The notes below the pieces were generated by a model. The model was given only the letters and a program-made list of their open reading frames with translations, was not told where the DNA came from and made no database searches. The translations under genes and the position numbers were made by a program. Of a DNA stretch of 64,000 nt, positions 1 through 64,000 are shown one piece after another. Location of the stretch: NCBI RefSeq assembly GCF_021390595.1, contig NZ_JAJEJR010000001.1:1612001-1676000 (forward strand), written 5' to 3'. Every line of letters starts with the position of its first letter. Within the stretch, counting starts at the first letter, position 1. This stretch comes from Paraburkholderia sp. HP33-1 (lineage in GTDB: Bacteria; Pseudomonadota; Gammaproteobacteria; Burkholderiales; Burkholderiaceae).

Positions 1-470
1 AGACGGCCAATCTGGTGGTCGCGCAGATGCTGTTTCTCGAAAGCGAAAATCCGGACAAAGACATCTATTTCTATATCAACAGCCCGGGCGGGTCGGTGTC
101 GGCGGGTATGGCGATCTACGATACGATGCAGTTCATCAAGCCGGACGTCTCGACGCTGTGTATGGGACTCGCGGCAAGCATGGGCGCGTTCCTGCTCGCG
201 GCCGGTGCGAAGGGCAAGCGTTTCGCGCTGCCGAATTCGCGCGTGATGATTCACCAGCCGCTCGGCGGCGCGCGCGGCCAGGCATCGGACATCGAAATCC
301 AGGCGCGTGAAATCCTGTACCTGAAGGATCGGCTGAATCATCTGCTCGCGCACCACACCGGTCAGCCCGTCGAGCGTATAGCGCGCGACACCGACCGCGA
401 CAATTTCATGTCCGGTGATGACGCGCAAGCTTACGGCCTCGTCGATCAGGTGGCGCACAAGCGTCCCTGA
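1..470 (+). CDS. clpP: ATP-dependent Clp protease proteolytic subunit ClpP (5' end cut by window)
   Basis: Serine protease that forms the double-heptamer chamber fed by ClpX or ClpA in the cytoplasm. The reading frame is open from base 3, so the start codon lies outside the window and about 155 residues remain. The visible part holds the whole catalytic triad: Ser in [11 protein letters not shown], His in VMIHQPLGG and Asp in RDTDRDNFM. The oxyanion region NSPGGSV is also present. It ends with TGA at 468-470 and is followed by clpX on the same strand, the usual order. An 11-bp hairpin lies directly after the stop. The assignment is certain; only the N-terminus is unseen. Confidence 0.98.
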
Positions 471-476
471 TCTGGT

Positions 477-520
477 ACGGTTTTGCCCCGCTGTTTTGCC
501 CACTGTTGTGGCAAAACCGT
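477..520 (+). repeat. Inverted repeat after clpP with an alternative inner pairing
   Basis: An 11-base arm at 477-487 (ACGGTTTTGCC) pairs perfectly with 510-520. A second copy of GTTTTGCC at 493-500 can pair with the same right arm, giving two mutually exclusive hairpins. There is no T-run after it, so it is not a classic intrinsic terminator. It could stabilise the clpP message or attenuate read-through to clpX. Confidence 0.6.
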
Positions 521-591
521 CATCGGGTCGGTTGTGAATGACCAACTTCCGTCCGGGCGTTTGCGGCAAGCGCCGTTATCCTGCTAACTAG

Positions 592-620
592 CCCTGCCGC
601 GCCCAAACTGCGTGGCAGGG
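592..620 (+). repeat. Hairpin in the clpX leader
   Basis: CCCTGCC at 592-598 pairs with GGCAGGG at 614-620 around a 15-base loop. It lies 47 bases before the clpX start and just before an AT-rich TATTATGTAAT stretch that could be a -10 region. Its function is unknown. Confidence 0.45.
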
Positions 621-666
621 GCAAACGGCGTATTATGTAATCCGGTGTCCGGAGGCTCACACATCT

Positions 667-1938
667 ATGGCGGACAAGAAAGGTTCTAACAGCGAAAAGC
701 TGTTGTATTGCTCGTTCTGCGGCAAGAGTCAGCATGAGGTCAAGAAACTGATTGCTGGCCCGTCGGTGTTCATCTGTGATGAATGTATCGACCTTTGCAA
801 CGAAATCATTCGCGACGAGGCTGCGGGCGCGGGCATCGAGGCGGGCTTGTCCAAGTCCGATCTGCCGACTCCGCAGGAAATCCGCGAAATTCTCGACCAG
901 TATGTGATCGGTCAGGAGCGCGCGAAGAAGATCCTCGCGGTTGCGGTCTACAACCACTACAAGCGCCTCAAGCATCTCGACAAGAAGGATGAAATCGAGC
1001 TGTCGAAGAGCAACATCCTGCTGATTGGCCCGACCGGTTCAGGCAAGACGTTGCTCGCACAGACGCTCGCGCGCCTTCTGAACGTGCCGTTCGTGATTGC
1101 CGACGCAACCACGCTGACGGAAGCCGGCTATGTCGGCGAAGACGTCGAGAACATTATTCAGAAGCTGCTGCAGAACTGCAATTACGAGGTGGACAAGGCC
1201 CAGCGCGGCATTGTCTATATCGACGAAATCGACAAGATCAGCCGCAAGTCCGACAACCCGTCCATCACGCGCGACGTGTCGGGCGAAGGCGTTCAGCAGG
1301 CTCTCCTGAAGCTGGTCGAAGGCACGATGGCATCGGTGCCGCCGCAAGGTGGCCGTAAGCATCCGAACCAGGACTTCATCCAGGTTGATACGACGAACAT
1401 TCTGTTCATCTGCGGCGGTGCCTTCGACGGCCTCGAGAAGGTCATCGTCGATCGTACCGAGAAGACCGGCATCGGCTTCGGCGCGAGCGTGAAGAGCAAG
1501 CAGGACCGCGACGCCGGCGAAGTGCTGCGCGAAGTCGAGCCGGAAGATCTGATCAAGTTCGGCCTGATTCCGGAACTGATCGGCCGTCTGCCGGTGGTCG
1601 CCACGCTCGGCAAGCTCGACGAAGCGGCTCTGATGAAGATTCTCGTCGAACCGAAAAATGCGCTGGTCAAGCAGTACCACAAGCTCTTCAGCATGGAGCG
1701 CGTCGAGCTCGAAATTCGTCCGGCCGCGCTGCAGGCCGTGGCACGCAAGGCGATCCGCCGCAAGACCGGCGCGCGGGGATTGCGTTCGATTCTGGAACAG
1801 GCGCTGCTCGATGTGATGTACGACCTGCCGCAAATGAAAGGTGTCAGCAAGGTCATCATTGACGACAACGTTATCGACGGCGACGGCAAACCGCTGCTGA
1901 TCTACGAAGACGCGCCGAAGGTCGCGGGTTCGAACTGA
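667..1938 (+). CDS. clpX: ATP-dependent Clp protease ATP-binding subunit ClpX
   Basis: AAA+ unfoldase that recognises tagged substrates and threads them into ClpP. The 423 residues match the family length. The N-terminal zinc domain has Cys15, Cys18, Cys37 and Cys40. Walker A GPTGSGKT is at residues 121-128, followed by the pore-loop motif GYVGEDVEN and the Walker [11 protein letters not shown]. The C-terminal small domain includes [11 protein letters not shown] and [10 protein letters not shown]. The gene lies 196 bp after clpP and is closed by a strong terminator, so clpP-clpX can be one transcription unit separate from lon. Confidence 0.98.
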
Positions 1939-1957
1939 TCGGCTTTCGAGTTCTGCA

Positions 1958-1991
1958 AAAAAGCCGTTCATGGCGACGTGAACGGCTTTTT
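1958..1991 (+). terminator. Intrinsic terminator after clpX
   Basis: A 13-base arm AAAAAGCCGTTCA (1958-1970) pairs perfectly with 1979-1991 around an 8-base loop. The right arm ends in a T-run. It separates clpX from lon. The symmetric A and T tracts would allow action on both strands, but only clpX needs it here. Confidence 0.85.
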
Positions 1992-2027
1992 CGTTTATCG
2001 TGTGGTCAGGCTGGTTGTTCTCACTAT

Positions 2028-2060
2028 GGAGTCACTGAACTTTCGGAGTCACTGAACTTT
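2028..2060 (+). repeat. Two tandem copies of a 16-bp element upstream of lon
   Basis: GGAGTCACTGAACTTT occurs at 2028-2043 and again at 2045-2060, identical and 17 bp apart. It lies about 80-110 bp before the lon start, in the region where lon's promoter must be. It may be a regulator site or a small local duplication. Confidence 0.7.
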
Positions 2061-2075
2061 TCCCACACGCGAAGG

Positions 2076-2105
2076 CTTGCAATATTTTCTGCTGGCCTCA
2101 CCTAT
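2076..2105 (+). promoter_or_regulatory. Possible heat-shock type promoter for lon
   Basis: CTTGCAA at 2076-2082 is followed after 13 bases by CCTCACCTAT. This resembles the sigma-32 pattern CTTGAAA / CCCCAT-T, and lon is a heat-shock gene in many Proteobacteria. The match is imperfect and was judged by eye. Confidence 0.3.
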
Positions 2106-2138
2106 CGAACGAACTGATTCCACTCATGGGGAAATGAA

Positions 2139-4559
2139 ATGTCAGGAACCCAACTCCTCCCGCCGGAACGCATTACGCTGCCGCTGCTCCCGCTGCGCGA
2201 CGTAGTCGTTTTCCCGCACATGGTGATTCCGCTCTTCGTAGGCCGCCCGAAGTCGATCAAGGCTCTCGAAGCAGCGATGGAAGGCGGCAAGCACATCATG
2301 CTCGTCGCCCAAAAAACGGCTGCGAAAGATGAGCCGACCGAAAAGGACATGTACGAAGTAGGGTGTATCGCCAACATCCTGCAGATGCTGAAGCTGCCCG
2401 ACGGTACCGTGAAGGTGCTCGTCGAAGGCTTGCAGCGCGCGAAGACGCTTTCCATCGAAGAACAGGAAACGCAGTTCTCGTGCGAAGTCATGCCGCTCGA
2501 ACCCGACCACGCCGACAGCGCTGAAACCGAAGCGCTGCGTCGCGCGATCGTGTCGCAATTCGACCAGTATGTGAAGCTGAACAAGAAGATTCCGCCGGAG
2601 ATCCTGACGTCGCTGTCGGGGATCGACGAGGCTGGGCGTCTCGCCGATACGATCGCGGCGCATCTGCCGCTCAAGCTCGACCAGAAGCAGCACATCCTCG
2701 AGATGTTCCCGGTGATCGAGCGGCTCGAGCATCTGCTCGCGCAACTCGAAGCCGAGATCGACATCCTGCAGGTCGAAAAGCGTATCCGAGGGCGCGTAAA
2801 GCGTCAGATGGAGAAGAGCCAACGCGAGTACTACCTGAACGAACAGGTCAAGGCGATCCAGAAGGAACTCGGCGAGGGGGAAGAAGGTGCGGATCTCGAG
2901 GAACTCGAGAAGCGCATCACGGCTGCCCGTATGCCGAAGGAAGCGAAGAAGAAGGCCGACGCCGAGCTGAAGAAGCTCAAGCTGATGTCGCCGATGTCTG
3001 CGGAAGCGACGGTCGTGCGCAACTACATCGACACGCTGATCGGCTTGCCGTGGCGCAAGAAGAGCAAGGTCAACAACGACCTGTCGAATGCGGAGCGCGT
3101 GCTCGACGAAGACCACTTCGGTCTCGAAAAGGTCAAGGAACGCATTCTCGAGTATCTCGCAGTCCAGCAACGTGTCGACAAGGTCAAGGCGCCGATCCTG
3201 TGCCTCGTTGGGCCTCCGGGTGTCGGTAAGACTTCGCTCGGCCAGTCCATCGCACGTGCGACGAACCGCAAGTTTGTGCGCATGGCCTTGGGTGGCGTAC
3301 GTGACGAAGCCGAGATTCGCGGCCACCGTCGTACGTACATTGGTTCGATGCCGGGCAAGATCCTGCAAAGCCTGACTAAGGTCGGCGTGCGCAATCCGCT
3401 TTTCCTGCTCGACGAAGTCGACAAGATGGGTCAGGATTTCCGCGGCGATCCGTCGTCGGCGCTGCTCGAAGTGCTCGATCCGGAACAGAACCACACGTTT
3501 GCGGATCACTACGTCGAAGTCGACTTCGATCTGTCGGACGTGATGTTCGTGGCGACGTCGAACTCGCTGAACATTCCGCCGCCGTTGCTCGACCGGATGG
3601 AAGTGATCCGTTTGTCGGGTTACACGGAAGACGAGAAGGTCAGCATCGCGCAGCGGTATCTTTTGCCCAAGCAGAAGAAGAACAACGGCCTCAAGGATGG
3701 CGAGGTCGATGTGACGGAAACGGCGATTCGCGACATCATTCGTTACTACACGCGCGAGGCGGGCGTCCGTTCGCTTGAGCGTGAAATTTCGAAGATCTGC
3801 CGCAAGGTCGTGAAGATGCTGCTGCTGAAGAAGGCGGAAGGCGCGGCGAAGGTCGACGGCAGCAATCTCGACACGTTCCTCGGCGTGCGCAAGTATGACT
3901 TCGGTCTGGCCGCGAAGGAAAATCAGGTAGGCCAGGTTACGGGTCTCGCGTGGACGGAAGTGGGCGGCGATCTGCTGACCATCGAAGCCGCGGTGATGCC
4001 GGGCAAGGGCAATGTGATCCGCACGGGTTCGCTCGGCGACGTGATGAAGGAATCCGTCGAGGCGGCGCGGTCGGTCGTGCGTTCGCGTTCGCGTCGTCTT
4101 GGTGTCAAGGACGAAGCGTTCGAGAAGCAGGACATTCACATTCACGTGCCGGAAGGGGCGACGCCGAAAGATGGTCCTTCGGCCGGTATCGCGATGACGA
4201 CCGCGCTGGTGTCGGTGTTGACCGGTATTCCGGTGCGCGCCGATGTCGCGATGACGGGCGAAATCACATTGCGTGGCGAAGTCCTGCCGATCGGCGGCCT
4301 GAAGGAGAAGCTGCTCGCGGCGCATCGCGGCGGCATCAAGCTGGTGCTGATTCCGGAAGAGAACGTCAAGGACTTGACCGAGATTCCGGACAACGTGAAG
4401 AACGCGATCGAAATCGTGCCGGTCCGCTGGATCGACAAGGTGCTCGAGCTTGCACTCGAACGGGTGCCGCAAGCGTTGCCGGAAGACGAGCCGAAGCCTT
4501 CGGCGCCGGTTGGGGCTGAGCCGGACAAGGATGCTGCATCGGAGGTCGTCAAGCACTGA
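2139..4559 (+). CDS. lon: ATP-dependent protease Lon
   Basis: Homo-oligomeric AAA+ serine protease of the cytoplasm that removes misfolded proteins and short-lived regulators. The 806 residues match LonA length. The LAN substrate-binding domain is N-terminal ([15 protein letters not shown] near residue 13). A coiled-coil section rich in Glu and Lys follows. Walker A GPPGVGKT is at 358-365. The protease domain has the catalytic dyad Ser681 (GPSAGIAM) and Lys724 (GGLKEKLL). The start has GGGGAA upstream. lon sits between clpX and hupB as in many Proteobacteria and has its own terminator. Confidence 0.98.
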
Positions 4560-4627
4560 GGTTCGAAGCGCATGAGAATGCGCTGACGCCGAAGCTTCCA
4601 GCAGCACTGTTACTCGCTAAATCAAAG

Positions 4628-4656
4628 AACCCGCGGTCATGGCCGCGGGTTTTTTA
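4628..4656 (+). terminator. Intrinsic terminator after lon
   Basis: AACCCGCGG at 4628-4636 pairs with CCGCGGGTT at 4643-4651 around a 6-base loop and runs into TTTTT. It ends the lon transcript before the hupB promoter region. Confidence 0.9.
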
Positions 4657-4820
4657 TTGCCCGCACGACCTCGTCATGCGCTGAGCAGGTTCCGCTCTTC
4701 GACGAAATCCCACATTCCGGGCGGCGCAAAACGCGCGCGTCGCTGCTCCGCATCGGCAGTCTTTCTGCTGCAACATGCAAAGCGCCCCTCTAAAACTGCG
4801 CCGATCAGGCTCAACCCCGC

Positions 4821-4849
4821 TTGACACAAGGGTTTCGGCCGCTTCTAAT
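4821..4849 (+). promoter_or_regulatory. Sigma-70 promoter of hupB
   Basis: A perfect -35 box TTGACA at 4821-4826 is followed by a 17-base spacer and TCTAAT at 4844-4849. Transcription would start near 4856, giving an 80-base leader rich in GGCGG/CCGCC complements that could fold. The spacing and both boxes are close to consensus, which suits a highly expressed nucleoid protein. The 280 bp between the lon terminator and hupB hold no other gene. Confidence 0.75.
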
Positions 4850-4936
4850 GGGGCGGCCTGGCGTAACCGCCGGCCGCGTGGCGGAGGTGCTGGAAAGCAC
4901 TGCCACGATTGCCAATAAACATTCACGGGGGTTGGA

Positions 4937-5209
4937 ATGAACAAGACGGAATTGATCGATCACATCGCACAGCAAGCCGACATTTCCAAGGCCGCGGCCG
5001 GCCGTGCGCTCGATGCAGTGATCGCCGGTGTCAAAAGCACGTTGAAGAAGGGCGGGTCGGTTACGTTGGTCGGGTTCGGTACGTTCGCGGTCGGCAAGCG
5101 CACGGCGCGCACCGGACGCAATCCGCGCACGGGCGCCGAAATCAAGATCAAGGCGGCGAAAGTTCCTAAATTTAGGCCTGGCAAAGCGCTGAAGGATGCG
5201 CTAAACTAA
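4937..5209 (+). CDS. hupB: DNA-binding protein HU-beta
   Basis: Small nucleoid protein that bends and compacts DNA as a dimer. The 90 residues match the HU family. The dimerisation helices are N-terminal ([12 protein letters not shown]). The signature [18 protein letters not shown] covers the start of the DNA-binding arm, and [16 protein letters not shown] is the typical C-terminus. The start codon is preceded by GGGGGTTGGA. It has a near-consensus promoter of its own and lies between lon and the tRNA genes, as expected for hupB. Confidence 0.97.
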
Positions 5210-5310
5210 TAGGCTTGCTGCTTGAGGAATTGCTGAAGCAGGATGCTTGAGCGGTCCGCGGAGAAAGTAGCGGCAAGATAGGAAACACATCAAGCACTGA
5301 ATCACGAAAC

Positions 5311-5386
5311 GGGTGCTTAGCTCAGTTGGTAGAGCGGCGCCCTTACAAGGCGTAGGTCGGGAGTTCGAGCCTCTCAGCACCCACCA
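5311..5386 (+). tRNA. tRNA-Val (anticodon TAC)
   Basis: A 76-base cloverleaf with encoded CCA. The acceptor stem GGGTGCT pairs with AGCACCC, the D arm is GCTC/GAGC, and the anticodon stem GCGCC/GGCGT holds loop CTTACAA with anticodon TAC. The T arm is GGGAG-TTCGAGC-CTCTC. It lies 45 bp before tRNA-Asp and is probably cotranscribed with it. Confidence 0.97.
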
Positions 5387-5431
5387 GTTTCAGATTCTGT
5401 GACAGTGTTTTCAGCAGTACGCGCAGTATAA

Positions 5432-5508
5432 GGAGTGGTAGTTCAGTCGGTTAGAATACCGGCCTGTCACGCCGGGGGTCGCGGGTTCGAGTCCCGTCCA
5501 CTCCGCCA
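5432..5508 (+). tRNA. tRNA-Asp (anticodon GTC)
   Basis: A 77-base cloverleaf with encoded CCA. The acceptor stem GGAGTGG pairs with CCACTCC, the discriminator base is G, and the anticodon loop CTGTCAC reads GTC. It is followed closely by an intrinsic terminator. Confidence 0.97.
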
Positions 5509-5517
5509 ATATCCACG

Positions 5518-5546
5518 AAAGGCGAACTCCGGTTCGCCTTTTTTGT
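5518..5546 (+). terminator. Intrinsic terminator after the tRNA pair
   Basis: AAGGCGAAC at 5519-5527 pairs with GTTCGCCTT at 5532-5540 around a 4-base loop and leads into a run of six T. It ends the tRNA-Val/tRNA-Asp transcript just before ppiD. Confidence 0.9.
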
Positions 5547-5594
5547 TGCCCGCTGTTGTAAGATCGGGCGTTCTGTTTTTGGCATCCCTCACGC

Positions 5595-7529
5595 ATGCTC
5601 GATTTTTTCCGCAATCACCAACGCCTGATGATGTTCATGCTCATCCTCGTCATTTTGCCGGGGTTGGGTTTCGTGGGTATTCAGGGCTTCCGCGGCTTCT
5701 TTGACGAAAGCGCAAACGTCGCGAGTGTCAACGGTCACAAGATCACCCGCGTCGAGTACGACGACGCGGTGCGTCAGCAGATCGATCGCGGCCGTCAGAT
5801 GCTCGGCGCGCAGTTCGACATGAAGTCGTTCGACACACCGGAGCGCCGTCAGCAGATGCTCGACGGCATGATCGAGCAGCGTGTGCTCGCGGACGAAACG
5901 CAGCGTCAGCATCTGACCGCATCGGACGACGCGGTGCGCCGCACGCTGATGTCCGATCCGGTGATCTCGTCGCTGAAAAATCCCGACGGTTCGATCGACC
6001 TCGACCGCTACAAGCAGTTGCTCGCGATGCAAGGCATGACACCCGATCAGTACGACGAGCGGGTGCGCTACAACCTCGCGATGCAACAGCTGCCCGCGAG
6101 CATCGAAGCGAGTGCGTTCACGTCGAAGACGCTCGCGCAACACCTCACCGAGCTCGCCCAGCAGCAGCGTGAAGTGCAGGGCATCGCGTTCCATCCGCAC
6201 GACTACGCGGCGAAGGTCCAGCCGACCGACGCGCAACTGCAAGCGTACTACGACGCGCATCGCAACGATTTCGCGACGCCCGCGACCGCGACGATCCAGT
6301 ACCTGGTGATGTCGCAGGCCACGTTGAGCGCCTCGGTGCAGCCGACCGACGCAGACCAGAAGAAGTACTACGACGACAACATCGCGCACTTCCGCACCGA
6401 AGCCGAAGTGCGCGCGAGCCACATCCTGATCGCGGCACCGAAGGACGCGAGCGCGGCTGACAAGGCCAAGGCGAAGCAGAAGGCCGAGGAGTTGCTCGCG
6501 CAGGTCAAGGCGCATCCGGACCAGTTCGCGCAGATCGCGCAGCAGAACTCGCAGGATCCGGGTTCCGCACCGAAGGGGGGCGATCTCGGCTACTTCGGCC
6601 GCGGCATGATCGCGGGCGGCCCGGCGTTTGACGACGCGGTATTCGAGCTGAAGAAGGGCGAAATCAGCGGCATCGTGCAGACCGACTTCGGTTTCCACAT
6701 CGTCAAGGTCACGGACGTGAAGCCGGCGGTCACGAAGTCGTTCGACGAAGTCAAAGACCAGATCGCCAGGGAGCTGAAGACGCAACTGGCGGCCAAGGCG
6801 TTTACCGACAGCTCGGAAGGCTTCACGTCGATCGTCTATGAAAAGGCCAAGAGCCTGCAGCCGGCCGCGGACAAGTTCAAGCTGCAGATCCAGACCGCGA
6901 CGGTCACGCCGCAGCCGGATCCGAAGCTGGCACCCGACAGCCCGCTGAACAACCCGAAGTTTCTCGCGGCCGTATTCGCGAACGACTCGGTGTCGGCGCA
7001 TAACAATACGCAGGCCATCGACGTCGGCAACAACACGCTGATCGCCGCACGCGTCAGCGACTACAAGCCCGCTGCCGTGCCCACATTCGAGGCGGTGAAA
7101 GACGCGGTGCGTCAGAAGGTGATCGCCGAGCAGTCGAACGAGGCCGCGCACAAGGACGGCATCGCGAAGCTGGCCGAGTTCGAGAAGTCGAGGTCGATCA
7201 CGGGTTTCTCGTCGCCGCTGAAAGTGTCGCGCAATGATGCGCAAGGCGTGCCGCCTGCCGCACTGAGTGCAATCTACAAGGTCGATGCGCAAAAACTGCC
7301 GGCGTACGTCGGTGTCGATCTCGGCGACGACGGCTACGCAATCTATCGCGTGAACCAGATCGTGCCGCCCGCGGCCACCGATGCGCAGCATCTCGCCGCC
7401 GCGCAGCAGCAGATTGCGCAGGTGGACGCGCAGTCGCAGGCCGAAGCCTATCTGAAGGCGCTGCGCGAGCGCTCGAGCGTGAAGTTCTACGGTTCGCTCG
7501 ATAGCGCTGCGCAGGCGGCCGACCAGTAA
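5595..7529 (+). CDS. ppiD: Membrane-anchored periplasmic chaperone / peptidyl-prolyl isomerase PpiD
   Basis: Assists folding of exported proteins as they leave the SecYEG channel. The 644 residues match PpiD length. Residues 1-35 hold one transmembrane segment (LMMFMLILVILPGLGFV) with the short charged N-terminus inside. A SurA_N-like domain follows, then a parvulin domain near residues 270-365 with RASHILI, GGDLGYFGRGMI and FGFHIVKV, then a C-terminal chaperone-like part. The order hupB-ppiD matches that in E. coli. It is closed by a bidirectional terminator shared with tesA. Confidence 0.92.
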   Translation: MLDFFRNHQRLMMFMLILVILPGLGFVGIQGFRGFFDESANVASVNGHKITRVEYDDAVRQQIDRGRQMLGAQFDMKSFDTPERRQQMLDGMIEQRVLADETQRQHLTASDDAVRRTLMSDPVISSLKNPDGSIDLDRYKQLLAMQGMTPDQYDERVRYNLAMQQLPASIEASAFTSKTLAQHLTELAQQQREVQGIAFHPHDYAAKVQPTDAQLQAYYDAHRNDFATPATATIQYLVMSQATLSASVQPTDADQKKYYDDNIAHFRTEAEVRASHILIAAPKDASAADKAKAKQKAEELLAQVKAHPDQFAQIAQQNSQDPGSAPKGGDLGYFGRGMIAGGPAFDDAVFELKKGEISGIVQTDFGFHIVKVTDVKPAVTKSFDEVKDQIARELKTQLAAKAFTDSSEGFTSIVYEKAKSLQPAADKFKLQIQTATVTPQPDPKLAPDSPLNNPKFLAAVFANDSVSAHNNTQAIDVGNNTLIAARVSDYKPAAVPTFEAVKDAVRQKVIAEQSNEAAHKDGIAKLAEFEKSRSITGFSSPLKVSRNDAQGVPPAALSAIYKVDAQKLPAYVGVDLGDDGYAIYRVNQIVPPAATDAQHLAAAQQQIAQVDAQSQAEAYLKALRERSSVKFYGSLDSAAQAADQ

Positions 7530-7557
7530 GCCGTCGTAAGCATTACCTGCCTGCCTC

Positions 7558-7586
7558 AAAAAAGCCCCGCCAATGCGGGGCTTTTT
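7558..7586. terminator. Bidirectional terminator between ppiD and tesA
   Basis: AAAAGCCCCGC pairs with GCGGGGCTTTTT around the loop CAAT. Both flanks carry A and T runs, so it can stop ppiD from the left and tesA from the right; these genes converge here. Confidence 0.88.
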
Positions 7587-7629
7587 CATTTCTCCCCAAC
7601 TTCCGCAGGGAAGTTGTTTAGCAGGTGTT

Positions 7630-8292
7630 TCAGTGCGGAGAACTTGTGCGAAGGAGTGGTTTGACCGCGGGCCATACGTTGTTCAGCAGCGCGGGCTGTG
7701 CCTGCTGGGTAGGGTGGAGCTGATCGGCCTGGAACATGTCAGGCTTATCCACGATGCCGGCGAGCAAAAACGGCACGAGCGGCAGATGGAACTCCTTCGA
7801 TAGCTCGCCGTACAGGCCATGGAACTTTTGCGTGTAGTCAGGGCCGTAATTAGGCGGCACATACATGCCGACGAGCACGACCTTCGCGTGACCCTGCTGC
7901 GCCTGTTCGATGATCGTGCGCAGGTTGTCCTCGGTCGTGGAGAGCGGCACGCCGCGCAATGCGTCGTTGGCGCCAAGCTCGACGATCACGATGCTCGGCT
8001 TGAGCCGTTCCATCAGCGCAGGCAGGCGCGCGCGTCCGCCGCTCGTTGTGTCGCCGCTGATGCTTGCATTGGCGACGCTATAATCGATGCGCTCTTCGGC
8101 CAGACGCTGACGCATCAACGCGACCCAGCCCGTATCGCGGGGCAGGCCGTACTCGGCGGAAATGCTGTCGCCTAGCACGACGATTACCGGCTTCGCGGGT
8201 TCTGGCGCATTCGCAGCGTGAGCCTGCAACGGTAAGAAAACCAGCGCGGCGGCCATCATGGTGGCGCGCACTTTCAACCTACGCTTCACCAT
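7630..8292 (-). CDS. tesA: Periplasmic GDSL esterase TesA (arylesterase / thioesterase I)
   Basis: SGNH hydrolase of the periplasm acting on acyl esters and thioesters. The chosen start gives 220 residues with a cleavable signal peptide (MVKRRLK, hydrophobic core, cut near AHAA). The four SGNH blocks are visible: GDSIS with nucleophile Ser43, the Gly of ISGDTTSGG, Asn in ELGANDAL, and Asp/His in DQLHP. A longer reading frame upstream gives no signal peptide at its start, so it was not used. The start codon overlaps that of the divergent ATPase gene by two bases. The E. coli tesA-ybbA pair has the same divergent order. Confidence 0.9.
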   Translation of the reverse strand: MVKRRLKVRATMMAAALVFLPLQAHAANAPEPAKPVIVVLGDSISAEYGLPRDTGWVALMRQRLAEERIDYSVANASISGDTTSGGRARLPALMERLKPSIVIVELGANDALRGVPLSTTEDNLRTIIEQAQQGHAKVVLVGMYVPPNYGPDYTQKFHGLYGELSKEFHLPLVPFLLAGIVDKPDMFQADQLHPTQQAQPALLNNVWPAVKPLLRTSSPH

Positions 8293-8977
8293 GCCAAACA
8301 GAACTGATCCAGTCATTGAAGTGCGGGGCTTGTGCAAGAGGGTTAAGGATGCGACGGGCGAACTGACGATCCTCGACGACATCGATCTTGCCATCGATGC
8401 GGGCAGCAGCGTGGCGATCGTCGGTGCATCCGGGTCGGGCAAGTCTACGCTGCTCGGCTTGCTCGCGGGATTGGACAGCGCGAGCGCGGGCTCGGTTCGG
8501 CTGCTCGGCCGCGAACTCGGCGAGCTCGACGAAGACGGGCGCGCCGCGTTGCGCAGCGGGGCGGTCGGTTTCGTGTTCCAGTCGTTTCAATTGATGCCGC
8601 ATCTGACCGCACTCGAAAACGTCTCGTTGCCGCTCGAGCTGCAAGGCGGCATCGGCACCCGCGAAGCCGCCGCGCGTGCGCGCGAGCTGCTCGAAGAGGT
8701 CGGGCTCGGCAAGCGCACCGGTCACTATCCGAAACTGTTGTCGGGCGGCGAGCAGCAGCGCGTCGCGCTCGCGCGCGCGTTCGTCACGCGCCCGGCGATC
8801 CTGTTCGCCGACGAACCTACCGGCAGTCTCGACGCGGCCACCGGCCATGCGGTGATCGATCTGATGTTCGAGATGAATCGCGCGCATGGCGCGACGCTCG
8901 TGCTCGTTACGCACGACATCGAACTCGCGCGCCGTTGCGATACGACGGTCACGATCGAAGCGGGGCGGCTCGCTTGA
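8291..8977 (+). CDS. ABC transporter ATP-binding protein, YbbA/LolD type
   Basis: 228-residue ATPase of the LolD/MacB/YbbA branch. Walker A GASGSGKS, Q-loop FVFQSFQLMPH, signature LSGGEQQR, Walker B AILFADEPTG and the H-loop LVTHD are all present. It is divergent from tesA with overlapping start codons, as with ybbA in E. coli. A membrane subunit of the YbbP type would be expected next but is missing; pgi follows on the opposite strand. An alternative in-frame ATG at 8258 would add 11 residues and run deeper into tesA. Function beyond ATP hydrolysis cannot be read from the sequence. Confidence 0.88.
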   Translation: MPNRTDPVIEVRGLCKRVKDATGELTILDDIDLAIDAGSSVAIVGASGSGKSTLLGLLAGLDSASAGSVRLLGRELGELDEDGRAALRSGAVGFVFQSFQLMPHLTALENVSLPLELQGGIGTREAAARARELLEEVGLGKRTGHYPKLLSGGEQQRVALARAFVTRPAILFADEPTGSLDAATGHAVIDLMFEMNRAHGATLVLVTHDIELARRCDTTVTIEAGRLA

Positions 8978-8980
8978 CGA

Positions 8981-9005
8981 CGCTTGCGCTCGCGTAGCGC
9001 AAGCG
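8981..9005. repeat. Strong hairpin between convergent ABC and pgi genes
   Basis: CGCTTGCGCT at 8981-8990 pairs perfectly with AGCGCAAGCG at 8996-9005 around a 5-base loop, with partial extension outward. It lies in the 58-bp gap between two converging genes. It lacks a T-run, so it may slow polymerase or protect 3' ends rather than terminate alone. Confidence 0.55.
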
Positions 9006-9035
9006 TGTCGTCGGGGCCGTAGCCCGCCTGGCCTA

Positions 9036-10658
<1,623 letters not shown>

Positions 10659-10852
10659 AGCGTCCGTCTAACCAGGGGGCACGAAGGAAGGCGCGCGCAT
10701 GAAGCGCGGCCGAGAATGATGCGGCGCAGACAGTCAGTATAGCGGGGATGCGTGACGGGCAGCAGTGCCTTGCGCCCGCACGCAATGATGGAGTTGGCGA
10801 TGTTTCATCGATGTGAACGAGCGAGGCGAACGCGCGGCGCGCGATGCGTCCC

Positions 10853-12493
10853 TCAGGCAACCGTCGTCGGATAGAACAGCCGGTTCAACAAGGTCCGCAC
10901 CATCGGCGCCAGCTCGCCCGCCGTCAGACCCGCAGGGCCGTGGCCTTGCGCGCTCAACGTATCGGCGGCGAGGCCGTGCAGGTAGACGCCCGCGAGCGCA
11001 GCCTCAAAGCGCGGCAAATGCTGCGCGAGCAGCGCGCCGATGATGCCGCCGAGCACGTCGCCGGTCCCGCCTGTCGCGAGCGCGGCGTTGCCGGTCGGGT
11101 TCAGTGCGAGGCGGCCATCGGGCGCGGCAATGATCGTGCCGACGCCCTTCAGCACGACGACGCACGCAAAGCGCGCCGCGAGCGCGCGCGCGGCCGCGAG
11201 CCGGTCGCGCTGCACGCTCGCCGCATCGCTGCCGAGCAGACGCGCTGCTTCGAGCGGATGCGGCGTCAGGATGCACGGATCGCCTTGCACGCCGCGCGCG
11301 GCGACCTCTGCAGCGAGCGCGGGATCTTTCGCGATCAGGTTCAGCGCGTCGGCGTCGAACAGCTTCGGCACGTCGAGTTGCAGCACGTCGTGCAGCACGT
11401 GCGCCGCGCGTTCACCATGCCCCATGCCGCAGCCGATCGCAAGTGCGTCCATCGCGTGGAGCGGCAGCGTGTCAATGGGATGCAGCATCAGTTCGGGGTG
11501 CGGTGGATCGTAGGGCGGGGCGCCTTCGCCAAGCAGCGCGACGTGGACCTTGCCCGCGCCCGTGTAGAGCGCCGCGCGCGCCGCGAGGATCGGCGCCCCG
11601 CACATGCCGGTGTCGCCGCCGACCACCGCGAGGCTGCCGAAGGTGCCCTTGTTGGTCGCGAAGTCGCGTGGAGGCATGAAGGGGCCGAACAGATCGGGGG
11701 CGCTGAGCTGGATCACGTTGGCGCCGGTGCTCGTGGCGGCATCCCGGCCGCCGTCGCCGTTGATCCCTGCCGCGAGCCCGATCGGTGCGACCGTCACCCG
11801 GCCGGCGAGGTCGCGGCCCTGCGCGGTGAAAAGCCCCGGCTTTGCGCCGATGAATGTGACCGTGTGCGTTGCGTGGACCGCCGCCGCGCCGTTGCCGCCG
11901 ATCACCGCGCCAGTGTCGCTGTCGAGCCCGCTCGGCACATCGAGCGCGAGCACGGCGCCTTGGGCCGGGCGTACTTGCGTGCGCTGCGACAGCTCCCGCG
12001 CGAGCGCCGCGAACACGCCATCGAGCGGCCGCGCGAGGCCGATGCCGAACATGCCGTCCACGAGCCAGCCGTAGCCGTCGAGCGAGGCGGGCGGTGCCGT
12101 GTCGATCGGCACGCCCGCGGCGCGCGCGGCGTCGAGCGCCCAGCGCGCGTCGGCGGGCTTCACTTCAACCGGCATGCAGACTGCGACGGCAATGCCGGCC
12201 TTGTGCAGTTCCGTCGCGACGACCAGCGCGTCGCCGCCGTTGTTGCCCGGACCGGCGATCAGCCATACGCGCTGCTGCGAATTCGGCACCGACGTATCTG
12301 CGGCAATTCGTTGGAGCAGCCAGCGCGCGGCCGCGTGGCCGGCGCGCGCCATCAGCGTGTGCTCGGGCAGGGCCGCGGCGGCCTGGGATTCGGCGATCCG
12401 CAAGTCCGTCAGCGTCAGCAGCGGCAGCGCGCGCGGCGGCGAGTCGGTCAGCGGATCGAAAAGGATGGGCAGCGAGTTGTCTGCGTCTGTCAT
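10853..12493 (-). CDS. nnr: Bifunctional NAD(P)HX epimerase / ADP-dependent NAD(P)HX dehydratase
   Basis: Repairs hydrated NADH and NADPH. From the chosen start MTDADNSLP it has 546 residues. The N-terminal epimerase (YjeF_N) half carries AGPGNNGGDALV. The C-terminal dehydratase half carries GTFGSLAVVGGDTGMCGAP, LTPHPLEAARLLG and NPTGNAALATGGTGDVLGG, the ribokinase-like site. The open frame extends 130 codons upstream into low-complexity Arg/Ala translation with no domain, so the internal ATG at 12493 was preferred. Confidence 0.93.
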   Translation of the reverse strand: MTDADNSLPILFDPLTDSPPRALPLLTLTDLRIAESQAAAALPEHTLMARAGHAAARWLLQRIAADTSVPNSQQRVWLIAGPGNNGGDALVVATELHKAGIAVAVCMPVEVKPADARWALDAARAAGVPIDTAPPASLDGYGWLVDGMFGIGLARPLDGVFAALARELSQRTQVRPAQGAVLALDVPSGLDSDTGAVIGGNGAAAVHATHTVTFIGAKPGLFTAQGRDLAGRVTVAPIGLAAGINGDGGRDAATSTGANVIQLSAPDLFGPFMPPRDFATNKGTFGSLAVVGGDTGMCGAPILAARAALYTGAGKVHVALLGEGAPPYDPPHPELMLHPIDTLPLHAMDALAIGCGMGHGERAAHVLHDVLQLDVPKLFDADALNLIAKDPALAAEVAARGVQGDPCILTPHPLEAARLLGSDAASVQRDRLAAARALAARFACVVVLKGVGTIIAAPDGRLALNPTGNAALATGGTGDVLGGIIGALLAQHLPRFEAALAGVYLHGLAADTLSAQGHGPAGLTAGELAPMVRTLLNRLFYPTTVA

Positions 12494-12672
12494 GGCGAAA
12501 CCTGGCGGTGCGCCCGCGGCTCGGCGGGCAGACTTGGGAATCGCTATGGTAGTGCCGATAGCCGCGCGGCGTGCGGCTGTTTCGCCGCGTGCAGCGGGCG
12601 GGGCGCGTGGAGCGCAGGGGTGCCGGGAGCGTGCTGTCAGCCCGCCGGACCCGCCAGAAAGAACGCGAAACC

Positions 12673-13968
12673 TTACTGAAACCGCTCCGGCCGCAAGGCT
12701 GCGAGCGTGTCCTGCGGCAGCGTCGGCGTCTGTCCCGACATCAGCTCGGCAACGAGCTTGCCCGCGCCGCACGCGAGACCCCAGCCGGCCGGGCCGTGCC
12801 CAACATTGACGAACAGCCGCGGATGCAGCGCGTTGCCGATCACCGGCAAGCCATCGGGCGACAGCAACTTCACGCCTTCCCACGGCAGCGCCGCCGAGAT
12901 GCGCGCGGCGCCGGGAATCCAGTCATGCGTCGCCTGGCCCAGCAGCGCGAGCGCCTCTTTGGTCAGCGCTTCACCGAGCGGCTTGTCGATCTGGCTGGCG
13001 CTTTGCAGCACCGCGCCGCCCGCGATCCGCAGCCGATGGTTCATACGGCTGATGCCGATGCGCTTGACCGCATCGACGATTGCGACGTGCGGCGCGCATT
13101 CCTCGTGCGCGATCGGCGCGACCAGCGTATGCAACCGCAGCGGATGCAGCGGCAGCCTGAGCCCCACGCGCTCGAGCAGCGCGAGGCTGCCGTGACCGGC
13201 GGCGACCACGACCGCGTCAGCCTGGACCACGTCGATTTCGCGCGAGCGCGGTGCGTTGTCGCGTGGCGCCAGTTCGACCGCCGCGCGCTGGCTTTCGAGA
13301 CGAATGCCGCTCACCTCGGAGTTCTGCATGAACTGCACGCCACCGAGCGTATCGAGCACCTGCTTGACGAGCTTCGTGAAGAGCGGGCAGTTCGCGGTGC
13401 GCTCGTGTTCGAACAGCACGCCGCCGGCGAATTCCGGATCGGTGGGCACCGCATGCTCGAACGCCGCGCATTCGGCCGGGCTCAGCACGTGATGTGGCAC
13501 CTCGAACTGGCCCAGCAGATCGAGTGCGGACGCGCTGAGCTCCCATTCTTGAGCGGCGCGCACGAGGTACAGCAACCCGCTCGCCTGTTCGAATTCGAGA
13601 CCGAAGCGGGCTTCGACGTCGGCCATTGCGTCGCGCGAAGACTCGATCAGCGGCCGCAGCAACCCGTACTGCCGCGCGAACGCCTCGGGTTCCTGCAATT
13701 GTCCGAGCTGCTTGACGAACTGCCGCGCGGCGCCGTTGAATCCGGTCTTGCTGATTACGCCATTTTTTGCGTTGTGGCGGCTCGCCATGAAGGTCGGGCC
13801 GAACCAGACGTCGAGCGGCGTCGGCAGCACGTTGCCGCCTTGCCCGTACGTGGCGCCTTGCGCGACAGTCGCGTGACGCTCGACGACGCATACCCGGTGG
13901 CCGGCCGCGCGCAGGTGATAAGCGGTGGCGACGCCCGCTATCCCGCCGCCAATGACGATGACATCCAT
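12673..13968 (-). CDS. FAD-dependent amino acid oxidoreductase, DadA-like
   Basis: 431-residue flavoenzyme of the DAO family. The Rossmann FAD motif IVIGGGIAGVATAYHL lies at the very start, supporting the chosen ATG at 13968 over the longer open frame. The C-terminal RLFVNVGHGPAGWGLACGAG is the second FAD-contacting region typical of DadA and related D-amino-acid dehydrogenases. The exact substrate is not visible, and the N-terminus (GATYGQGGNVLP) differs from canonical DadA. It is divergent from purL across a 313-bp gap. Confidence 0.85.
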   Translation of the reverse strand: MDVIVIGGGIAGVATAYHLRAAGHRVCVVERHATVAQGATYGQGGNVLPTPLDVWFGPTFMASRHNAKNGVISKTGFNGAARQFVKQLGQLQEPEAFARQYGLLRPLIESSRDAMADVEARFGLEFEQASGLLYLVRAAQEWELSASALDLLGQFEVPHHVLSPAECAAFEHAVPTDPEFAGGVLFEHERTANCPLFTKLVKQVLDTLGGVQFMQNSEVSGIRLESQRAAVELAPRDNAPRSREIDVVQADAVVVAAGHGSLALLERVGLRLPLHPLRLHTLVAPIAHEECAPHVAIVDAVKRIGISRMNHRLRIAGGAVLQSASQIDKPLGEALTKEALALLGQATHDWIPGAARISAALPWEGVKLLSPDGLPVIGNALHPRLFVNVGHGPAGWGLACGAGKLVAELMSGQTPTLPQDTLAALRPERFQ

Positions 13969-14198
13969 GCTCTGATTCGATATGCCGACGGGCGGCTCGC
14001 GCACGTTCCCGTTGGGTGTGACATGCGGCGCGCTGCCGGGTGTTGCCCGGGTCATACGCGCCGATCTGATGAAACGCGAATGATAGCAGTCAAAGTACCC
14101 GCGCGGCGACGTGACAGGTGGCGCGGCGACGGCTCGCGCAGCCCGGCGCGGGCTACTGCCCACGCACCCCGCAGCCCGTCGGACACCCGTTCCCGGGG

Positions 14199-14204
14199 TA
14201 TAAT
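14199..14204 (+). promoter_or_regulatory. Probable -10 box of the purL promoter
   Basis: A perfect TATAAT lies 78 bp before the purL start in the 313-bp gap shared with the divergent oxidoreductase gene. No convincing -35 box is seen 17 bp upstream, which would suit an activated or repressed promoter. No PurR-like palindrome was recognised by eye. Confidence 0.5.
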
Positions 14205-14281
14205 CCCGGACTTCCTTTCCGCCTCACGTCGCCTGCATGCGCGACTCTCCGGCATCATTGAGCGACGCAACGTCAAGTCCC

Positions 14282-17200
14282 ATGGCCCACTTCTCGTGTT
14301 TCCCCGGCGCTTCGGCCCTTTCCGATTTCCGTCAAACCCGCCTGCTCGACACGCTCACGCGCATCGACCCGAATATCACCGGCGTGCGCGGGCAATATCT
14401 GCACTTCGTCAACGCCCAGACCGAACTGTCCGCTGAAGACAGCGCGAAGGTCGAGGCGCTGATGCACTACGGCGATCCGTTCGAAGCAGGCAAGGAACGC
14501 GGCGCCGTCGAGACCTTCCTCGTCGTACCGCGCTTTGGCACCGTGTCGCCGTGGGCCAGCAAGGCAACCGACATCGCGCATCTGTGCGGTCTCACCCAGG
14601 TGCGCCGCATCGAGCGCGGCGTCGAGTACACGGTTACGTTGAAAAGCGGCCTGCTAGGCGGCAAGAAGACGCTGTCCGACGAAGCCCGCGCGGCCGTCGC
14701 CGCGGCGCTGCACGATCGCATGACCGAGAGCGTCGCACCGTCGCGCGACCATGCGCTGCATCTGTTCGACGAACTGCCGGCCAAGCCGCTGCAAACCGTC
14801 GACGTGCTCGCGAGCGGCCGCGCCGCACTCGAAACCGCCAACGCAGAACTCGGCCTCGCGCTTGCCGACGACGAAATCGACTATCTGGTCGACGCATTCA
14901 CGAAGCTCGGCCGCAACCCGACCGACGTCGAACTGATGATGTTCGCGCAGGCCAACAGCGAACACTGCCGCCACAAGATCTTCAACGCGGACTGGACGAT
15001 CGACGGCGAGAGGCAGGACATGTCGCTGTTCAACATGATCCGCAACACCGAGAAGTTGAACCCGCAGGGCACGATCGTCGCGTATTCGGACAACTCGGCG
15101 ATCATGGTCGGCGGCATGGCCGAGCGCTGGTTCCCGCGCACGCCGGCCGACCTCGGCGCGGGCGAACTGCCCGAACAGTACCGCCGCGGCGTCGAGCTCA
15201 CGCACACGCTGATGAAGGTCGAAACGCACAATCACCCGACCGCGATCTCGCCGTTCCCGGGCGCCGCGACCGGCGCGGGCGGCGAAATCCGCGATGAAGG
15301 CGCGACCGGCCGCGGCGCACGTCCGAAGGCGGGTCTGGCGGGCTTCACCGTGTCGAACCTCGAACTGCCTGCCGCCGTCGAGACGTGGGAAAACGCACGC
15401 GACACCGCCCAGCCGCTCGCGCAGCGCAACCCAGCCGACCAGCACGAAGCGTACGGCCGCCCGGACCGCATCGCGTCGCCGCTGCAGATCATGATCGACG
15501 GCCCGCTCGGCGGCGCCGCGTTCAACAACGAATTCGGCCGTCCGAACCTCGGCGGCTATTTCCGTGCCTACGAGCAGAACGTCGCGGGTCTCGTGCGCGG
15601 CTATCACAAGCCGATCATGATCGCGGGCGGCATCGGCAATATCTCCGACCAGCACACGCACAAGCACGATCTGCCGGAGGGCTCGTTGCTGATCCAGATC
15701 GGCGGCCCGGGCATGCGCATCGGCATGGGCGGCGGCGCCGCGAGTTCGATGGCAACCGGCACCAACACCGCCGAGCTCGACTTCGACTCGGTGCAGCGCG
15801 GCAACCCGGAAATCGAGCGGCGCGCGCAGGAAGTGATCAACGCGTGCTGGCAGCTCGGCGACAAGAACCCGATCCTCAGCATTCACGACGTCGGCGCGGG
15901 CGGTCTGTCGAACGCGTTCCCGGAAGTCGTCGACGGCGCGGGCAAGGGCGCGCTGTTCGAATTGCGCAAAATCCAGCTCGAAGAAAGCGGCCTGTCGCCG
16001 CGCGAAATCTGGTCGAACGAAGCGCAGGAGCGCTACGTGCTCGCGATCGCACCGGCCGATCTGCCGGCGTTCGAAGCGATGTGCAAGCGCGAGCGCTGCC
16101 CGTTCGCGGTGATCGGCACGGCCGCCGCCGAGCGTCAGCTGAAGCTGATTGATTCGGAGCAGAACGAAGCCGCGCATCAGCCGGTCGACATGCCGATGGA
16201 AGTGCTGCTCGGCAAGCCGCCGCGCATGCATCGCGACGTGAAGCGTGTCGAACGCAAGCTCGAACCGGTCGACGTGACCGGCCTCGCGCTGCAAGACGTC
16301 GCGCAGAGCGTGCTGCGTCATCCGACGGTCGCGAGCAAGTCGTTCCTGATCACGATCGGCGACCGCTCGGTCGGCGGCACGACCGCGCGCGACCAGATGG
16401 TCGGCCCGTGGCAGGTGCCGGTCGCCGACGTCGCGATCACGACGATGGATTACGCGGGCTTTAGCGGCGAAGCGATGACGATGTCCGAGCGCACGCCGCT
16501 CGCCGTCATCAACGCGGCGGCGTCGGGCCGCATGGCGGTCGGCGAGGCGATCACGAACATCGCGGCGGCGCCGATCGCGTCGCTCGACAAGCTGAAGCTG
16601 TCGGCCAACTGGATGGCCGCGTGCGGCGCACCGGGCGAAGACGCGGCGCTCTACGACACGGTCAAGGCGATCGGCATGGAGCTGTGCCCGGCGCTCGGCA
16701 TCGGCATTCCGGTCGGCAAGGACTCGCTGTCGATGCGCACGCGCTGGGAAGAAAGCGGCGTCGCCAAGGAAGTGGTCGCGCCGGTGTCGCTGATCATCTC
16801 GGCATTCGCGCCGGTCGAAGACGTGCGCCGCCATCTGACGCCGCAACTGCGCCGTGCGAGCGAAGTCGGCGAGTCGGTGCTGATCGCGATCGATCTCGGC
16901 CGCGGCAAGCATCGTCTGGGCGGCAGCATCCTCGCGCAGGTCACGCAGCAGGTCGGCGATACGGTGCCGGACGTCGACGATCCGGAAGATCTGAAGCGCT
17001 TTTTCAACGCGATCCAGGCGCTCAATCGCGACGGCAAGCTGCTCGCGTACCACGACCGCTCGGACGGCGGCCTGTGGGCGACCGTTTGCGAAATGGCGTT
17101 CGCGGGCCATGCGGGCGTGTCGCTGAACGTCGACATGCTCGTGCTCGACGCGCACCACGAATCCGATTACGGCGACGCAAAGGACTGGGCGAAGCAGACC

Positions 17201-18364
17201 AGCGGCCGTCGCGAAGACCGCACGCTGCGCGCGCTCTTCAACGAAGAGCTCGGCGCCGTCGTGCAGGTGCGCGCGGCCGATCGCGACGTGGTGCTCGCTG
17301 CGCTGCGCGAGCACGGTCTGTCGGCGTGCTCACACGTGATCGGCAAGACCAACGAGCGCGACGTGATCGAGATCTATCGCGACGCGAAGAAGGTCTACGA
17401 AGCACCGCGCGCCGAGTTGCATCGCACGTGGAGCGAGGTGAGCTGGCGCATCGCGCGTCTGCGCGACAACCCCGCTTGCGCCGATGCCGAATACGAAGTG
17501 CTGCTCGACGCGGCCGATCCCGGCATCACGCCGGTGCTGAGCTTCGATCCGGCTGAGGACGTCGCCGTGCCGTTCATCGCCAAGGGCGCGCGTCCGCGTG
17601 TCGCGATCCTGCGCGAGCAGGGCGTGAATTCGCATCTGGAGACGGCCTATGCATTCGATCGCGCCGGCTTCGATGCGCACGACGTGCACATGAGCGACCT
17701 GCTTGCGGGCCGCGCGAATCTCGCCGATTTCGCGGGCGCGGTCGCGTGCGGCGGCTTCTCGTACGGCGACACGCTGGGTGCCGGCGAAGGCTGGGCGAAG
17801 ACGATCCGCTTCAATGCGCAACTGGCCGACATGTTCGCTGCGTTCTTCGGTCGTGACGACACGTTCGCACTCGGCATCTGCAACGGCTGCCAGATGATGA
17901 GCAGCCTCGCATCGATGATCCCCGGTGCCGAAGCATGGCCGAAGTTCACGCGCAACAAGTCGGAGAAATTCGAGGCGCGTTTCTCGCTCGTCGAGGTGCA
18001 GGCATCGCCGTCTCTGTTCTTCGCCGGCATGGAAGGCTCGCGCATCCCGGTCGCGGTCGCGCACGGCGAAGGCTTTGCGGACTTCTCGCAGCAGGGTGAC
18101 AAGTCAAAGGTTGCGGTCGCGATGCGCTATGTCGATCACCGTGGCCAGGCGACCGAGCAGTATCCGTTCAACCCGAACGGCTCGCCCGAGGGCATCACGT
18201 CGGTCACGACGGCTGACGGCCGCTTCACGGTGCTGATGCCGCACACCGAGCGCGTGCATCGCGCGGTGCAGATGAGTTGGCATCCGCAGGGCTGGGGCGA
18301 GATCGGCACCGACGCGAGCCCGTGGCTGCGCGTGTTCCAGAACGCGCGCCGCTGGCTCGGTTGA
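14282..18364 (+). CDS. purL: Phosphoribosylformylglycinamidine synthase (large, single-chain)
   Basis: Fourth step of de novo purine synthesis: converts FGAR to FGAM with glutamine and ATP. 1360 residues, the length of the fused proteobacterial enzyme. From N to C it has the PurS-like domain, a linker, the two ATP-binding/PurM-type halves ([59 protein letters not shown]) and the class I glutamine amidotransferase with Cys1200 in [11 protein letters not shown]. The start [16 protein letters not shown] is chosen over a Met 15 codons upstream because it matches the family N-terminus. Confidence 0.98.
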
Positions 18365-18438
18365 TGGGCCGAGGGGCCGCCCGCTTGCGGCGGTCTCTGT
18401 GCGGCGGCAGCACGCTGTCGCCGCCAACCTCGCAGCAA

Positions 18439-18467
18439 TAAAAAAGCCGCCCACAGGCGGCTTTTTT
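18439..18467. terminator. Bidirectional terminator between purL and the parvulin gene
   Basis: AAAAAGCCGCC pairs with GGCGGCTTTTTT around the loop CACA, with A and T runs on both sides. The flanking genes converge, so it serves both. Confidence 0.9.
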
Positions 18468-18525
18468 GCATTCGGAGTTCAGCAGCGTCAGGCGGACTAC
18501 CCGAAAACAATCCGCCTGCTGAGTC

Positions 18526-19305
18526 TTACTGAATCTTTGCGTTCTTGCGCAAATTCTCTTCGAACGCCTGCAGCTTTTCCTGCTGCATTTGCTGCACGAT
18601 CTGCGCGCGCACTTGCTCGAGCGGCGGCGGCGTGACGGCGCGGATGTCGTCGACACGGATGATGTGCCAGCCGAATTGCGTATGCACCGGTGTAGCGGTC
18701 ATCTGGCCTTTCTGCAGGTGCGTGGCCGCGTCCGCGAATTCAGGCACGTAGGCCTTCGGGTCCGACCAGTCGAGGTCGCCGCCGTTCTTGCCCGATCCCG
18801 GATCCTTCGAGTACTGCTTCGCCAGATCCTCGAAGCTGGCGCCGGCCTTGATCTTTGCGATCAGGTCCTTCGCCTGCTGCTCGTTGTCGACGAGGATATG
18901 GTGCAGGTGATATTCATTGCCGGCCGTTTGCTTGACGAGTGCGTTGTAGCGCGCGGTGATCTCGGCGTCGGTCGGCTGGTTGTTCTTCACGAAGTCTTCG
19001 ATCAGCGCGCGCAGCACCACGGTTTGTTGCGCGACCGCGACTTGCGCCTTGACGTCCGGACGGGTCGGCAGACCGCGGCGCAGCGCTTCCTGCATCAGGA
19101 TTTCACGATTCACGAGCTCTTCGCGCACGGCCTGCTGCAGCTGCGGCGTGTCCTGCTGGCCCTGGTGAACGAGTTGCTCGATCAATGCATCGGCGCGCGA
19201 CTTCGGAATCGGCGTACCGTTCACGACGGCGATGTTCTGTGCGAATGCAGGTGCGGCCGCGAACGCAGCCAGCAATACCCAGAGGCGGGTTTTCTTCAAT
19301 GTCAT
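18526..19305 (-). CDS. Periplasmic parvulin-type peptidyl-prolyl isomerase
   Basis: 259-residue exported isomerase of the PpiC/SurA/PrsA type. It has a signal peptide (MTLKKTRLWVLL, cut near AFAQ). A SurA_N-like helical region follows, then a parvulin domain with YHLHHILVDNEQQAKDLI, KNGGDLDWSDPKAYVPEF and TQFGWHIIRVDDIR. The C-terminus is Gln- and Lys-rich. The ATG at 19305 was chosen because the signal peptide begins there. It is the last gene of a minus-strand run yciB-bolA-parvulin and is closed by the shared terminator. Confidence 0.88.
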   Translation of the reverse strand: MTLKKTRLWVLLAAFAAAPAFAQNIAVVNGTPIPKSRADALIEQLVHQGQQDTPQLQQAVREELVNREILMQEALRRGLPTRPDVKAQVAVAQQTVVLRALIEDFVKNNQPTDAEITARYNALVKQTAGNEYHLHHILVDNEQQAKDLIAKIKAGASFEDLAKQYSKDPGSGKNGGDLDWSDPKAYVPEFADAATHLQKGQMTATPVHTQFGWHIIRVDDIRAVTPPPLEQVRAQIVQQMQQEKLQAFEENLRKNAKIQ

Positions 19306-19315
19306 CGAAAGGTTC

Positions 19316-19627
19316 CTAGCGGGGCAACAAAGCAAATTCTTCGGGCGTATACGCCGTGATGGCAAGGGCATGAATGCCGCGCTGCATGGCATCGGCCAGC
19401 GCATCATACACCATGCGATGCCGCGCCACGCGGGGCTTGCCGGCAAACGCGACCGCCACGATCGTGACGCTGAAATGACCGCCGGCTGAGGCGCCTGCGT
19501 GACCCGCGTGCTGCGCGCTGTCGTCGGTGATGTGGATCGACTCGATGGGCGCGAGCGCAGCCGTGAGGCGCGCTTCGATCAGCGCGGCGCGCTCGGCCGT
19601 GGTGGCGTGCATGAACAGGTCGCTCAT
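19316..19627 (-). CDS. BolA family protein
   Basis: 103-residue BolA-fold protein. The family partners monothiol glutaredoxins in iron-sulfur handling and affects cell shape and stress response. Visible features are the N-terminal helix RAALIEARLTAAL, an insert rich in His, Ala and Gly near residues 40-52, and the conserved block RHRMVYDALADAMQRGIHAL. Its start is separated from the yciB stop by one base, so the two are translationally linked. Confidence 0.88.
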   Translation of the reverse strand: MSDLFMHATTAERAALIEARLTAALAPIESIHITDDSAQHAGHAGASAGGHFSVTIVAVAFAGKPRVARHRMVYDALADAMQRGIHALAITAYTPEEFALLPR

Positions 19628-19628
19628 G

Positions 19629-20159
19629 TCATTCCTCCTTCAGGTACTTCGACAGCCACAGGCTCTGTCCGACGATGAACACGAGCAGGCAGCCGGTCGC
19701 GCCGAACAGCTTGAAATTGACCCACTGATCGGTCGTGTAGTGATACGCGACGAACAGGTTCAGGAGGCCGAGCAGCACGAAAAACACCGCCCAGATCAGG
19801 TTCAGCTTGCCCCAGATCGCGTGCGGCAGCGTGATCTGCTTGCCCATCATCGCTTCGATCAGGTTCTTGTTGAAGCCGAGTTGCGAGACGATCAGCGCGA
19901 CGGAAAACGCCCAGTACAGCACGGTCGGTTTCCATTTGATGAAGGTGTCGTTGTGCAGCACGAGCGTCGCGCCGCCGAATACCACGACGACGCCGAGGCT
20001 CACCCACAGCATCGGGTCGACCTTGCGGTGGCGGAACGCCACCCACGCGATCTGCACCAGCGTGGCGACGATCGCCACTGCCGTCGCCGTGAAAATGCCC
20101 CAGATCTTGAAGGCGACGAAGAACAGGATGATCGGGAACAGATCGAACAGGAATTTCAT
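19629..20159 (-). CDS. yciB: Inner-membrane septation protein A (YciB/IspZ family)
   Basis: 176-residue polytopic membrane protein linked to septation and envelope synthesis. Five hydrophobic segments can be seen, beginning [16 protein letters not shown]. The family motif [12 protein letters not shown] and the C-terminal [11 protein letters not shown] are present. The ATG at 20159 starts the standard [11 protein letters not shown]-terminus; the open frame upstream is not conserved-looking. It is cotranscribed with bolA. Confidence 0.92.
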
Positions 20160-20322
20160 TATCTGGTCGGGAAGTCGGAGAGTGAGTCGAACGGTGACGG
20201 GCGCCCGGTTGGCGTGCAAGGTGCGCGATTGCCGCTGGCGAGCGGGACCGCCGCATAGGAAAGGCGCCGCGCGCGGTACGCGTCGCAGCGCCTGAAGCGG
20301 GCAGGTTCACTGCCGCGCCGCA

Positions 20323-20745
20323 TTACTTGGGCTCGAATTGTAACGCAGCGGAATTGATGCAGTAACGCAGACCGGTCGGCGCCGGCCCGTCCTCGAACAC
20401 GTGGCCGAGATGCGCGCCGCAGTTCTTGCATTGCACCTCGATGCGCAGCATGCCATGCGAGCGGTCGGTCTTCTCGGCGATCACTTCGCCGTTGATCGGC
20501 CGGAAATAGCTGGGCCAGCCGCAGCCGGCGTCGAACTTGGTGTCCGATTCGAACAGCGGCGTGCCGCAGCACACGCAGTCGTAGACGCCGCGTTCCCAGT
20601 GATCGCTATAGCGGCCCGTAAATGGGCGCTCGGTCGCCGCGTGACGCGTCACCTGGTATTCGATGTCGGACAGCTGCTGGCGCCACTCGGCGTCGGTTTT
20701 CTGCACGGCGGGGGTGTCGCGCTTGAGATCGTCGGGGTTGCTCAT
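20323..20745 (-). CDS. msrB: Peptide-methionine (R)-S-oxide reductase MsrB
   Basis: Repairs R-methionine sulfoxide in proteins. 140 residues with the zinc site from Cys57/Cys60 (CVCCG) and Cys106/Cys109 (CKNCG). The catalytic Cys129 lies in RYCINSAAL. The substrate region GCGWPSYF is conserved. It stands between selO and yciB on the same strand. SelO and MsrB both belong to redox-stress responses, so their adjacency may be functional. Confidence 0.96.
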
Positions 20746-20831
20746 GGTCGGGTTCCTGTCTCGGGTTTGTCTTGGTGTGTGTCGGGTGTTTTCTGGCGGG
20801 GCAGTCGTGGCGATTCAGCTGCGCGGACGCG

Positions 20832-22388
20832 TCATGACGAACAGCTCACTTCCAGCGAACTCGCCCAGTCGGGCGGCAGGCCGGCATAGGCCGCGTATTC
20901 GGGTTGCTCGTCGAATGGCCGACGCAGCACAGCCGCGAGCCGTTCCACTTCGGAGAAATCCTTCTCTTTTGCACGCTGGATCGCGGTTTCCGCCAGATGG
21001 TTGCGAAGTACGAATTTGGGGTTCACGCGATTCATTGCAATGGCGCGCGCGGCATCGTCGCGCGACTCTTCGGCGAGCCGCGCGCGGTAGTCGTTCGCCC
21101 ACGCGTCGAAGGCGGCGAGATCGAGGAACAGGTCGCGCGCCGGCGCATCGCCGCTCGCGTCGTGTTTCGACAGGCGCGCAAGGTTGCGGAACGTCAGCGT
21201 GAAATCGGCGCGGTTCGCGTGCATCACTTCGAACAGCCGGTTGACCAGCGCGTCGTCGCCTTCGCGCGTCTGTTCGAGGCCGAGCTTCGCGCGCATGCGG
21301 TTTTCGAGCGCCGGCGCGAAGCGCTCCTTGAAGCCGGCGAGCACGTGCTGCGCATCTTCGACCGCCTTGTCGGCGCGCACGCTTTCGTCGTGCCGCGCGC
21401 CGAAGAGCGGCAGCAGTCCCTGCGCGAGGCAGAAGAGGTTCCAGTACGCGATCTGCGGCTGCAGCCGGTACGCATAACGGCCTTGCGTATCGGAGTGATT
21501 GCAGATGTGGCCGGCGTCGAAGCCATCCATGAAGCCGAACGGGCCGTAGTCGATGGTCAGGCCGAGGATCGACATGTTGTCGGTATTCATCACGCCGTGA
21601 CAGAAACCGACCGCCTGCCAGTCGACCATCAGATCCGCGCTGGAGCGCACCGCTTCGGCGAGCAGTGCCAGATACGGATCGTCGGCCTCCTTGCAATGCG
21701 GATAGAAGCGCTCGATCACGTGATCGGCCAGCGCGCGCAATGCGTCGACGCGATCGTTCGCATAGAAGTGCTCGAAGTGGCCGAAGCGCACGAAGCTCGG
21801 CGCGACGCGCGTGACCACCGCGGCGGTTTCGATCGTCTCGCGCCGCACCGGCTGGTCGGAGCCGATCACGCATAACGCGCGCGTGGTCGGAATGCCGAGA
21901 TGATGCATCGCCTCCGAACACAGAAATTCACGAATCGACGAGCGCAGTACCGCGCGGCCGTCGCCCATGCGCGAATACGGCGTGCGGCCCGCGCCTTTGA
22001 GCTGCAGTTCGAAGCGCTCGCCGTCGTGTTCGAGCTCGCCAAGAACGAGCGCGCGACCGTCGCCGAGCTGGCCGGCCCACACGCCGAACTGATGTCCGGA
22101 GTACACCGACGCATAAGGCAGCGAGTCGGCCGGCCAGTCGCGCGTCGCGTTACCGCAGAACAGATCGATGAAGCCCGGCTCGCGCTCGATGCCCTCAGGC
22201 AAGCCGAGCTGCGCGGCGGCTTCGGCCGAGAAACCGACGAGGTAGGGTGCGTCGAGCGGCGCGGCGGGCAGGCGCGTGTGAAACGTGCCGCCGAGCCGCG
22301 CGAACGCGTTGGCTGGGGGAGTGGCAAGTGTGTTGGAAAGATCCGTCAAAGCCGCGGATAGCCCTGCAATGCTTGGGGAAAACGACAT
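20832..22388 (-). CDS. selO: Protein adenylyltransferase SelO (YdiU)
   Basis: Pseudokinase-fold enzyme that transfers AMP to Ser, Thr or Tyr of target proteins, linked to oxidative stress. 518 residues from the ATG at 22388. Key segments are [51 protein letters not shown] and [13 protein letters not shown], the inverted-orientation active site. It ends in SCSS, so the C-terminal Cys516 known to form a redox-sensitive disulfide in the family is kept. The adenylylation role comes from characterised homologues. Confidence 0.95.
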
Positions 22389-22518
22389 GTTGAGCGCCTC
22401 TGGATTAACCGATATTGTAAGTCCGCGCCTGCGGCGACGCTGGCCGGCCGCCTTCGTCGCTCGGACCATGCCCGCCGACACCCACAAGCACAAGCACAAG
22501 CCGAGGAGACCCCGCCTT

Positions 22519-24204
22519 ATGACGACGCCGCTGCTGGGCCAGATGATGGACGTGCCGCTCAACGTGTCATCGCTGCTCGCGCATGCCGCGCGGCATTTCG
22601 GCAGTACCGAGATCGTGTCGCGGCGCATCGAAGGCGATCTGCATCGCTACACGTACCGCGATTGCGAGAAGCGCGCGAAACAGCTCGCACAGGCGCTGCT
22701 CGCGCTCGGCGTCGAACCGGGCGAACGGATCGGGACGCTCGCGTGGAACGGCTACCGGCATCTCGAAGCGTATTACGGCATCACCGGCTTCGGCGCCGTG
22801 TGCCACACGATCAACCCGCGGCTTTTCGCCGAGCAGATCGCGTACATCATCAATCACGCCGACGACGCGTACGTGTTGTTCGACACGACCTTCGCCGCGC
22901 TCGTCGACACGCTCGCGCCGCAGTGCCCGCGCGTGCGCGGCTGGATCGCAATGTGCGACGAAGCGCATCGGCCGGCCATGCAAACGCCGGATGGCCGGCC
23001 CCCCGTGCTGTGCTACGAAACGCTGATGGACGGGCAGGACGGCCGCTTCGACTGGCCGGCGCTCGACGAGCGCCAGGCGTCCTACCTCTGCTATACGTCG
23101 GGCACGACCGGCAATCCGAAAGGCGCGCTGTATTCGCATCGCTCGACGGTCCTGCACGCGTTCGGCGCGGCGCTGCCCGACGCGATGAGCCTGTCCGCGC
23201 ACGACTCGGCGCTGCCCGTCGTGCCGATGTTCCATGTGAACGCATGGGGCCTGCCTCATGCGGGCCCGTTGACCGGCGCGAAGCTCGTATTTCCCGGCAA
23301 GGATCTCGACGGCAAGTCGTTGTACGAACTGATGGAAAGCGAGCGCGTCACGTATTCGGCGGGCGTGCCGACCGTATGGCTCGGTCTGCTGAACTACCTG
23401 CGCGAGACGGGCGCGAAGTTTTCGTCGCTCGAACGCACGGTGATCGGCGGCTCAGCGTGTCCGCCCGCGATGCTGCGCATCCTGGAGGACGACTACGGCG
23501 TGCAGGTGATCCATGCATGGGGCATGACGGAGATGTCGCCGCTTGGCACCTTGTCGAAACTGACGTGGGAGCAGAGCCAGCGGCCCATCGCGGAGCAGCG
23601 CAAGCTGCTCGAAAAGCAGGGCCATGCGATCTATGGTGTCGATATGAAGATCGTCGGCGAGGATGGCCGCGAGCTGCCCTGGGATGGCGTTGCGTTCGGC
23701 GATCTGCACGTGCGCGGAGCGTGGGTGATCGACCGGTACTTCCGCACGGACGAGTCACCGCTCGTCGATGGCTGGTTCCCGACCGGCGATGTCGCGACGA
23801 TCGACCCCGACAGCTTCCTGCACATCACCGACCGCTCGAAGGACGTGATCAAGTCGGGTGGCGAATGGATCAGTTCGATCGACATCGAGAACGTCGCGAT
23901 CGCACATCCGGCGGTCGCGGAAGCCGCGTGCATCGCGTGTGCGCATCCGAAGTGGACCGAGCGGCCGCTGCTCGTCGTCGTCAAGCGCGCGGAGCACGAG
24001 CTCACGCGCGACGAGCTGCTCGCGTTCTACGAAGGCAAGGTCGCGAAGTGGTGGATTCCCGACGACGTCGTGTTCGTCGACGAGCTGCCCCACACGGCGA
24101 CCGGCAAGCTGCAGAAGCTGAAGCTGCGCGAACTGTTCCGCGCCCACGTGCTGCCATCTGCGCTTGAAGACAGCCGCAACTGTCCGCTGACACCCTCCGC
24201 CTAG
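22519..24204 (+). CDS. Acyl-CoA synthetase (AMP-forming), AlkK/DmdB-like
   Basis: 561-residue ANL-superfamily ligase that activates a carboxylic acid to its CoA ester through an acyl-AMP. The P-loop motif [18 protein letters not shown], the A5 motif [24 protein letters not shown], the hinge [14 protein letters not shown] and the C-terminal lysine region TATGKLQK are all present. The family includes medium-chain (AlkK) and methylthiopropionate (DmdB) ligases; the substrate cannot be told apart here. It precedes a FadB/FadA pair, so it probably feeds beta-oxidation. The start was chosen at [11 protein letters not shown] with GAGGAG upstream. Confidence 0.88.
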
Positions 24205-24227
24205 GGGAAACCCCGCTCGCCAACAAA

Positions 24228-24257
24228 TTGAACGCTCGTGCTTTTTTAGTGTATTCT
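24228..24257 (+). promoter_or_regulatory. Sigma-70 promoter before the FadB-like gene
   Basis: TTGAAC at 24228-24233 is followed by an 18-base spacer and TATTCT at 24252-24257. The start codon of the FadB-like gene lies 117 bp further on. Its presence suggests the fad pair can be expressed apart from the ligase gene. Confidence 0.6.
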
Positions 24258-24373
24258 GCCTGCTGACCCCGGAGCCGTCGCTTGAAAAAGCCTGACAATG
24301 AGCAGGCTCGACGGACCGGACAGGCGGCGCATCAGGCGCCGCCTCAATGCATGGATCGCACGGAGGCACGCAG

Positions 24374-26464
24374 ATGGCAGTGGACTACACAACTCGTGAC
24401 GGCGTCGCCGTCCTCACGCTGAACAATCCTCCCGTCAACGGGCTTGGGCTGTCGACGCGAACGGGTATCGTCGAAGGGCTCGAGCGCGCGCAGAACGATC
24501 CGGCCGTCAAGGCCATCGTGCTGACCGGCGCGGGCAAGGCCTTTTCGGGCGGCGCCGACATCACTGAATTCAATACGCCGAAGGCGACCCAGGAGCCGAC
24601 GCTCCCGACGGTCATTGAAGCCGTCGAAGGCAGCGCGAAGCCGGTCGTCGCTGCAATCCACAGCGTCGCTATGGGCGGTGGCCTCGAGCTTGCGCTCGGT
24701 GCTCATTACCGCGTCGCGGCGGCCGGCGCGCAGATCGCGCTGCCCGAGGTGAAGCTCGGCATCCTGCCAGGCGCGGGCGGCACGCAGCGTCTGCCGCGCG
24801 CGATTGGTCTCGAAGCGTCGCTGAACATGATCGTGTCCGGCGCGCCGGTGCTCTCCGAGAAGCTCGCCGATTCGGGCCTGTTCGACGAAGTCGTCGCGAA
24901 CGCCGCCGAGTTGGCCGACACCGCGCTCGCTTTCGCGCGCAAGGTCGGCGCGCAGGCAGGTCCGCATCCGAAGGTGCGCGACCGCAAGATCGAGCATCCG
25001 AACGCGGCTGGTTTCATCCAGTTCGCGCGCAACAGCGTCGCGGCAATCGCGAAGAATTTCCCGGCGCCGCATAAATGCATCGACGCGGTCGAAGCCGGTG
25101 TAAACGACGGCTTCGACAAGGGCCTCGCATTCGAGCGCGAATGCTTCACCGCGCTCGTGCAGACGCCGGAGAGCCGCGCGCTGCGTCACGCGTTCTTCGG
25201 CGAGCGCGCGGCGAGCAAGATTCCCGATGTGCCGTCCGATACGCCGGTGCGCGACATCACTCAGGTGGCCGTGATCGGCGCGGGCACGATGGGTGGCGGC
25301 ATCGCGATGAACTTCATCAACGCGGGCATTCCGGTCACGCTGCTGGAAACGAAGCAGGAAGCGCTCGAGCGCGGTCTCGCGACGATCCGCAAGAACTACG
25401 AGGCGTCCGTCGCGAAAGGCAAGCTGAAGCCCGAGGTGATGGAGCAGCGCCTCGCGCTCCTGAGCCCAACGCTCTCCTACGACGACCTGAAGCAGGCCGA
25501 CCTGATCGTCGAAGCCGTGTTCGAAGAACTGGGCGTGAAGGAGCAGGTATTCCGCCGGCTCGACGAAGTCGCGAAGCCCGGTGCGATTCTCGCGTCGAAT
25601 ACGTCGACACTCGACGTCGACAGGATCGCCGCGTTCACGAAGCGTCCGCAGGATGTGGTCGGCATGCACTTCTTCAGCCCGGCCAACGTGATGAAGCTGC
25701 TCGAAGTCGTGCGCGGTAAGGAGACCGCCAAAGACGTGCTCGCCACCGTGATGAAGCTCGCGAAGAAGATCAGGAAGACCGCGGTCGTGTCGGGCGTGTG
25801 CGACGGCTTTATCGGCAATCGCATGATCGAGCAATACATTCGCCAGGCGCTCTTCATGCTCGAAGAGGGCGCGCTGCCCGCACAGGTCGACCGCGCCATC
25901 GAGAAGTTCGGCTTCGCGATGGGTCCGTTCCGCATGAGCGACCTCGCCGGTAATGACATCGGCTGGGCGATCCGCAAGCGTCGCTATCTGGAACACCCGG
26001 ACATGCATTACTCGAAGGTCGCCGACCGTCTGTGCGAGATGGGCCGCTTCGGCCAGAAGACCGGCGGCGGCTGGTACGACTACAAGGCGGGCGATCGCAC
26101 CGCGTATCCGTCGAGCGTGGTCAACGACATGATCGGCGAGTACTCGAAGGAAACCAGCGCGGAGCGCCGCAAGATCAGCGACGAGGAAATCGTCGAGCGT
26201 CTGGTGTTCGCGCTCGTCAACGAAGGCGCGAAGATTCTCGAGGAAGGCATCGCGTCGAAGGCGTCGGATATCGACATGGTCTATCTGACCGGCTACGGCT
26301 TCCCGCTCTATCGCGGCGGCCCGATGCTGTACGCCGACACGGTCGGGCTCTACAACGTCGAGCGCGCGATTCGCCGCTATGCGGCGCGGCCGAACGGCGA
26401 CGCGTGGAAGCTCGCGCCGAGTATCTCGAAGCTGGCCGCCGAAGGGCGCGGCTTCAACGGCTGA
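24374..26464 (+). CDS. Bifunctional enoyl-CoA hydratase / 3-hydroxyacyl-CoA dehydrogenase (FadB-like)
   Basis: Carries out the hydration and NAD-dependent oxidation steps of beta-oxidation. 696 residues. The N-terminal crotonase domain covers roughly residues 1-190 with [10 protein letters not shown] and the oxyanion segment [11 protein letters not shown]. The dehydrogenase domain begins near 295 with the NAD motif [15 protein letters not shown] and continues with [14 protein letters not shown] and the C-terminal helical domain. The start has GGAGG at optimal spacing. It forms a unit with the thiolase 137 bp downstream. This is the peroxisomal/FadJ-like layout; no isomerase activity can be inferred. 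Confidence 0.92.
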
Positions 26465-26601
26465 GTCGAACGCACGGATTGAGCGATGCGGGTTCGGCTT
26501 GCATCGCTCGCATGAAACGACAGAGGCGGCGCGGTGATGCGCTTTTGAGCGCACGGCAGTGAGCCGGCGCGCCGCTTTCGACATAGCAATTGGAGAAACG
26601 C

Positions 26602-27780
26602 ATGACTGATGCCGTAATCGTATCCACCGCCCGCACGGGCCTCGCCAAATCGTGGCGCGGCGGTTTCAACATGACGCACGGCGCGACGCTCGGCGGCCAC
26701 GTGACGCAGGCCGCGGTCGAGCGCGCGAAGCTCGACCCGGCGCGCGTCGAGGACGTGATCATGGGTTGCGCGAATCCGGAAGGCGCGACGGGCGGCAATA
26801 TCGCGCGGCAGATCGCGTTGCGCGCGGGCCTGCCGGTCAGCGTGCCGGGCATGACCGTGAATCGTTTCTGCTCGTCGGGATTGCAGACGATCGCGCTCGC
26901 GTCGCAACGCGTCATTGCCGGTGAAGGCGACGTGTTCGTCGCGGGTGGCGTCGAATCGATCTCGTGCGTGCAGAACGAGATGAACCGCCACATGCTGACC
27001 GAAGGCTGGCTCACCGAGCACAAGCCGGAGATCTACTGGTCGATGCTGCAGACCGCCGAGAACGTCGCGAAGCGCTACTCGATCTCGAAGGAACGTCAGG
27101 ACGAGTACGGCGTGCGCTCGCAGCAGCGCGCGGCGGCCGCGCTCGAAGCGGGCAAGTTCAGGGACGAGATCGTGCCGCTGACGGTTCTCGCCGGCGTCGC
27201 CGACAAGGCGAGCGGCCGCCTCTTCACGAAGGAAGTGACCGTCAGCGGCGACGAAGGCATTCGCGCCGACACGACGCTCGAAGGGGTGTCGAAGATTCGC
27301 ACCGCGATGCCGGGCGGCGTGATCACGGCGGGCAATGCGAGTCAGTTCTCGGACGGCGCATCGGCCTGCGTGGTGATGAACGCGAAAGTCGCGGAACGCG
27401 AAGGGCTGCAGCCGCTTGGTATTTACCGCGGCTTCGCGGTGGCCGGTTGCGAGCCTGACGAAATGGGCATCGGCCCGGTGTTCGCGGTGCCGAAGCTGCT
27501 CAAACAGGCCGGCCTGAAGGTCGAGGACATCGACTTGTGGGAACTCAACGAAGCGTTCGCGGTGCAGGTGCTGTATTGCGCGGACAAGCTCGGCATTCCG
27601 CACGACCGACTGAACGTGAACGGCGGCGCGATCGCGGTCGGCCATCCGTATGGCGTCTCGGGCGCGCGGCTGACGGGTCATGCGCTCATCGAAGGCAAGC
27701 GGCGCGGCGCCAGGTTCGTCGTCGTCACGATGTGCATCGGCGGCGGGCAGGGCGCGGCAGGTTTGTTCGAAGTGGTTTGA
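26602..27780 (+). CDS. Acetyl-CoA C-acyltransferase (thiolase, FadA-like)
   Basis: Thiolytic step of beta-oxidation, releasing acetyl-CoA. 392 residues, the standard thiolase length. The nucleophile is Cys90 in [12 protein letters not shown]. The other active-site elements are [11 protein letters not shown] with the catalytic His and [12 protein letters not shown] with the second Cys. The start is preceded by GGAGAAACGC. It is the downstream partner of the FadB-like protein. Confidence 0.94.
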
Positions 27781-27797
27781 GCGGACGTGGGCCGGGG

Positions 27798-28310
27798 TCA
27801 TTGCCAGCCCGCGTCCGATGACGGCAGGCTTAGCGTCCCCTGATCGGTGAATCGCGTGGTACCGGTCATGCCACCCGCGAGCTTGCCGCGCAGAACGTAC
27901 GGAACCTGTCCGGACTGCGCGGCGCCGGCTAACGCGAAGGCTTGACGAACCGCGGCGAAAGCCGGCACGGTCAGCGGCACGGTGACGACGGTTTCGCCGA
28001 AGCGCGGCACGGTGCCGCTCTCGTCGCTGACTCCGCTCGCGAACGGCTTGCCGTTCAGTTCGAGATCGAGCGACACGCCGTTGAAGCTGATCGGGGAGTC
28101 GTTGGGATTCTGCACGCGCAGCTTGAAGTTGAAGCGCATCTCCATGCCCTGGCCAGCGATCGGCTCGATGCCCGCCACATTGACGCGCAACGGGTCGGCG
28201 CCGAACATCCCCGCGCAGCCAGCGAGTGTCAGCGTGACAACGACAACGACGGCGAACAGACGCCACACATCTGAGACCTTGCCTGGCAGCAGCGCGCGAA
28301 AGAATGACAT
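27798..28310 (-). CDS. LEA type 2 (WHy domain) lipoprotein
   Basis: 170-residue protein with an N-terminal hydrophobic segment and lipobox LTLAGC, so a lipid-anchored envelope protein. The mature part is a single WHy/LEA14-like beta domain recognisable by FNFKLRVQNPNDSPISFNGV. The family is thought to bind or stabilise partners under stress, with no firm bacterial function. The ATG at 28310 has GAGGTG upstream; a start 12 codons earlier would only extend the signal peptide. It converges on the thiolase gene with a 17-bp gap. Confidence 0.8.
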   Translation of the reverse strand: MSFFRALLPGKVSDVWRLFAVVVVVTLTLAGCAGMFGADPLRVNVAGIEPIAGQGMEMRFNFKLRVQNPNDSPISFNGVSLDLELNGKPFASGVSDESGTVPRFGETVVTVPLTVPAFAAVRQAFALAGAAQSGQVPYVLRGKLAGGMTGTTRFTDQGTLSLPSSDAGWQ

Positions 28311-28379
28311 GGCCTGCACCTCGAACGAAGCGGGTTGGTCATGCATTGTAACGGGCCGCGTGGCGCGCGCAGTGACGTT

Positions 28380-28778
28380 TCAGGCGGCACGCCGCCACCG
28401 TATGCGCACGACGCAAGCGAGACGCCGAACGGCTTGCAGAATGAAACCGCGCGCGCTGTGTTCAGCGCGCGCAGGCAGCACGATGAACGCGGCGCGATTG
28501 CCCTGCGTCGCGCGGATCGACACGACGCCACGTTGCGACGTCACAAACCGCTCGCCTTCTTGCAACGTGAACGACATGAGCGGGGAGTCGTTGCCGAGCC
28601 ACGCGAGCGAATGATCGCGGAAGACGAGTTGCAATGCACCTTCGAGCGCGATGATCGAACTGCGGGCGCGCAAGTCGTGCAGGACCATCTGACCGGCGGC
28701 AAGACGCGACGCCGCGGGGCGATGCAGATCTGCATCGGGTAAAGAGCGAGGTTGATGGCGGGATGGACGCAAAGGCAT
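28380..28778 (-). CDS. DUF2917 domain protein
   Basis: 132-residue basic protein. The fold looks like a small cupin-type barrel of the DUF2917 family: ASRLAAGQMVLHDL, ALQLVFRDHSLAWLGND, TLQEGERFV and RGVVSIRA are the family's signature blocks. The biochemical role is unknown. It is divergent from the MocR regulator gene, with 178 bp between the starts. That layout suggests it may be a target of that regulator. Confidence 0.7.
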   Translation of the reverse strand: MPLRPSRHQPRSLPDADLHRPAASRLAAGQMVLHDLRARSSIIALEGALQLVFRDHSLAWLGNDSPLMSFTLQEGERFVTSQRGVVSIRATQGNRAAFIVLPARAEHSARGFILQAVRRLACVVRIRWRRAA

Positions 28779-28956
28779 GGCCGATTCCTTTAAACCGTTT
28801 TCGTGTCACACAGCTTAGGGAGTCCGTCCAGATGAAAACAGCCGCAGCGGCCGGCAATCTGAACCGGTACAGTGGTGGGTTTTGTCACGCTGTATCGGTC
28901 CGAATCACGTCGATGTGTATCTGTCGCGGCGAGCGATCTATCCGCACCATCGGCTC
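28779..28956. promoter_or_regulatory. Divergent regulatory region between DUF2917 and MocR genes
   Basis: Two similar stretches, GTGTCACACAGCTTAGG near 28803 and TTGTCACGCTGTATCGG near 28880, lie in the same orientation about 77 bp apart. MocR-type regulators usually bind direct repeats upstream of their own divergent target, so these are candidate operators. The match is partial and by eye. Confidence 0.35.
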
Positions 28957-30462
28957 ATGAGCGAACCCCTCTTCACACCGCAAGATCTCTCGACGGACCG
29001 GCCAGCCGAGCGCCAGCCGCTTTACCGGCAACTGGCCGACCAATACCGCCGCGCGATCGGCAACGGTGTGCTGCGCCCGGGCGAGCGCATGCCGTCGATG
29101 CGCGCATTCATGCAGCGCCACGGCGTGAGCCTCGCGACAGCGACCGAGAGCTATCGCGAGCTCGAACGCGCCGCGCTGATCGACGCCCGGCCGCGCGCCG
29201 GCTATTTCGTGCGCGTGCCGCCGACGGCTGTGTTGCCCCGCGCCGCCGAGCCCGATCTCGCGATGCAGCCCGGCGCCGCCGCGCAGTTCGTCGGCATTCA
29301 CTCGGAAATTTCGGCGCTCGTGTCGAAATTCCAGCGCCATCCGCACGCGCTCAATCTCGGCGGCGCGACCGCGTCGCCCGATCTCTATCCGACCGATGCG
29401 CTGCAAAAAGCCGCCGTGCGCGCGTTGCGCCGGCGGCCTACCTTGCTGACCGCCGTCGGGCCCGATCAGGGTGATCCGGCGCTGCGCGCCATCATCGCCC
29501 GGCGCGCACTGGAGGCCGGCAGCCAGCTCGGCGCGGACGCCATCATCATGACGCACGGCGGCGTCGAAGCGATGAACCTCGCGTTGCGCGCGGTGACGCA
29601 GCCGGGCGACACGGTCGCGGTCGAATCGCCGTGCTTCTTCGGATTGCTGCAGGCGCTCGAAAGTCTCGGACTGCGCGCGCTCGAAATTCCGACCAGCCCG
29701 AGTACCGGCCTCGCGATCGAGGCGCTGTCGTTCGCGCTGGACACGCATCCGGACATCAAGGCGGTCGTGGTGGTGCCGAACCTGCAAAACCCGCTCGGCA
29801 GCGTGATGCCGGATGCGCACAAGGCGAGCCTCGTCGAACTGTGCGCGCGCGCCGGCATCGCGCTGATCGAGGACGATCCCTACCGCGAGCTCGTCGATGC
29901 CGCGCAGCCGCTTCGCTCGCTGAAAGCCTGGGACACCGATGGCACCGTGATCCAGTGCACCTCGTTCAACAAGACGCTGGCCCCTGGCATGCGCGTCGGC
30001 TGGATCAACGGCGGCCGATGGCATCGGCGCATCGGCATGCTGAAGTTCGCGCAGTCGCGCCACAACGAACAGTTGTCGCAAGTCGTGCTCGCCGGGTTCC
30101 TGGAGACGAGCGCGTACGAGCGCCATTTGCGGCGTTTGCGCGAGAGCTTGCAACTGCAGCGTGAGCGGATGGCCGCGGCAGTGGCGGCATCGTTTCCCGA
30201 CGGCACGCGCTTCACGCCGCCGCGCGGCGGGATGTTTTTCTGGATCGAATTGCCGCGTGAAGTATCGTCGTCGGCTTTTTTCGATGCCGCGTTGGCTGAC
30301 GGTATTCGCATCATGCCGGGCACGGTGTTTTCGAACGCGGGGCGTTTCGATCACTTCATCCGGCTCAGCTGTCCGAGTGCGGATCTGGATCTGACCGACG
30401 AAGCAGTGCGCAGACTGGGGCGCCTGGCGGCACGGATGGCGGCCCATGCGCCAACGCGATAG
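28957..30462 (+). CDS. MocR/PdxR-type transcriptional regulator (GntR HTH fused to aminotransferase)
   Basis: 501 residues. The N-terminal winged helix (about 20-95) contains PLYRQLADQYRRAI, the recognition segment RMPSMRAFMQRHGVSLATATESYREL and GYFV. The rest is a fold-type I aminotransferase domain with the PLP lysine in SFNKTLAPGMRVGW and the substrate segment PNLQNPLGSVM. MocR proteins are DNA-binding regulators that use PLP or an amino compound as ligand, not metabolic enzymes. The likely target is the divergent DUF2917 gene; the ligand is unknown. The ATG at 28957 was preferred over one 25 codons upstream because family proteins start near the HTH. Confidence 0.9.
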   Translation: MSEPLFTPQDLSTDRPAERQPLYRQLADQYRRAIGNGVLRPGERMPSMRAFMQRHGVSLATATESYRELERAALIDARPRAGYFVRVPPTAVLPRAAEPDLAMQPGAAAQFVGIHSEISALVSKFQRHPHALNLGGATASPDLYPTDALQKAAVRALRRRPTLLTAVGPDQGDPALRAIIARRALEAGSQLGADAIIMTHGGVEAMNLALRAVTQPGDTVAVESPCFFGLLQALESLGLRALEIPTSPSTGLAIEALSFALDTHPDIKAVVVVPNLQNPLGSVMPDAHKASLVELCARAGIALIEDDPYRELVDAAQPLRSLKAWDTDGTVIQCTSFNKTLAPGMRVGWINGGRWHRRIGMLKFAQSRHNEQLSQVVLAGFLETSAYERHLRRLRESLQLQRERMAAAVAASFPDGTRFTPPRGGMFFWIELPREVSSSAFFDAALADGIRIMPGTVFSNAGRFDHFIRLSCPSADLDLTDEAVRRLGRLAARMAAHAPTR

Positions 30463-30582
30463 CGGGTATCATTTCCGGTTGCGAGCAGCCACCGAGTTGA
30501 CGAAATGGCGTGATGCGCAAGCTCGCCGAACCTGCCGAAGGCTCCACACGCGCCGTCGGCTACCCAATCTGATACCCAGGTA

Positions 30583-31068
30583 ATGACCGATCCATCCACC
30601 CCATCCAGAACGGGCCATGCATCGTTGCTCGAAAGCCCGTTCGTCGAGCGTCTCGGCGCACAGTTGTTGTCGGCCGCCGACGGCGTCAGCGAAGTCGTAC
30701 TGCCGTTGCAGCCCGATCATATGAACACGTGGGACGTCGCGCACGGCGGCGTCACGATGACGCTCGCCGACGTCGCGCTCGCGACGGCCGCGCGCAGTCT
30801 CGCCGCCGACGGCGTCGGCGTCGTTACCGTCGAGATGAAGGTCAACTTCATGCAGCCGGGCCGCGGCGAGTTGCGCGCGACCGGCCGCGTGCTGCATCGC
30901 TCGACGACGATGGCCTATTGCGAAGGCGAGATCCGCGATAGCGCTGGCCACTTCGTCGCGAAAGCGCTTGGCACTTTCAAGTACATGCGCCGCCTCGCGG
31001 TGGGCCGCGACATCGCGCAACAGCGTCTGCGCAGCGATCCGTCGGCGAAGCCCGGTCCGAGCGACTGA
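30583..31068 (+). CDS. PaaI-family hotdog thioesterase
   Basis: 161-residue single hotdog-fold protein that hydrolyses acyl-CoA thioesters. The family motif is WDVAHGGVTMTLADVALATAAR, where the Asn/Asp and the HGG helix start form the active site. The C-terminal tail after KALGTFKYM is extended. It lies at the head of a same-strand series with an MDR reductase, an SDR and a hydrolase, suggesting a lipid or carbonyl breakdown pathway of unknown substrate. Confidence 0.85.
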   Translation: MTDPSTPSRTGHASLLESPFVERLGAQLLSAADGVSEVVLPLQPDHMNTWDVAHGGVTMTLADVALATAARSLAADGVGVVTVEMKVNFMQPGRGELRATGRVLHRSTTMAYCEGEIRDSAGHFVAKALGTFKYMRRLAVGRDIAQQRLRSDPSAKPGPSD

Positions 31069-31150
31069 GCACCCATCGCATTCAACCATTCAAGGAAAGA
31101 CCTGGATCCACCGGATGCAGGTCAGCCCATTAATCCAAGGAGACGACCTC

Positions 31151-32149
31151 ATGGCCCAGATCAACCGCCAGTTGCTGCTGGTTTCGCGCCCGCAAGGCGA
31201 AGCCACGCCCGATAACTTCAAGCTCGTCGAAACGCCGCTCGCGCCGCTCGCCGACGGCGAAGTGCGGGTGCGCAACCATTACCTGTCGCTCGATCCGTAT
31301 ATGCGCGGACGCATGAACGACAGCAAGTCGTACGCGGCGCCGCAGCCGTTGAACGAAGTGATGATCGGCGGCACGGTCGGCGAGGTCGTCGAGACGAGGA
31401 ATCCGAAGTTCACGGTCGGCGACAAGGTCGTCGCGATGTTCGGCTGGCAGGAGTACGGCACGTCGAACGGCGCGGGCATGCAGAAGGTCGACGACACGCA
31501 CGTGCCGCTGTCGGCGTATCTCGGCCCGGTCGGCATGCCGGGCGTCACCGCGTGGTACGGGCTGAACCGCATCATCGCGCCGAAGGCGGGCGAGACGGTG
31601 GTCGTCAGCGCGGCGAGCGGCGCGGTGGGCAGCGTGGTCGGCCAGCTCGCGAAGGCGGCGGGGGCGCGCGCGGTCGGCATCGCGGGCGGCGCGGACAAGT
31701 GCCGCTATGTGGTTGAGACGCTCGGCTTCGACGCGTGCGTCGACTACAAGGCCGGCAATCTGTACAAGGACCTGAAGGCCGTCACGCCCGATGGTGTCGA
31801 TGGCTACTTCGAGAACGTCGGCGGCGAGGTGCTCGACGCCACGCTCGCGCGCATGAACGCGTTCGGGCGCATCGCGTTGTGCGGCTTCATCGCGGGCTAT
31901 GACGGCCAGCCGCTGCCGCTGAAGCATCCGTCGCTGATGCTCACGCAGCGGCTGCTGGTGCAGGGTTTTATCGTCACCGAGCATATGGACGTGTGGCCCG
32001 AGGCGCTCAAGCAGCTCGGCGCGCTCGTCGCGCAGAAAAAGCTGCAATATCGCGAGACGATCGCGCAAGGGCTCGAAGCCGCGCCCGATGCCTTCATCGG
32101 TTTGCTGAAGGGCCGCAACTTCGGCAAGCAACTGGTCAAGCTGATCTGA
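31151..32149 (+). CDS. NADP-dependent oxidoreductase, MDR superfamily (CurA / leukotriene B4 dehydrogenase-like)
   Basis: 332-residue zinc-free medium-chain reductase acting on double bonds of unsaturated ketones or aldehydes. The N-terminal GroES-like part holds NHYLSLDPYMRGRM and the nucleotide domain has VVVSAASGAVGSVVGQLAK and YFENVGGEVLDA, all typical of the CurA/PTGR group. The start has AAGGAGACGACCTC upstream; the longer open frame was rejected. It is followed after 23 bp by an SDR gene, so both are probably cotranslated from one message. Confidence 0.9.
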   Translation: MAQINRQLLLVSRPQGEATPDNFKLVETPLAPLADGEVRVRNHYLSLDPYMRGRMNDSKSYAAPQPLNEVMIGGTVGEVVETRNPKFTVGDKVVAMFGWQEYGTSNGAGMQKVDDTHVPLSAYLGPVGMPGVTAWYGLNRIIAPKAGETVVVSAASGAVGSVVGQLAKAAGARAVGIAGGADKCRYVVETLGFDACVDYKAGNLYKDLKAVTPDGVDGYFENVGGEVLDATLARMNAFGRIALCGFIAGYDGQPLPLKHPSLMLTQRLLVQGFIVTEHMDVWPEALKQLGALVAQKKLQYRETIAQGLEAAPDAFIGLLKGRNFGKQLVKLI

Positions 32150-32172
32150 GCATGACGCTAGGGAGTCAGAGG

Positions 32173-33054
32173 ATGTTCGAATTCGCAGGCAAGGTGGCGG
32201 TGATCACCGGCGCGGGCGGCGGCTTCGGCCGCGCGTTCGCGCACAAGGGCGCGGCGCTCGGCATGAAGCTCGTGCTCGCCGACGTCAACGCCGACCAGCT
32301 CGCGCAGACCGTCGATGCATTGCGCGAAGCCGGCGCCGACGCGATCGGCGTGCCGACCGACGTGTCGAGCGCCGCGCAGGTCGAGGCGCTCGCGCAGGCA
32401 GCGCTCGCCGCGTTCGGCAAGGTGCACGTGCTGTTCAACAACGCGGGCGTCGGCACCGGCGGCTTCCTGTGGGAAAGCACGGCGAACGACTGGTCGTGGG
32501 TGTTCGGCGTCAACGTGATGGGTGTCGCGCACGGCGTGCGCGTGTTCGCGCCGATCATGCTCGCTCAGAACGAGCCCGCGCATATCGTCAACACGGCGTC
32601 GGTGGCGGGGCTGCTGGCGCCGCCGGCGATGGGCATCTACAACGCGTCGAAGCATGCGGTGGTGGCGCTGACCGAGACGCTTTATCACGACCTGAAGCTC
32701 GCGCAGGCTGGCACGGACGGCGAGGTCGGCTGTTCGCTGCTGTGTCCGGCTTTCGTGCCGACCGGCATCGCGGATGCCGAGCGCGCGCGTCCCGACGGGT
32801 TGCGCAACGCGAGCCGGCCGACGCGCTCGCAGATCGCCGCCGGCAAGCAGTTGCAGCGCGCGGTGCAGTCGGGCAAGCTCACCGCCGCCGATGTCGCCGA
32901 CATCGCGTTCGAGGCGATCGCCGCGCGGCGTTTCTATATCATCACGCATCCGGGCATCATAGCGACCGTGAAGCTGCGCCACGAGGATATCGAACAGTTG
33001 CGCGAGCCGTCCGATCCGATGTCGCTGAAGCCCGAGGTGAAGAACGCACAGTAG
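32173..33054 (+). CDS. Short-chain dehydrogenase/reductase
   Basis: 293-residue classical SDR. The cofactor motif is TGAGGGFGRAF, followed by ADVNADQL, which suggests NAD preference because Asp follows the second strand. NNAG, the catalytic Ser in VNTASVAG and YNASKHA complete the set. The C-terminal tail is longer than in minimal SDRs. An alternative ATG at 32152 would add seven residues. It shares an operon with the MDR gene and the hydrolase downstream. Confidence 0.88.
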   Translation: MFEFAGKVAVITGAGGGFGRAFAHKGAALGMKLVLADVNADQLAQTVDALREAGADAIGVPTDVSSAAQVEALAQAALAAFGKVHVLFNNAGVGTGGFLWESTANDWSWVFGVNVMGVAHGVRVFAPIMLAQNEPAHIVNTASVAGLLAPPAMGIYNASKHAVVALTETLYHDLKLAQAGTDGEVGCSLLCPAFVPTGIADAERARPDGLRNASRPTRSQIAAGKQLQRAVQSGKLTAADVADIAFEAIAARRFYIITHPGIIATVKLRHEDIEQLREPSDPMSLKPEVKNAQ

Positions 33055-33147
33055 CGGCGCGGCCGGCGAGGCCGGTGCGCCGGCTCCTGCTCACTTTTGG
33101 CGCAGCCGCGCCGCCCGATGCGCGACGCGCGTCACGTTGCCGAAACC

Positions 33148-34107
33148 ATGCCGCTGAATCCCACGATCGAGCAGGTGCTCGACATGATCGCGCGGGCGAA
33201 ACGCCCGCAATATCACCAGATGAGCCCGCAAGCGGCGCGCGCGTCGTACGAGAAAAGCGCGCCGATTCTCGAGATCGCGAGCGCGCCGATGTTCTCCGTC
33301 GAAGACCTGCGCGTGCCGACGCGCGACGGCGCGACGATCCGCGCGCGCCTCTACTTCCCGGTCGAGCCGAACTGGACCGAACCGATGCCGGCGTTCGTGT
33401 ACTACCACGGCGGCGGCTTCACGGTCGGCAGCGTCGATACGCACGATGCGCTGTGCCGGATGTTCGCGCGCGACGGCCAATGCGCGGTGCTGTCGGTCGA
33501 TTACCGGCTCGCGCCCGAGCACAAGTTTCCGACCGCGGTCGACGATGCTTTTGACGCGCTAGGCTGGCTGCACGAGCACGCGGCCGAATTCGGCATCGAC
33601 GGAGCGCGGCTCGCGGTGGGCGGTGATAGCGCGGGCGGCACGCTCGCGACGGTTTGCGCGGTGCTCGCGCGTGATGCCGGCATAGCGCTCGCGCTGCAAT
33701 TGCTGATCTATCCGGGCACGACCGGCCATCAGCAGACCGACTCGCATTCGCGCCTCGCCGACGGCTTCCTGCTGTCGGGCGACACGATCCAGTGGTTTTT
33801 CGAGCAATACATCCGCGACAGCGGCGATCGCGACGATTGGCGTTTCGCGCCGCTCGACGGCGAGCGCGGCGCGCCCGATTTTCGCGGCGTCGCGCCCGCG
33901 TGGATCGCGACCGCCGAATACGATCCGTTGAGCGACGAGGGCGATGCGTATGGGGAAAAGCTGCGCGCGCTCGGCAATTCGGTCACGCTCAAGCGCTACC
34001 CAGGCATGATCCACGAATTCTTCAAGATGGGCGGCTTCGTGCCCGAAGTCGCGCAAGCGCATGCGGATGCGGCGGCCGCGTTGCGCTCGGCATTCGGCAT
34101 CGGGTGA
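33148..34107 (+). CDS. Alpha/beta hydrolase, hormone-sensitive lipase family
   Basis: 319-residue esterase/lipase. The oxyanion motif YYHGGGFTVGS, nucleophile elbow GGDSAGGTLA, acid segment EYDPLSDEG and the catalytic His in MIHEFFKMGG identify the bacterial HSL (family IV) group. The RLAPEHKFP segment before the elbow is also typical. No signal peptide is seen, so it is cytoplasmic. It follows the SDR gene after 93 bp. An earlier ATG at 33118 would add ten residues. Confidence 0.9.
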   Translation: MPLNPTIEQVLDMIARAKRPQYHQMSPQAARASYEKSAPILEIASAPMFSVEDLRVPTRDGATIRARLYFPVEPNWTEPMPAFVYYHGGGFTVGSVDTHDALCRMFARDGQCAVLSVDYRLAPEHKFPTAVDDAFDALGWLHEHAAEFGIDGARLAVGGDSAGGTLATVCAVLARDAGIALALQLLIYPGTTGHQQTDSHSRLADGFLLSGDTIQWFFEQYIRDSGDRDDWRFAPLDGERGAPDFRGVAPAWIATAEYDPLSDEGDAYGEKLRALGNSVTLKRYPGMIHEFFKMGGFVPEVAQAHADAAAALRSAFGIG

Positions 34108-34153
34108 GGGCGCTTCTCGCGACGCGGTGAGCGGCTGGCCTGTGGCCGGACGA

Positions 34154-35020
34154 TCACGCCACGCTCATCCGGTCGCGCTCGACATTGAACGCGAAGCTGC
34201 GCTCGAAATCGCCGGGTCGCACGATCCGGTGCGAGCCGTTGTCGTCGCTGCGCTCGGCGATCGCGACGCCGATCACCTCGCCATACGCGGCGACGCGCAA
34301 AGCGGTGGTGCTGCGCGTGCCGTAATCCGGCGATTCGATGAATGCCGCTGACAGCACGCGTTCGCGCTCCAGCGAAATGCCGGTCGATGGCAATTCGTCA
34401 TCGCGCGCGAGGCGCGGATCGCGCATCAGATCGATCAGCCGTTCGAGCGGCGGCATCGCATCGCGCGCGAGCAAGGTGCCGAGCTCCGCACGCTTTCTGA
34501 CGAGCTTCGGCCATGCGGTATCGAGCACTGCGTTCGAGATGCCGTGCGTGCCCGGCGCGAGCAGCGCAGGGCCGCCGCTGGCGTTGACGCCGCCGCGATT
34601 GCAGTACCAGGCAAGCTCGCGACGCGTCCAGTCGCCGACCAGCAGATTGAAGCCGTTATAGATGTCGCCGGTTTGCGCGACGTGTTGCAGATACGCGAGC
34701 GGCGTCTCGTGCGGATGGCCGTCGGCGTCGCGCGCGGCGCTGGTCAGCCAGTCGCTGACGAGCGTGCCGCGGGTCGGCGCATCGGCGCGCATTTCGCCGG
34801 GCGCGCGGTAGTTGGTTAGCGCGGCGAAGCGGCCGTCGCGCGACAGCCCAAGCCACGTGCCGCCGCCGACGAGGTCGCGACCCGCCAGCACGTCCGGCGC
34901 GTCGCGCCACCAGCCGATCGGCTCGGCCGTGCGGCGGAAGAACTCGTCGCGATTCGCGGCGAGCGTGAACAGCGGACCGTCGAGCGCATCAGGTCGCCAG
35001 TCGAATACGATCAGGCACAT
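34154..35020 (-). CDS. NRDE (TANGO2-like) family protein
   Basis: 288-residue protein that begins with MCLIVFDWRPD and carries the family name motif in LAANRDEFF, followed by RDLVGGGTWLGLSRDGRFAALTNYR. The Cys2 at the N-terminus suggests an N-terminal nucleophile fold. The molecular role is not established; the human homologue TANGO2 is linked to lipid or heme handling. It converges on the hydrolase gene and follows ygfZ on the same strand, separated by a terminator. Confidence 0.88.
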   Translation of the reverse strand: MCLIVFDWRPDALDGPLFTLAANRDEFFRRTAEPIGWWRDAPDVLAGRDLVGGGTWLGLSRDGRFAALTNYRAPGEMRADAPTRGTLVSDWLTSAARDADGHPHETPLAYLQHVAQTGDIYNGFNLLVGDWTRRELAWYCNRGGVNASGGPALLAPGTHGISNAVLDTAWPKLVRKRAELGTLLARDAMPPLERLIDLMRDPRLARDDELPSTGISLERERVLSAAFIESPDYGTRSTTALRVAAYGEVIGVAIAERSDDNGSHRIVRPGDFERSFAFNVERDRMSVA

Positions 35021-35094
35021 CGGGAGCGTCTCCCGCTCAGAGCGTGGGGCTGCCGCCTTGTGCGGCAAAAATCGGACGAGAATAAAGCAGCCAA

Positions 35095-35122
35095 TAAAAA
35101 AACGGCGCTCGGTTGCGCCGCC
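35095..35122 (-). terminator. Intrinsic terminator after ygfZ (minus strand)
   Basis: Read on the minus strand, CGGCGC and GCGCCG form a GC-rich stem around a 6-base loop followed by six T. It lies 19 bp past the ygfZ stop and before the NRDE gene. Confidence 0.75.
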
Positions 35123-35140
35123 TTTTACCGTGCCTGACGA

Positions 35141-36205
35141 TCAGACCTCGGCCGGCAAGCCGTAGGGCAGCGTCAGGAAGCGCAGCGCGGGGCCGTCGGC
35201 CGCGCCGAGATGCACGCCGCCGCTCTCGAGCGCCATGAGCTTGATCTCGACCAGCAGATCGACGCCGCCCGCCTGCGCCGACGCCGCGTTGACGATCATT
35301 CCGCACGGCTGGCCCGGATCGTCCGAGTGGAACAGCTCGGTGCCGGGGCGGACCGTATCGAGCTCGCCCGCGACGTTGGCGAGCGACGTGCGCCGTTTGA
35401 TCGTGCCGCGATACTGACTGCGCGCGACCACTTCCTGACCTGGATAGCAGCCCTTGCGAAAATTGACCGCGCCGAGCACGTCGAAGTTGACCATTTGAGG
35501 CACGAATTGCTCGACGACCGGCTGCGTGATGCGCGGTTCGCCCGCGCGGATGTCGAGCCAGTCCCACACCGCCGGCGATACGCGCTTGAGCTTGCCGTCG
35601 AGCGACGGCAGCAGCGCTTCGACCTGCGCCTTCGGCCCGATCCACAGATAGCGCAGCCGCTCCAACGCATCCGGCACGCGGATCAGCGTGCCCGCCGTGC
35701 CGTCGACCTGCACGTGCACACCGTCGGGCAGCGCGTCGAACACGCCGGACAGCGCGCGGCGCACGTCGCCCGCGAGGCCGATCACCGTGAGTTCGCCGCT
35801 CGTATCGGCGAGCTTCGCCTTGGCGCGCAGCACGAACATGGACAGGCGCTTTTGCACCGCGGCCTGCACGTCTTTCGACACCAGCAGGCGGATCGTGTCG
35901 CCGCTGCGCCAGCACAGGAACGACGCGAGCAGCCGGCCCTTGGCCGAGCAGTAGCCGGCAAGGCGTGCGTTCGCGGCGTCGAGATGCTGGACGTCGTTGG
36001 TCAACTGGGCGTGCAGGAAGCTCGCCGCGTCGTCGCCGGTCGTGTCGATCACGCCGAACTGCGGTAGCGGCATGTAGGCGCCATGTTCTAGCACGGCGGC
36101 GAACTCTTCGGCCGACGGGCGCGGCAGCACCGGCAATGCGGCGGGCGCGGCGGCGGGAGCGTGAGCTGAGGCGTTGCCAGGTGCACTAACGAGCGGTGTG
36201 TTCAT
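35141..36205 (-). CDS. ygfZ: Folate-binding protein YgfZ (iron-sulfur enzyme maintenance)
   Basis: 354-residue GcvT-fold protein that supports assembly or repair of certain Fe-S enzymes through tetrahydrofolate. The diagnostic motif KGCYPGQEVVAR with the essential Cys is present, together with DAASFLHAQLTNDV and GYCSAKGRLLASF. The N-terminal 30 residues are Ala/Pro-rich and probably disordered. mltG, its expected divergent neighbour, is here displaced by a 2.2-kb island. Confidence 0.93.
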   Translation of the reverse strand: MNTPLVSAPGNASAHAPAAAPAALPVLPRPSAEEFAAVLEHGAYMPLPQFGVIDTTGDDAASFLHAQLTNDVQHLDAANARLAGYCSAKGRLLASFLCWRSGDTIRLLVSKDVQAAVQKRLSMFVLRAKAKLADTSGELTVIGLAGDVRRALSGVFDALPDGVHVQVDGTAGTLIRVPDALERLRYLWIGPKAQVEALLPSLDGKLKRVSPAVWDWLDIRAGEPRITQPVVEQFVPQMVNFDVLGAVNFRKGCYPGQEVVARSQYRGTIKRRTSLANVAGELDTVRPGTELFHSDDPGQPCGMIVNAASAQAGGVDLLVEIKLMALESGGVHLGAADGPALRFLTLPYGLPAEV

Positions 36206-36258
36206 GGATTCCGGGAACAGTCAATTCTGACTTTGGCTAGGGCAAACAGTCATTATAT

Positions 36259-36540
36259 TCAGTCCAACCCGGCCACGTTTTGCATGTCCCTGCTGAAATA
36301 AGGCTTTCGGAGAGCCTTATGCAGCAAGGTTTGCACGTTGTCACCCTTCGGTTGCGCCCATATTGTGGCCATGTTGGCGTGCTGTACCAGATGGTCAGGC
36401 GCAAGATGGGCATGCCGGAGAACGTACCAACTTGCCCAAGTATGGCGCACGTCGTGAAACCGGAAGTCCTCCGTCCCCGCGCGAGCACACTGCCGGTCCC
36501 ACTGCGCGCTGCACCAACTGGTCGTCGGGATCGGCTTGCC
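36259..36540 (-). pseudogene. Remnant of a phage-type tyrosine integrase (C-terminal part, internally deleted)
   Basis: Read on the minus strand, an open stretch contains [18 protein letters not shown] directly followed by VRHTWASW, the box II region of phage integrases with the HxxR pair. Next should come about 20 residues including LGGW. They are missing: WASWYVLR runs straight into [13 protein letters not shown], the segment around the nucleophile. The Tyr normally just before AHLAP is His. No N-terminal half and no start codon can be found. It is therefore a dead integrase, and marks the block up to mltG as a degraded integrative element. Confidence 0.75.
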
Positions 36541-36548
36541 GCATCTGA

Positions 36549-36737
36549 CTGAAAGATGCGGCGGCGAGCCTGACGAGAGGCACGCTGATCGACTACGTGT
36601 CTAGTGAGCTGAAGCAGACGCTGGCCTTCTGGTTTGGCATGACGGCCGCTGGCTTGTCGCAGACGCGTGCGATTACGCAGTTCGCAGTGTCGCCCGGGGC
36701 TGTGACCGATGACCCTGCTGCCGCGGACGAAAAGTAA
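36549..36737 (+). pseudogene. C-terminal fragment of an unidentified protein in the island
   Basis: A 62-codon open stretch with no start codon beyond the stop at 36546. It contains [20 protein letters not shown] and MTAAGLSQTRAITQFAVSPG, then an acidic tail and TAA. The composition looks like the end of a real small phage or plasmid protein, possibly membrane-associated, but I do not recognise the family. It reads towards the terminator at 36750. Confidence 0.35.
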
Positions 36738-36749
36738 ATGGACGACATG

Positions 36750-36779
36750 AAAAAGCCGACTTGCGAGGGTCGGCTTTTT
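36750..36779. terminator. Bidirectional terminator inside the island
   Basis: AAAAAGCCGAC at 36750-36760 pairs perfectly with GTCGGCTTTTT at 36769-36779 around an 8-base loop. It separates the plus-strand gene fragment from the minus-strand DUF4279 gene and can serve both. Confidence 0.88.
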
Positions 36780-36795
36780 CGTTTGGATGTCGATC

Positions 36796-37215
36796 CTAGC
36801 GGTACTCGTCAATCTCGACCGTGCCACCCATCGCTTCCATCATGGCGCGGATATCGTCCGGCACGTCGGGCACGCGGTCCCCAGCTTCGTTGTCCCAATA
36901 GCAGAAGAAGCGCATCTGCGCGCCGGTACGCTTGAGCAATTCCGGCAAATCCGATCGAGGCAGCGCCAAGCGCTCGACCAGATAGCGAAGATGAGGGCTT
37001 AGAAGGTCGCTCTGGATGTGCTCCTTACTTTGGATTCCCCACAGCCCAACACGAGCCGGAAACTCGCTAGTCTGACCAGACGGCGTGACGCGAAATTGCC
37101 CTTTCACGGTCTGCGTATCCGGCTCGACGCCAAAATAGTTTGTCCAGAATTCGGGCGGCTCCACGTCTTGATAGATAGAAAACGACGCGTGCGCACATTG
37201 ATAGGGAGATTTCAT
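36796..37215 (-). CDS. DUF4279 domain protein, possible immunity protein
   Basis: 139 residues, cytoplasmic, no signal peptide. The DUF4279 pattern is visible: HASFSIYQDVEPPEFWTNYF near the start, GLWGIQSKEHI in the middle, and MRFFCYWDNEAGDR then MEAMGGTVEIDEY at the end. The start was placed at MKSPYQ because GAGGAA sits at ideal distance and overlaps the stop codon of the upstream gene; a Met seven codons earlier has no such site. That stop/RBS overlap points to translational coupling. The immunity role is inferred from the gene order and from the toxin-like neighbour, not from sequence. A strong terminator follows. Confidence 0.65.
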   Translation of the reverse strand: MKSPYQCAHASFSIYQDVEPPEFWTNYFGVEPDTQTVKGQFRVTPSGQTSEFPARVGLWGIQSKEHIQSDLLSPHLRYLVERLALPRSDLPELLKRTGAQMRFFCYWDNEAGDRVPDVPDDIRAMMEAMGGTVEIDEYR

Positions 37216-37223
37216 TTTGTTCC

Positions 37224-37952
37224 TCACGGAGCCCAATTGTGCATGTTGTCGATAATCTCGCCATTGAACTCAACGTCTCCTCCGTCGTGCCAAATGACGT
37301 TATCGTCGCCGCGCAACCTGTAGAAGTACTTCATCGCGTGAATCATGTCACCGAATGTTTTCCGGTCGTAGCCGAGCATCCTGGCCGCATAGTTTTCCTT
37401 GTTCGTACTGGCCGCCAGTTCCTCCGCGTCGCCGTCCGGCATATCGGGCTGATAGTTGAACGGCTGCGCATTGTTCAGCGGCGTTGCAGGAGAAGCAGGC
37501 ACTGACGACGCGGATTGAGGCGACGTCACCGCGCTTGCCAGTGTGTCCGGCCTCGGAGAGTCATTCGCTCGCGCAGTGTACCTGCGCCGTTTCCGCTCTT
37601 CCTCGATATAGCGCTCGACGTCCTTCCGCGAAGGCACGAAAATCAGACTACCCCTTTCGATCTCGCGGCAGATTGCCCGAGCAACCTGCAGGTTGTTCAT
37701 CCTGTAGATGGGGGGACGCCCTGCATCATTCGTCCTCCCAAGCAGTCTACGCAGGTTATCCATTTCCACGGCGTCCGAGGTCCACGACTCCGGTCTCGCC
37801 CACCTCAGGAAGTCATCGCGAGCGGCCTGCAAGGCCTCCTGCAATTCGTCGTGCTCCTCGCGCGAAAGCTGCCCACCCACCCCGCGCCACCATGAGGCAA
37901 TGCGGAATCCCCACGCCTCCTTTATGTCCATGAAATTCCGGCTGAACCGCAT
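37224..37952 (-). CDS. Putative toxin-like protein of the ygfZ-mltG island
   Basis: 242 residues, not firmly recognised. Three parts can be seen. Residues 1-125 are charged and helical, ending in a segment with GSLIFVPSRKDVERYIEEER. Residues 126-180 are a Ser/Pro/Ala/Asn-rich linker. The last 60 residues form a compact domain with MLGYDRKTFGDMIHAMK, DDNVIWHDGGDVEFNG and IIDNMHNWAP. That short C-terminal block after a linker resembles the tip domains of polymorphic or contact-dependent toxins. No secretion marker (PAAR, RHS, VgrG) is present. The start ATG is preceded by GGAGTCGGG. It is coupled to the DUF4279 gene downstream. Confidence 0.55.
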   Translation of the reverse strand: MRFSRNFMDIKEAWGFRIASWWRGVGGQLSREEHDELQEALQAARDDFLRWARPESWTSDAVEMDNLRRLLGRTNDAGRPPIYRMNNLQVARAICREIERGSLIFVPSRKDVERYIEEERKRRRYTARANDSPRPDTLASAVTSPQSASSVPASPATPLNNAQPFNYQPDMPDGDAEELAASTNKENYAARMLGYDRKTFGDMIHAMKYFYRLRGDDNVIWHDGGDVEFNGEIIDNMHNWAP

Positions 37953-38303
37953 CCCGACTCCACGCCATTAGCTATTAGACCGGTCGCAAGGCTAGCAGGC
38001 AGCGACGGTATGGGAAATGGGCGGTGGATGATTCCGATGTCAAAGATGGTGCGGTCGCCGAAAGCACCTGGCACCTAACGCCGACACTCACACGCCGAAT
38101 CGAGGCCGGTCTGTCGGCTTTGATGCTCGTGAGGGTCTGATCTGGTAGGCCCATTGCTTCCTGTGCCGCTTGTGCCGGCTGTGGACGCCTACCTCGCCGC
38201 GCATGAGGTCGAGCGGCTCGATGTCGAAGCCAAGGGCGATTTCGGTGGTCAGCTGGCGGATCCCGATGCCAAGGGCGGCGATCTGCGCGAGCGGGCGGAG
38301 GGC
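37953..38303. other. Gene-poor part of the island
   Basis: No complete gene is seen. A 58-codon open stretch on the plus strand ending at 38309 reads VPAVDAYLAAHEVERLDVEA and then an acidic Gly/Asp-rich tail, with no convincing start or RBS; it may be the tail of a lost gene. No direct repeats that could be attachment sites were found by eye near 36210-36260 and 38400-38450. Confidence 0.4.
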
Positions 38304-38335
38304 TTGTGACCAAAGCGTGCCCACATCTATACAAT
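38304..38335 (+). promoter_or_regulatory. Possible promoter of mltG
   Basis: TTGTGA at 38304-38309 is followed after 18 bases by TATACA (within CTATACAAT), about 120 bp before the mltG start. It lies at the right border of the island, so the insertion may have brought or kept this promoter. Confidence 0.4.
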
Positions 38336-38451
38336 ACGGGGCGGAAAGGGTCTAAAAACCTGCAAATGGGCAAAGCCCCAAAGCTGATCGGTGCGAGACT
38401 TTTCCGTTAAAAATCAGTCTGTTGCAATCTAAACGCTAATTCTTTCCCGTC

Positions 38452-39462
38452 GTGACCCTCCTGAAGAAATGTTTCGTCGCCGGCGCACTTGTCGTTGTGC
38501 TGGCCGCGGCGGCCATCGCCGCCGGATATTACTGGGCCACCCGTCCGCTCGAATTGACCCCGGCGCAACTCGACGTCACCGTCAAACCGCACAGCAGCCT
38601 GCGCAGCGTCGCGCAGCAGCTCAATCGCGGCGGCGTGCCGGTCGAGCTCGAGCTGTTCATCGCGATGACGCGGCTACTGGGCCTGCAAAGCGAGCTGAAA
38701 TCCGGCAACTACGAGTTTAAAAGCGGCATTACGCCGTACGAGGTGCTGCAGAAAATCGCGCGCGGCGACGTCAACGAATACGTGGCGACGGTCATCGAGG
38801 GCTGGACCTTCAAGCATATGCGCGCCGAACTCGACGCGAATCCCGCGCTGAAGCACGACACGCTCGGCATGAGCGACGCCGATCTGATGAGCGCGATCGG
38901 CGCGCCGGAGGCGTCGATCGGCAACGGCGAGGGGCTGTTCTTCCCGGATACCTATCTGTTCGACAAGGACACGAGCGACCTCGACATCTACCGCCGCGCG
39001 TACCATCTGATGCGCGTGCGTCTGGACGAGGCGTGGCTCGCGCGCGCGCCGAACCTGCCGTACAAAACGCCGTACGACGCGCTGACGATGGCGTCGATCA
39101 TCGAAAAGGAAACCGGCAAGCCGTCCGACCGGCCGCTCGTCGCCGCGGTGTTCGCCAACCGTCTGCGCGCGGGCATGCCGCTGCAGACCGACCCGACCGT
39201 GATCTACGGGATGGGTGACGACTACGCTGGCCGCATCAGGAAGAAAGATCTCCAGACCGACACTCCCTACAATACCTACACCCGGACGGGCCTGCCGCCG
39301 ACGCCGATCTCGCTGCCTGGCGTCGCGTCGCTGCAGGCGGCGATGAACCCGGCGCAAAGCAGCGCGCTGTACTTCGTGTCGCGCGGCGACGGCAGCAGCA
39401 TCTTTTCTGACACCCTCGGCGAACACAACAAGGCCGTGGACAAATACATTCGAGGGCAATGA
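38452..39462 (+). CDS. mltG: Endolytic murein transglycosylase MltG
   Basis: Inner-membrane lytic transglycosylase that cuts nascent glycan strands and helps set their length. 336 residues with an N-terminal membrane anchor ([19 protein letters not shown]), a LysM-like region and the YceG catalytic domain. The catalytic Glu218 lies in SIIEKET. Further conserved parts are [12 protein letters not shown] and PPTPISLPG. The start is GTG with no clear Shine-Dalgarno sequence; no in-frame ATG is available. Its stop overlaps the tmk start. Confidence 0.95.
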
Positions 39463-40082
39463 TGGCGCGCGGCAAGTTCATCACGTTTGAAGGCATCGAC
39501 GGCGCGGGCAAGACCACCCATCTGGGCTGGTTCCGCGAACGGCTCGAGGCGAAGCTCGCGCCGAGCGGCCGCGCGGTGGTGATGACGCGCGAGCCGGGCG
39601 GCACGCCGCTCGGTGAGCAGATCCGCGAGATCGTGTTGCATCAGAAGATGGACCTCGAAACCGAGGCGTTGCTGATGTTCGCGCTGCGCCGCCAGCATCT
39701 GGCCGAGGTGATCGAGCCGGCGCTCGCGCGCGGCGACTGGGTGCTGTCGGACCGATTCACCGACGCGACCTTTGCGTACCAGGGCGGCGGCCGCGGCTTG
39801 CCGCGCGACAAGCTGGAGGCGCTCGAGCGCTGGGTGCAGGGCGGCTTCCAGCCGGATTTGACGGTGTTGTTCGATCTGCCGCCCGCCGTCGCGAACGAGC
39901 GGCGCAGCGCCGCGCGCAATCCGGATCGCTTCGAGAGCGAGTCGGCGGCGTTTTTCGAGCGCACGCGCGCCGAATACATGCGCCGCGCGGAAGAAGCGCC
40001 GCATCGATTCGCTATCATCGACTCTTCGCAAAGCATAGCTCGAATCCAGAAGAAACTTGAAGAATTGATTGCAATGCTTTGA
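39459..40082 (+). CDS. tmk: Thymidylate kinase
   Basis: Phosphorylates dTMP to dTDP. 207 residues. The P-loop is [11 protein letters not shown], the DR motif is in [19 protein letters not shown], and the LID region follows ([12 protein letters not shown]). The start ATG overlaps the mltG stop (ATGA), with a second ATG immediately after; either may be used. Operon order mltG-tmk-holB is standard. Confidence 0.97.
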
Positions 40083-40099
40083 TTTTAAGGCAATATAAT
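40065..40099 (+). promoter_or_regulatory. AT-rich internal promoter candidate before holB
   Basis: A perfect TATAAT at 40094-40099 has TTGCAA 19 bases upstream (40069-40074). The 96-bp gap between tmk and holB is strikingly AT-rich for this genome and contains the small dyad ATAAT-TTTTC-ATTAT. It could start a separate holB transcript. Confidence 0.4.
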
Positions 40100-40178
40100 T
40101 TTTCATTATGGTGGTGCGCGATATTCACAGAACACGTGAAGTAGTGCTTACAACTTATTGATTCAAAAAAGATAAACG

Positions 40179-41231
40179 ATGATCTATCCGTGGCAAGCCG
40201 ATGACTGGAACCGCCTGCAGCAACTGCGCGGCCACTGGCCGCACGCGTTGTTGCTGCATGGCCAGGCGGGCATCGGCAAGCTGCGCTTCGCGCAGCACCT
40301 CGCGCAGGGTCTTCTGTGCGAGGCGTCGCAGCCGAACGGCGAGCCGTGCGGTGCGTGCGTGGCCTGCAACTGGTTCATGCAGGGCAATCATCCCGACTAC
40401 CGCGTCGTCGTGCCGGAGGTGCTCGCTGCCGAAGTCGGTCCCGCGAACGCCACGAACGGCGCCGACGACAAGGCCGAAAAAACCGACAAGGCCGATGGCG
40501 ACGAAGGCAAGAAGACCCGCACGCCGAGCAAGGAAATCAAGATCGAACAGGTTCGCGGTCTACTCGACTTCGTCGGCGTCGGTTCGCATCGCGGTGGCGC
40601 ACGCGTGGTCGTGCTGTATCCGGCCGAGGCGCTCAACGTCGCGGCCGCCAATGCGCTACTGAAGACGCTCGAAGAACCGCCCGCGGGCGTCGTGTTCCTG
40701 ATGGTGTCGGCGCGTATCGACCGTTTGCTGCCGACCATCATCAGCCGCTGCCGTCAGTGGCCGATGAGCGTGCCCGCGTCGGACGCCGCCGCGCAATGGC
40801 TCACCGCGCAAGGCGTCAAAGACGCGCCCGCGCTGCTCGCCGAAGCGGGCGGCGCGCCGCTCGCCGCGCTCGCGCTCGCCAGCGACGAAAACCGCACGCT
40901 GCGCGACTGGACGCTCAAGCAGCTCGCGGCCGGTGCCGGGTGCGACGCATTCGCGTGCGGCGAGGCGCTGCAGAAGCTGCCGGTGCCGCTCGTGCTCGGC
41001 TGGCTGCAGCGCTGGATGTACGATCTGCTCGCACAGCGCACCGCAGGCTCGCCGCGATATTTCCCGCAGGCGTCGGCCGCGCTCACGCGCTGCGCCGCGC
41101 AGGCCGACGCCAATGCTTTCGCGCGCTTTCTGCGCACCGTCACCCGTCAGCGCGCCGTCGAGAACCATCCGTTGAACGCGCGGCTCGTGTTCGAGGAACT
41201 GTTTATCGGCTATCGCTCGCTGTTTGCGTGA
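40179..41231 (+). CDS. holB: DNA polymerase III subunit delta-prime
   Basis: Clamp-loader subunit. 350 residues. The P-loop-like [12 protein letters not shown], zinc-type cysteines in [26 protein letters not shown] and the SRC motif in [10 protein letters not shown] match HolB. Between about residues 88 and 122 there is an insert rich in Asp, Lys, Ala and Gly ([20 protein letters not shown]), probably a disordered loop. The gene follows tmk after an AT-rich spacer. Confidence 0.93.
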
Positions 41232-41277
41232 GCCGGCCGTAACGAATTCCGTCTTTTTTCATTCAAGCGAAGCCACC

Positions 41278-41793
41278 ATGAGCCTTTCCTACCGCGACGC
41301 CACGCTCGACGATCTGCCCGCGATCGTCGCCATCTACAATTCGACCGTTGCGTCGCGCCAGGTCACCGCTGACCTCGAGCCGGTCAGCGTCGAGAGCCGG
41401 CATGCGTGGTTTCATGCGCACGGCCCGCAGAAGCGGCCGCTGTGGGTCGTCGAGGATCCGCAGCAGGCGGGTCGCGTCATCGCATGGGTCAGCTTTTCCG
41501 ATTTTTATGGCCGTCCGGCCTATCAGCGCACCGCCGAAGTCAGCATCTATCTGGACGAAAGCGCGCGTGGCCAGGGCCTCGGCAAGCAACTGCTGGCCGA
41601 GGCGCTCGCGGCGGCACCCGGCCTTGGCATCGACACGGTGCTCGGCTTCGTGTTCGGTCACAATGAACCGAGCGTGCGACTGTTCCGCGGCTTCGGCTTC
41701 GATGCATGGGGCACGTTGCCGCGCGTCGCGGTGCTGGACGGCGTCGAGCGCGATCTGGTGATTCTCGGCAAGCGCCTCGCGCACGCCAGTTGA
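41278..41793 (+). CDS. GNAT family N-acetyltransferase, phosphinothricin acetyltransferase-like
   Basis: 171-residue acetyl-CoA dependent acetyltransferase. The acetyl-CoA site is [13 protein letters not shown] and the C-terminal motif is [22 protein letters not shown]. The beginning [21 protein letters not shown] is typical of the Pat/YncA branch, which acetylates phosphinothricin-like amino acids or methionine derivatives. The natural substrate is unknown. It sits between holB and tatD and is probably a passenger of that operon. Confidence 0.88.
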
Positions 41794-41863
41794 GCAAGCT
41801 GTCCCAAGCGGCCTCGGGCACGGAACGGCCCGAGCGCCGGCCCACTTTTCGCAGGACCTGATC

Positions 41864-42655
41864 ATGTTTGTCGATTCGCACTGCCATATCAACTTCGAAG
41901 GACTCGCGGACCGTCTGCCGCAAGTGCTCGAAAACATGCGCAGCCATTCGGTCTCGCACGCGCTGTGCGTGTCGGTGGATCTCGAAACACTGCCGTCGGT
42001 GCTGGACATCGCCAGCCGCTATGACAACGTGTATGCGTCGGTCGGCGTGCATCCCGATCATGAGCACATGCGCGAGCCGAGCGTGGCCGAGCTGGTCGAG
42101 CTGGCTGGGCACCCGAAGGTCGTCGCGATCGGCGAGACCGGGCTCGACTACTACCGCCTCGAAGGCCGCTCGATCGCCGACATGGAGTGGCAGCGCGAGC
42201 GCTTTCGCACCCACATCCGCGCCGCGCACGCGACGAACAAGCCGCTGATCATCCACACGCGCTCGTCGTCGGAAGACACCTTGCGCATCATGGCGGAGGA
42301 GCGCGCGGGCGTGCCAGGGGGCGTGATGCATTGCTTCACCGAGCCTTGGGCCATCGCCGAGCAGGCGCTCGCGCAGAATTTTTACATTTCGCTGTCGGGT
42401 ATCGTCACGTTCAAGAACGCGACCGACGTGCAGGACGTCGCGCGTCGGGTGCCGCTCGACCGCTTGCTGATCGAAACCGACTCGCCGTATCTGGCGCCGG
42501 TGCCGTACCGCGGCAAATCGAATGAACCCGCGTACGTCAGTTATGTCGGACGCTTCATCGCGCAGCAGCGCGAGATGCCGGACGAGGCGCTCGCCGCCGC
42601 GACCACGCAAAACTTCTTCAGGCTGTTCGGGATTGCCGCGCCAGCCGATGCCTGA
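41864..42655 (+). CDS. TatD family metal-dependent DNase
   Basis: 263-residue TIM-barrel hydrolase of the YcfH/TatD type. Metal ligands are seen in VDSHCHINF, GETGLDYYR, IIHTRSSS, MHCFTE and ETDSPYLAPVP. Family members act as 3'-5' exonucleases. YcfH follows holB directly in E. coli, and here only a GNAT gene intervenes, so YcfH orthology is likely. Confidence 0.93.
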   Translation: MFVDSHCHINFEGLADRLPQVLENMRSHSVSHALCVSVDLETLPSVLDIASRYDNVYASVGVHPDHEHMREPSVAELVELAGHPKVVAIGETGLDYYRLEGRSIADMEWQRERFRTHIRAAHATNKPLIIHTRSSSEDTLRIMAEERAGVPGGVMHCFTEPWAIAEQALAQNFYISLSGIVTFKNATDVQDVARRVPLDRLLIETDSPYLAPVPYRGKSNEPAYVSYVGRFIAQQREMPDEALAAATTQNFFRLFGIAAPADA

Positions 42656-42707
42656 TTTAGAAAACTTAGTAACATCAAATGGATAGGGACGTTTCCTAAA
42701 GTACTAT

Positions 42708-43439
42708 ATGAGACAACTTTCGACGTCGAACGCTGCTTTCCAACCGGCTTGCACTGGTCCGGCCGCCCGCGCGCTGGCACCTGCACGCCGCCTTGCGTGC
42801 GCCGCCGCGCTCGCATGCGCCGCGCTCGTCGCGCTGCCCGCCCATGCGGCTCCGATCGACTCGCTGATCAAGGCGGTCAAGTTCGACGACGTGTCCGGCG
42901 TCAACAAGCTGCTCGCGAAGGGCATGGATCCGAACAGCGTCGACAATCAGGGCATGCCGCTGCTCGTGATCGCCGCGCGCGAGAAATCGGACAAGGTCGC
43001 CGCCGCGCTGCTGGCCAATCCGAAGACCGATATCGAGATTCAGGACAAGGCCGGCGAAAACGCGCTGATGATGGCGTCGCTGATGGGCGACCTGGACTTC
43101 GTGAACCTGCTGATCGCGAAGGACGCCGAGGTCAACAAGAAGGGCTGGGCGCCGCTGCACTATGCGGCCGCGAACGGCCACGACGACATCGTCAAGGTGC
43201 TGCTCGACCACTCGGCCTACGTCGACGCGGGCTCACCCAACGGCACCACGCCGCTGATGATGGCCGCGCGCGGCGGCCACGTGTCGACCGTCAAGCTGCT
43301 GCTCGACAACGGCGCGGACCTGACGGTGAAAAACCAGATCGGCATGACCGCGCTCGATTTCGCGAAGACCTACAAGGAGCCGGACGTCGTCGAAGGGCTC
43401 ACGGCGCGCATGCAGCAGACCCAACAACAGAAGCAGTAA
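42708..43439 (+). CDS. Exported ankyrin-repeat protein
   Basis: 243 residues with a long signal peptide (positively charged N-region, core LACAAALACAALVALP, cut near AHAA). At least five ankyrin repeats follow: DDVSGVNKLLAKGMDPNSVD, ENALMMASLMGDLDFVNLLI, WAPLHYAAANGHDDIVKVLL, TTPLMMAARGGHVSTVKLLL and a last one ending TALDFAKTYKEP. The C-terminus is Gln-rich. A periplasmic protein-binding scaffold is likely; catalase-linked AnkB proteins are the nearest known idea. No good ribosome binding site is seen before the ATG. Confidence 0.85.
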   Translation: MRQLSTSNAAFQPACTGPAARALAPARRLACAAALACAALVALPAHAAPIDSLIKAVKFDDVSGVNKLLAKGMDPNSVDNQGMPLLVIAAREKSDKVAAALLANPKTDIEIQDKAGENALMMASLMGDLDFVNLLIAKDAEVNKKGWAPLHYAAANGHDDIVKVLLDHSAYVDAGSPNGTTPLMMAARGGHVSTVKLLLDNGADLTVKNQIGMTALDFAKTYKEPDVVEGLTARMQQTQQQKQ

Positions 43440-43564
43440 CGCTGTCGGCAGCCGGCCTGCTGCCGCGTAAAACAGTGCAGAATGACGACTTTGGCGCGCC
43501 GCGCGGCGCGCCGTCCGGATGCGGCAAAAAGACCGCTTGATAAACAACCCTGGAAAGGAACACC

Positions 43565-43921
43565 ATGCTGCGGGCTTTGATTTTCGCCGGCGCGCTTGCC
43601 TTGCCGCTTTCGGCAGCCGCGTTTACGGGGGGCGACCTCAACAAGCTGTGCACCAAGACGGACGTGGCTTCGCGTAGCGCCTGCGCGGCCTACATCGAAG
43701 GCGCGGCCGACGGTATTTTCAACACGATCGATGCGATCGGCGGCACCACCGGCCCGCGCGTCGGCCAGTACTTCTGCCTGCCGCCGGATGCACGCTCGGC
43801 GCAACTGACCGATGCGGTGCGCAAGTACATCGCCGAGAACCCGAATGCCGCAGGCTACAACGCGAGCACGGCGATTTCGCTGGGACTCGGCAAGGCGTTT
43901 CCCTGCAAGAGCGGTGACTGA
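43565..43921 (+). CDS. Rap1a/Tai family exported protein
   Basis: 118 residues with a signal peptide (MLRALIFAGALALPLSAAA). The mature part has FTGGDLNKLC, RSACAAYIEGAADG and YFCLPPDARSAQLTDAVRKY, with four cysteines for two disulfides. This is the Rap1a/Tai fold known from periplasmic immunity proteins against type VI amidase effectors. No effector gene (Tae/Ssp) or T6SS gene lies nearby, so it is an orphan and may have another role. RBS GGAAAGGAA precedes the start. Confidence 0.75.
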   Translation: MLRALIFAGALALPLSAAAFTGGDLNKLCTKTDVASRSACAAYIEGAADGIFNTIDAIGGTTGPRVGQYFCLPPDARSAQLTDAVRKYIAENPNAAGYNASTAISLGLGKAFPCKSGD

Positions 43922-43986
43922 TCGATAACCGCCGGGCATCGAAGAACCCGTTGTAACGCTCTCGCGCCATCGTGTGCGCCGGGTGT

Positions 43987-44021
43987 CGGGGTCATCGCTT
44001 CCGTCGGGGGCGATGACCCCG
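43987..44021 (+). repeat. 12-bp perfect hairpin before mscS
   Basis: CGGGGTCATCGC at 43987-43998 pairs perfectly with 44010-44021 around an 11-base loop. It follows the Rap1a/Tai gene and precedes the mscS-like gene by 50 bp. It lacks a T-run and may be a weak terminator or 3' protector. Confidence 0.6.
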
Positions 44022-44071
44022 GTTGTCAGTAGTCCCGCAGGCGCGCCGCCGCTCATCGAGCCCGGAGGAAG

Positions 44072-45304
44072 ATGCCCGTTATGCCTACTATCGACGACTT
44101 CTACCGTGTGGCGGCCGCGCCGCTGCATACATGGATCGGCGCGCTGATCGTGACGGCAATCGTGACGATCGTGGCCATCGGCATTCACCGCTTCGGCGCG
44201 CGGATCGTGATGCGCCTCGCGCAGCCGCATCCGCTGACGAGCGTCGTACTGCGCTACATCGACAAACCGTCGCTGTTCGCGCTCGTGAACCTCGTGTTCG
44301 CGTGGGTCTGGTCCGAGGCGCCCGATACCCTCAACTTCATCGAACAGGTGCGCGACGTCACCGGCATCGCGCTGATCGCTGCGCTCACGTGGCTGTCGGT
44401 GCGCGTCGCCGCCGGGATCGGCGAAGCGATCGTCCGCGCCCATCCGCTCGATACCGTCGACAACCTGCATGCGCGCCGCATCCATACGCAGGCGCGCGTG
44501 CTCGCGCGCTCAGTGATGATCGTGATCGTCTTCATCGGTGTGGGCGGCGCGCTGATGACCTTGCCGAACGTGCGTCAGATCGGCGCAAGCCTGCTGGCGT
44601 CAGCTGGTGTCGCTGGTCTGGTTGCCGGTATCGCGGCGCGGCCGGTGCTCGGCAATCTGATCGCCGGTTTGCAGATCGCGCTGTCGCAACCGATCCGCCT
44701 CGACGACGTCGTCGTGATCCAGAACGAGTGGGGGCGTATCGAAGAAATTACCGGCACTTATGTGTCGGTGCGGTTGTGGGATCAACGCCGGCTGATCGTG
44801 CCGCTGCAATGGTTTATCGAAAACCCGTTCTCGAACTGGACGCGCAGCAGCTCGCAGATCATCGGCACCGTGTTCCTGTTCGTCGATTACCGGATGCCGC
44901 TCGCGCCGCTGCGCGAGGAGCTCGCGCGCATCGTCGAGAGCGCGCCCGAGTGGGACCGCCGCGTGCAGGTGCTGCAGGTGACGGACTGCACCGAGCGCGC
45001 GATGCAACTGCGCGCGCTCGTGAGCGCGCCCGATTCCGGCCTCGCGTGGGACCTGCGCTGCCGCGTGCGAGAAGGATTGCTCGATTTCATTCACAGGCAT
45101 TACCCCGAATACCTGCCGCGTGCGCGCGCCGAGGTGTCGGCGGAGCCGGAGACTGGCGGCGAAGGTCCGATCGACTGGGTGCCGCGCAGCCGGCAGGCGC
45201 CGGCCGGCAGCACCGCCGCGCATACCGAAGCCGATCCGGTGGCGAGCCGCATCGGCCGGCCTGGGACGGCCGAGGCCGAGCAGAAGACGAAAGAGCAGGC
45301 TTAG
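44072..45304 (+). CDS. Small-conductance mechanosensitive channel (MscS family)
   Basis: 410 residues. The N-terminal half has about four transmembrane segments, then the pore helix region near ASLLASAGVAGLVAGIAARPV and the beta domain GLQIALSQPIRLDDVVVIQ. The C-terminal third is cytoplasmic with a disordered tail. It releases solutes on hypo-osmotic shock. It lies before otsA, which makes the solute trehalose. Two in-frame ATGs (44072, 44081) share one GGAGG with non-ideal spacing to both. Confidence 0.92.
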   Translation: MPVMPTIDDFYRVAAAPLHTWIGALIVTAIVTIVAIGIHRFGARIVMRLAQPHPLTSVVLRYIDKPSLFALVNLVFAWVWSEAPDTLNFIEQVRDVTGIALIAALTWLSVRVAAGIGEAIVRAHPLDTVDNLHARRIHTQARVLARSVMIVIVFIGVGGALMTLPNVRQIGASLLASAGVAGLVAGIAARPVLGNLIAGLQIALSQPIRLDDVVVIQNEWGRIEEITGTYVSVRLWDQRRLIVPLQWFIENPFSNWTRSSSQIIGTVFLFVDYRMPLAPLREELARIVESAPEWDRRVQVLQVTDCTERAMQLRALVSAPDSGLAWDLRCRVREGLLDFIHRHYPEYLPRARAEVSAEPETGGEGPIDWVPRSRQAPAGSTAAHTEADPVASRIGRPGTAEAEQKTKEQA

Positions 45305-45390
45305 TTGCGCGTCGCGCGTCGCGAATCGATGTGCGGGCATGCAGATTGCTGTCGTTGGGTGCGCGCCAGGAACTACGGAGGACATGCAAT

Positions 45391-46803
45391 ATGGGCCGAC
45401 TGATCGTCGTGTCGAATCGCGTCGCGACGCCGACGGAGACCAGGGGATCGGCGGGCGGACTCGCTGTTGGCGTATTCAGCGCGCTGAAGGATACCGGCGG
45501 CGTCTGGTTCGGCTGGAGCGGCGACGTGGTCAGTGAAACAGTCGCCAACGCGGGGCCGATGCTGGAACAGGACGGCGCGGTGACCTTCGCGACCGTCGGC
45601 CTCACACGCAAGGACTACGACCAGTACTACCGCGGCTTCTCGAACGCGACCCTGTGGCCGGTGTTCCACTACCGCAACGACCTCGCGCGCTACGAGCGCG
45701 CGGAATACGCGGGCTACCGGCGCGTCAACGCATGGCTCGCGCACAAGCTGGTGAAGCTGCTAGAACCCGACGACGTCATCTGGATTCACGACTACCATCT
45801 GATCCCGTTCGCCGAGGCGCTGCGCAGTGAGGGCGTGACGAACCGGATCGGTTTCTTCCTGCATATTCCGTTTCCCGCGCCGCAGCTTCTGCTCAATATT
45901 CCGCCGCACGAAGAGCTCGTGAAGTCGCTGTCGTGCTACGACCTGCTCGGGTTCCAGACCGTCACCGACCAGCAGGCGTTTCACGACTACGTGACGCGTC
46001 ACGCCCGCGGCACGGTGAGCGCGCACGGTATCGTCGAGGCGTTCGGCCGTCAGCTGCGCACCGGCGTCTACCGCATCGGCGTGTTCCCCGACGAAATCGC
46101 CGAGCAGGCGAAACGCTACGAAAGCCGTCAGCACGTGCTCGACCTGAAGCAGAGCCTCGAAGGGCGGAAGCTGATCATGAGCGTCGACCGGCTCGATTAT
46201 TCGAAGGGGCTAGTCGAGCGTTTTCGCGCGTTCGAGCTGCTGCTCGAACGCTCGCCCGAATGGCGCGGCAACGTCACGCTCGTGCAGATCGCGCCGCCGA
46301 CGCGCTCGGACGTCGCGACCTATCAGAAGATCCGCCAGGATCTCGAATACGAAGCAGGGCGCATCAACGGCCGCTACTCGGGGCTCGACTACACGCCGAT
46401 CCGCTATCTGAACCAGCAGTACGACCGCTGGAAGCTGATGTCGCTGTTTCGCGAGTCGCAGATCGGCTTCGTCACGCCGTTGCACGACGGCATGAACCTC
46501 GTCGCGAAGGAGTACGTCGCCGCGCAGAATCCCGACGATCCCGGCGTGCTCGTGCTGTCGATTTTCGCGGGCGCGGCCGCCGAGCTCTCAGGCGCGCTGC
46601 TCGTCAATCCGCACGACGCGATCGGCATGTGCGAGGCCCTGCAACGCGCGCTGCAGATGCCGCTCGATGCGCGCCAGCGGCGCCACGAGATCGACATGGC
46701 CACGCTGCGCAAGAACGATCTCGGCGTGTGGCGTGATACTTTCCTCCACGATTTGCGCAGCGTGCCCGAGCGCACCTCGGGCGAGGGCGGCGGCCACAAG
46801 TGA
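45391..46803 (+). CDS. otsA: Trehalose-6-phosphate synthase
   Basis: Joins UDP-glucose and glucose-6-phosphate to trehalose-6-phosphate in the cytoplasm. 470 residues, GT20 family. Conserved parts are the N-terminal loop TRGSAGGLAVGVF, IWIHDYHLIPFAEALR, SVDRLDYSKGLVERF and the nucleotide segment PLHDGMNLVAKEYVAAQ. The start is at MGRLIVVSNRV with GGAGG upstream. The reading frame stays open leftwards through mscS, but that part is antisense-like filler. No otsB phosphatase gene is nearby. Confidence 0.95.
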   Translation: MGRLIVVSNRVATPTETRGSAGGLAVGVFSALKDTGGVWFGWSGDVVSETVANAGPMLEQDGAVTFATVGLTRKDYDQYYRGFSNATLWPVFHYRNDLARYERAEYAGYRRVNAWLAHKLVKLLEPDDVIWIHDYHLIPFAEALRSEGVTNRIGFFLHIPFPAPQLLLNIPPHEELVKSLSCYDLLGFQTVTDQQAFHDYVTRHARGTVSAHGIVEAFGRQLRTGVYRIGVFPDEIAEQAKRYESRQHVLDLKQSLEGRKLIMSVDRLDYSKGLVERFRAFELLLERSPEWRGNVTLVQIAPPTRSDVATYQKIRQDLEYEAGRINGRYSGLDYTPIRYLNQQYDRWKLMSLFRESQIGFVTPLHDGMNLVAKEYVAAQNPDDPGVLVLSIFAGAAAELSGALLVNPHDAIGMCEALQRALQMPLDARQRRHEIDMATLRKNDLGVWRDTFLHDLRSVPERTSGEGGGHK

Positions 46804-47025
46804 TGGCGCCGCCGTCTGTCACCGGACGTAAGCCGCATGTAACAGTACCGAGCAATTGCAAGACCTGCGGCTTTTGCGCAGATACCAGGCAATACTGCCC
46901 CTAGCGACGATGCACCCGACGCTCAAGCGCGACGTGCATTGATCCAACGTCATGGCGCTGTCATACTCGGCATCGCCGACGGCGCTGCGGTTCGCGCGCC
47001 AGCCGTCGGCTTACGGAGACACAAT

Positions 47026-48093
47026 ATGAAGATTGCGCAGATCGCCCCGCTGACCGAATCGGTGCCGCCGAAGCTTTACGGCGGCACTGAGCGCGTCGTG
47101 TCGTACATCACTGAAGCGCTGGTCGAGCAGGGCCATGACGTGACGCTATTCGCGAGCGGCGACTCGGTCACGAGCGCGAAGCTCGAAGCGGTGTGGCCGC
47201 GCGCGCTGCGCCTCGATCCGGGCATTCGCGACCGCATCGCGCCGCATATGCTGCTGATGGAACTCGTGCGCCGCCAGGCCGAAGATTTCGACGTGCTGCA
47301 TTTTCACCTCGACTACTACTCGTTCTCGGTGTTCAAGCGGCAGGACACGCCGTTCGTCACGACGATGCACGGCCGGCTCGACCTGCCCGAGCAGCAACCG
47401 GTATTCGACACGTTCAACACCGCGCCCGTGATTTCGATTTCAAATGCGCAGCGTCACCCGCTGCCGCAGGCGCGCTGGCTCACCACCGTCTATCACGGCT
47501 TGCCGGAGCAGCTCTATACGCCGCGACCGGTCGAGCAGAAGTACCTCGCGTTTCTCGGCCGGATTTCGCCGGAAAAACGCGTCGATACGGCGATCCGCAT
47601 CGCGGGCCGCTGCGGCTTGCCGATCCGCATCGCCGCCAAGGTCGATGCGGCCGACCGCGAATACTTCGAGCGCGATATCCGGCCGTTGCTCGACCTGCCG
47701 TACGTCGAGTACATCGGCGAGATTGCCGATCATCAGAAAGCCGAGTTTCTGTCGGGCGCGCATGCGCTGCTGTTTCCGATCGACTGGCCGGAGCCGTTCG
47801 GTCTCGTGATGATCGAGGCGATGGCATGCGGCACGCCGGTGATCGCGTTCAATCGCGGCTCGGTGCCCGAAGTGATCGAAGAGGGCTTGACCGGGTTTAT
47901 CGTCGAGGACGAGATCGGCGCGGTGGCGGCCGTCAACCGCCTGCACCTGGTGCCGCGCGCGGGCGTGCGGCGGCGCTTCGAGGAGCGCTTCACATCGCAC
48001 CGGATGGCGCGGGAATATGTGGAGGTGTATCAGTCGGTGATTCGCGCGCAGAAGCGCTCGAGGTTCAAGGTGATCGATTCGTCGGGCGGCTGA
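47026..48093 (+). CDS. Glycosyltransferase family 4 protein
   Basis: 355-residue GT-B transferase. The N-terminal acceptor half begins MKIAQIAPLTESVPPKLYGG. The C-terminal donor half has YLAFLGRISPEKRVDTAIRI and the EX7E-like motif PEPFGLVMIEAMACGTPVIA. It lies 222 bp after otsA and before a strong terminator. Such GT4 proteins make glycolipids, glycogen-like or trehalose-related products; nothing in the sequence fixes the acceptor. Confidence 0.85.
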   Translation: MKIAQIAPLTESVPPKLYGGTERVVSYITEALVEQGHDVTLFASGDSVTSAKLEAVWPRALRLDPGIRDRIAPHMLLMELVRRQAEDFDVLHFHLDYYSFSVFKRQDTPFVTTMHGRLDLPEQQPVFDTFNTAPVISISNAQRHPLPQARWLTTVYHGLPEQLYTPRPVEQKYLAFLGRISPEKRVDTAIRIAGRCGLPIRIAAKVDAADREYFERDIRPLLDLPYVEYIGEIADHQKAEFLSGAHALLFPIDWPEPFGLVMIEAMACGTPVIAFNRGSVPEVIEEGLTGFIVEDEIGAVAAVNRLHLVPRAGVRRRFEERFTSHRMAREYVEVYQSVIRAQKRSRFKVIDSSGG

Positions 48094-48123
48094 CGCCTGA
48101 TCGTTGCAGAGTGGCGAAGAAGG

Positions 48124-48157
48124 ACGGCGGTGCGCGATGCGCACCGCCGTTTTTTTA
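48124..48157 (+). terminator. Strong intrinsic terminator after the GT4 gene
   Basis: ACGGCGGTGCGC at 48124-48135 pairs perfectly with 48139-48150 around a 3-base loop, followed by seven T. It ends the otsA-GT4 transcript before the converging SYLF gene. Confidence 0.93.
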
Positions 48158-48216
48158 TTGGAGCCTGAGCTACGGAGCCACGCCTGCGCGCATCGGGATG
48201 CACGCGAGCAGCGTGC

Positions 48217-48804
48217 TCAGATCTTCAGCCGCGTGACCTTGGTGCCTTGCAGCGACAGGTCGGCCATCAAGCCCGTGTTGGTCAGCACGAACACCTGCAC
48301 CGGCGCGGTGGCCGTGGTCGTGTCGATCGCACCGTTCGCGCCGACCTTCACGAGCGCGACGGACGCATCGGCGCCGACCGCCCAGCCGTCCGCGTTGCGG
48401 AATTTGTCGAGCGAATCCTGCGTCATGAACAGGAAGATGATCGCCTTCGACTGCGCACCCGCCTGCAGGCCGAGCGAACCCGTCGCGGTGCTGTAGTAAC
48501 CGACTGTCGTGCCGCCCACGCGCAATGCACCCTCGCCGTACTGTCCGCCGACGATGAAGCCCGCCTGCAGCACCGACGGGAACACCAGCACGCCGCGCGC
48601 CTTCGACACCAGCTCGCGCGAGCCCGGCACGGTCGTGAACAGCTTGGACAACGTGCCGTCGACGCTCGCGTCGATCGACTGTCGTTTCGAGGCGTCGATG
48701 TGGGGATTGTCCGGCGTGCTGCCCGTCGTCGTGCACCCGGCGAGTGCAAGGCCTCCGAAAGCAAGCGCAGCGGTCGTCTTCAAGATGAAGTGTCGTCTTT
48801 GCAT
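48217..48804 (-). CDS. SYLF (Ysc84-like) domain lipoprotein with a Tat-like signal
   Basis: 195 residues. The N-terminus MQRRHFILK matches the twin-arginine motif RRxFxxK and runs into a hydrophobic stretch ending at the lipobox LALAGC, so it is probably a Tat-exported lipoprotein. The mature domain is SYLF/Ysc84: ARGVLVFPSVLQAGFIVGGQ, GEGALRV, YYSTATGSLGLQAGAQS and LVKVGANGAID. In eukaryotes this domain binds lipids; the bacterial role is unknown. It converges on the GT4 gene. Confidence 0.85.
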   Translation of the reverse strand: MQRRHFILKTTAALAFGGLALAGCTTTGSTPDNPHIDASKRQSIDASVDGTLSKLFTTVPGSRELVSKARGVLVFPSVLQAGFIVGGQYGEGALRVGGTTVGYYSTATGSLGLQAGAQSKAIIFLFMTQDSLDKFRNADGWAVGADASVALVKVGANGAIDTTTATAPVQVFVLTNTGLMADLSLQGTKVTRLKI

Positions 48805-48910
48805 CGTTGTTCTCCGTCATGGATCCGGGGCGCAACCGTCGTGGTGTCGCCCGGTTGCCTTTGAGTTATAACACAGGCCGGTTCATAAGGAGCGCCGTGC
48901 AATCACGCGA

Positions 48911-48933
48911 AAAGCCTTATGGAACAAGGCTTT
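48911..48933. repeat. Hairpin in the gap before the SYLF gene
   Basis: AAAGCCTT at 48911-48918 pairs with AAGGCTTT at 48926-48933 around a 7-base loop. It lies between the start of the SYLF gene and the end of the next minus-strand gene, so it could terminate the latter. Confidence 0.5.
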
Positions 48934-49034
48934 GAGGCTGATTTTCGCGTCGCGCGGCGGGCCATCGACATGAAAATGAAAGTGTTGTTTCGATGCAGCG
49001 ATTTGCAAAAGAGTGCATGCGGCACGGCCGCCTC

Positions 49035-49484
49035 TCACCCGTGATTCGCCGGACTTTTAACCGCGGGCGGGCGCCGCAGCGCGCGGCGCACCATGCCGAT
49101 GATCGCGCCGATCGCGAACAGGATCGCCGCCGGCACGACCCAATAGCCGACGAACGCGTGCCACAGATAAGCGAACAGCGTCGAGCGGCGCACGCTGTAT
49201 TCATTGATCGCGTCCTGCTGGCGCGGCGCGTTGGCGGCCAGCACATCGGCCGGGCAGCCGGCGGCTTTCGCCTCGTCGGGCTTGCCGTGGCAATGCGCGG
49301 GCGCGCCGGCCGCGCGCTGCGTGGTGGTGAAATTCCAGGTGGTCAGCGCGCGGTCGAGATCGACGGCGTTGTACGACATTTCCTCGCGGATCTCGTTGAC
49401 CGCGACGATCGCCACGGGCACGGCCCAGAAGACGATGACAAGCAACCACCGCCTTAACCAGCGGTTTTTATGCTTCGATACCAT
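49035..49484 (-). CDS. Two-helix membrane protein of unknown function
   Basis: 149 residues. It has a basic N-terminus, one transmembrane helix near residues 13-30 (LLVIVFWAVPVAIVAV), an exposed loop of about 70 residues with two cysteines (APAHCHGKP, AAGCPADV), and a second helix (WVVPAAILFAIGAIIGMV) before a basic end. The loop would be periplasmic, where the cysteines could pair. No family was recognised. GGAGGCAAG directly before the ATG at 49484 decides the start. Confidence 0.7.
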   Translation of the reverse strand: MVSKHKNRWLRRWLLVIVFWAVPVAIVAVNEIREEMSYNAVDLDRALTTWNFTTTQRAAGAPAHCHGKPDEAKAAGCPADVLAANAPRQQDAINEYSVRRSTLFAYLWHAFVGYWVVPAAILFAIGAIIGMVRRALRRPPAVKSPANHG

Positions 49485-49718
49485 CCTTGCCTCCAATCGA
49501 TGCTCAGTAGCATCAACGACAAGATGGCGGCCCGCGTAGTTGATTAATTCTATATATGAGGGTGGGCCGTCTCCGCAGCCATCATAGAAGAAAACGGTGC
49601 GTTCCGGCGGGTGGACTGCGAAGGAGGGGGGCTCGATCGATGCGCATTGCGGGTGAAACGATGCGCCGGCGCCGCGTTGATCAGAGGGCGCCGGCGAGGG
49701 GGATGGCGAGGCCCGCGC

Positions 49719-50015
49719 TCAGTTGGCCGGCGCCGACGACAGACAGGTCTTCATGAATGCCTTGCGCTCGTCGCCCTTCTTGTCGCCCGCCTGCTTGTTG
49801 CACATCTTCATCTTGTCCTGCTGGCTCATCGGCGCTGCGGCGGCCGGTTTCGCGGACAGACAGGTCTGCATGAACGCCTTGCGCTCGTCGCCTTTCTTGT
49901 CGCCGGCCTGCTTGTTGCAGTCGGCCATTTTGGTCTGCTGACTGTTCTCCGCGAAGGCCGGCGATACGAGTACCGCGCCCAACACCAGCGTAGCGATAGC
50001 GGATTGAATCTTCAT
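49719..50015 (-). CDS. PsiF-repeat periplasmic protein
   Basis: 98 residues with a signal peptide (MKIQSAIATLVLGAVL, cut near AFAE). The mature part is two near-identical PsiF repeats, CNKQAGDKKGDERKAFM followed by TCLS, joined by a short Ala/Pro linker. PsiF was first seen as a phosphate-starvation-induced protein in E. coli; its function is unknown. The start was placed at the signal peptide rather than at an ATG 22 codons upstream. Confidence 0.88.
   Translation of the reverse strand: MKIQSAIATLVLGAVLVSPAFAENSQQTKMADCNKQAGDKKGDERKAFMQTCLSAKPAAAAPMSQQDKMKMCNKQAGDKKGDERKAFMKTCLSSAPAN
49741..49918 (-). repeat. Internal 61-bp tandem duplication in the psiF-like gene
   Basis: The stretch 49741-49801 recurs at 49858-49918 with a few changes, 117 bp apart. 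It encodes the two PsiF repeats, which are much more alike at DNA level than needed, pointing to recent duplication or gene conversion. Confidence 0.7.
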
Positions 50016-50467
50016 GGGACACTCCATCGGTAGTGATGAAAACGTTGTCTGGTCGCTCATGCGCGCGGGTGACGACGGCATTCAGTGACCCCTCTGCGCA
50101 TCCATTATGGCAAACGCCGTCTGCGAGAACGGGCGAAAATGCATTCTGGTTGACAGCGGTCTGCGCTCGTTTTCCCCGAACCGGGCGGCGGCCCCGCCGA
50201 CGCGGCGTTTGAAACAGTCGAATGAACGGGCGCGCGAATTTTCTTATGCAATGCAGATTAATTGGCTCGGCTATTTCAAACGTAACGAAACGAAATTCCA
50301 GTTTACGCTATTTGGATATGTGACTTAAATGAATTGATAATTCTTGCATTGCTGCGAATGCAAGTGAATAAAAAATAGTCAGTAAATTCGGTGGATTCCG
50401 TTATGCGAATGCGCGATCAGACGGATGCCGCTGCGGGTCAATCTTCATCCTCGCGAGGAGAGTTGGC
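50016..50467. other. Gene-free AT-rich stretch between the psiF-like and yciI-like genes
   Basis: The right half (about 50230-50410) is clearly richer in A and T than its surroundings and must hold promoters for the divergent genes. An open frame at 50107-50328 has no RBS, no recognisable composition and was not called. No strong hairpin or clear -35/-10 pair was picked out. Confidence 0.5.
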
Positions 50468-50767
50468 ATGCATTACCTGTTGATGTACGAGCTGGTACCC
50501 GACTATCTGGAGCGACGCGGCGAGTACCGCGACGCACATCTGAAGCTTGCATGGGCCGCCGCCGGGCGCGGCGAACTCCTGCTGGCCGGCGCGCTCGCGG
50601 AGCCAACGGACGGTGCGGTGCTGCTCTTTTGCGGTGCGTCGCCGGCGGTCGCGGAAGCCTTTGCCAGGGCGGATCCGTACGTGCTCTCCGGACTCGTCAC
50701 GCGTTGGCGCGTGCGCGAATGGATCACGGTGGTCGGCGAGCACGCATCGAAACCGGTGCGCGTATAA
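50468..50767 (+). CDS. YciI family protein
   Basis: 99-residue small ferredoxin-like fold protein. The pattern MHYLLMYELVPDYLERRGEY, RDAHLKLAWAAAGRGELLLA and FARADPYVLSGLVTRWRVREW is that of YciI proteins, with the conserved His-Asp pair around RDAHL. The family's reaction is mostly unknown; some members act on small chlorinated or dioxygenated compounds. A strong RBS (GAGGAGAG) precedes the ATG. Confidence 0.85.
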   Translation: MHYLLMYELVPDYLERRGEYRDAHLKLAWAAAGRGELLLAGALAEPTDGAVLLFCGASPAVAEAFARADPYVLSGLVTRWRVREWITVVGEHASKPVRV

Positions 50768-51339
50768 CATCGCTCGAAGCGACTTCGTCGTACCTGTAAC
50801 GCCTCGAACTTGGCGCATGCGCGGCGCTCGCATGCGCGCCGGCCGTTGCTTCCATGCGACCGCACATGCGCATCGCCGTCTTTGCGCCGACGCTCGATAT
50901 CGATGATCGGCCAACTATCAAAACGCATTGAAATGCATGCTGATTCGGAAATCGCATTTCGAAACGCTATTCCGTCAGGTTACGCGGTGTTGTGCTTTGC
51001 AATAGACCGATCCGACGCCGGATAAGCGGCAGCTTCTGTTACAGCAATACGTGAATCGACGCAGCGAAACGGACAAGATTGTTTCATTCCGTAACAGATG
51101 TCTAAAGTGTATTCATGCAAAGGTTGGGATGGTATGCTTCGTGCACAAATTTTCCCATGCACGAGTGAGACCTCGTTTTGTGCTTCGCAATAGGGATGAG
51201 CCGCACCACGTGTGGGCGGACTGTTCCGACAAGGCGAACGGACAAAACAAATTTGTGCAACCGAGGGCCGCACGCGGATCGTGAGAATCCGTGGCAGGCT
51301 CAACGCCGCTGCCAGGCCAGGCCGCGTGGAGAAAATCCA
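50768..51339 (+). promoter_or_regulatory. Repeat-rich upstream region of the transposase-derived gene
   Basis: Four repeat pairs are visible. An 11-bp inverted repeat TGCACAAATTT (51142-51152) and AAATTTGTGCA (51249-51259), the latter overlapping the palindrome ACAAATTTGT. An 8-bp inverted repeat TCTGTTAC (51035-51042) and GTAACAGA (51091-51098). A direct repeat TTGTGCTTTGCAATAG (50990-51005) and its one-mismatch copy (51178-51193). A 6-bp dyad CGTGCA/TGCACG (51140-51163). No gene is seen. It looks like a control region, perhaps bound by the product of the gene at 51340. Confidence 0.5.
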
Positions 51340-52587
51340 ATGTTTTTCGATGAACTGAACAACGACGAATGGGCGTTGCTCGCGCCGCTTGTCTCCGACG
51401 AACCGGCCGTCCGTCTGAACCGGCGTGGCCGGCCGCGCGCCGAACCGCGCATCGTGACGAATGCCGTGCTGTGGATTCTGACCACCGGCGAGCCGTGGTC
51501 GAAGCTGCCGGGCCGCTATCCGTCCGGTCCAACGTGCCGCCGCCGCTTTGAAGAATGGCAATTGAACGGCACGCTGCTCGAGATGGTCCGCCTGTTGTCG
51601 CAGCGCGGCCGCACGTTCGCGTACATTCCCCAACCGGCGCCGCCCGTTACGGCCAGACCCGTGGCACCGGTTGCGCAAACCCCGAGCCCGCGCGACGACA
51701 ACGGTCTGCGCGGCGTGTCATGGAAGAGTCCCGAGTCGTGGCAGGCGCCGGGCGTCGCCAGCGCGCTGAGCCAATGGCGCACGGCCGATCCGATCGCCGA
51801 CATCACGCGCCAGTTGTCCGGGCTTCAGCAGGCGGGGTCCGCCCATGCGGGGACCGCCCATGCGGGGTCCGCCCAGACGGCACCCGCGCAGGCGGCGTCC
51901 GCGGCGGGGGCGGTGACGCACGCCGCAGCGGCCGCGGAGCAGGTGGATACGATGAGCGTGACGAATGTCACGCTGCCCGCGCCTGATGCACAGGCCGCAG
52001 CCGACGAACCGCGCCCGTCGCTATCGATGAGCCTCGCGCCGCGCGGCATGGAAGTCGCCGATTCGCGCGGTTATGTGATCTACGTGTTGGTCGAGGAAGT
52101 GCCGGGCGCGATGTATCGCGCGTCGGCGGAGATCATCAGGGACGGCAAGCGCGTCGAGCGCTCCGGCCTCGTCGGTCCGCGCTTCGCGGATGCTCAGCAC
52201 GCGCAGCAGTTCGCGCTTGACTGGGGGCGTCAGTGGATCGATCGCGAGAGCGCAACCGATGCGGCGGCCGCGACGCAGACCCATGCAAGCGCCGAACCCA
52301 TGTCGGCCAACCCTGCGCAGCGATCGGCGGGCCGTCCGTTGCCTGGCTTGCATCATGTGTCGGAACCCACGTCGATCAATAGCATGGCGAATCACGGGGG
52401 AAATCACGGCGCGCCGTTGCACGCGCCGCTGAATCCGTCATTGCATGCACTGCGCGCACCGGTGCGCCGCTATCCGTCCGACTCCGCGAGCACGGGGGGC
52501 GCAGGCACACCCGCGGTGACGACCGAAAGCAGCGCCACGGAGCGCTTTTCGCCCGCCTACAAGGAGCTCATCTCGTACGTGGGATGA
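51340..52587 (+). CDS. Transposase-derived protein (DUF4096 N-terminus) with a disordered linker and C-terminal domain
   Basis: 415 residues. Residues 1-85 are the N-terminal domain of IS5-type transposases: LNNDEWALLAPLVSD, RRGRPRAEPRIVTNAVLWIL, GEPWSKLPGRYPSGPTCRRR. The DDE catalytic domain that should follow is absent. Instead there is a 140-residue Ala/Pro/Gln/Thr linker with a repeated AHAGSAQ-like segment, then an ordered domain near 225-305 (MEVADSRGYVIYVLVEEVPG, ARFADAQHAQQFALDWGRQW in outline), then another disordered tail. No terminal repeats of an IS flank it, and codon use is that of the host, so it is a domesticated protein. A DNA-binding regulatory role for the adjacent exopolysaccharide genes is inferred from position only. 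Confidence 0.75.
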   Translation: MFFDELNNDEWALLAPLVSDEPAVRLNRRGRPRAEPRIVTNAVLWILTTGEPWSKLPGRYPSGPTCRRRFEEWQLNGTLLEMVRLLSQRGRTFAYIPQPAPPVTARPVAPVAQTPSPRDDNGLRGVSWKSPESWQAPGVASALSQWRTADPIADITRQLSGLQQAGSAHAGTAHAGSAQTAPAQAASAAGAVTHAAAAAEQVDTMSVTNVTLPAPDAQAAADEPRPSLSMSLAPRGMEVADSRGYVIYVLVEEVPGAMYRASAEIIRDGKRVERSGLVGPRFADAQHAQQFALDWGRQWIDRESATDAAAATQTHASAEPMSANPAQRSAGRPLPGLHHVSEPTSINSMANHGGNHGAPLHAPLNPSLHALRAPVRRYPSDSASTGGAGTPAVTTESSATERFSPAYKELISYVG

Positions 52588-52644
52588 GCGCCCGGCAGTT
52601 CCCGCGGCCGCTTCACGCGGCCCCAGGTTGCGATCGATCGTGCG

Positions 52645-54216
52645 TCACTGCCGTCCGTACGTATCGTCGAAGCGCACGATATCGTCTTCGCCGAGGTACG
52701 AGCCCGACTGCACCTCGATCATTTCGAGCGGCATCTTGCCCGGGTTTTCGAGGCGGTGCGTGACGCCGAGCGGAATATAGGCCGATTCGTTTTCGGAGAC
52801 GAGAAGGCGTTCGTCGCCGCGCGTGACGAGCGCGGTGCCGCGCACGACGATCCAGTGCTCCGCGCGGTGATGATGCATCTGCAGCGAGAGCCGGGCGCCC
52901 GGTTTCACGACGATGCGCTTGACCTGAAAGCGCTCGCCGGTATCGACGGAATCGTAGTTGCCCCACGGGCGATGCACCTTGCGATGGTTGGCCGCTTCGA
53001 GCCCGCCGTCTTCGCGAATCCGGTTGACGATCTTTTTGACGTCCTGCACGCGCGACCTGTCGGCGACGAGAATCGCATCGGCGGTCTCGACGACGACGAG
53101 ATCCTGCGTACCGACGCAGGCGATCAGGCGTCCATCGGAATGCGCAAAGGTCGAGTTCGCGCCTTCGAACATCACGCGTCCGCGGCTCACGTTGCGATCA
53201 GCGTCCTTCTCGGAGATGTCCCAGATCGCGTCCCACGAGCCGACGTCGGACCAGCCGGCCTCTAGCGGCACGACCACGCCGGGCGCGATGCTCTGATCGC
53301 TGCCGAGCTGCTCCATCACCGCGTAGTCGATCGAATTCGACGGCGAGGCGCTGAACGCATCACGTTGCAGCCGGAAGAAGTCGCCGTCCGACTTGCCGCC
53401 TGTGAAGGCCGCCTCGCACGCTTCGTAAATGGCCGGCTGGAAATGGCGGATCGCTTTGAGCCACGTCGAGGCGCGCATGATGAAGATACCGCTGTTCCAC
53501 CAGTACTCGCGCGATTCGACATAGCGTTGCGCGAGTTCCAGATGCGGCTTTTCGACGAAGCGGTCGAGCCGGTGAGCGACGAGGCGAGCCGTTGATTCGG
53601 CATCCGTAACACCCGGTGTGTCGGCAAGGCCGAGCGGCGCGCCGATGCGGATATAGCCGTAGCCGGTTTCCGGACGCGTCGGCACGATACCCATCGTGAC
53701 GATATGGCCGGCCTCCGCATGCTGCACGCCGGCGGCGACCGCCGCGTGAAAACCTTCAGTGTCGGCGACCGCGTGATCGGCGGGCATCACGACCATAATG
53801 CCGTCCTGGTCTTCCGCGGCGACGGACAAGGCAGCCACCGTCAACGCGGGTCCGGTGTCACGGCCCACGGGTTCGAGTATCAGCCGGCTTGGCTTGCCAC
53901 TTGTGCGCAACTGTTCGGCCGTCGTGAAGCGTTGTTCTTCATTGGCCACGACCACGAGCTGGCCGGCGAGCGGGTAACCGGCTTCGAGCAGGTCGAGACG
54001 GCGGGTCGTCGCTTGCAGCAGCGACTCTTCGCCGAGCAGGCCGATCAGCTGCTTCGGATGCTGCTCGCGCGACATCGGCCACAGACGGGTGCCTGAGCCG
54101 CCCGCGAGAATCACGGGATGAACCTTGAGTTTGACGCTGGTCGCGGTTGAGGACATGGGCGATTGCGCGGGGGTGGGCCGGGTGCCGTTGGGCGTGACCG
54201 GAGCCGTAGCTGACAT
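52645..54216 (-). CDS. bceA: Bifunctional mannose-1-phosphate guanylyltransferase / mannose-6-phosphate isomerase
   Basis: Makes GDP-mannose for exopolysaccharide synthesis. 523 residues, type II PMI-GMP. The N-terminal guanylyltransferase has VILAGGSGTRLWPMSREQHPKQ and FVEKPH. The C-terminal cupin isomerase has RPWGNYDSVDTGERFQVKRI, LQMHHHRAEHWIVV and YIPLGVTHRLENPG. The first 30 residues are Thr/Pro/Ser-rich. RBS GAGGAGAT is strong. It stands on the opposite strand from bceB-H, with which it shares the upstream region. Confidence 0.93.
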   Translation of the reverse strand: MSATAPVTPNGTRPTPAQSPMSSTATSVKLKVHPVILAGGSGTRLWPMSREQHPKQLIGLLGEESLLQATTRRLDLLEAGYPLAGQLVVVANEEQRFTTAEQLRTSGKPSRLILEPVGRDTGPALTVAALSVAAEDQDGIMVVMPADHAVADTEGFHAAVAAGVQHAEAGHIVTMGIVPTRPETGYGYIRIGAPLGLADTPGVTDAESTARLVAHRLDRFVEKPHLELAQRYVESREYWWNSGIFIMRASTWLKAIRHFQPAIYEACEAAFTGGKSDGDFFRLQRDAFSASPSNSIDYAVMEQLGSDQSIAPGVVVPLEAGWSDVGSWDAIWDISEKDADRNVSRGRVMFEGANSTFAHSDGRLIACVGTQDLVVVETADAILVADRSRVQDVKKIVNRIREDGGLEAANHRKVHRPWGNYDSVDTGERFQVKRIVVKPGARLSLQMHHHRAEHWIVVRGTALVTRGDERLLVSENESAYIPLGVTHRLENPGKMPLEMIEVQSGSYLGEDDIVRFDDTYGRQ

Positions 54217-54812
54217 GGTGATCTCCTCGGGACTGGATGAGTGCGTCGAGTTTTATCACGAAGTTCAGAATCAATAAAAGCGCGTTAAATACAATCCGAA
54301 TAAAAAGCGCATCGAATTTATTCGAAAGGCACGAAAAAATGACCGGCCAACTTATTCAAAAATAAAAATTACTTCAAAAAAATAGGCAGGCATTTTTTTC
54401 CGCTTAATGATCGGCAAGAATGGCAGCACGCAAGCCGCGCATGTCTCGCAGACGAAGCTTGCATGAAAGCGGAAGCTGCGTTGAAGAAGGGCTCAAATTG
54501 AGCATCCGGAAGGCTCTGTTGATCGAGGTCGCGGCAACAATTACCGGACAAAATGCCGAAAAAATAGCGAAATTTTGACCGATACAATTTGAGATATTTT
54601 GCGGCCTTGTCGCGTGAATTTTAATCCCGCTTTATTGAGGCATGTACAAGGGTATTCACTCATTCGGAATCAGATTTTTCCGGTCTGGGCATTCGGTCTC
54701 ATTCAGGCAACAGGCAGATGGGAAATAAAAAGCGCAATGACGGAACACCGGTGCAGCACCCATTTCAACCAACCGACGGATCGCACTTGACTGGCGAACA
54801 GAGAGGCTGCGC
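54217..54812. promoter_or_regulatory. Divergent AT-rich regulatory region between bceA and bceB
   Basis: About 600 bp without a gene and far richer in A and T than the genome. The motif AATAAAAAGCGCA occurs at 54299-54311 and 54724-54736, near the bceA and bceB ends, with a one-base-shorter version at 54273-54283. The first copy is followed at once by the dyad TCGAAT-TT-ATTCGA (54312-54325). Several TTGACN and TATNNT-like boxes occur but none pair at good spacing. It is the obvious place for control of the whole cluster, and AT richness suits binding by H-NS-type proteins. Confidence 0.6.
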
Positions 54813-56204
54813 ATGCTGAGCGTTCTAGCGAGAATCATCGATATCGCCATGGTCGCGCTCGGCGCGCTGCTGGCCGCGGCTGTGCATAGCGGCAGAGTGG
54901 TCTGGCTCGACGAGATGCAAAGCATGTCGCTCGCGTTCGGCTGCCTGCTCGTGGTGGTGTTCTTCCCTGCGCTCGGCATCTATCAGTCGTGGCGCGGCAA
55001 GCCGCTCTACGATCTGCTCTCGCGTGTGACGGGCGGCTGGCTGATGGTCGAAGTGATCGGCGTGCTGATCAGCTTCAGCGTGCATCGCTCGGACAGCCTG
55101 TCGCGGCTTTGGCTCGTGTACTGGGCGCTCGCGTCGATCGCGCTGCTGGTCGTCACGAAGGTGGTCGTCTATTCGATCCTGCGCGGGCTGCGCCGCGAGG
55201 GCTTCAATCAGCGCGCGGTCGCGATCGTTGGCGGCGCGCCGTACGGACGCTTCCTGATCGAGCAGATGCGCGGCCGTCCCGAAGCGGGTTTCACGCCCGT
55301 GGTCGTGTTCGACGAGGACAGCACGATCAACCACGACGAAAACGCGCCGCCCGCGATCGCGGGCGTGCCGGTCGAGCGCGACTATCAGCGCATGATCCAG
55401 CTCGTGCGGCAGCGCGCGATCCGCGAGTTGTGGCTTGCGCTGCCGATCTCGAAGGAGAAGGCGATCCATCGCTACGTGATGGATCTGCGCAACGACTTCG
55501 TGAACATCCGCTTCATCCCGGACGTCGGCAGCCTGACGCTGTTCAATCAGCCGATGGTCGAGTTGCTCGGCGTGCCTGCGATCAATCTGGCCGCCTCGCC
55601 GATCACCGATCTGCGGGTGCTGCCCAAGCGCGTTTTCGACAGTGTGTTCGCGCTGGGCGCGCTGACCGCGCTCGCGCCGCTGATGCTCGTGATCGCGCTG
55701 ATGGTGAAGCTCAGTTCGCCGGGACCGATATTTTTTCGCCAGCGACGCAAGGGCATCGACGGCCACGAGTTCGAAATCTTCAAGTTCCGCTCGATGAAGG
55801 TCCACACCGAAGCGGCCGGCAAGATCACCCAGGCGACGCGGCGCGATCCGCGCATCACCGCGGTCGGCGCGTTTCTGCGCCGCACGAGCCTCGACGAGCT
55901 GCCGCAGTTCATCAACGTGCTGCGCGGCGAGATGTCGGTGGTAGGTCCCCGTCCGCATGCGCTCGAACACGACGACATCTACAAGGATCTGGTGAAGGGC
56001 TACATGCACCGCTACCGGATCAAGCCGGGCATCACCGGCTGGGCACAGATCAACGGTTATCGCGGCGAAACCGATCGCATCGAAAAGATGATGGGCCGCG
56101 TGAAGCTCGATCTGTACTACATGCAGCACTGGACCTTCTGGCTCGACATCAAGATCGTCGTGCTGACGATGTGGAAGGGCTTCGCGGGCAGCAATGCCTA
56201 TTGA
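54813..56204 (+). CDS. bceB: Undecaprenyl-phosphate glucose phosphotransferase (WcaJ/WbaP type)
   Basis: Starts the repeat unit by moving glucose-1-phosphate from UDP-glucose to undecaprenyl phosphate in the inner membrane. 463 residues. Four N-terminal membrane segments, a cytoplasmic Rossmann-like CoA-binding-type domain (VAIVGGAPYGRFLIEQM), a re-entrant helix near 280-300, then the catalytic domain with FRQRRKGIDGHEFEIFKFRSM, LRRTSLDELPQFINVLRG, MSVVGPRPHA and KPGITGWAQINGYRGET. First gene of the plus-strand bce operon. Confidence 0.95.
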   Translation: MLSVLARIIDIAMVALGALLAAAVHSGRVVWLDEMQSMSLAFGCLLVVVFFPALGIYQSWRGKPLYDLLSRVTGGWLMVEVIGVLISFSVHRSDSLSRLWLVYWALASIALLVVTKVVVYSILRGLRREGFNQRAVAIVGGAPYGRFLIEQMRGRPEAGFTPVVVFDEDSTINHDENAPPAIAGVPVERDYQRMIQLVRQRAIRELWLALPISKEKAIHRYVMDLRNDFVNIRFIPDVGSLTLFNQPMVELLGVPAINLAASPITDLRVLPKRVFDSVFALGALTALAPLMLVIALMVKLSSPGPIFFRQRRKGIDGHEFEIFKFRSMKVHTEAAGKITQATRRDPRITAVGAFLRRTSLDELPQFINVLRGEMSVVGPRPHALEHDDIYKDLVKGYMHRYRIKPGITGWAQINGYRGETDRIEKMMGRVKLDLYYMQHWTFWLDIKIVVLTMWKGFAGSNAY

Positions 56205-56285
56205 ACGTGGCGCGCCGGGCCGCGCTGATGCCACGCATCGCGCGAGCGCATTCCTGAATCAACTTCATTTATCGAGGTGCAATCC

Positions 56286-57716
56286 ATGAACCTGACGATC
56301 ATCGGTAGCGGCTATGTCGGCCTCGTGACCGGCGCGTGTCTGGCCGACATCGGCCATGACGTGTTCTGTCTCGACGTCGACGAGCGCAAGATCGACGTGC
56401 TCAACAACGGCGGCGTGCCGATCCACGAACCGGGTCTGCAGGAGATCATCGCGCGCAATCGCCGCGCAAAGCGCCTGACGTTTTCCACCGACGTCGAGGC
56501 CGCGGTTGCGCACGGCGACATCCAGTTCATCGCGGTCGGCACGCCGTCCGACGAGGACGGCTCCGCCGATCTGCAATACGTGCTCGCGGCCGCGCGCAAC
56601 ATCGGCCGCCACATGAACGGCTTCAAGGTGATCGTCGACAAATCGACGGTGCCGGTCGGCACCGCCTCGCGCGTGCGCGAAGTGGTCGCCGCCGAGCTGG
56701 CCGAGCGCGGGGCGGAGCATATGTTCTCGGTCGTGTCGAATCCGGAGTTCCTGAAGGAGGGCGCGGCTGTCGAGGACTTCACGCGGCCCGATCGCATCGT
56801 GCTCGGCTGCGACGAAGACGTGCCCGGCGAAAAGGCACGCGAGCTGATGAAGCGCCTGTATGCGCCGTTCAACCGCAATCGCGAGCGCACGCTGTATATG
56901 GACGTGCGTTCCGCCGAATTCACCAAGTACGCGGCCAACGCGATGCTCGCGACGCGCATCTCGTACATGAACGAACTCGCGAATCTGGCCGATCGTGTCG
57001 GCGCCGACATCGAGGCGGTGCGCCGTGGCATCGGCTCCGATCCGCGCATCGGCTATGACTTCCTCTACGCGGGTTGCGGCTATGGCGGCTCGTGCTTTCC
57101 GAAAGACGTGCAGGCGCTGATCCGCACCGCGGCCGATCAGGGTGCGAACCTGCGCATTCTCGAAGCGGTGGAAGCGGTCAACGACGCGCAGAAGCAGATC
57201 CTCGCGCAGAAGATCGTCGCGCGTCTCGGCGAGGATCTGTCGGGCCGCACATTCGGCGTGTGGGGCCTCGCGTTCAAGCCGAACACCGACGACATGCGCG
57301 CGGCGCCGAGCCGCGAGCTGATCGCGGGGCTGCTGCGCCGTGGCGCGCGCGTGAAGGCCTACGACCCGGTCTCGATCGACGAAGCGAAGCGCGTGTTCGC
57401 GCTCGATCTGAAGGACGTGCCGCAGCAGCATGCGCGCCTTTCGTTCGTCAACGACGAAATGGAAGCGGTAAGCGGCGTCGATTCGCTCGTGATCCTCACC
57501 GAATGGAAAGTTTTCAAGAGCCCGGACTTCGATGCGCTCAAGCGCATGCTGAAGACGCCGTTGATCTTCGACGGCCGCAATCTGTACGAGCCGGACGTGC
57601 TGCTCGAACTCGGCATCGAGTATCACGCGATCGGCCGGCGGCACGCGCTGCGCAATGCACCGGCTCGGGTCGGTGCGCACGGTTTGCTGCCGGCGGCGGA
57701 AATGGCCGGCCGCTGA
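56286..57716 (+). CDS. bceC: UDP-glucose 6-dehydrogenase
   Basis: Oxidises UDP-glucose to UDP-glucuronate with two NAD, supplying the acidic sugar of the polymer. 476 residues. The NAD motif [15 protein letters not shown] is at the N-terminus, the catalytic Cys270 in [14 protein letters not shown], and [17 protein letters not shown] marks the UDP-binding end. The ATG at 56286 has GAGGTG upstream. The C-terminal 20 residues extend past the usual end. Confidence 0.96.
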
Positions 57717-57789
57717 GGCCGCCGCGATTGCCGCAGAACCGACCGCCCGAACGATGCAAGCCGAGCACCGCGCCACGAAGGAGCCTGCC

Positions 57790-58245
57790 ATGTTCGACAA
57801 CGTTCTGATCGTGTGCCACGCCAACGTGTGCCGCTCGCCCGCCGCCGAGATGCTGTTCAAGGCGAGCCAGGCGCGCGCGCCGCGTGGACGCGCCGCGCCG
57901 ATCGCGTTTCATTCGGCGGGCATTCGCGCGGTGAACGGCAACGGCATGGACCCGGTGATGCGGCGCCTGCTCGCGGAGCGCGGCGTCGCCGCCGGCACCC
58001 ACCACGCGCGCCGTCTCGACCGCTCGCTCGTGCGCGGGGCCGATCTCGTGCTGGTAAGCGAGCGAGCGCAGGTGGGCGAGGTCGAAGCACTCGATCCGGC
58101 CGCGCGCGGCAAGGTTTATCCGCTCGGCAAGTGGGAAGCCGATTCGGACGTCGCCGATCCGCACGGCGGCGCGGAAGACGATTACAGGGAGAGTCTCGTG
58201 CTCATCGAACATCTGGTCATGGGATGGCTGAAGAAAATATGCTGA
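57790..58245 (+). CDS. bceD: Low-molecular-weight protein tyrosine phosphatase
   Basis: Dephosphorylates the tyrosine kinase BceF and so controls polymer export and length. 151 residues. The phosphatase loop C-X5-R-S is Cys9 to Ser16 in VCHANVCRSPAAE. The catalytic Asp is in DVADPHGG. The start has GAAGGAG at good spacing. Its last seven bases overlap the bceE start, so the two are translationally coupled. Confidence 0.93.
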   Translation: MFDNVLIVCHANVCRSPAAEMLFKASQARAPRGRAAPIAFHSAGIRAVNGNGMDPVMRRLLAERGVAAGTHHARRLDRSLVRGADLVLVSERAQVGEVEALDPAARGKVYPLGKWEADSDVADPHGGAEDDYRESLVLIEHLVMGWLKKIC

Positions 58246-59444
58246 AGAAAACCCTCGTTGCACACTCATCCGCGAGCTTGCGCGCGAAGCTCGCCGCCTC
58301 GCTTCTGCTGACGTCTTTTCTGTCGGCCTGCGCGACCGCACCGGGCAATTATCTCGACACGTCGCGGCTCAAAGACAACGATCAGGCGCCGAGCGAAACC
58401 TATCCGGTTCATCTGATCGACGGCAACCTGATCATGGCGCAGGCGAAGGCCGCCGCCGAACAACCGCAGCCGCTGCCGCCGTCGGCGCTGCCCGACCGGT
58501 CGCAGTACGTGTACCACCTCGCGCCGCAGGACATTCTCGGCATCACCGTGTGGGATCACCCCGAGCTGACCACACCGCAGGGCAGTACGTTGTCCTCGGG
58601 CGGCAACACCACGCAGACGATCGCAGGCGCATTGCAGCAGCCGTACACGGCTGCCTTGCCGGGCCAGGCCGATCCGTACGGCCAGACCATCGCCGCCGAC
58701 GGCACGATCTTTTTCCCGTTCGTCGGCCGCATCAAGGCCGCGGGCAAGACAACGACCGAGTTGCGCGATCAACTCGCCGCAGGTCTTGTGCGCTACATCC
58801 GCAATCCGCAGGTCGACGTGCGCGTGCTCTCGTATCGCAGCCAGAAGGTGCAGGTCACGGGCGAAGTGAAGCAGCCGGGACCGCTCGCGGTCAGCGACGT
58901 GCCGCTCACGCTGGTCGACGCGATCACGCGCTCGGGCGGCACCAACGCGGACGCCGACATCCAGCGCGTGCGCCTCACGCGCAACCACAAGCTCTATGTA
59001 CTCGACGCCGATCGCATGCTCGATCAGGGCGACACCAGGCAGGACGTGATGCTGCAGAACGGCGACGTGGTCAACGTGCCGGACCGCACCGACAGCCGCA
59101 TCTTCGTGATGGGTGAAGTGAAGACGCCGATCCAGGTGCCGATCATCCGTGGCCGCATGACGATCGCCGACGCGCTCACGCAGGGTGGCGGGATTCTGAA
59201 CACCGACGCCAATCCACGGCAGATCTACGTGATGCGCGGCATGCGCGAGCATCCGACCACACCCGAGGTGTTCCGCCTCGACATGACGCAGCCGGACTCG
59301 ATCATGCTGTCCTCGCAGTTCCAGTTGCAGCCGCTTGACGTCGTGTATGTGGGCACCGCCGCGTCGACCACGTTCAACCGCGTGTTGAATCAGATACTGC
59401 CTAGCGTGCAGACGCTGTTCTATCTGAAGCAGCTCACGCGCTGA
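58239..59444 (+). CDS. bceE: Outer-membrane polysaccharide export lipoprotein (Wza family)
   Basis: Forms the outer-membrane channel for exopolysaccharide. 401 residues. The signal peptide ends in lipobox LSAC. The polysaccharide-export (PES) motif region is YHLAPQDILGITVWDHPEL and DGTIFFPFVGRIKAAGKTT, followed by SLBB domains (VQVTGEVKQPGPLAVSD and FVMGEVKTPIQVP). The start was placed at MLKK; an alternative ATG 15 bases upstream in bceD is possible. The C-terminal amphipathic helix is present. Confidence 0.93.
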   Translation: MLKKTLVAHSSASLRAKLAASLLLTSFLSACATAPGNYLDTSRLKDNDQAPSETYPVHLIDGNLIMAQAKAAAEQPQPLPPSALPDRSQYVYHLAPQDILGITVWDHPELTTPQGSTLSSGGNTTQTIAGALQQPYTAALPGQADPYGQTIAADGTIFFPFVGRIKAAGKTTTELRDQLAAGLVRYIRNPQVDVRVLSYRSQKVQVTGEVKQPGPLAVSDVPLTLVDAITRSGGTNADADIQRVRLTRNHKLYVLDADRMLDQGDTRQDVMLQNGDVVNVPDRTDSRIFVMGEVKTPIQVPIIRGRMTIADALTQGGGILNTDANPRQIYVMRGMREHPTTPEVFRLDMTQPDSIMLSSQFQLQPLDVVYVGTAASTTFNRVLNQILPSVQTLFYLKQLTR

Positions 59445-59559
59445 GCGTCCGGGCTGAAAGCGCGTTCCGCGCCGCTGGCATGCGGGCGGCGCGGGATGTG
59501 CAACGAAAGCAGAAGTACCGCTGACGCGAAAGCCGAAGCCAACGACACGGGATCGAACT

Positions 59560-61782
59560 GTGAGCAATCAACTCTCTCCACACATGGCTGGTCCGATCAA
59601 GACCGAAGAAGAAGACGTCGTCCTCGGACAACTGGTGCAGGTGATTCTCGACGACATCTGGTGGCTGCTCGCCATCGCCGCGATCATCATCACGATGGCG
59701 GTCGCGTACTGCTACCTCGCCAAGCCGATCTATTCGGCCGATGCGCACGTACGCGTCGAGCAGTCCGACAACACGTCGCAGGCACTCACACAGACGCAGA
59801 CGGGCGCCACGATCACGAGCGGCTCGACGTCGCTGCCGACCGACGCCGAAATCGAAATCATCAAGAGCCGCGGCGTGGTCGGCCCGGTCGTGCAGCAGCT
59901 GAAGCTCAATATCAGCGTCACGCCGAAGACGATTCCGCTGCTCGGCAACATCGCCGCGCGCCTGGCGACCCCGGGCCAGCCCGCGCGACCATGGCTTGGG
60001 CTCACGTCGTACGCATGGGGCGGCGAAAACGTCGACGTCGATTCGATCGACGTGACGCCGTCGCTCGAAGGCGAGAAACTGCTGCTGCGGGTGATCGACG
60101 CGCAGCACTATGAACTGTTCGCGCCGAACGGCTCGCTGCTGCTGCGCGGCCAGGTCGGCCAGCAGGCGCAGGGCGGCGGCGTGACGATGCTGGTCAATAC
60201 GCTGGTCGCGCGGCCGGGCCAGGAGTTCACCGTCGTGCGCGCGAACGACCTCGACGCGATCACCGCGTTCCAGTCGGCGATCACGGTTCAGGAGCAGGGC
60301 AAGCAGACCGGCGTGATCCAGATCTCGCTGGAGGACAAGAGTCCCGAGCATGCGGCGCTCGTCGCCAATGCGCTTGCACAGTCGTATCTGCGGCAGCACG
60401 TGTCGAACAAGCAGGCCGACGCGAGCAAGATGCTCGACTTCCTGAAGAGCGAGGAGCCGCGCCTGAAGGCCGACCTCGAACGCGCGGAAGCGGCGCTGAC
60501 CGCGTATCAGCGTCAGTCCGGTTCGATCAACGCGAGCGACGAGGCGAAGGTCTACCTCGAAGGCAGCGTGCAGTACGAGCAGCAGATCGCCGCCTTGCGC
60601 CTGCAGATGACGCAGCTCGTCGAGCGCTATGGCGACGACCATCCGACGCTCGTCGCCGCGCGTCAGCAGATGGCCGAGCTGCAGGCGGAGCGCGCCAAAT
60701 ACGCCGACCGTTTCCGCGATCTGCCGGCCACCGAAGTGAAGGCCGTGCAGTTGCAGCGCGACGCGAAGGTCGCCGAAGACATCTACGTGCTGCTGCTCAA
60801 TCGCGTGCAGGAACTGTCGGTGCAGAAGGCCGGCACGGGCGGCAACGTGCATATCGTCGACGCCGCGCTGCGCCCCGGCGCGCCGGTCAAGCCGAAGAAG
60901 CTGCTGATCATCTCTGCAGCCGTGATTCTCGGGCTGATCGCGGGTACCGGCTTCGTGTTCGTGCGTCGCAATCTGTTCAAGGGGATCGACGACCCCGATC
61001 ACGTCGAGCGCGCGTTCCATCTGCCGGTGTTCGGTCTCGTGCCGCACAGCGCCGAGCAGGTGCAGCTCGAAAACAGCTACGTGCGCGGCGGCGAACGGCT
61101 GCGTCCGGTGCTCGCGAATGCGCGGCCGAAGGACGTGACGATCGAAAGTATGCGCAGCCTGCGCACCGCGATGCAGTTCACGCTGATGGACGCGCGCAAC
61201 CGCATCGTGATGCTGACGGGCCCGATGGCCGGCGTCGGCAAGAGCTTCCTCAGCGTGAACCTCGCGATGCTGCTCGCGCATTCGGGCAAGCGCGTGCTGT
61301 TGATCGACGGCGACCTGCGGCGCGGCGCGCTCGAACGGCAGGTGGGCGGTGTGCAGGAAAACGGCCTGTCCGAACTGCTGAGCGGCCAGATCTCGCTGGA
61401 GGAAGCGATTCGCGCTTCGAGCATCGAGAACCTGAGCTTCATCTCGTGCGGCCGTCGTCCGCCGAATCCGTCCGAGCTGCTGATGTCGCCGCGTTTGCCG
61501 CAGTACCTCGACGGCCTCGCGAAACGCTACGACGTGATCCTGATCGATACGCCGCCGGTGCTCGCGGTGACCGATGCATCGATCATCGGCGCATATGCGG
61601 GTTCGACGTTCTTCGTGATGCGCTCGGGCATGCACAGCGAGATCGAGATTGCCGATGCGCTGAAGCGGCTGCGCGCGGCGGGCGTGCATGTCCAGGGCGG
61701 CATCTTCAACGGCATGCCGCCGCGCTCGCGCGTCGGCTACGACCGCGGCTACGCGGCGACGCAGGCATACCTGAGCGCGTGA
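59560..61782 (+). CDS. bceF: Polysaccharide co-polymerase / BY-type tyrosine kinase (Wzc family)
   Basis: Inner-membrane protein that couples polymer assembly to export through cycles of tyrosine autophosphorylation. 740 residues. Two transmembrane segments (near 32-52 and 448-468) flank a long periplasmic coiled-coil domain. The cytoplasmic kinase has Walker A GPMAGVGKS (554-562), Walker A' LLIDGDLRRG and Walker B VILIDTPPV. The C-terminal tyrosine cluster is short: Tyr727, Tyr731 and Tyr737. The start is GTG; an ATG eight codons on is the alternative. Confidence 0.94.
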   Translation: MSNQLSPHMAGPIKTEEEDVVLGQLVQVILDDIWWLLAIAAIIITMAVAYCYLAKPIYSADAHVRVEQSDNTSQALTQTQTGATITSGSTSLPTDAEIEIIKSRGVVGPVVQQLKLNISVTPKTIPLLGNIAARLATPGQPARPWLGLTSYAWGGENVDVDSIDVTPSLEGEKLLLRVIDAQHYELFAPNGSLLLRGQVGQQAQGGGVTMLVNTLVARPGQEFTVVRANDLDAITAFQSAITVQEQGKQTGVIQISLEDKSPEHAALVANALAQSYLRQHVSNKQADASKMLDFLKSEEPRLKADLERAEAALTAYQRQSGSINASDEAKVYLEGSVQYEQQIAALRLQMTQLVERYGDDHPTLVAARQQMAELQAERAKYADRFRDLPATEVKAVQLQRDAKVAEDIYVLLLNRVQELSVQKAGTGGNVHIVDAALRPGAPVKPKKLLIISAAVILGLIAGTGFVFVRRNLFKGIDDPDHVERAFHLPVFGLVPHSAEQVQLENSYVRGGERLRPVLANARPKDVTIESMRSLRTAMQFTLMDARNRIVMLTGPMAGVGKSFLSVNLAMLLAHSGKRVLLIDGDLRRGALERQVGGVQENGLSELLSGQISLEEAIRASSIENLSFISCGRRPPNPSELLMSPRLPQYLDGLAKRYDVILIDTPPVLAVTDASIIGAYAGSTFFVMRSGMHSEIEIADALKRLRAAGVHVQGGIFNGMPPRSRVGYDRGYAATQAYLSA

Positions 61783-61814
61783 CGCGAGCGCGGGACCATA
61801 GAGAGGACATCACG

Positions 61815-62738
61815 ATGAAAGTCACGGTACTGGTACCGACTTATCGCCGCCCGGCCGATCTCGCGCGCTGCCTCGCGGCGCTCGCGCGGCAATCGCGCGC
61901 GCCCGACGAAGTGATCGTGGTCGCACGCGTCGACGACGACGCGACCCATGCGTGCCTGCGCGATCCGTCTACCCGCGGCAGCCTGCCGCTCGTGATCGCG
62001 CCGGTCGACGTGCCCGGCCAGGTCGCGGCCCTGAATCGCGGGCTCGATGCCGCGAGCGGCGACGTAATCGCCATCACCGACGACGACGCCGCACCGCACC
62101 GCGACTGGGTCGAGCGCATCGCCGCCGCGTTCGAAGCCGACGCGCGCCTCGGCGCGCTGGGCGGGCGCGACTGGGTGCACGAAAAAGGCCGCGTGCTCAA
62201 CGGCGAACGGCCGCTGGTCGGCAAGGTGACCGCGCACGGCAAGATCATCGGCAATCATCATCTGGGCGTCGGTGCCGCGCGCGAGGTCGACATCCTGAAG
62301 GGCGCCAACATGAGCTACCGGCACGACGCGGTGCGCACGATCCGCTTCGACGCGCGTCTGCGCGGCGCGGGCGCGCAGGTGCACAACGACATGGCGTTCA
62401 GCCTCGCGGTAAAGAACGCGGGCTGGAAGCTCGTGTACGACCCGGAAGTCGCGGTCGATCATTTCCCGGCCGAACGTTTCGACGACGACAAACGCGACGC
62501 GCAGACGATGGCCGCGCTGCGCAACGCCGCGTTCAACTTCCACCTTATCCTGCGCGACCAGTTGCCGCCGCTGCGCCGCGAAACCGCGTGGTGGTGGTGG
62601 ACCCTCGTCGGCACGCGGCTGTATCCGGGTCTCACGCATGCGGCGCTCGCGCTGCTGTCGCGCCGGGCGCCGCTGCAGCTGTCGCGCTGGCGCGCGGTGC
62701 GCGACGGCGCGCACGAGGCGCGTCGCGCGTTGTCGTGA
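61815..62738 (+). CDS. bceG: Glycosyltransferase family 2 protein
   Basis: 307-residue GT-A transferase that adds one sugar of the repeat unit on the cytoplasmic face. MKVTVLVPTYRRPADLARCL opens the nucleotide fold. The DXD-like metal site is AITDDDAAPHRDW, and GANMSYRHDAVRTI plus HNDMAFSLAVKNAGW form the acceptor side. The aromatic TAWWWWTL helix near the end may touch the membrane. RBS GAGAGGA precedes the start, 32 bp after bceF. Confidence 0.88.
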   Translation: MKVTVLVPTYRRPADLARCLAALARQSRAPDEVIVVARVDDDATHACLRDPSTRGSLPLVIAPVDVPGQVAALNRGLDAASGDVIAITDDDAAPHRDWVERIAAAFEADARLGALGGRDWVHEKGRVLNGERPLVGKVTAHGKIIGNHHLGVGAAREVDILKGANMSYRHDAVRTIRFDARLRGAGAQVHNDMAFSLAVKNAGWKLVYDPEVAVDHFPAERFDDDKRDAQTMAALRNAAFNFHLILRDQLPPLRRETAWWWWTLVGTRLYPGLTHAALALLSRRAPLQLSRWRAVRDGAHEARRALS

Positions 62739-62787
62739 CGCGTATGAGCCACGAGGCCTTTTTCCACCGGCACAGCGGAGTGTCCGC

Positions 62788-63954
62788 ATGAGTACGAAGG
62801 TTCATGTTCATCTGTTTTATGGCGCCGATCCGCGCTTTTATCGCAAGGGCGACGACATCGGCTGTCTGTACGGCTATCACCATGCGCAGTCCGAAGCATT
62901 CGCGCTGACCTATTCGCAGGACGCGCGCGAAAGCCGGCCCGTGCGACTCGTGCGTCGCGCGCTGAAGGCCGCGCTCGGCTTCGATTTCATTCATAGCTGG
63001 CGCAATCGCGCGGAGATGCTGCGCTCGGACGTGATCTGGACGCATACCGAGCAGGAGTGGCTGTCCGCTGCGCTGATGCTGCTGCTGTGCGGCCGCAAGG
63101 CGGGACCGGGCGCGTCGCCGCTGCTGCTCGCGCAAAGCGTGTGGCTGCTCGACAAGTGGCCGTCGTACGGCATGGCGCGCAGATGGCTGTATCGCCAGCT
63201 GATGAAGCGCGCGGATCGTCTGACGACGCTCGCGAGCGAAAACGCCGTGCTGTGCCAGGACTATTTTCAGCGCGACGCGACGCCGCTGCTGTACGGCCTG
63301 AACACGCGCGATTTCCCGGTCAACCCGCCGACCCAATGGACGCCGCGCACGCCGTTGCGCATCGCGGCGATCGGCAACGATCGCGACCGCGACTGGGAAA
63401 CGCTGATCAAGGCATTCGGCAACGATCCGCGCTATACGGTGAAGCTCGCGACGCGGCGGCGCATCCCGGCGTCGCTGCGCGCGTCGAACGTCGAGATCGC
63501 GCTGTTCTCGGGCATCAAAAAGCAGCACGAGCTGTACGACTGGGCCGACGTGATCGTCGTGCCGTTGCGGCCGAACTCGCACGCGTCGGGCATCACGGTG
63601 ATGCTCGAAGCGGCGGCGGTCGGCAAGCCGATGGTCGCGACCGACGTCGGCGCGCTGCGGGATTATTTTCCCGGCGGGGAAGCCGCCTACGTGCCGCCGT
63701 TCGATCCGCAGGCGTTGCGCGCTGCGGTCGACCGGTTCGCTGCCGAGCCGCACGAGGCGCTGCGCCAGGCGCAGGCGGCCGCGGCTGGCTTGCTCGCGCG
63801 CGATCTGACCACGCAGCACTACGCGATGCAGCATGTGCGCATCACGCGCGAAATGCTCAGTGCGCGGGGGCAGGCGAGCGTGAACGCCGACGCGGCCACG
63901 CACCAGCAACCAGCCGCGCAGGCTCGGGCGCGCGAATCCGGCGGAGGGCTGTAA
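62788..63954 (+). CDS. bceH: Glycosyltransferase (GT-B fold) of the exopolysaccharide cluster
   Basis: 388-residue transferase. The C-terminal donor domain is seen in LRIAAIGNDRDRDWETLIKA, LYDWADVIVVPLRPNSHASG and the EX7E-type ITVMLEAAAVGKPMVATDVG, typical of GT4-like enzymes. The N-terminal half is less typical (YGADPRFYRKGDDIGCLYGY). The tail after residue 360 is Ala/Gln-rich. Naming follows order in the cluster, so the symbol is less certain than the function. Confidence 0.82.
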   Translation: MSTKVHVHLFYGADPRFYRKGDDIGCLYGYHHAQSEAFALTYSQDARESRPVRLVRRALKAALGFDFIHSWRNRAEMLRSDVIWTHTEQEWLSAALMLLLCGRKAGPGASPLLLAQSVWLLDKWPSYGMARRWLYRQLMKRADRLTTLASENAVLCQDYFQRDATPLLYGLNTRDFPVNPPTQWTPRTPLRIAAIGNDRDRDWETLIKAFGNDPRYTVKLATRRRIPASLRASNVEIALFSGIKKQHELYDWADVIVVPLRPNSHASGITVMLEAAAVGKPMVATDVGALRDYFPGGEAAYVPPFDPQALRAAVDRFAAEPHEALRQAQAAAAGLLARDLTTQHYAMQHVRITREMLSARGQASVNADAATHQQPAAQARARESGGGL

Positions 63955-63957
63955 GCG

Positions 63958-64000
63958 ATGTCGACGATTCCGCGCGCGAGCCCGCTGCCGCCGAGCGGCG
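63958..64000 (+). CDS. Start of the next exopolysaccharide gene (cut by window)
   Basis: Fourteen codons are visible, MSTIPRASPLPPSG, after GGAGGGCTGTAAGCG three bases past the bceH stop. By position it should be bceI, the Wzy-type repeat-unit polymerase, but the product cannot be told from these residues. Confidence 0.5.
   Translation, partial: MSTIPRASPLPPSG

Follow-up and report, generated by a model that had tools for sequence, protein, structure and literature searches.

Nucleic-acid-binding modules of mobile elements have been reused for host regulation, as exemplified by host transcription factors such as Ner/SfsB and antitoxin-derived ones (PMC8987985) and by TldR (PMC13418256). Exopolysaccharide synthesis in Burkholderia cenocepacia can be controlled in two tiers that include a sigma54-dependent regulator gene; the polymer Bep is controlled in this way by BerB and BerA, the latter a CRP/FNR-type protein responsive to c-di-GMP (PMC5552954, PMC9684580). 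Production of a different polymer, cepacian, by B. cenocepacia H111 needs NtrC and sigma54. An H111 ntrC mutant (PMC5491218) makes less exopolysaccharide and has lower expression of the bce genes, and sigma54 likewise regulates 95% of the 150 top-ranking genes. Two of the affected genes, I35_4766/BCAM0853 (log2FC -4.1) and I35_1398/BCAL1500 (log2FC -5.2), are both named 'Transposase and inactivated derivatives', and sigma54-NtrC-dependent transcription is stated there for I35_4766/BCAM0853. BCAM0853 is also listed, with a first value of 3.1, in a table from a quorum-sensing study (PMC3502180), and its P. phymatum counterpart, Bphy_1055, was described as a 'transposase A-like protein' that might have helped the cluster to be acquired or transferred (PMC7378592).

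The DNA analysed here, the window, is a stretch of 64,000 nucleotides from Paraburkholderia sp. HP33-1. It carries, next to bceA, a gene for a 415-residue protein (the long gene; Table 1) that an earlier note, made from the letters of the sequence, had described as a domesticated transposase DNA-binding domain fused to a new C-terminal domain, and had put forward as a possible new regulator of a cepacian-type polymer. The gene has in fact already been noticed in print, as Bphy_1055 (PMC7378592) and, as an NtrC-dependent gene, as BCAM0853 (PMC5491218). BCAM0853 lies immediately before BCAM0854, the first bce-I gene, in agreement with the synteny found here. As with Ner/SfsB and TldR, a module from a mobile element appears to have been retained by the host, but here the module derives from a DDE transposase, as its DNA-binding domain, and regulation of a host target is a candidate role. 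The sigma54-type promoter, the short paralogue and the motif common to both proteins, described below, are additions to the earlier observation.

Table 1. Positions in the window of the long gene, its upstream elements and the neighbouring bce genes
Feature	Positions	Strand	Basis
Upstream dyad TGTTTC-N5-GTAACA, candidate activator site	51080..51096	+	position conserved; genome scan
Sigma54-type -24/-12 promoter TGGTATGCTTCGTGCA (GG-N10-GC), ~200 nt before the ATG	51130..51145	+	strict pattern conserved
Conserved 5' leader (predicted start, set by the -12 element)	51156..51339	+	alignments
NtrC-like dyad GCAC-N7-GTGC, one mismatch in the window	51203..51217	+	conserved spacing
Second leader hairpin	51274..51292	+	RNAalifold, alignment columns 151-156 with 171-176
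Hairpin directly before the Shine-Dalgarno sequence	51307..51326	+	covariation
Shine-Dalgarno sequence GGAGA	51328..51332	+	columns invariant, 38 sequences
Long gene (domesticated DUF4096-DUF6566-like protein, 415 aa)	51340..52587	+	ATG start, TGA stop
Residues 1-97, IS5-type N-terminal (DNA-binding type) domain	51340..51630	+	PF13340; dN/dS
Residues 124-134, linker motif GVxWxxPESW, common to the short paralogue	51709..51741	+	invariant residues
Residues 232-302, core of the DUF6566-like C-terminal domain	52033..52245	+	weak PF20204 match, structure prediction
bceA (mannose-1-phosphate guanylyltransferase / mannose-6-phosphate isomerase), convergent neighbour	52645..54216	-	TIGR01479, 638 bits
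bceB-type undecaprenyl-phosphate glucose phosphotransferase	54813..56204	+	TIGR03023, 513 bits

The reading frame is as the earlier note gave it, and its assignment of the first ~85 residues to the IS5 type is borne out by a Pfam match to DUF4096 (PF13340) at residues 6-81 (E 2.4e-19, 69.8 bits, cut-off 34.3) and by the NCBIfam model of IS5 transposases, which aligns with residues 5-89 only and at 67.9 bits, below its cut-off of 110. The DDE nuclease is missing, as had been claimed, in that no DDE family is listed for the protein in the Pfam search at E values up to 10; the PHROGs matches all fall on the N-terminal domain and are to transposase-type or unknown families only. AlphaFold2 predicts confident domains at residues ~1-97 and 236-316 with low-confidence sequence between them, consistent with the long disordered linker that had been proposed, and forms the C-terminal domain from beta strands and a long helix with pLDDT mostly >90. 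This domain, which contains GYVIYVLVEEVPG, had been called unassigned, and that is not quite right: there is a weak match to DUF6566 (PF20204; 20.8 bits, cut-off 26.7), and PF20204 is precomputed for many homologues among the 120 matches listed. No mention of DUF6566 was found in the literature searched, and DUF4096 occurs there in two papers. A search with the C-terminal domain alone returned seven proteins, all but one on contigs <2 kb, and revealed no free-standing relative; a PDB sequence search with a profile gave one match, at chance level. In an alignment of 59 sequences (the window, 43 of the 49 loci in the second set described below and 15 listed proteins), both domains have invariant residues, as does the linker (W128, P131, E132 and W134). 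The linker in the window also contains a 15-nt in-frame tandem repeat (51829-51903). Codon use is that of the host, with a GC3 of 0.802, close to the 0.796 of bceA, and the ribosome-binding site that had been rated good has a conserved Shine-Dalgarno sequence. The protein shares the N-terminal DUF4096 domain, with its RGRP core, with IS5-family transposases and differs from them in having no detected DDE domain, a single fixed locus, a new linker motif and C-terminal domain, and a sigma54-type promoter. The IS5-family transposases that carry DUF4096 are of the IS402/IS427 type.

The gene is neither confined to this strain nor unlinked from bceA in relatives. Some match to the 415-residue protein is present in 161 of 249 family genomes, many of these being to the short paralogue only; the long gene itself, counted by hand among the matches listed, is present in 77. 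A strong match to BceB occurs in 68 of the 249 genomes and the long gene, among the matches listed, in all 68 of these, as against 9 of the 181 genomes without a strong BceB match (G025, G044, G059, G073, G078, G088, G106, G122 and G242; Fisher p 1.1e-51). The thresholds were a best E <1e-190 for BceB and <1e-42 for the long gene, with counts read by hand, and one genome (G179) was left out of both, its BceB match being partial (65%) and its copy of the long gene frame-disrupted. The sigma54 pattern is still present upstream of that copy (L210, G179:C24), and the disruption reflects either a true loss or an assembly error.

Gene order was compared in two sets of loci, 80 from Paraburkholderia, Burkholderia and Trinickia, and 49 from relatives (50 with the genome studied here); the second overlaps the first and shares genomes with it. 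In the window, the long gene adjoins bceA as the earlier note stated. The two are convergent, with 57 bp between ORF ends, and so have no common promoter. The same tail-to-tail arrangement is found in 79 of the 80 loci of the first set, at distances of 20-507 bp by the script's measure, the exception being a second, 293-residue copy in Paraburkholderia lacunae (L183) that has no bceA in the stretch examined and no strict sigma54 pattern. In the second set, bceA faces the long gene at 45 of the 49 loci (28/29 and 17/20). Of its exceptions, one (L054) has bceA facing the long gene from ~3 kb away, and at three (L033, L048 and L050) the neighbour of the long gene encodes a UDP-glucose dehydrogenase, and the stretch examined contains neither bceA nor bceB. 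In these three the long gene appears able to persist without bceA and bceB, and bce therefore need not be its sole target. Upstream neighbours vary, genes for YciI and PsiF being present at many, but not all, loci. The frame is open, for 273-507 residues, at every locus of both sets (50/50 and 80/80).

Protein distances for the long gene and BceA are closely correlated (Mantel r 0.97 for 79 loci, with 0 of 999 permutations as high), and dN/dS for residues 1-97 is 0-0.044 in six pairs, indicative of strong purifying selection. In the same six pairs the values elsewhere are 0.04-0.45 for the C-terminal domain, 0.24-0.62 for the linker and 0.06-0.64 for the tail. Divergence that tracks BceA, together with purifying selection on the transposase-derived domain, argues that the gene is domesticated, and there is strong support both for domestication and for conserved linkage to bceA. 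Judged by its sequence, the gene is inherited vertically and under selection, and is no mobile element. The comparisons establish, at the level of sequence, an IS5-type DUF4096 domain without DDE nuclease, joined by an NPESW linker to a DUF6566-like domain, in a gene that became fixed in Burkholderia sensu lato in a tail-to-tail position to bceA.

The strict sigma54 pattern, TGG[TC]A[TC]G-N6-GC, is present upstream of the long gene in 77 of the 80 loci of the first set and, with the genome studied here included, 49 of the 50 of the second, compared with 2 of 800 mononucleotide-shuffled upstream regions. A broader form, TGGYAYGCTTNNTGCA, was found at the long gene and at one place in the region of a PEP-mutase-like ORF. 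A reading of TGGTATGCT as an extended -10 box was dropped, as the paralogues have TGGCACG...TGC at a similar place. The upstream region had been called repeat-rich; no striking direct repeats are apparent, and what stands of that claim is that GCAC/GTGC half-sites and dyads form an array that is conserved. In 128 upstream regions anchored on the promoter (both sets joined, without L183 and one region lacking an anchor), 117 have TGTTTC-N5-GTAACA at a distance of 50-52 nt from the -24 element, on its upstream side, and GCAC-N7-GTGC is at +59/+60 from the -12 GC, exact in 89 and with one mismatch in a further 34, compared with 12 of 1290 shuffles. The latter, NtrC-like dyad is thus located downstream of the promoter, where an enhancer would not usually be expected. 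A stricter NtrC pattern, TGCACY-N5-RGTGCA, occurs at two places in the genome studied, no more than in the reversed control, and not at the long gene. Among the three P-II genes of this genome, a glnK-like one (L190) has both GCACAAAAAATGTGC and TGGCACAGGAGTTGC upstream, with the GCAC-N7-GTGC dyad at 372 nt and the sigma54 site at 127 nt; the remaining two do not have both elements. The exact TGTTTC-N5-GTAACA dyad has two matches in the genome (control, 0), the second of which (L207, C1:3331320-3331336) precedes, by ~110-170 bp, an ORF for a glycosyltransferase similar to the one encoded at 46939-48093 of the window. Between bceA and bceB the strict sigma54 pattern was found in 1 of 79 loci on the bceB strand and in none of the 79 on the other strand.

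A 132-residue paralogue (L002, C1:1326692-1327078) is encoded on the same contig, ~337 kb from the long gene. It has the same DUF4096 domain, the C-terminal end DRLRGAFWTNPESWRAPVKMA and the motif FWTNPESW / RLRGxFWxNPESW, and proteins like it are named transposase in the sources. Of 36 loci of the paralogue, 33 have a strict sigma54 pattern (TGGCACGCTTCGTGC, TGGCATGCTTGTTGC and similar) ~156-185 nt upstream, and near variants are present in the other three, including that of the genome studied. As the NPESW motif is outside the DUF4096 match, its presence in both suggests that the long and short proteins descend from one domesticated ancestor. They have DUF4096, this motif and a sigma54-type promoter in common, whereas the short protein has no C-terminal domain, a different chromosomal place and far better conservation, with identities of 97% in two Burkholderia, 99% in P. 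xenovorans and 96% in Trinickia, and ~55% in genus g11. In a related genome the paralogue is ~20 kb before sucA, and sucB is BCAL1516. A third conserved DUF4096-only gene (L003, C1:1355136-1355369 in the genome studied, and L201-L203), encoding 136-150 residues, is a few kb after sucA in one Burkholderia genome, and no sigma54 site was found upstream of it. From its place before sucA, and with the third gene located after sucA and without a sigma54 site, BCAL1500 is most likely the 132-residue paralogue; if so, NtrC dependence has been published for the short protein as well.

These observations are consistent with a role for the long gene in cepacian production. We consider it about an even chance that the gene encodes a transposase-derived, DNA-binding regulator under NtrC/sigma54 control that would relay nitrogen limitation to bce-I. 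Nitrogen limitation would act through NtrC, directly or indirectly, on the sigma54 promoter and so lead to synthesis of the long protein; the promoter is read from sequence, and NtrC dependence comes from the RNA-seq data published for the B. cenocepacia orthologue (PMC5491218). The protein would then most likely bind DNA through its transposase domain and adjust bce transcription, perhaps with autoregulation through its own leader, and its C-terminal domain might sense a partner or ligand or form oligomers. NtrC/sigma54 control could thereby be passed to bce-I, the divergent promoter region of which has no recognisable sigma54 site in the loci read, and this makes the conserved gene with a sigma54 promoter beside bceA a good candidate for the link between nitrogen shortage and cepacian. 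The published statement concerning bce-I may, as a guess, refer to the site before BCAM0853. Such a relay would resemble BerB/BerA control in its sigma54-dependent regulator gene and its two tiers (PMC5552954, PMC9684580), but with the DNA-binding domain of a transposase, taken over for host regulation in several genera, in place of a c-di-GMP-responsive CRP/FNR-type protein, and with cepacian, not Bep, as the polymer. More tentatively, and at somewhat less than even probability, the long and 132-residue proteins may together form a small transposase-derived family of regulators, turned on by NtrC/sigma54, through which Burkholderia sensu lato conducts part of its response to nitrogen starvation, with the long one directed to cepacian and its leader adding translational control.

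Several observations weigh against the relay to bce-I: the position of the NtrC-like dyad and absence of the stricter pattern, the genomes with the long gene and no strong BceB match, the three copies beside a UDP-glucose dehydrogenase gene, and the frame-disrupted copy; common regulation alone could also hold the long gene and bce together. The long protein and its paralogue might instead be chromosome-binding proteins of nitrogen stress with targets elsewhere, the linkage to bceA reflecting only common regulation and inheritance. The paralogue, with the same domain, motif and promoter type, is far from the long gene and 96-99% identical in the copies from two Burkholderia, P. xenovorans and Trinickia, and nine genomes have the long gene without a strong BceB match; near-complete co-occurrence with bceA, and a fixed orientation to it in several genera, nevertheless make it rather unlikely. 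Action on RNA or translation, suggested by a possible likeness of the C-terminal domain to dsRBD and hibernation-factor-type folds and by the structured leader, seems improbable.

The possibility raised for Bphy_1055 (PMC7378592), that a transposase-like gene mobilises, or once delivered, the bce cluster, accords with the name transposase given by most sources that name the gene at all, a label that can mask conserved host genes, and with a 12-nt inverted pair that flanks the ORF in the window (51320-51331 / 52611-52622, 11 of 12 complementary). This pair is not kept in 79 loci of the first set, where the best right arm has 2-6 mismatches, about as in shuffled gaps (3-6), and given the lack of a recognised DDE domain, only one full-length copy per genome in the strain studied, a fixed place, a vertical signal and purifying selection, such a role is already disfavoured and very improbable; the data speak against participation of Bphy_1055 in cluster transfer. 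That the gene is a decaying remnant surviving by chance near bceA is barely conceivable. Its linker and tail evolve fast (dN/dS 0.06-0.64) and the G179 copy is disrupted, but decay is already refuted by conservation, namely of the open frame at all loci, of invariant residues in both domains, and of the promoter and Shine-Dalgarno sequence.

The transcript predicted for the long gene has a conserved 5' leader, with a mean column identity of 69% in an alignment of 38 sequences: that of the window and 37 of the 76 distinct leaders of the first set (every second one), with one leader in which the -12 GC is altered (L161) left out by hand. A further alignment contained the window and 34 of those 37, without L121, L139 and L172. 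In the hairpin directly before the Shine-Dalgarno sequence, 98.9% of cells are paired and 10 cells, in two pairs, are changed on both sides; none of 500 shuffles reached its covariation score, and 51 of them had as many covarying pairs. The window copy has one U-C mismatch in the stem. RNAalifold also finds compensatory changes, with pairs altered on both sides, in the second hairpin, and translational control through a structured leader is therefore possible. A pairing of 5' UUCC/CUCC (51152-51155) with the GGAG of the Shine-Dalgarno sequence, also proposed by RNAalifold, was disbelieved, as it has no two-sided changes and involves bases before the predicted start. An Rfam scan of 50800-51500 gave sub-threshold matches only. 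With a covariance model of the leader end, the only strong match in the genome is the locus itself, at 75.4 bits, the next being 20.1 bits (E 0.05).
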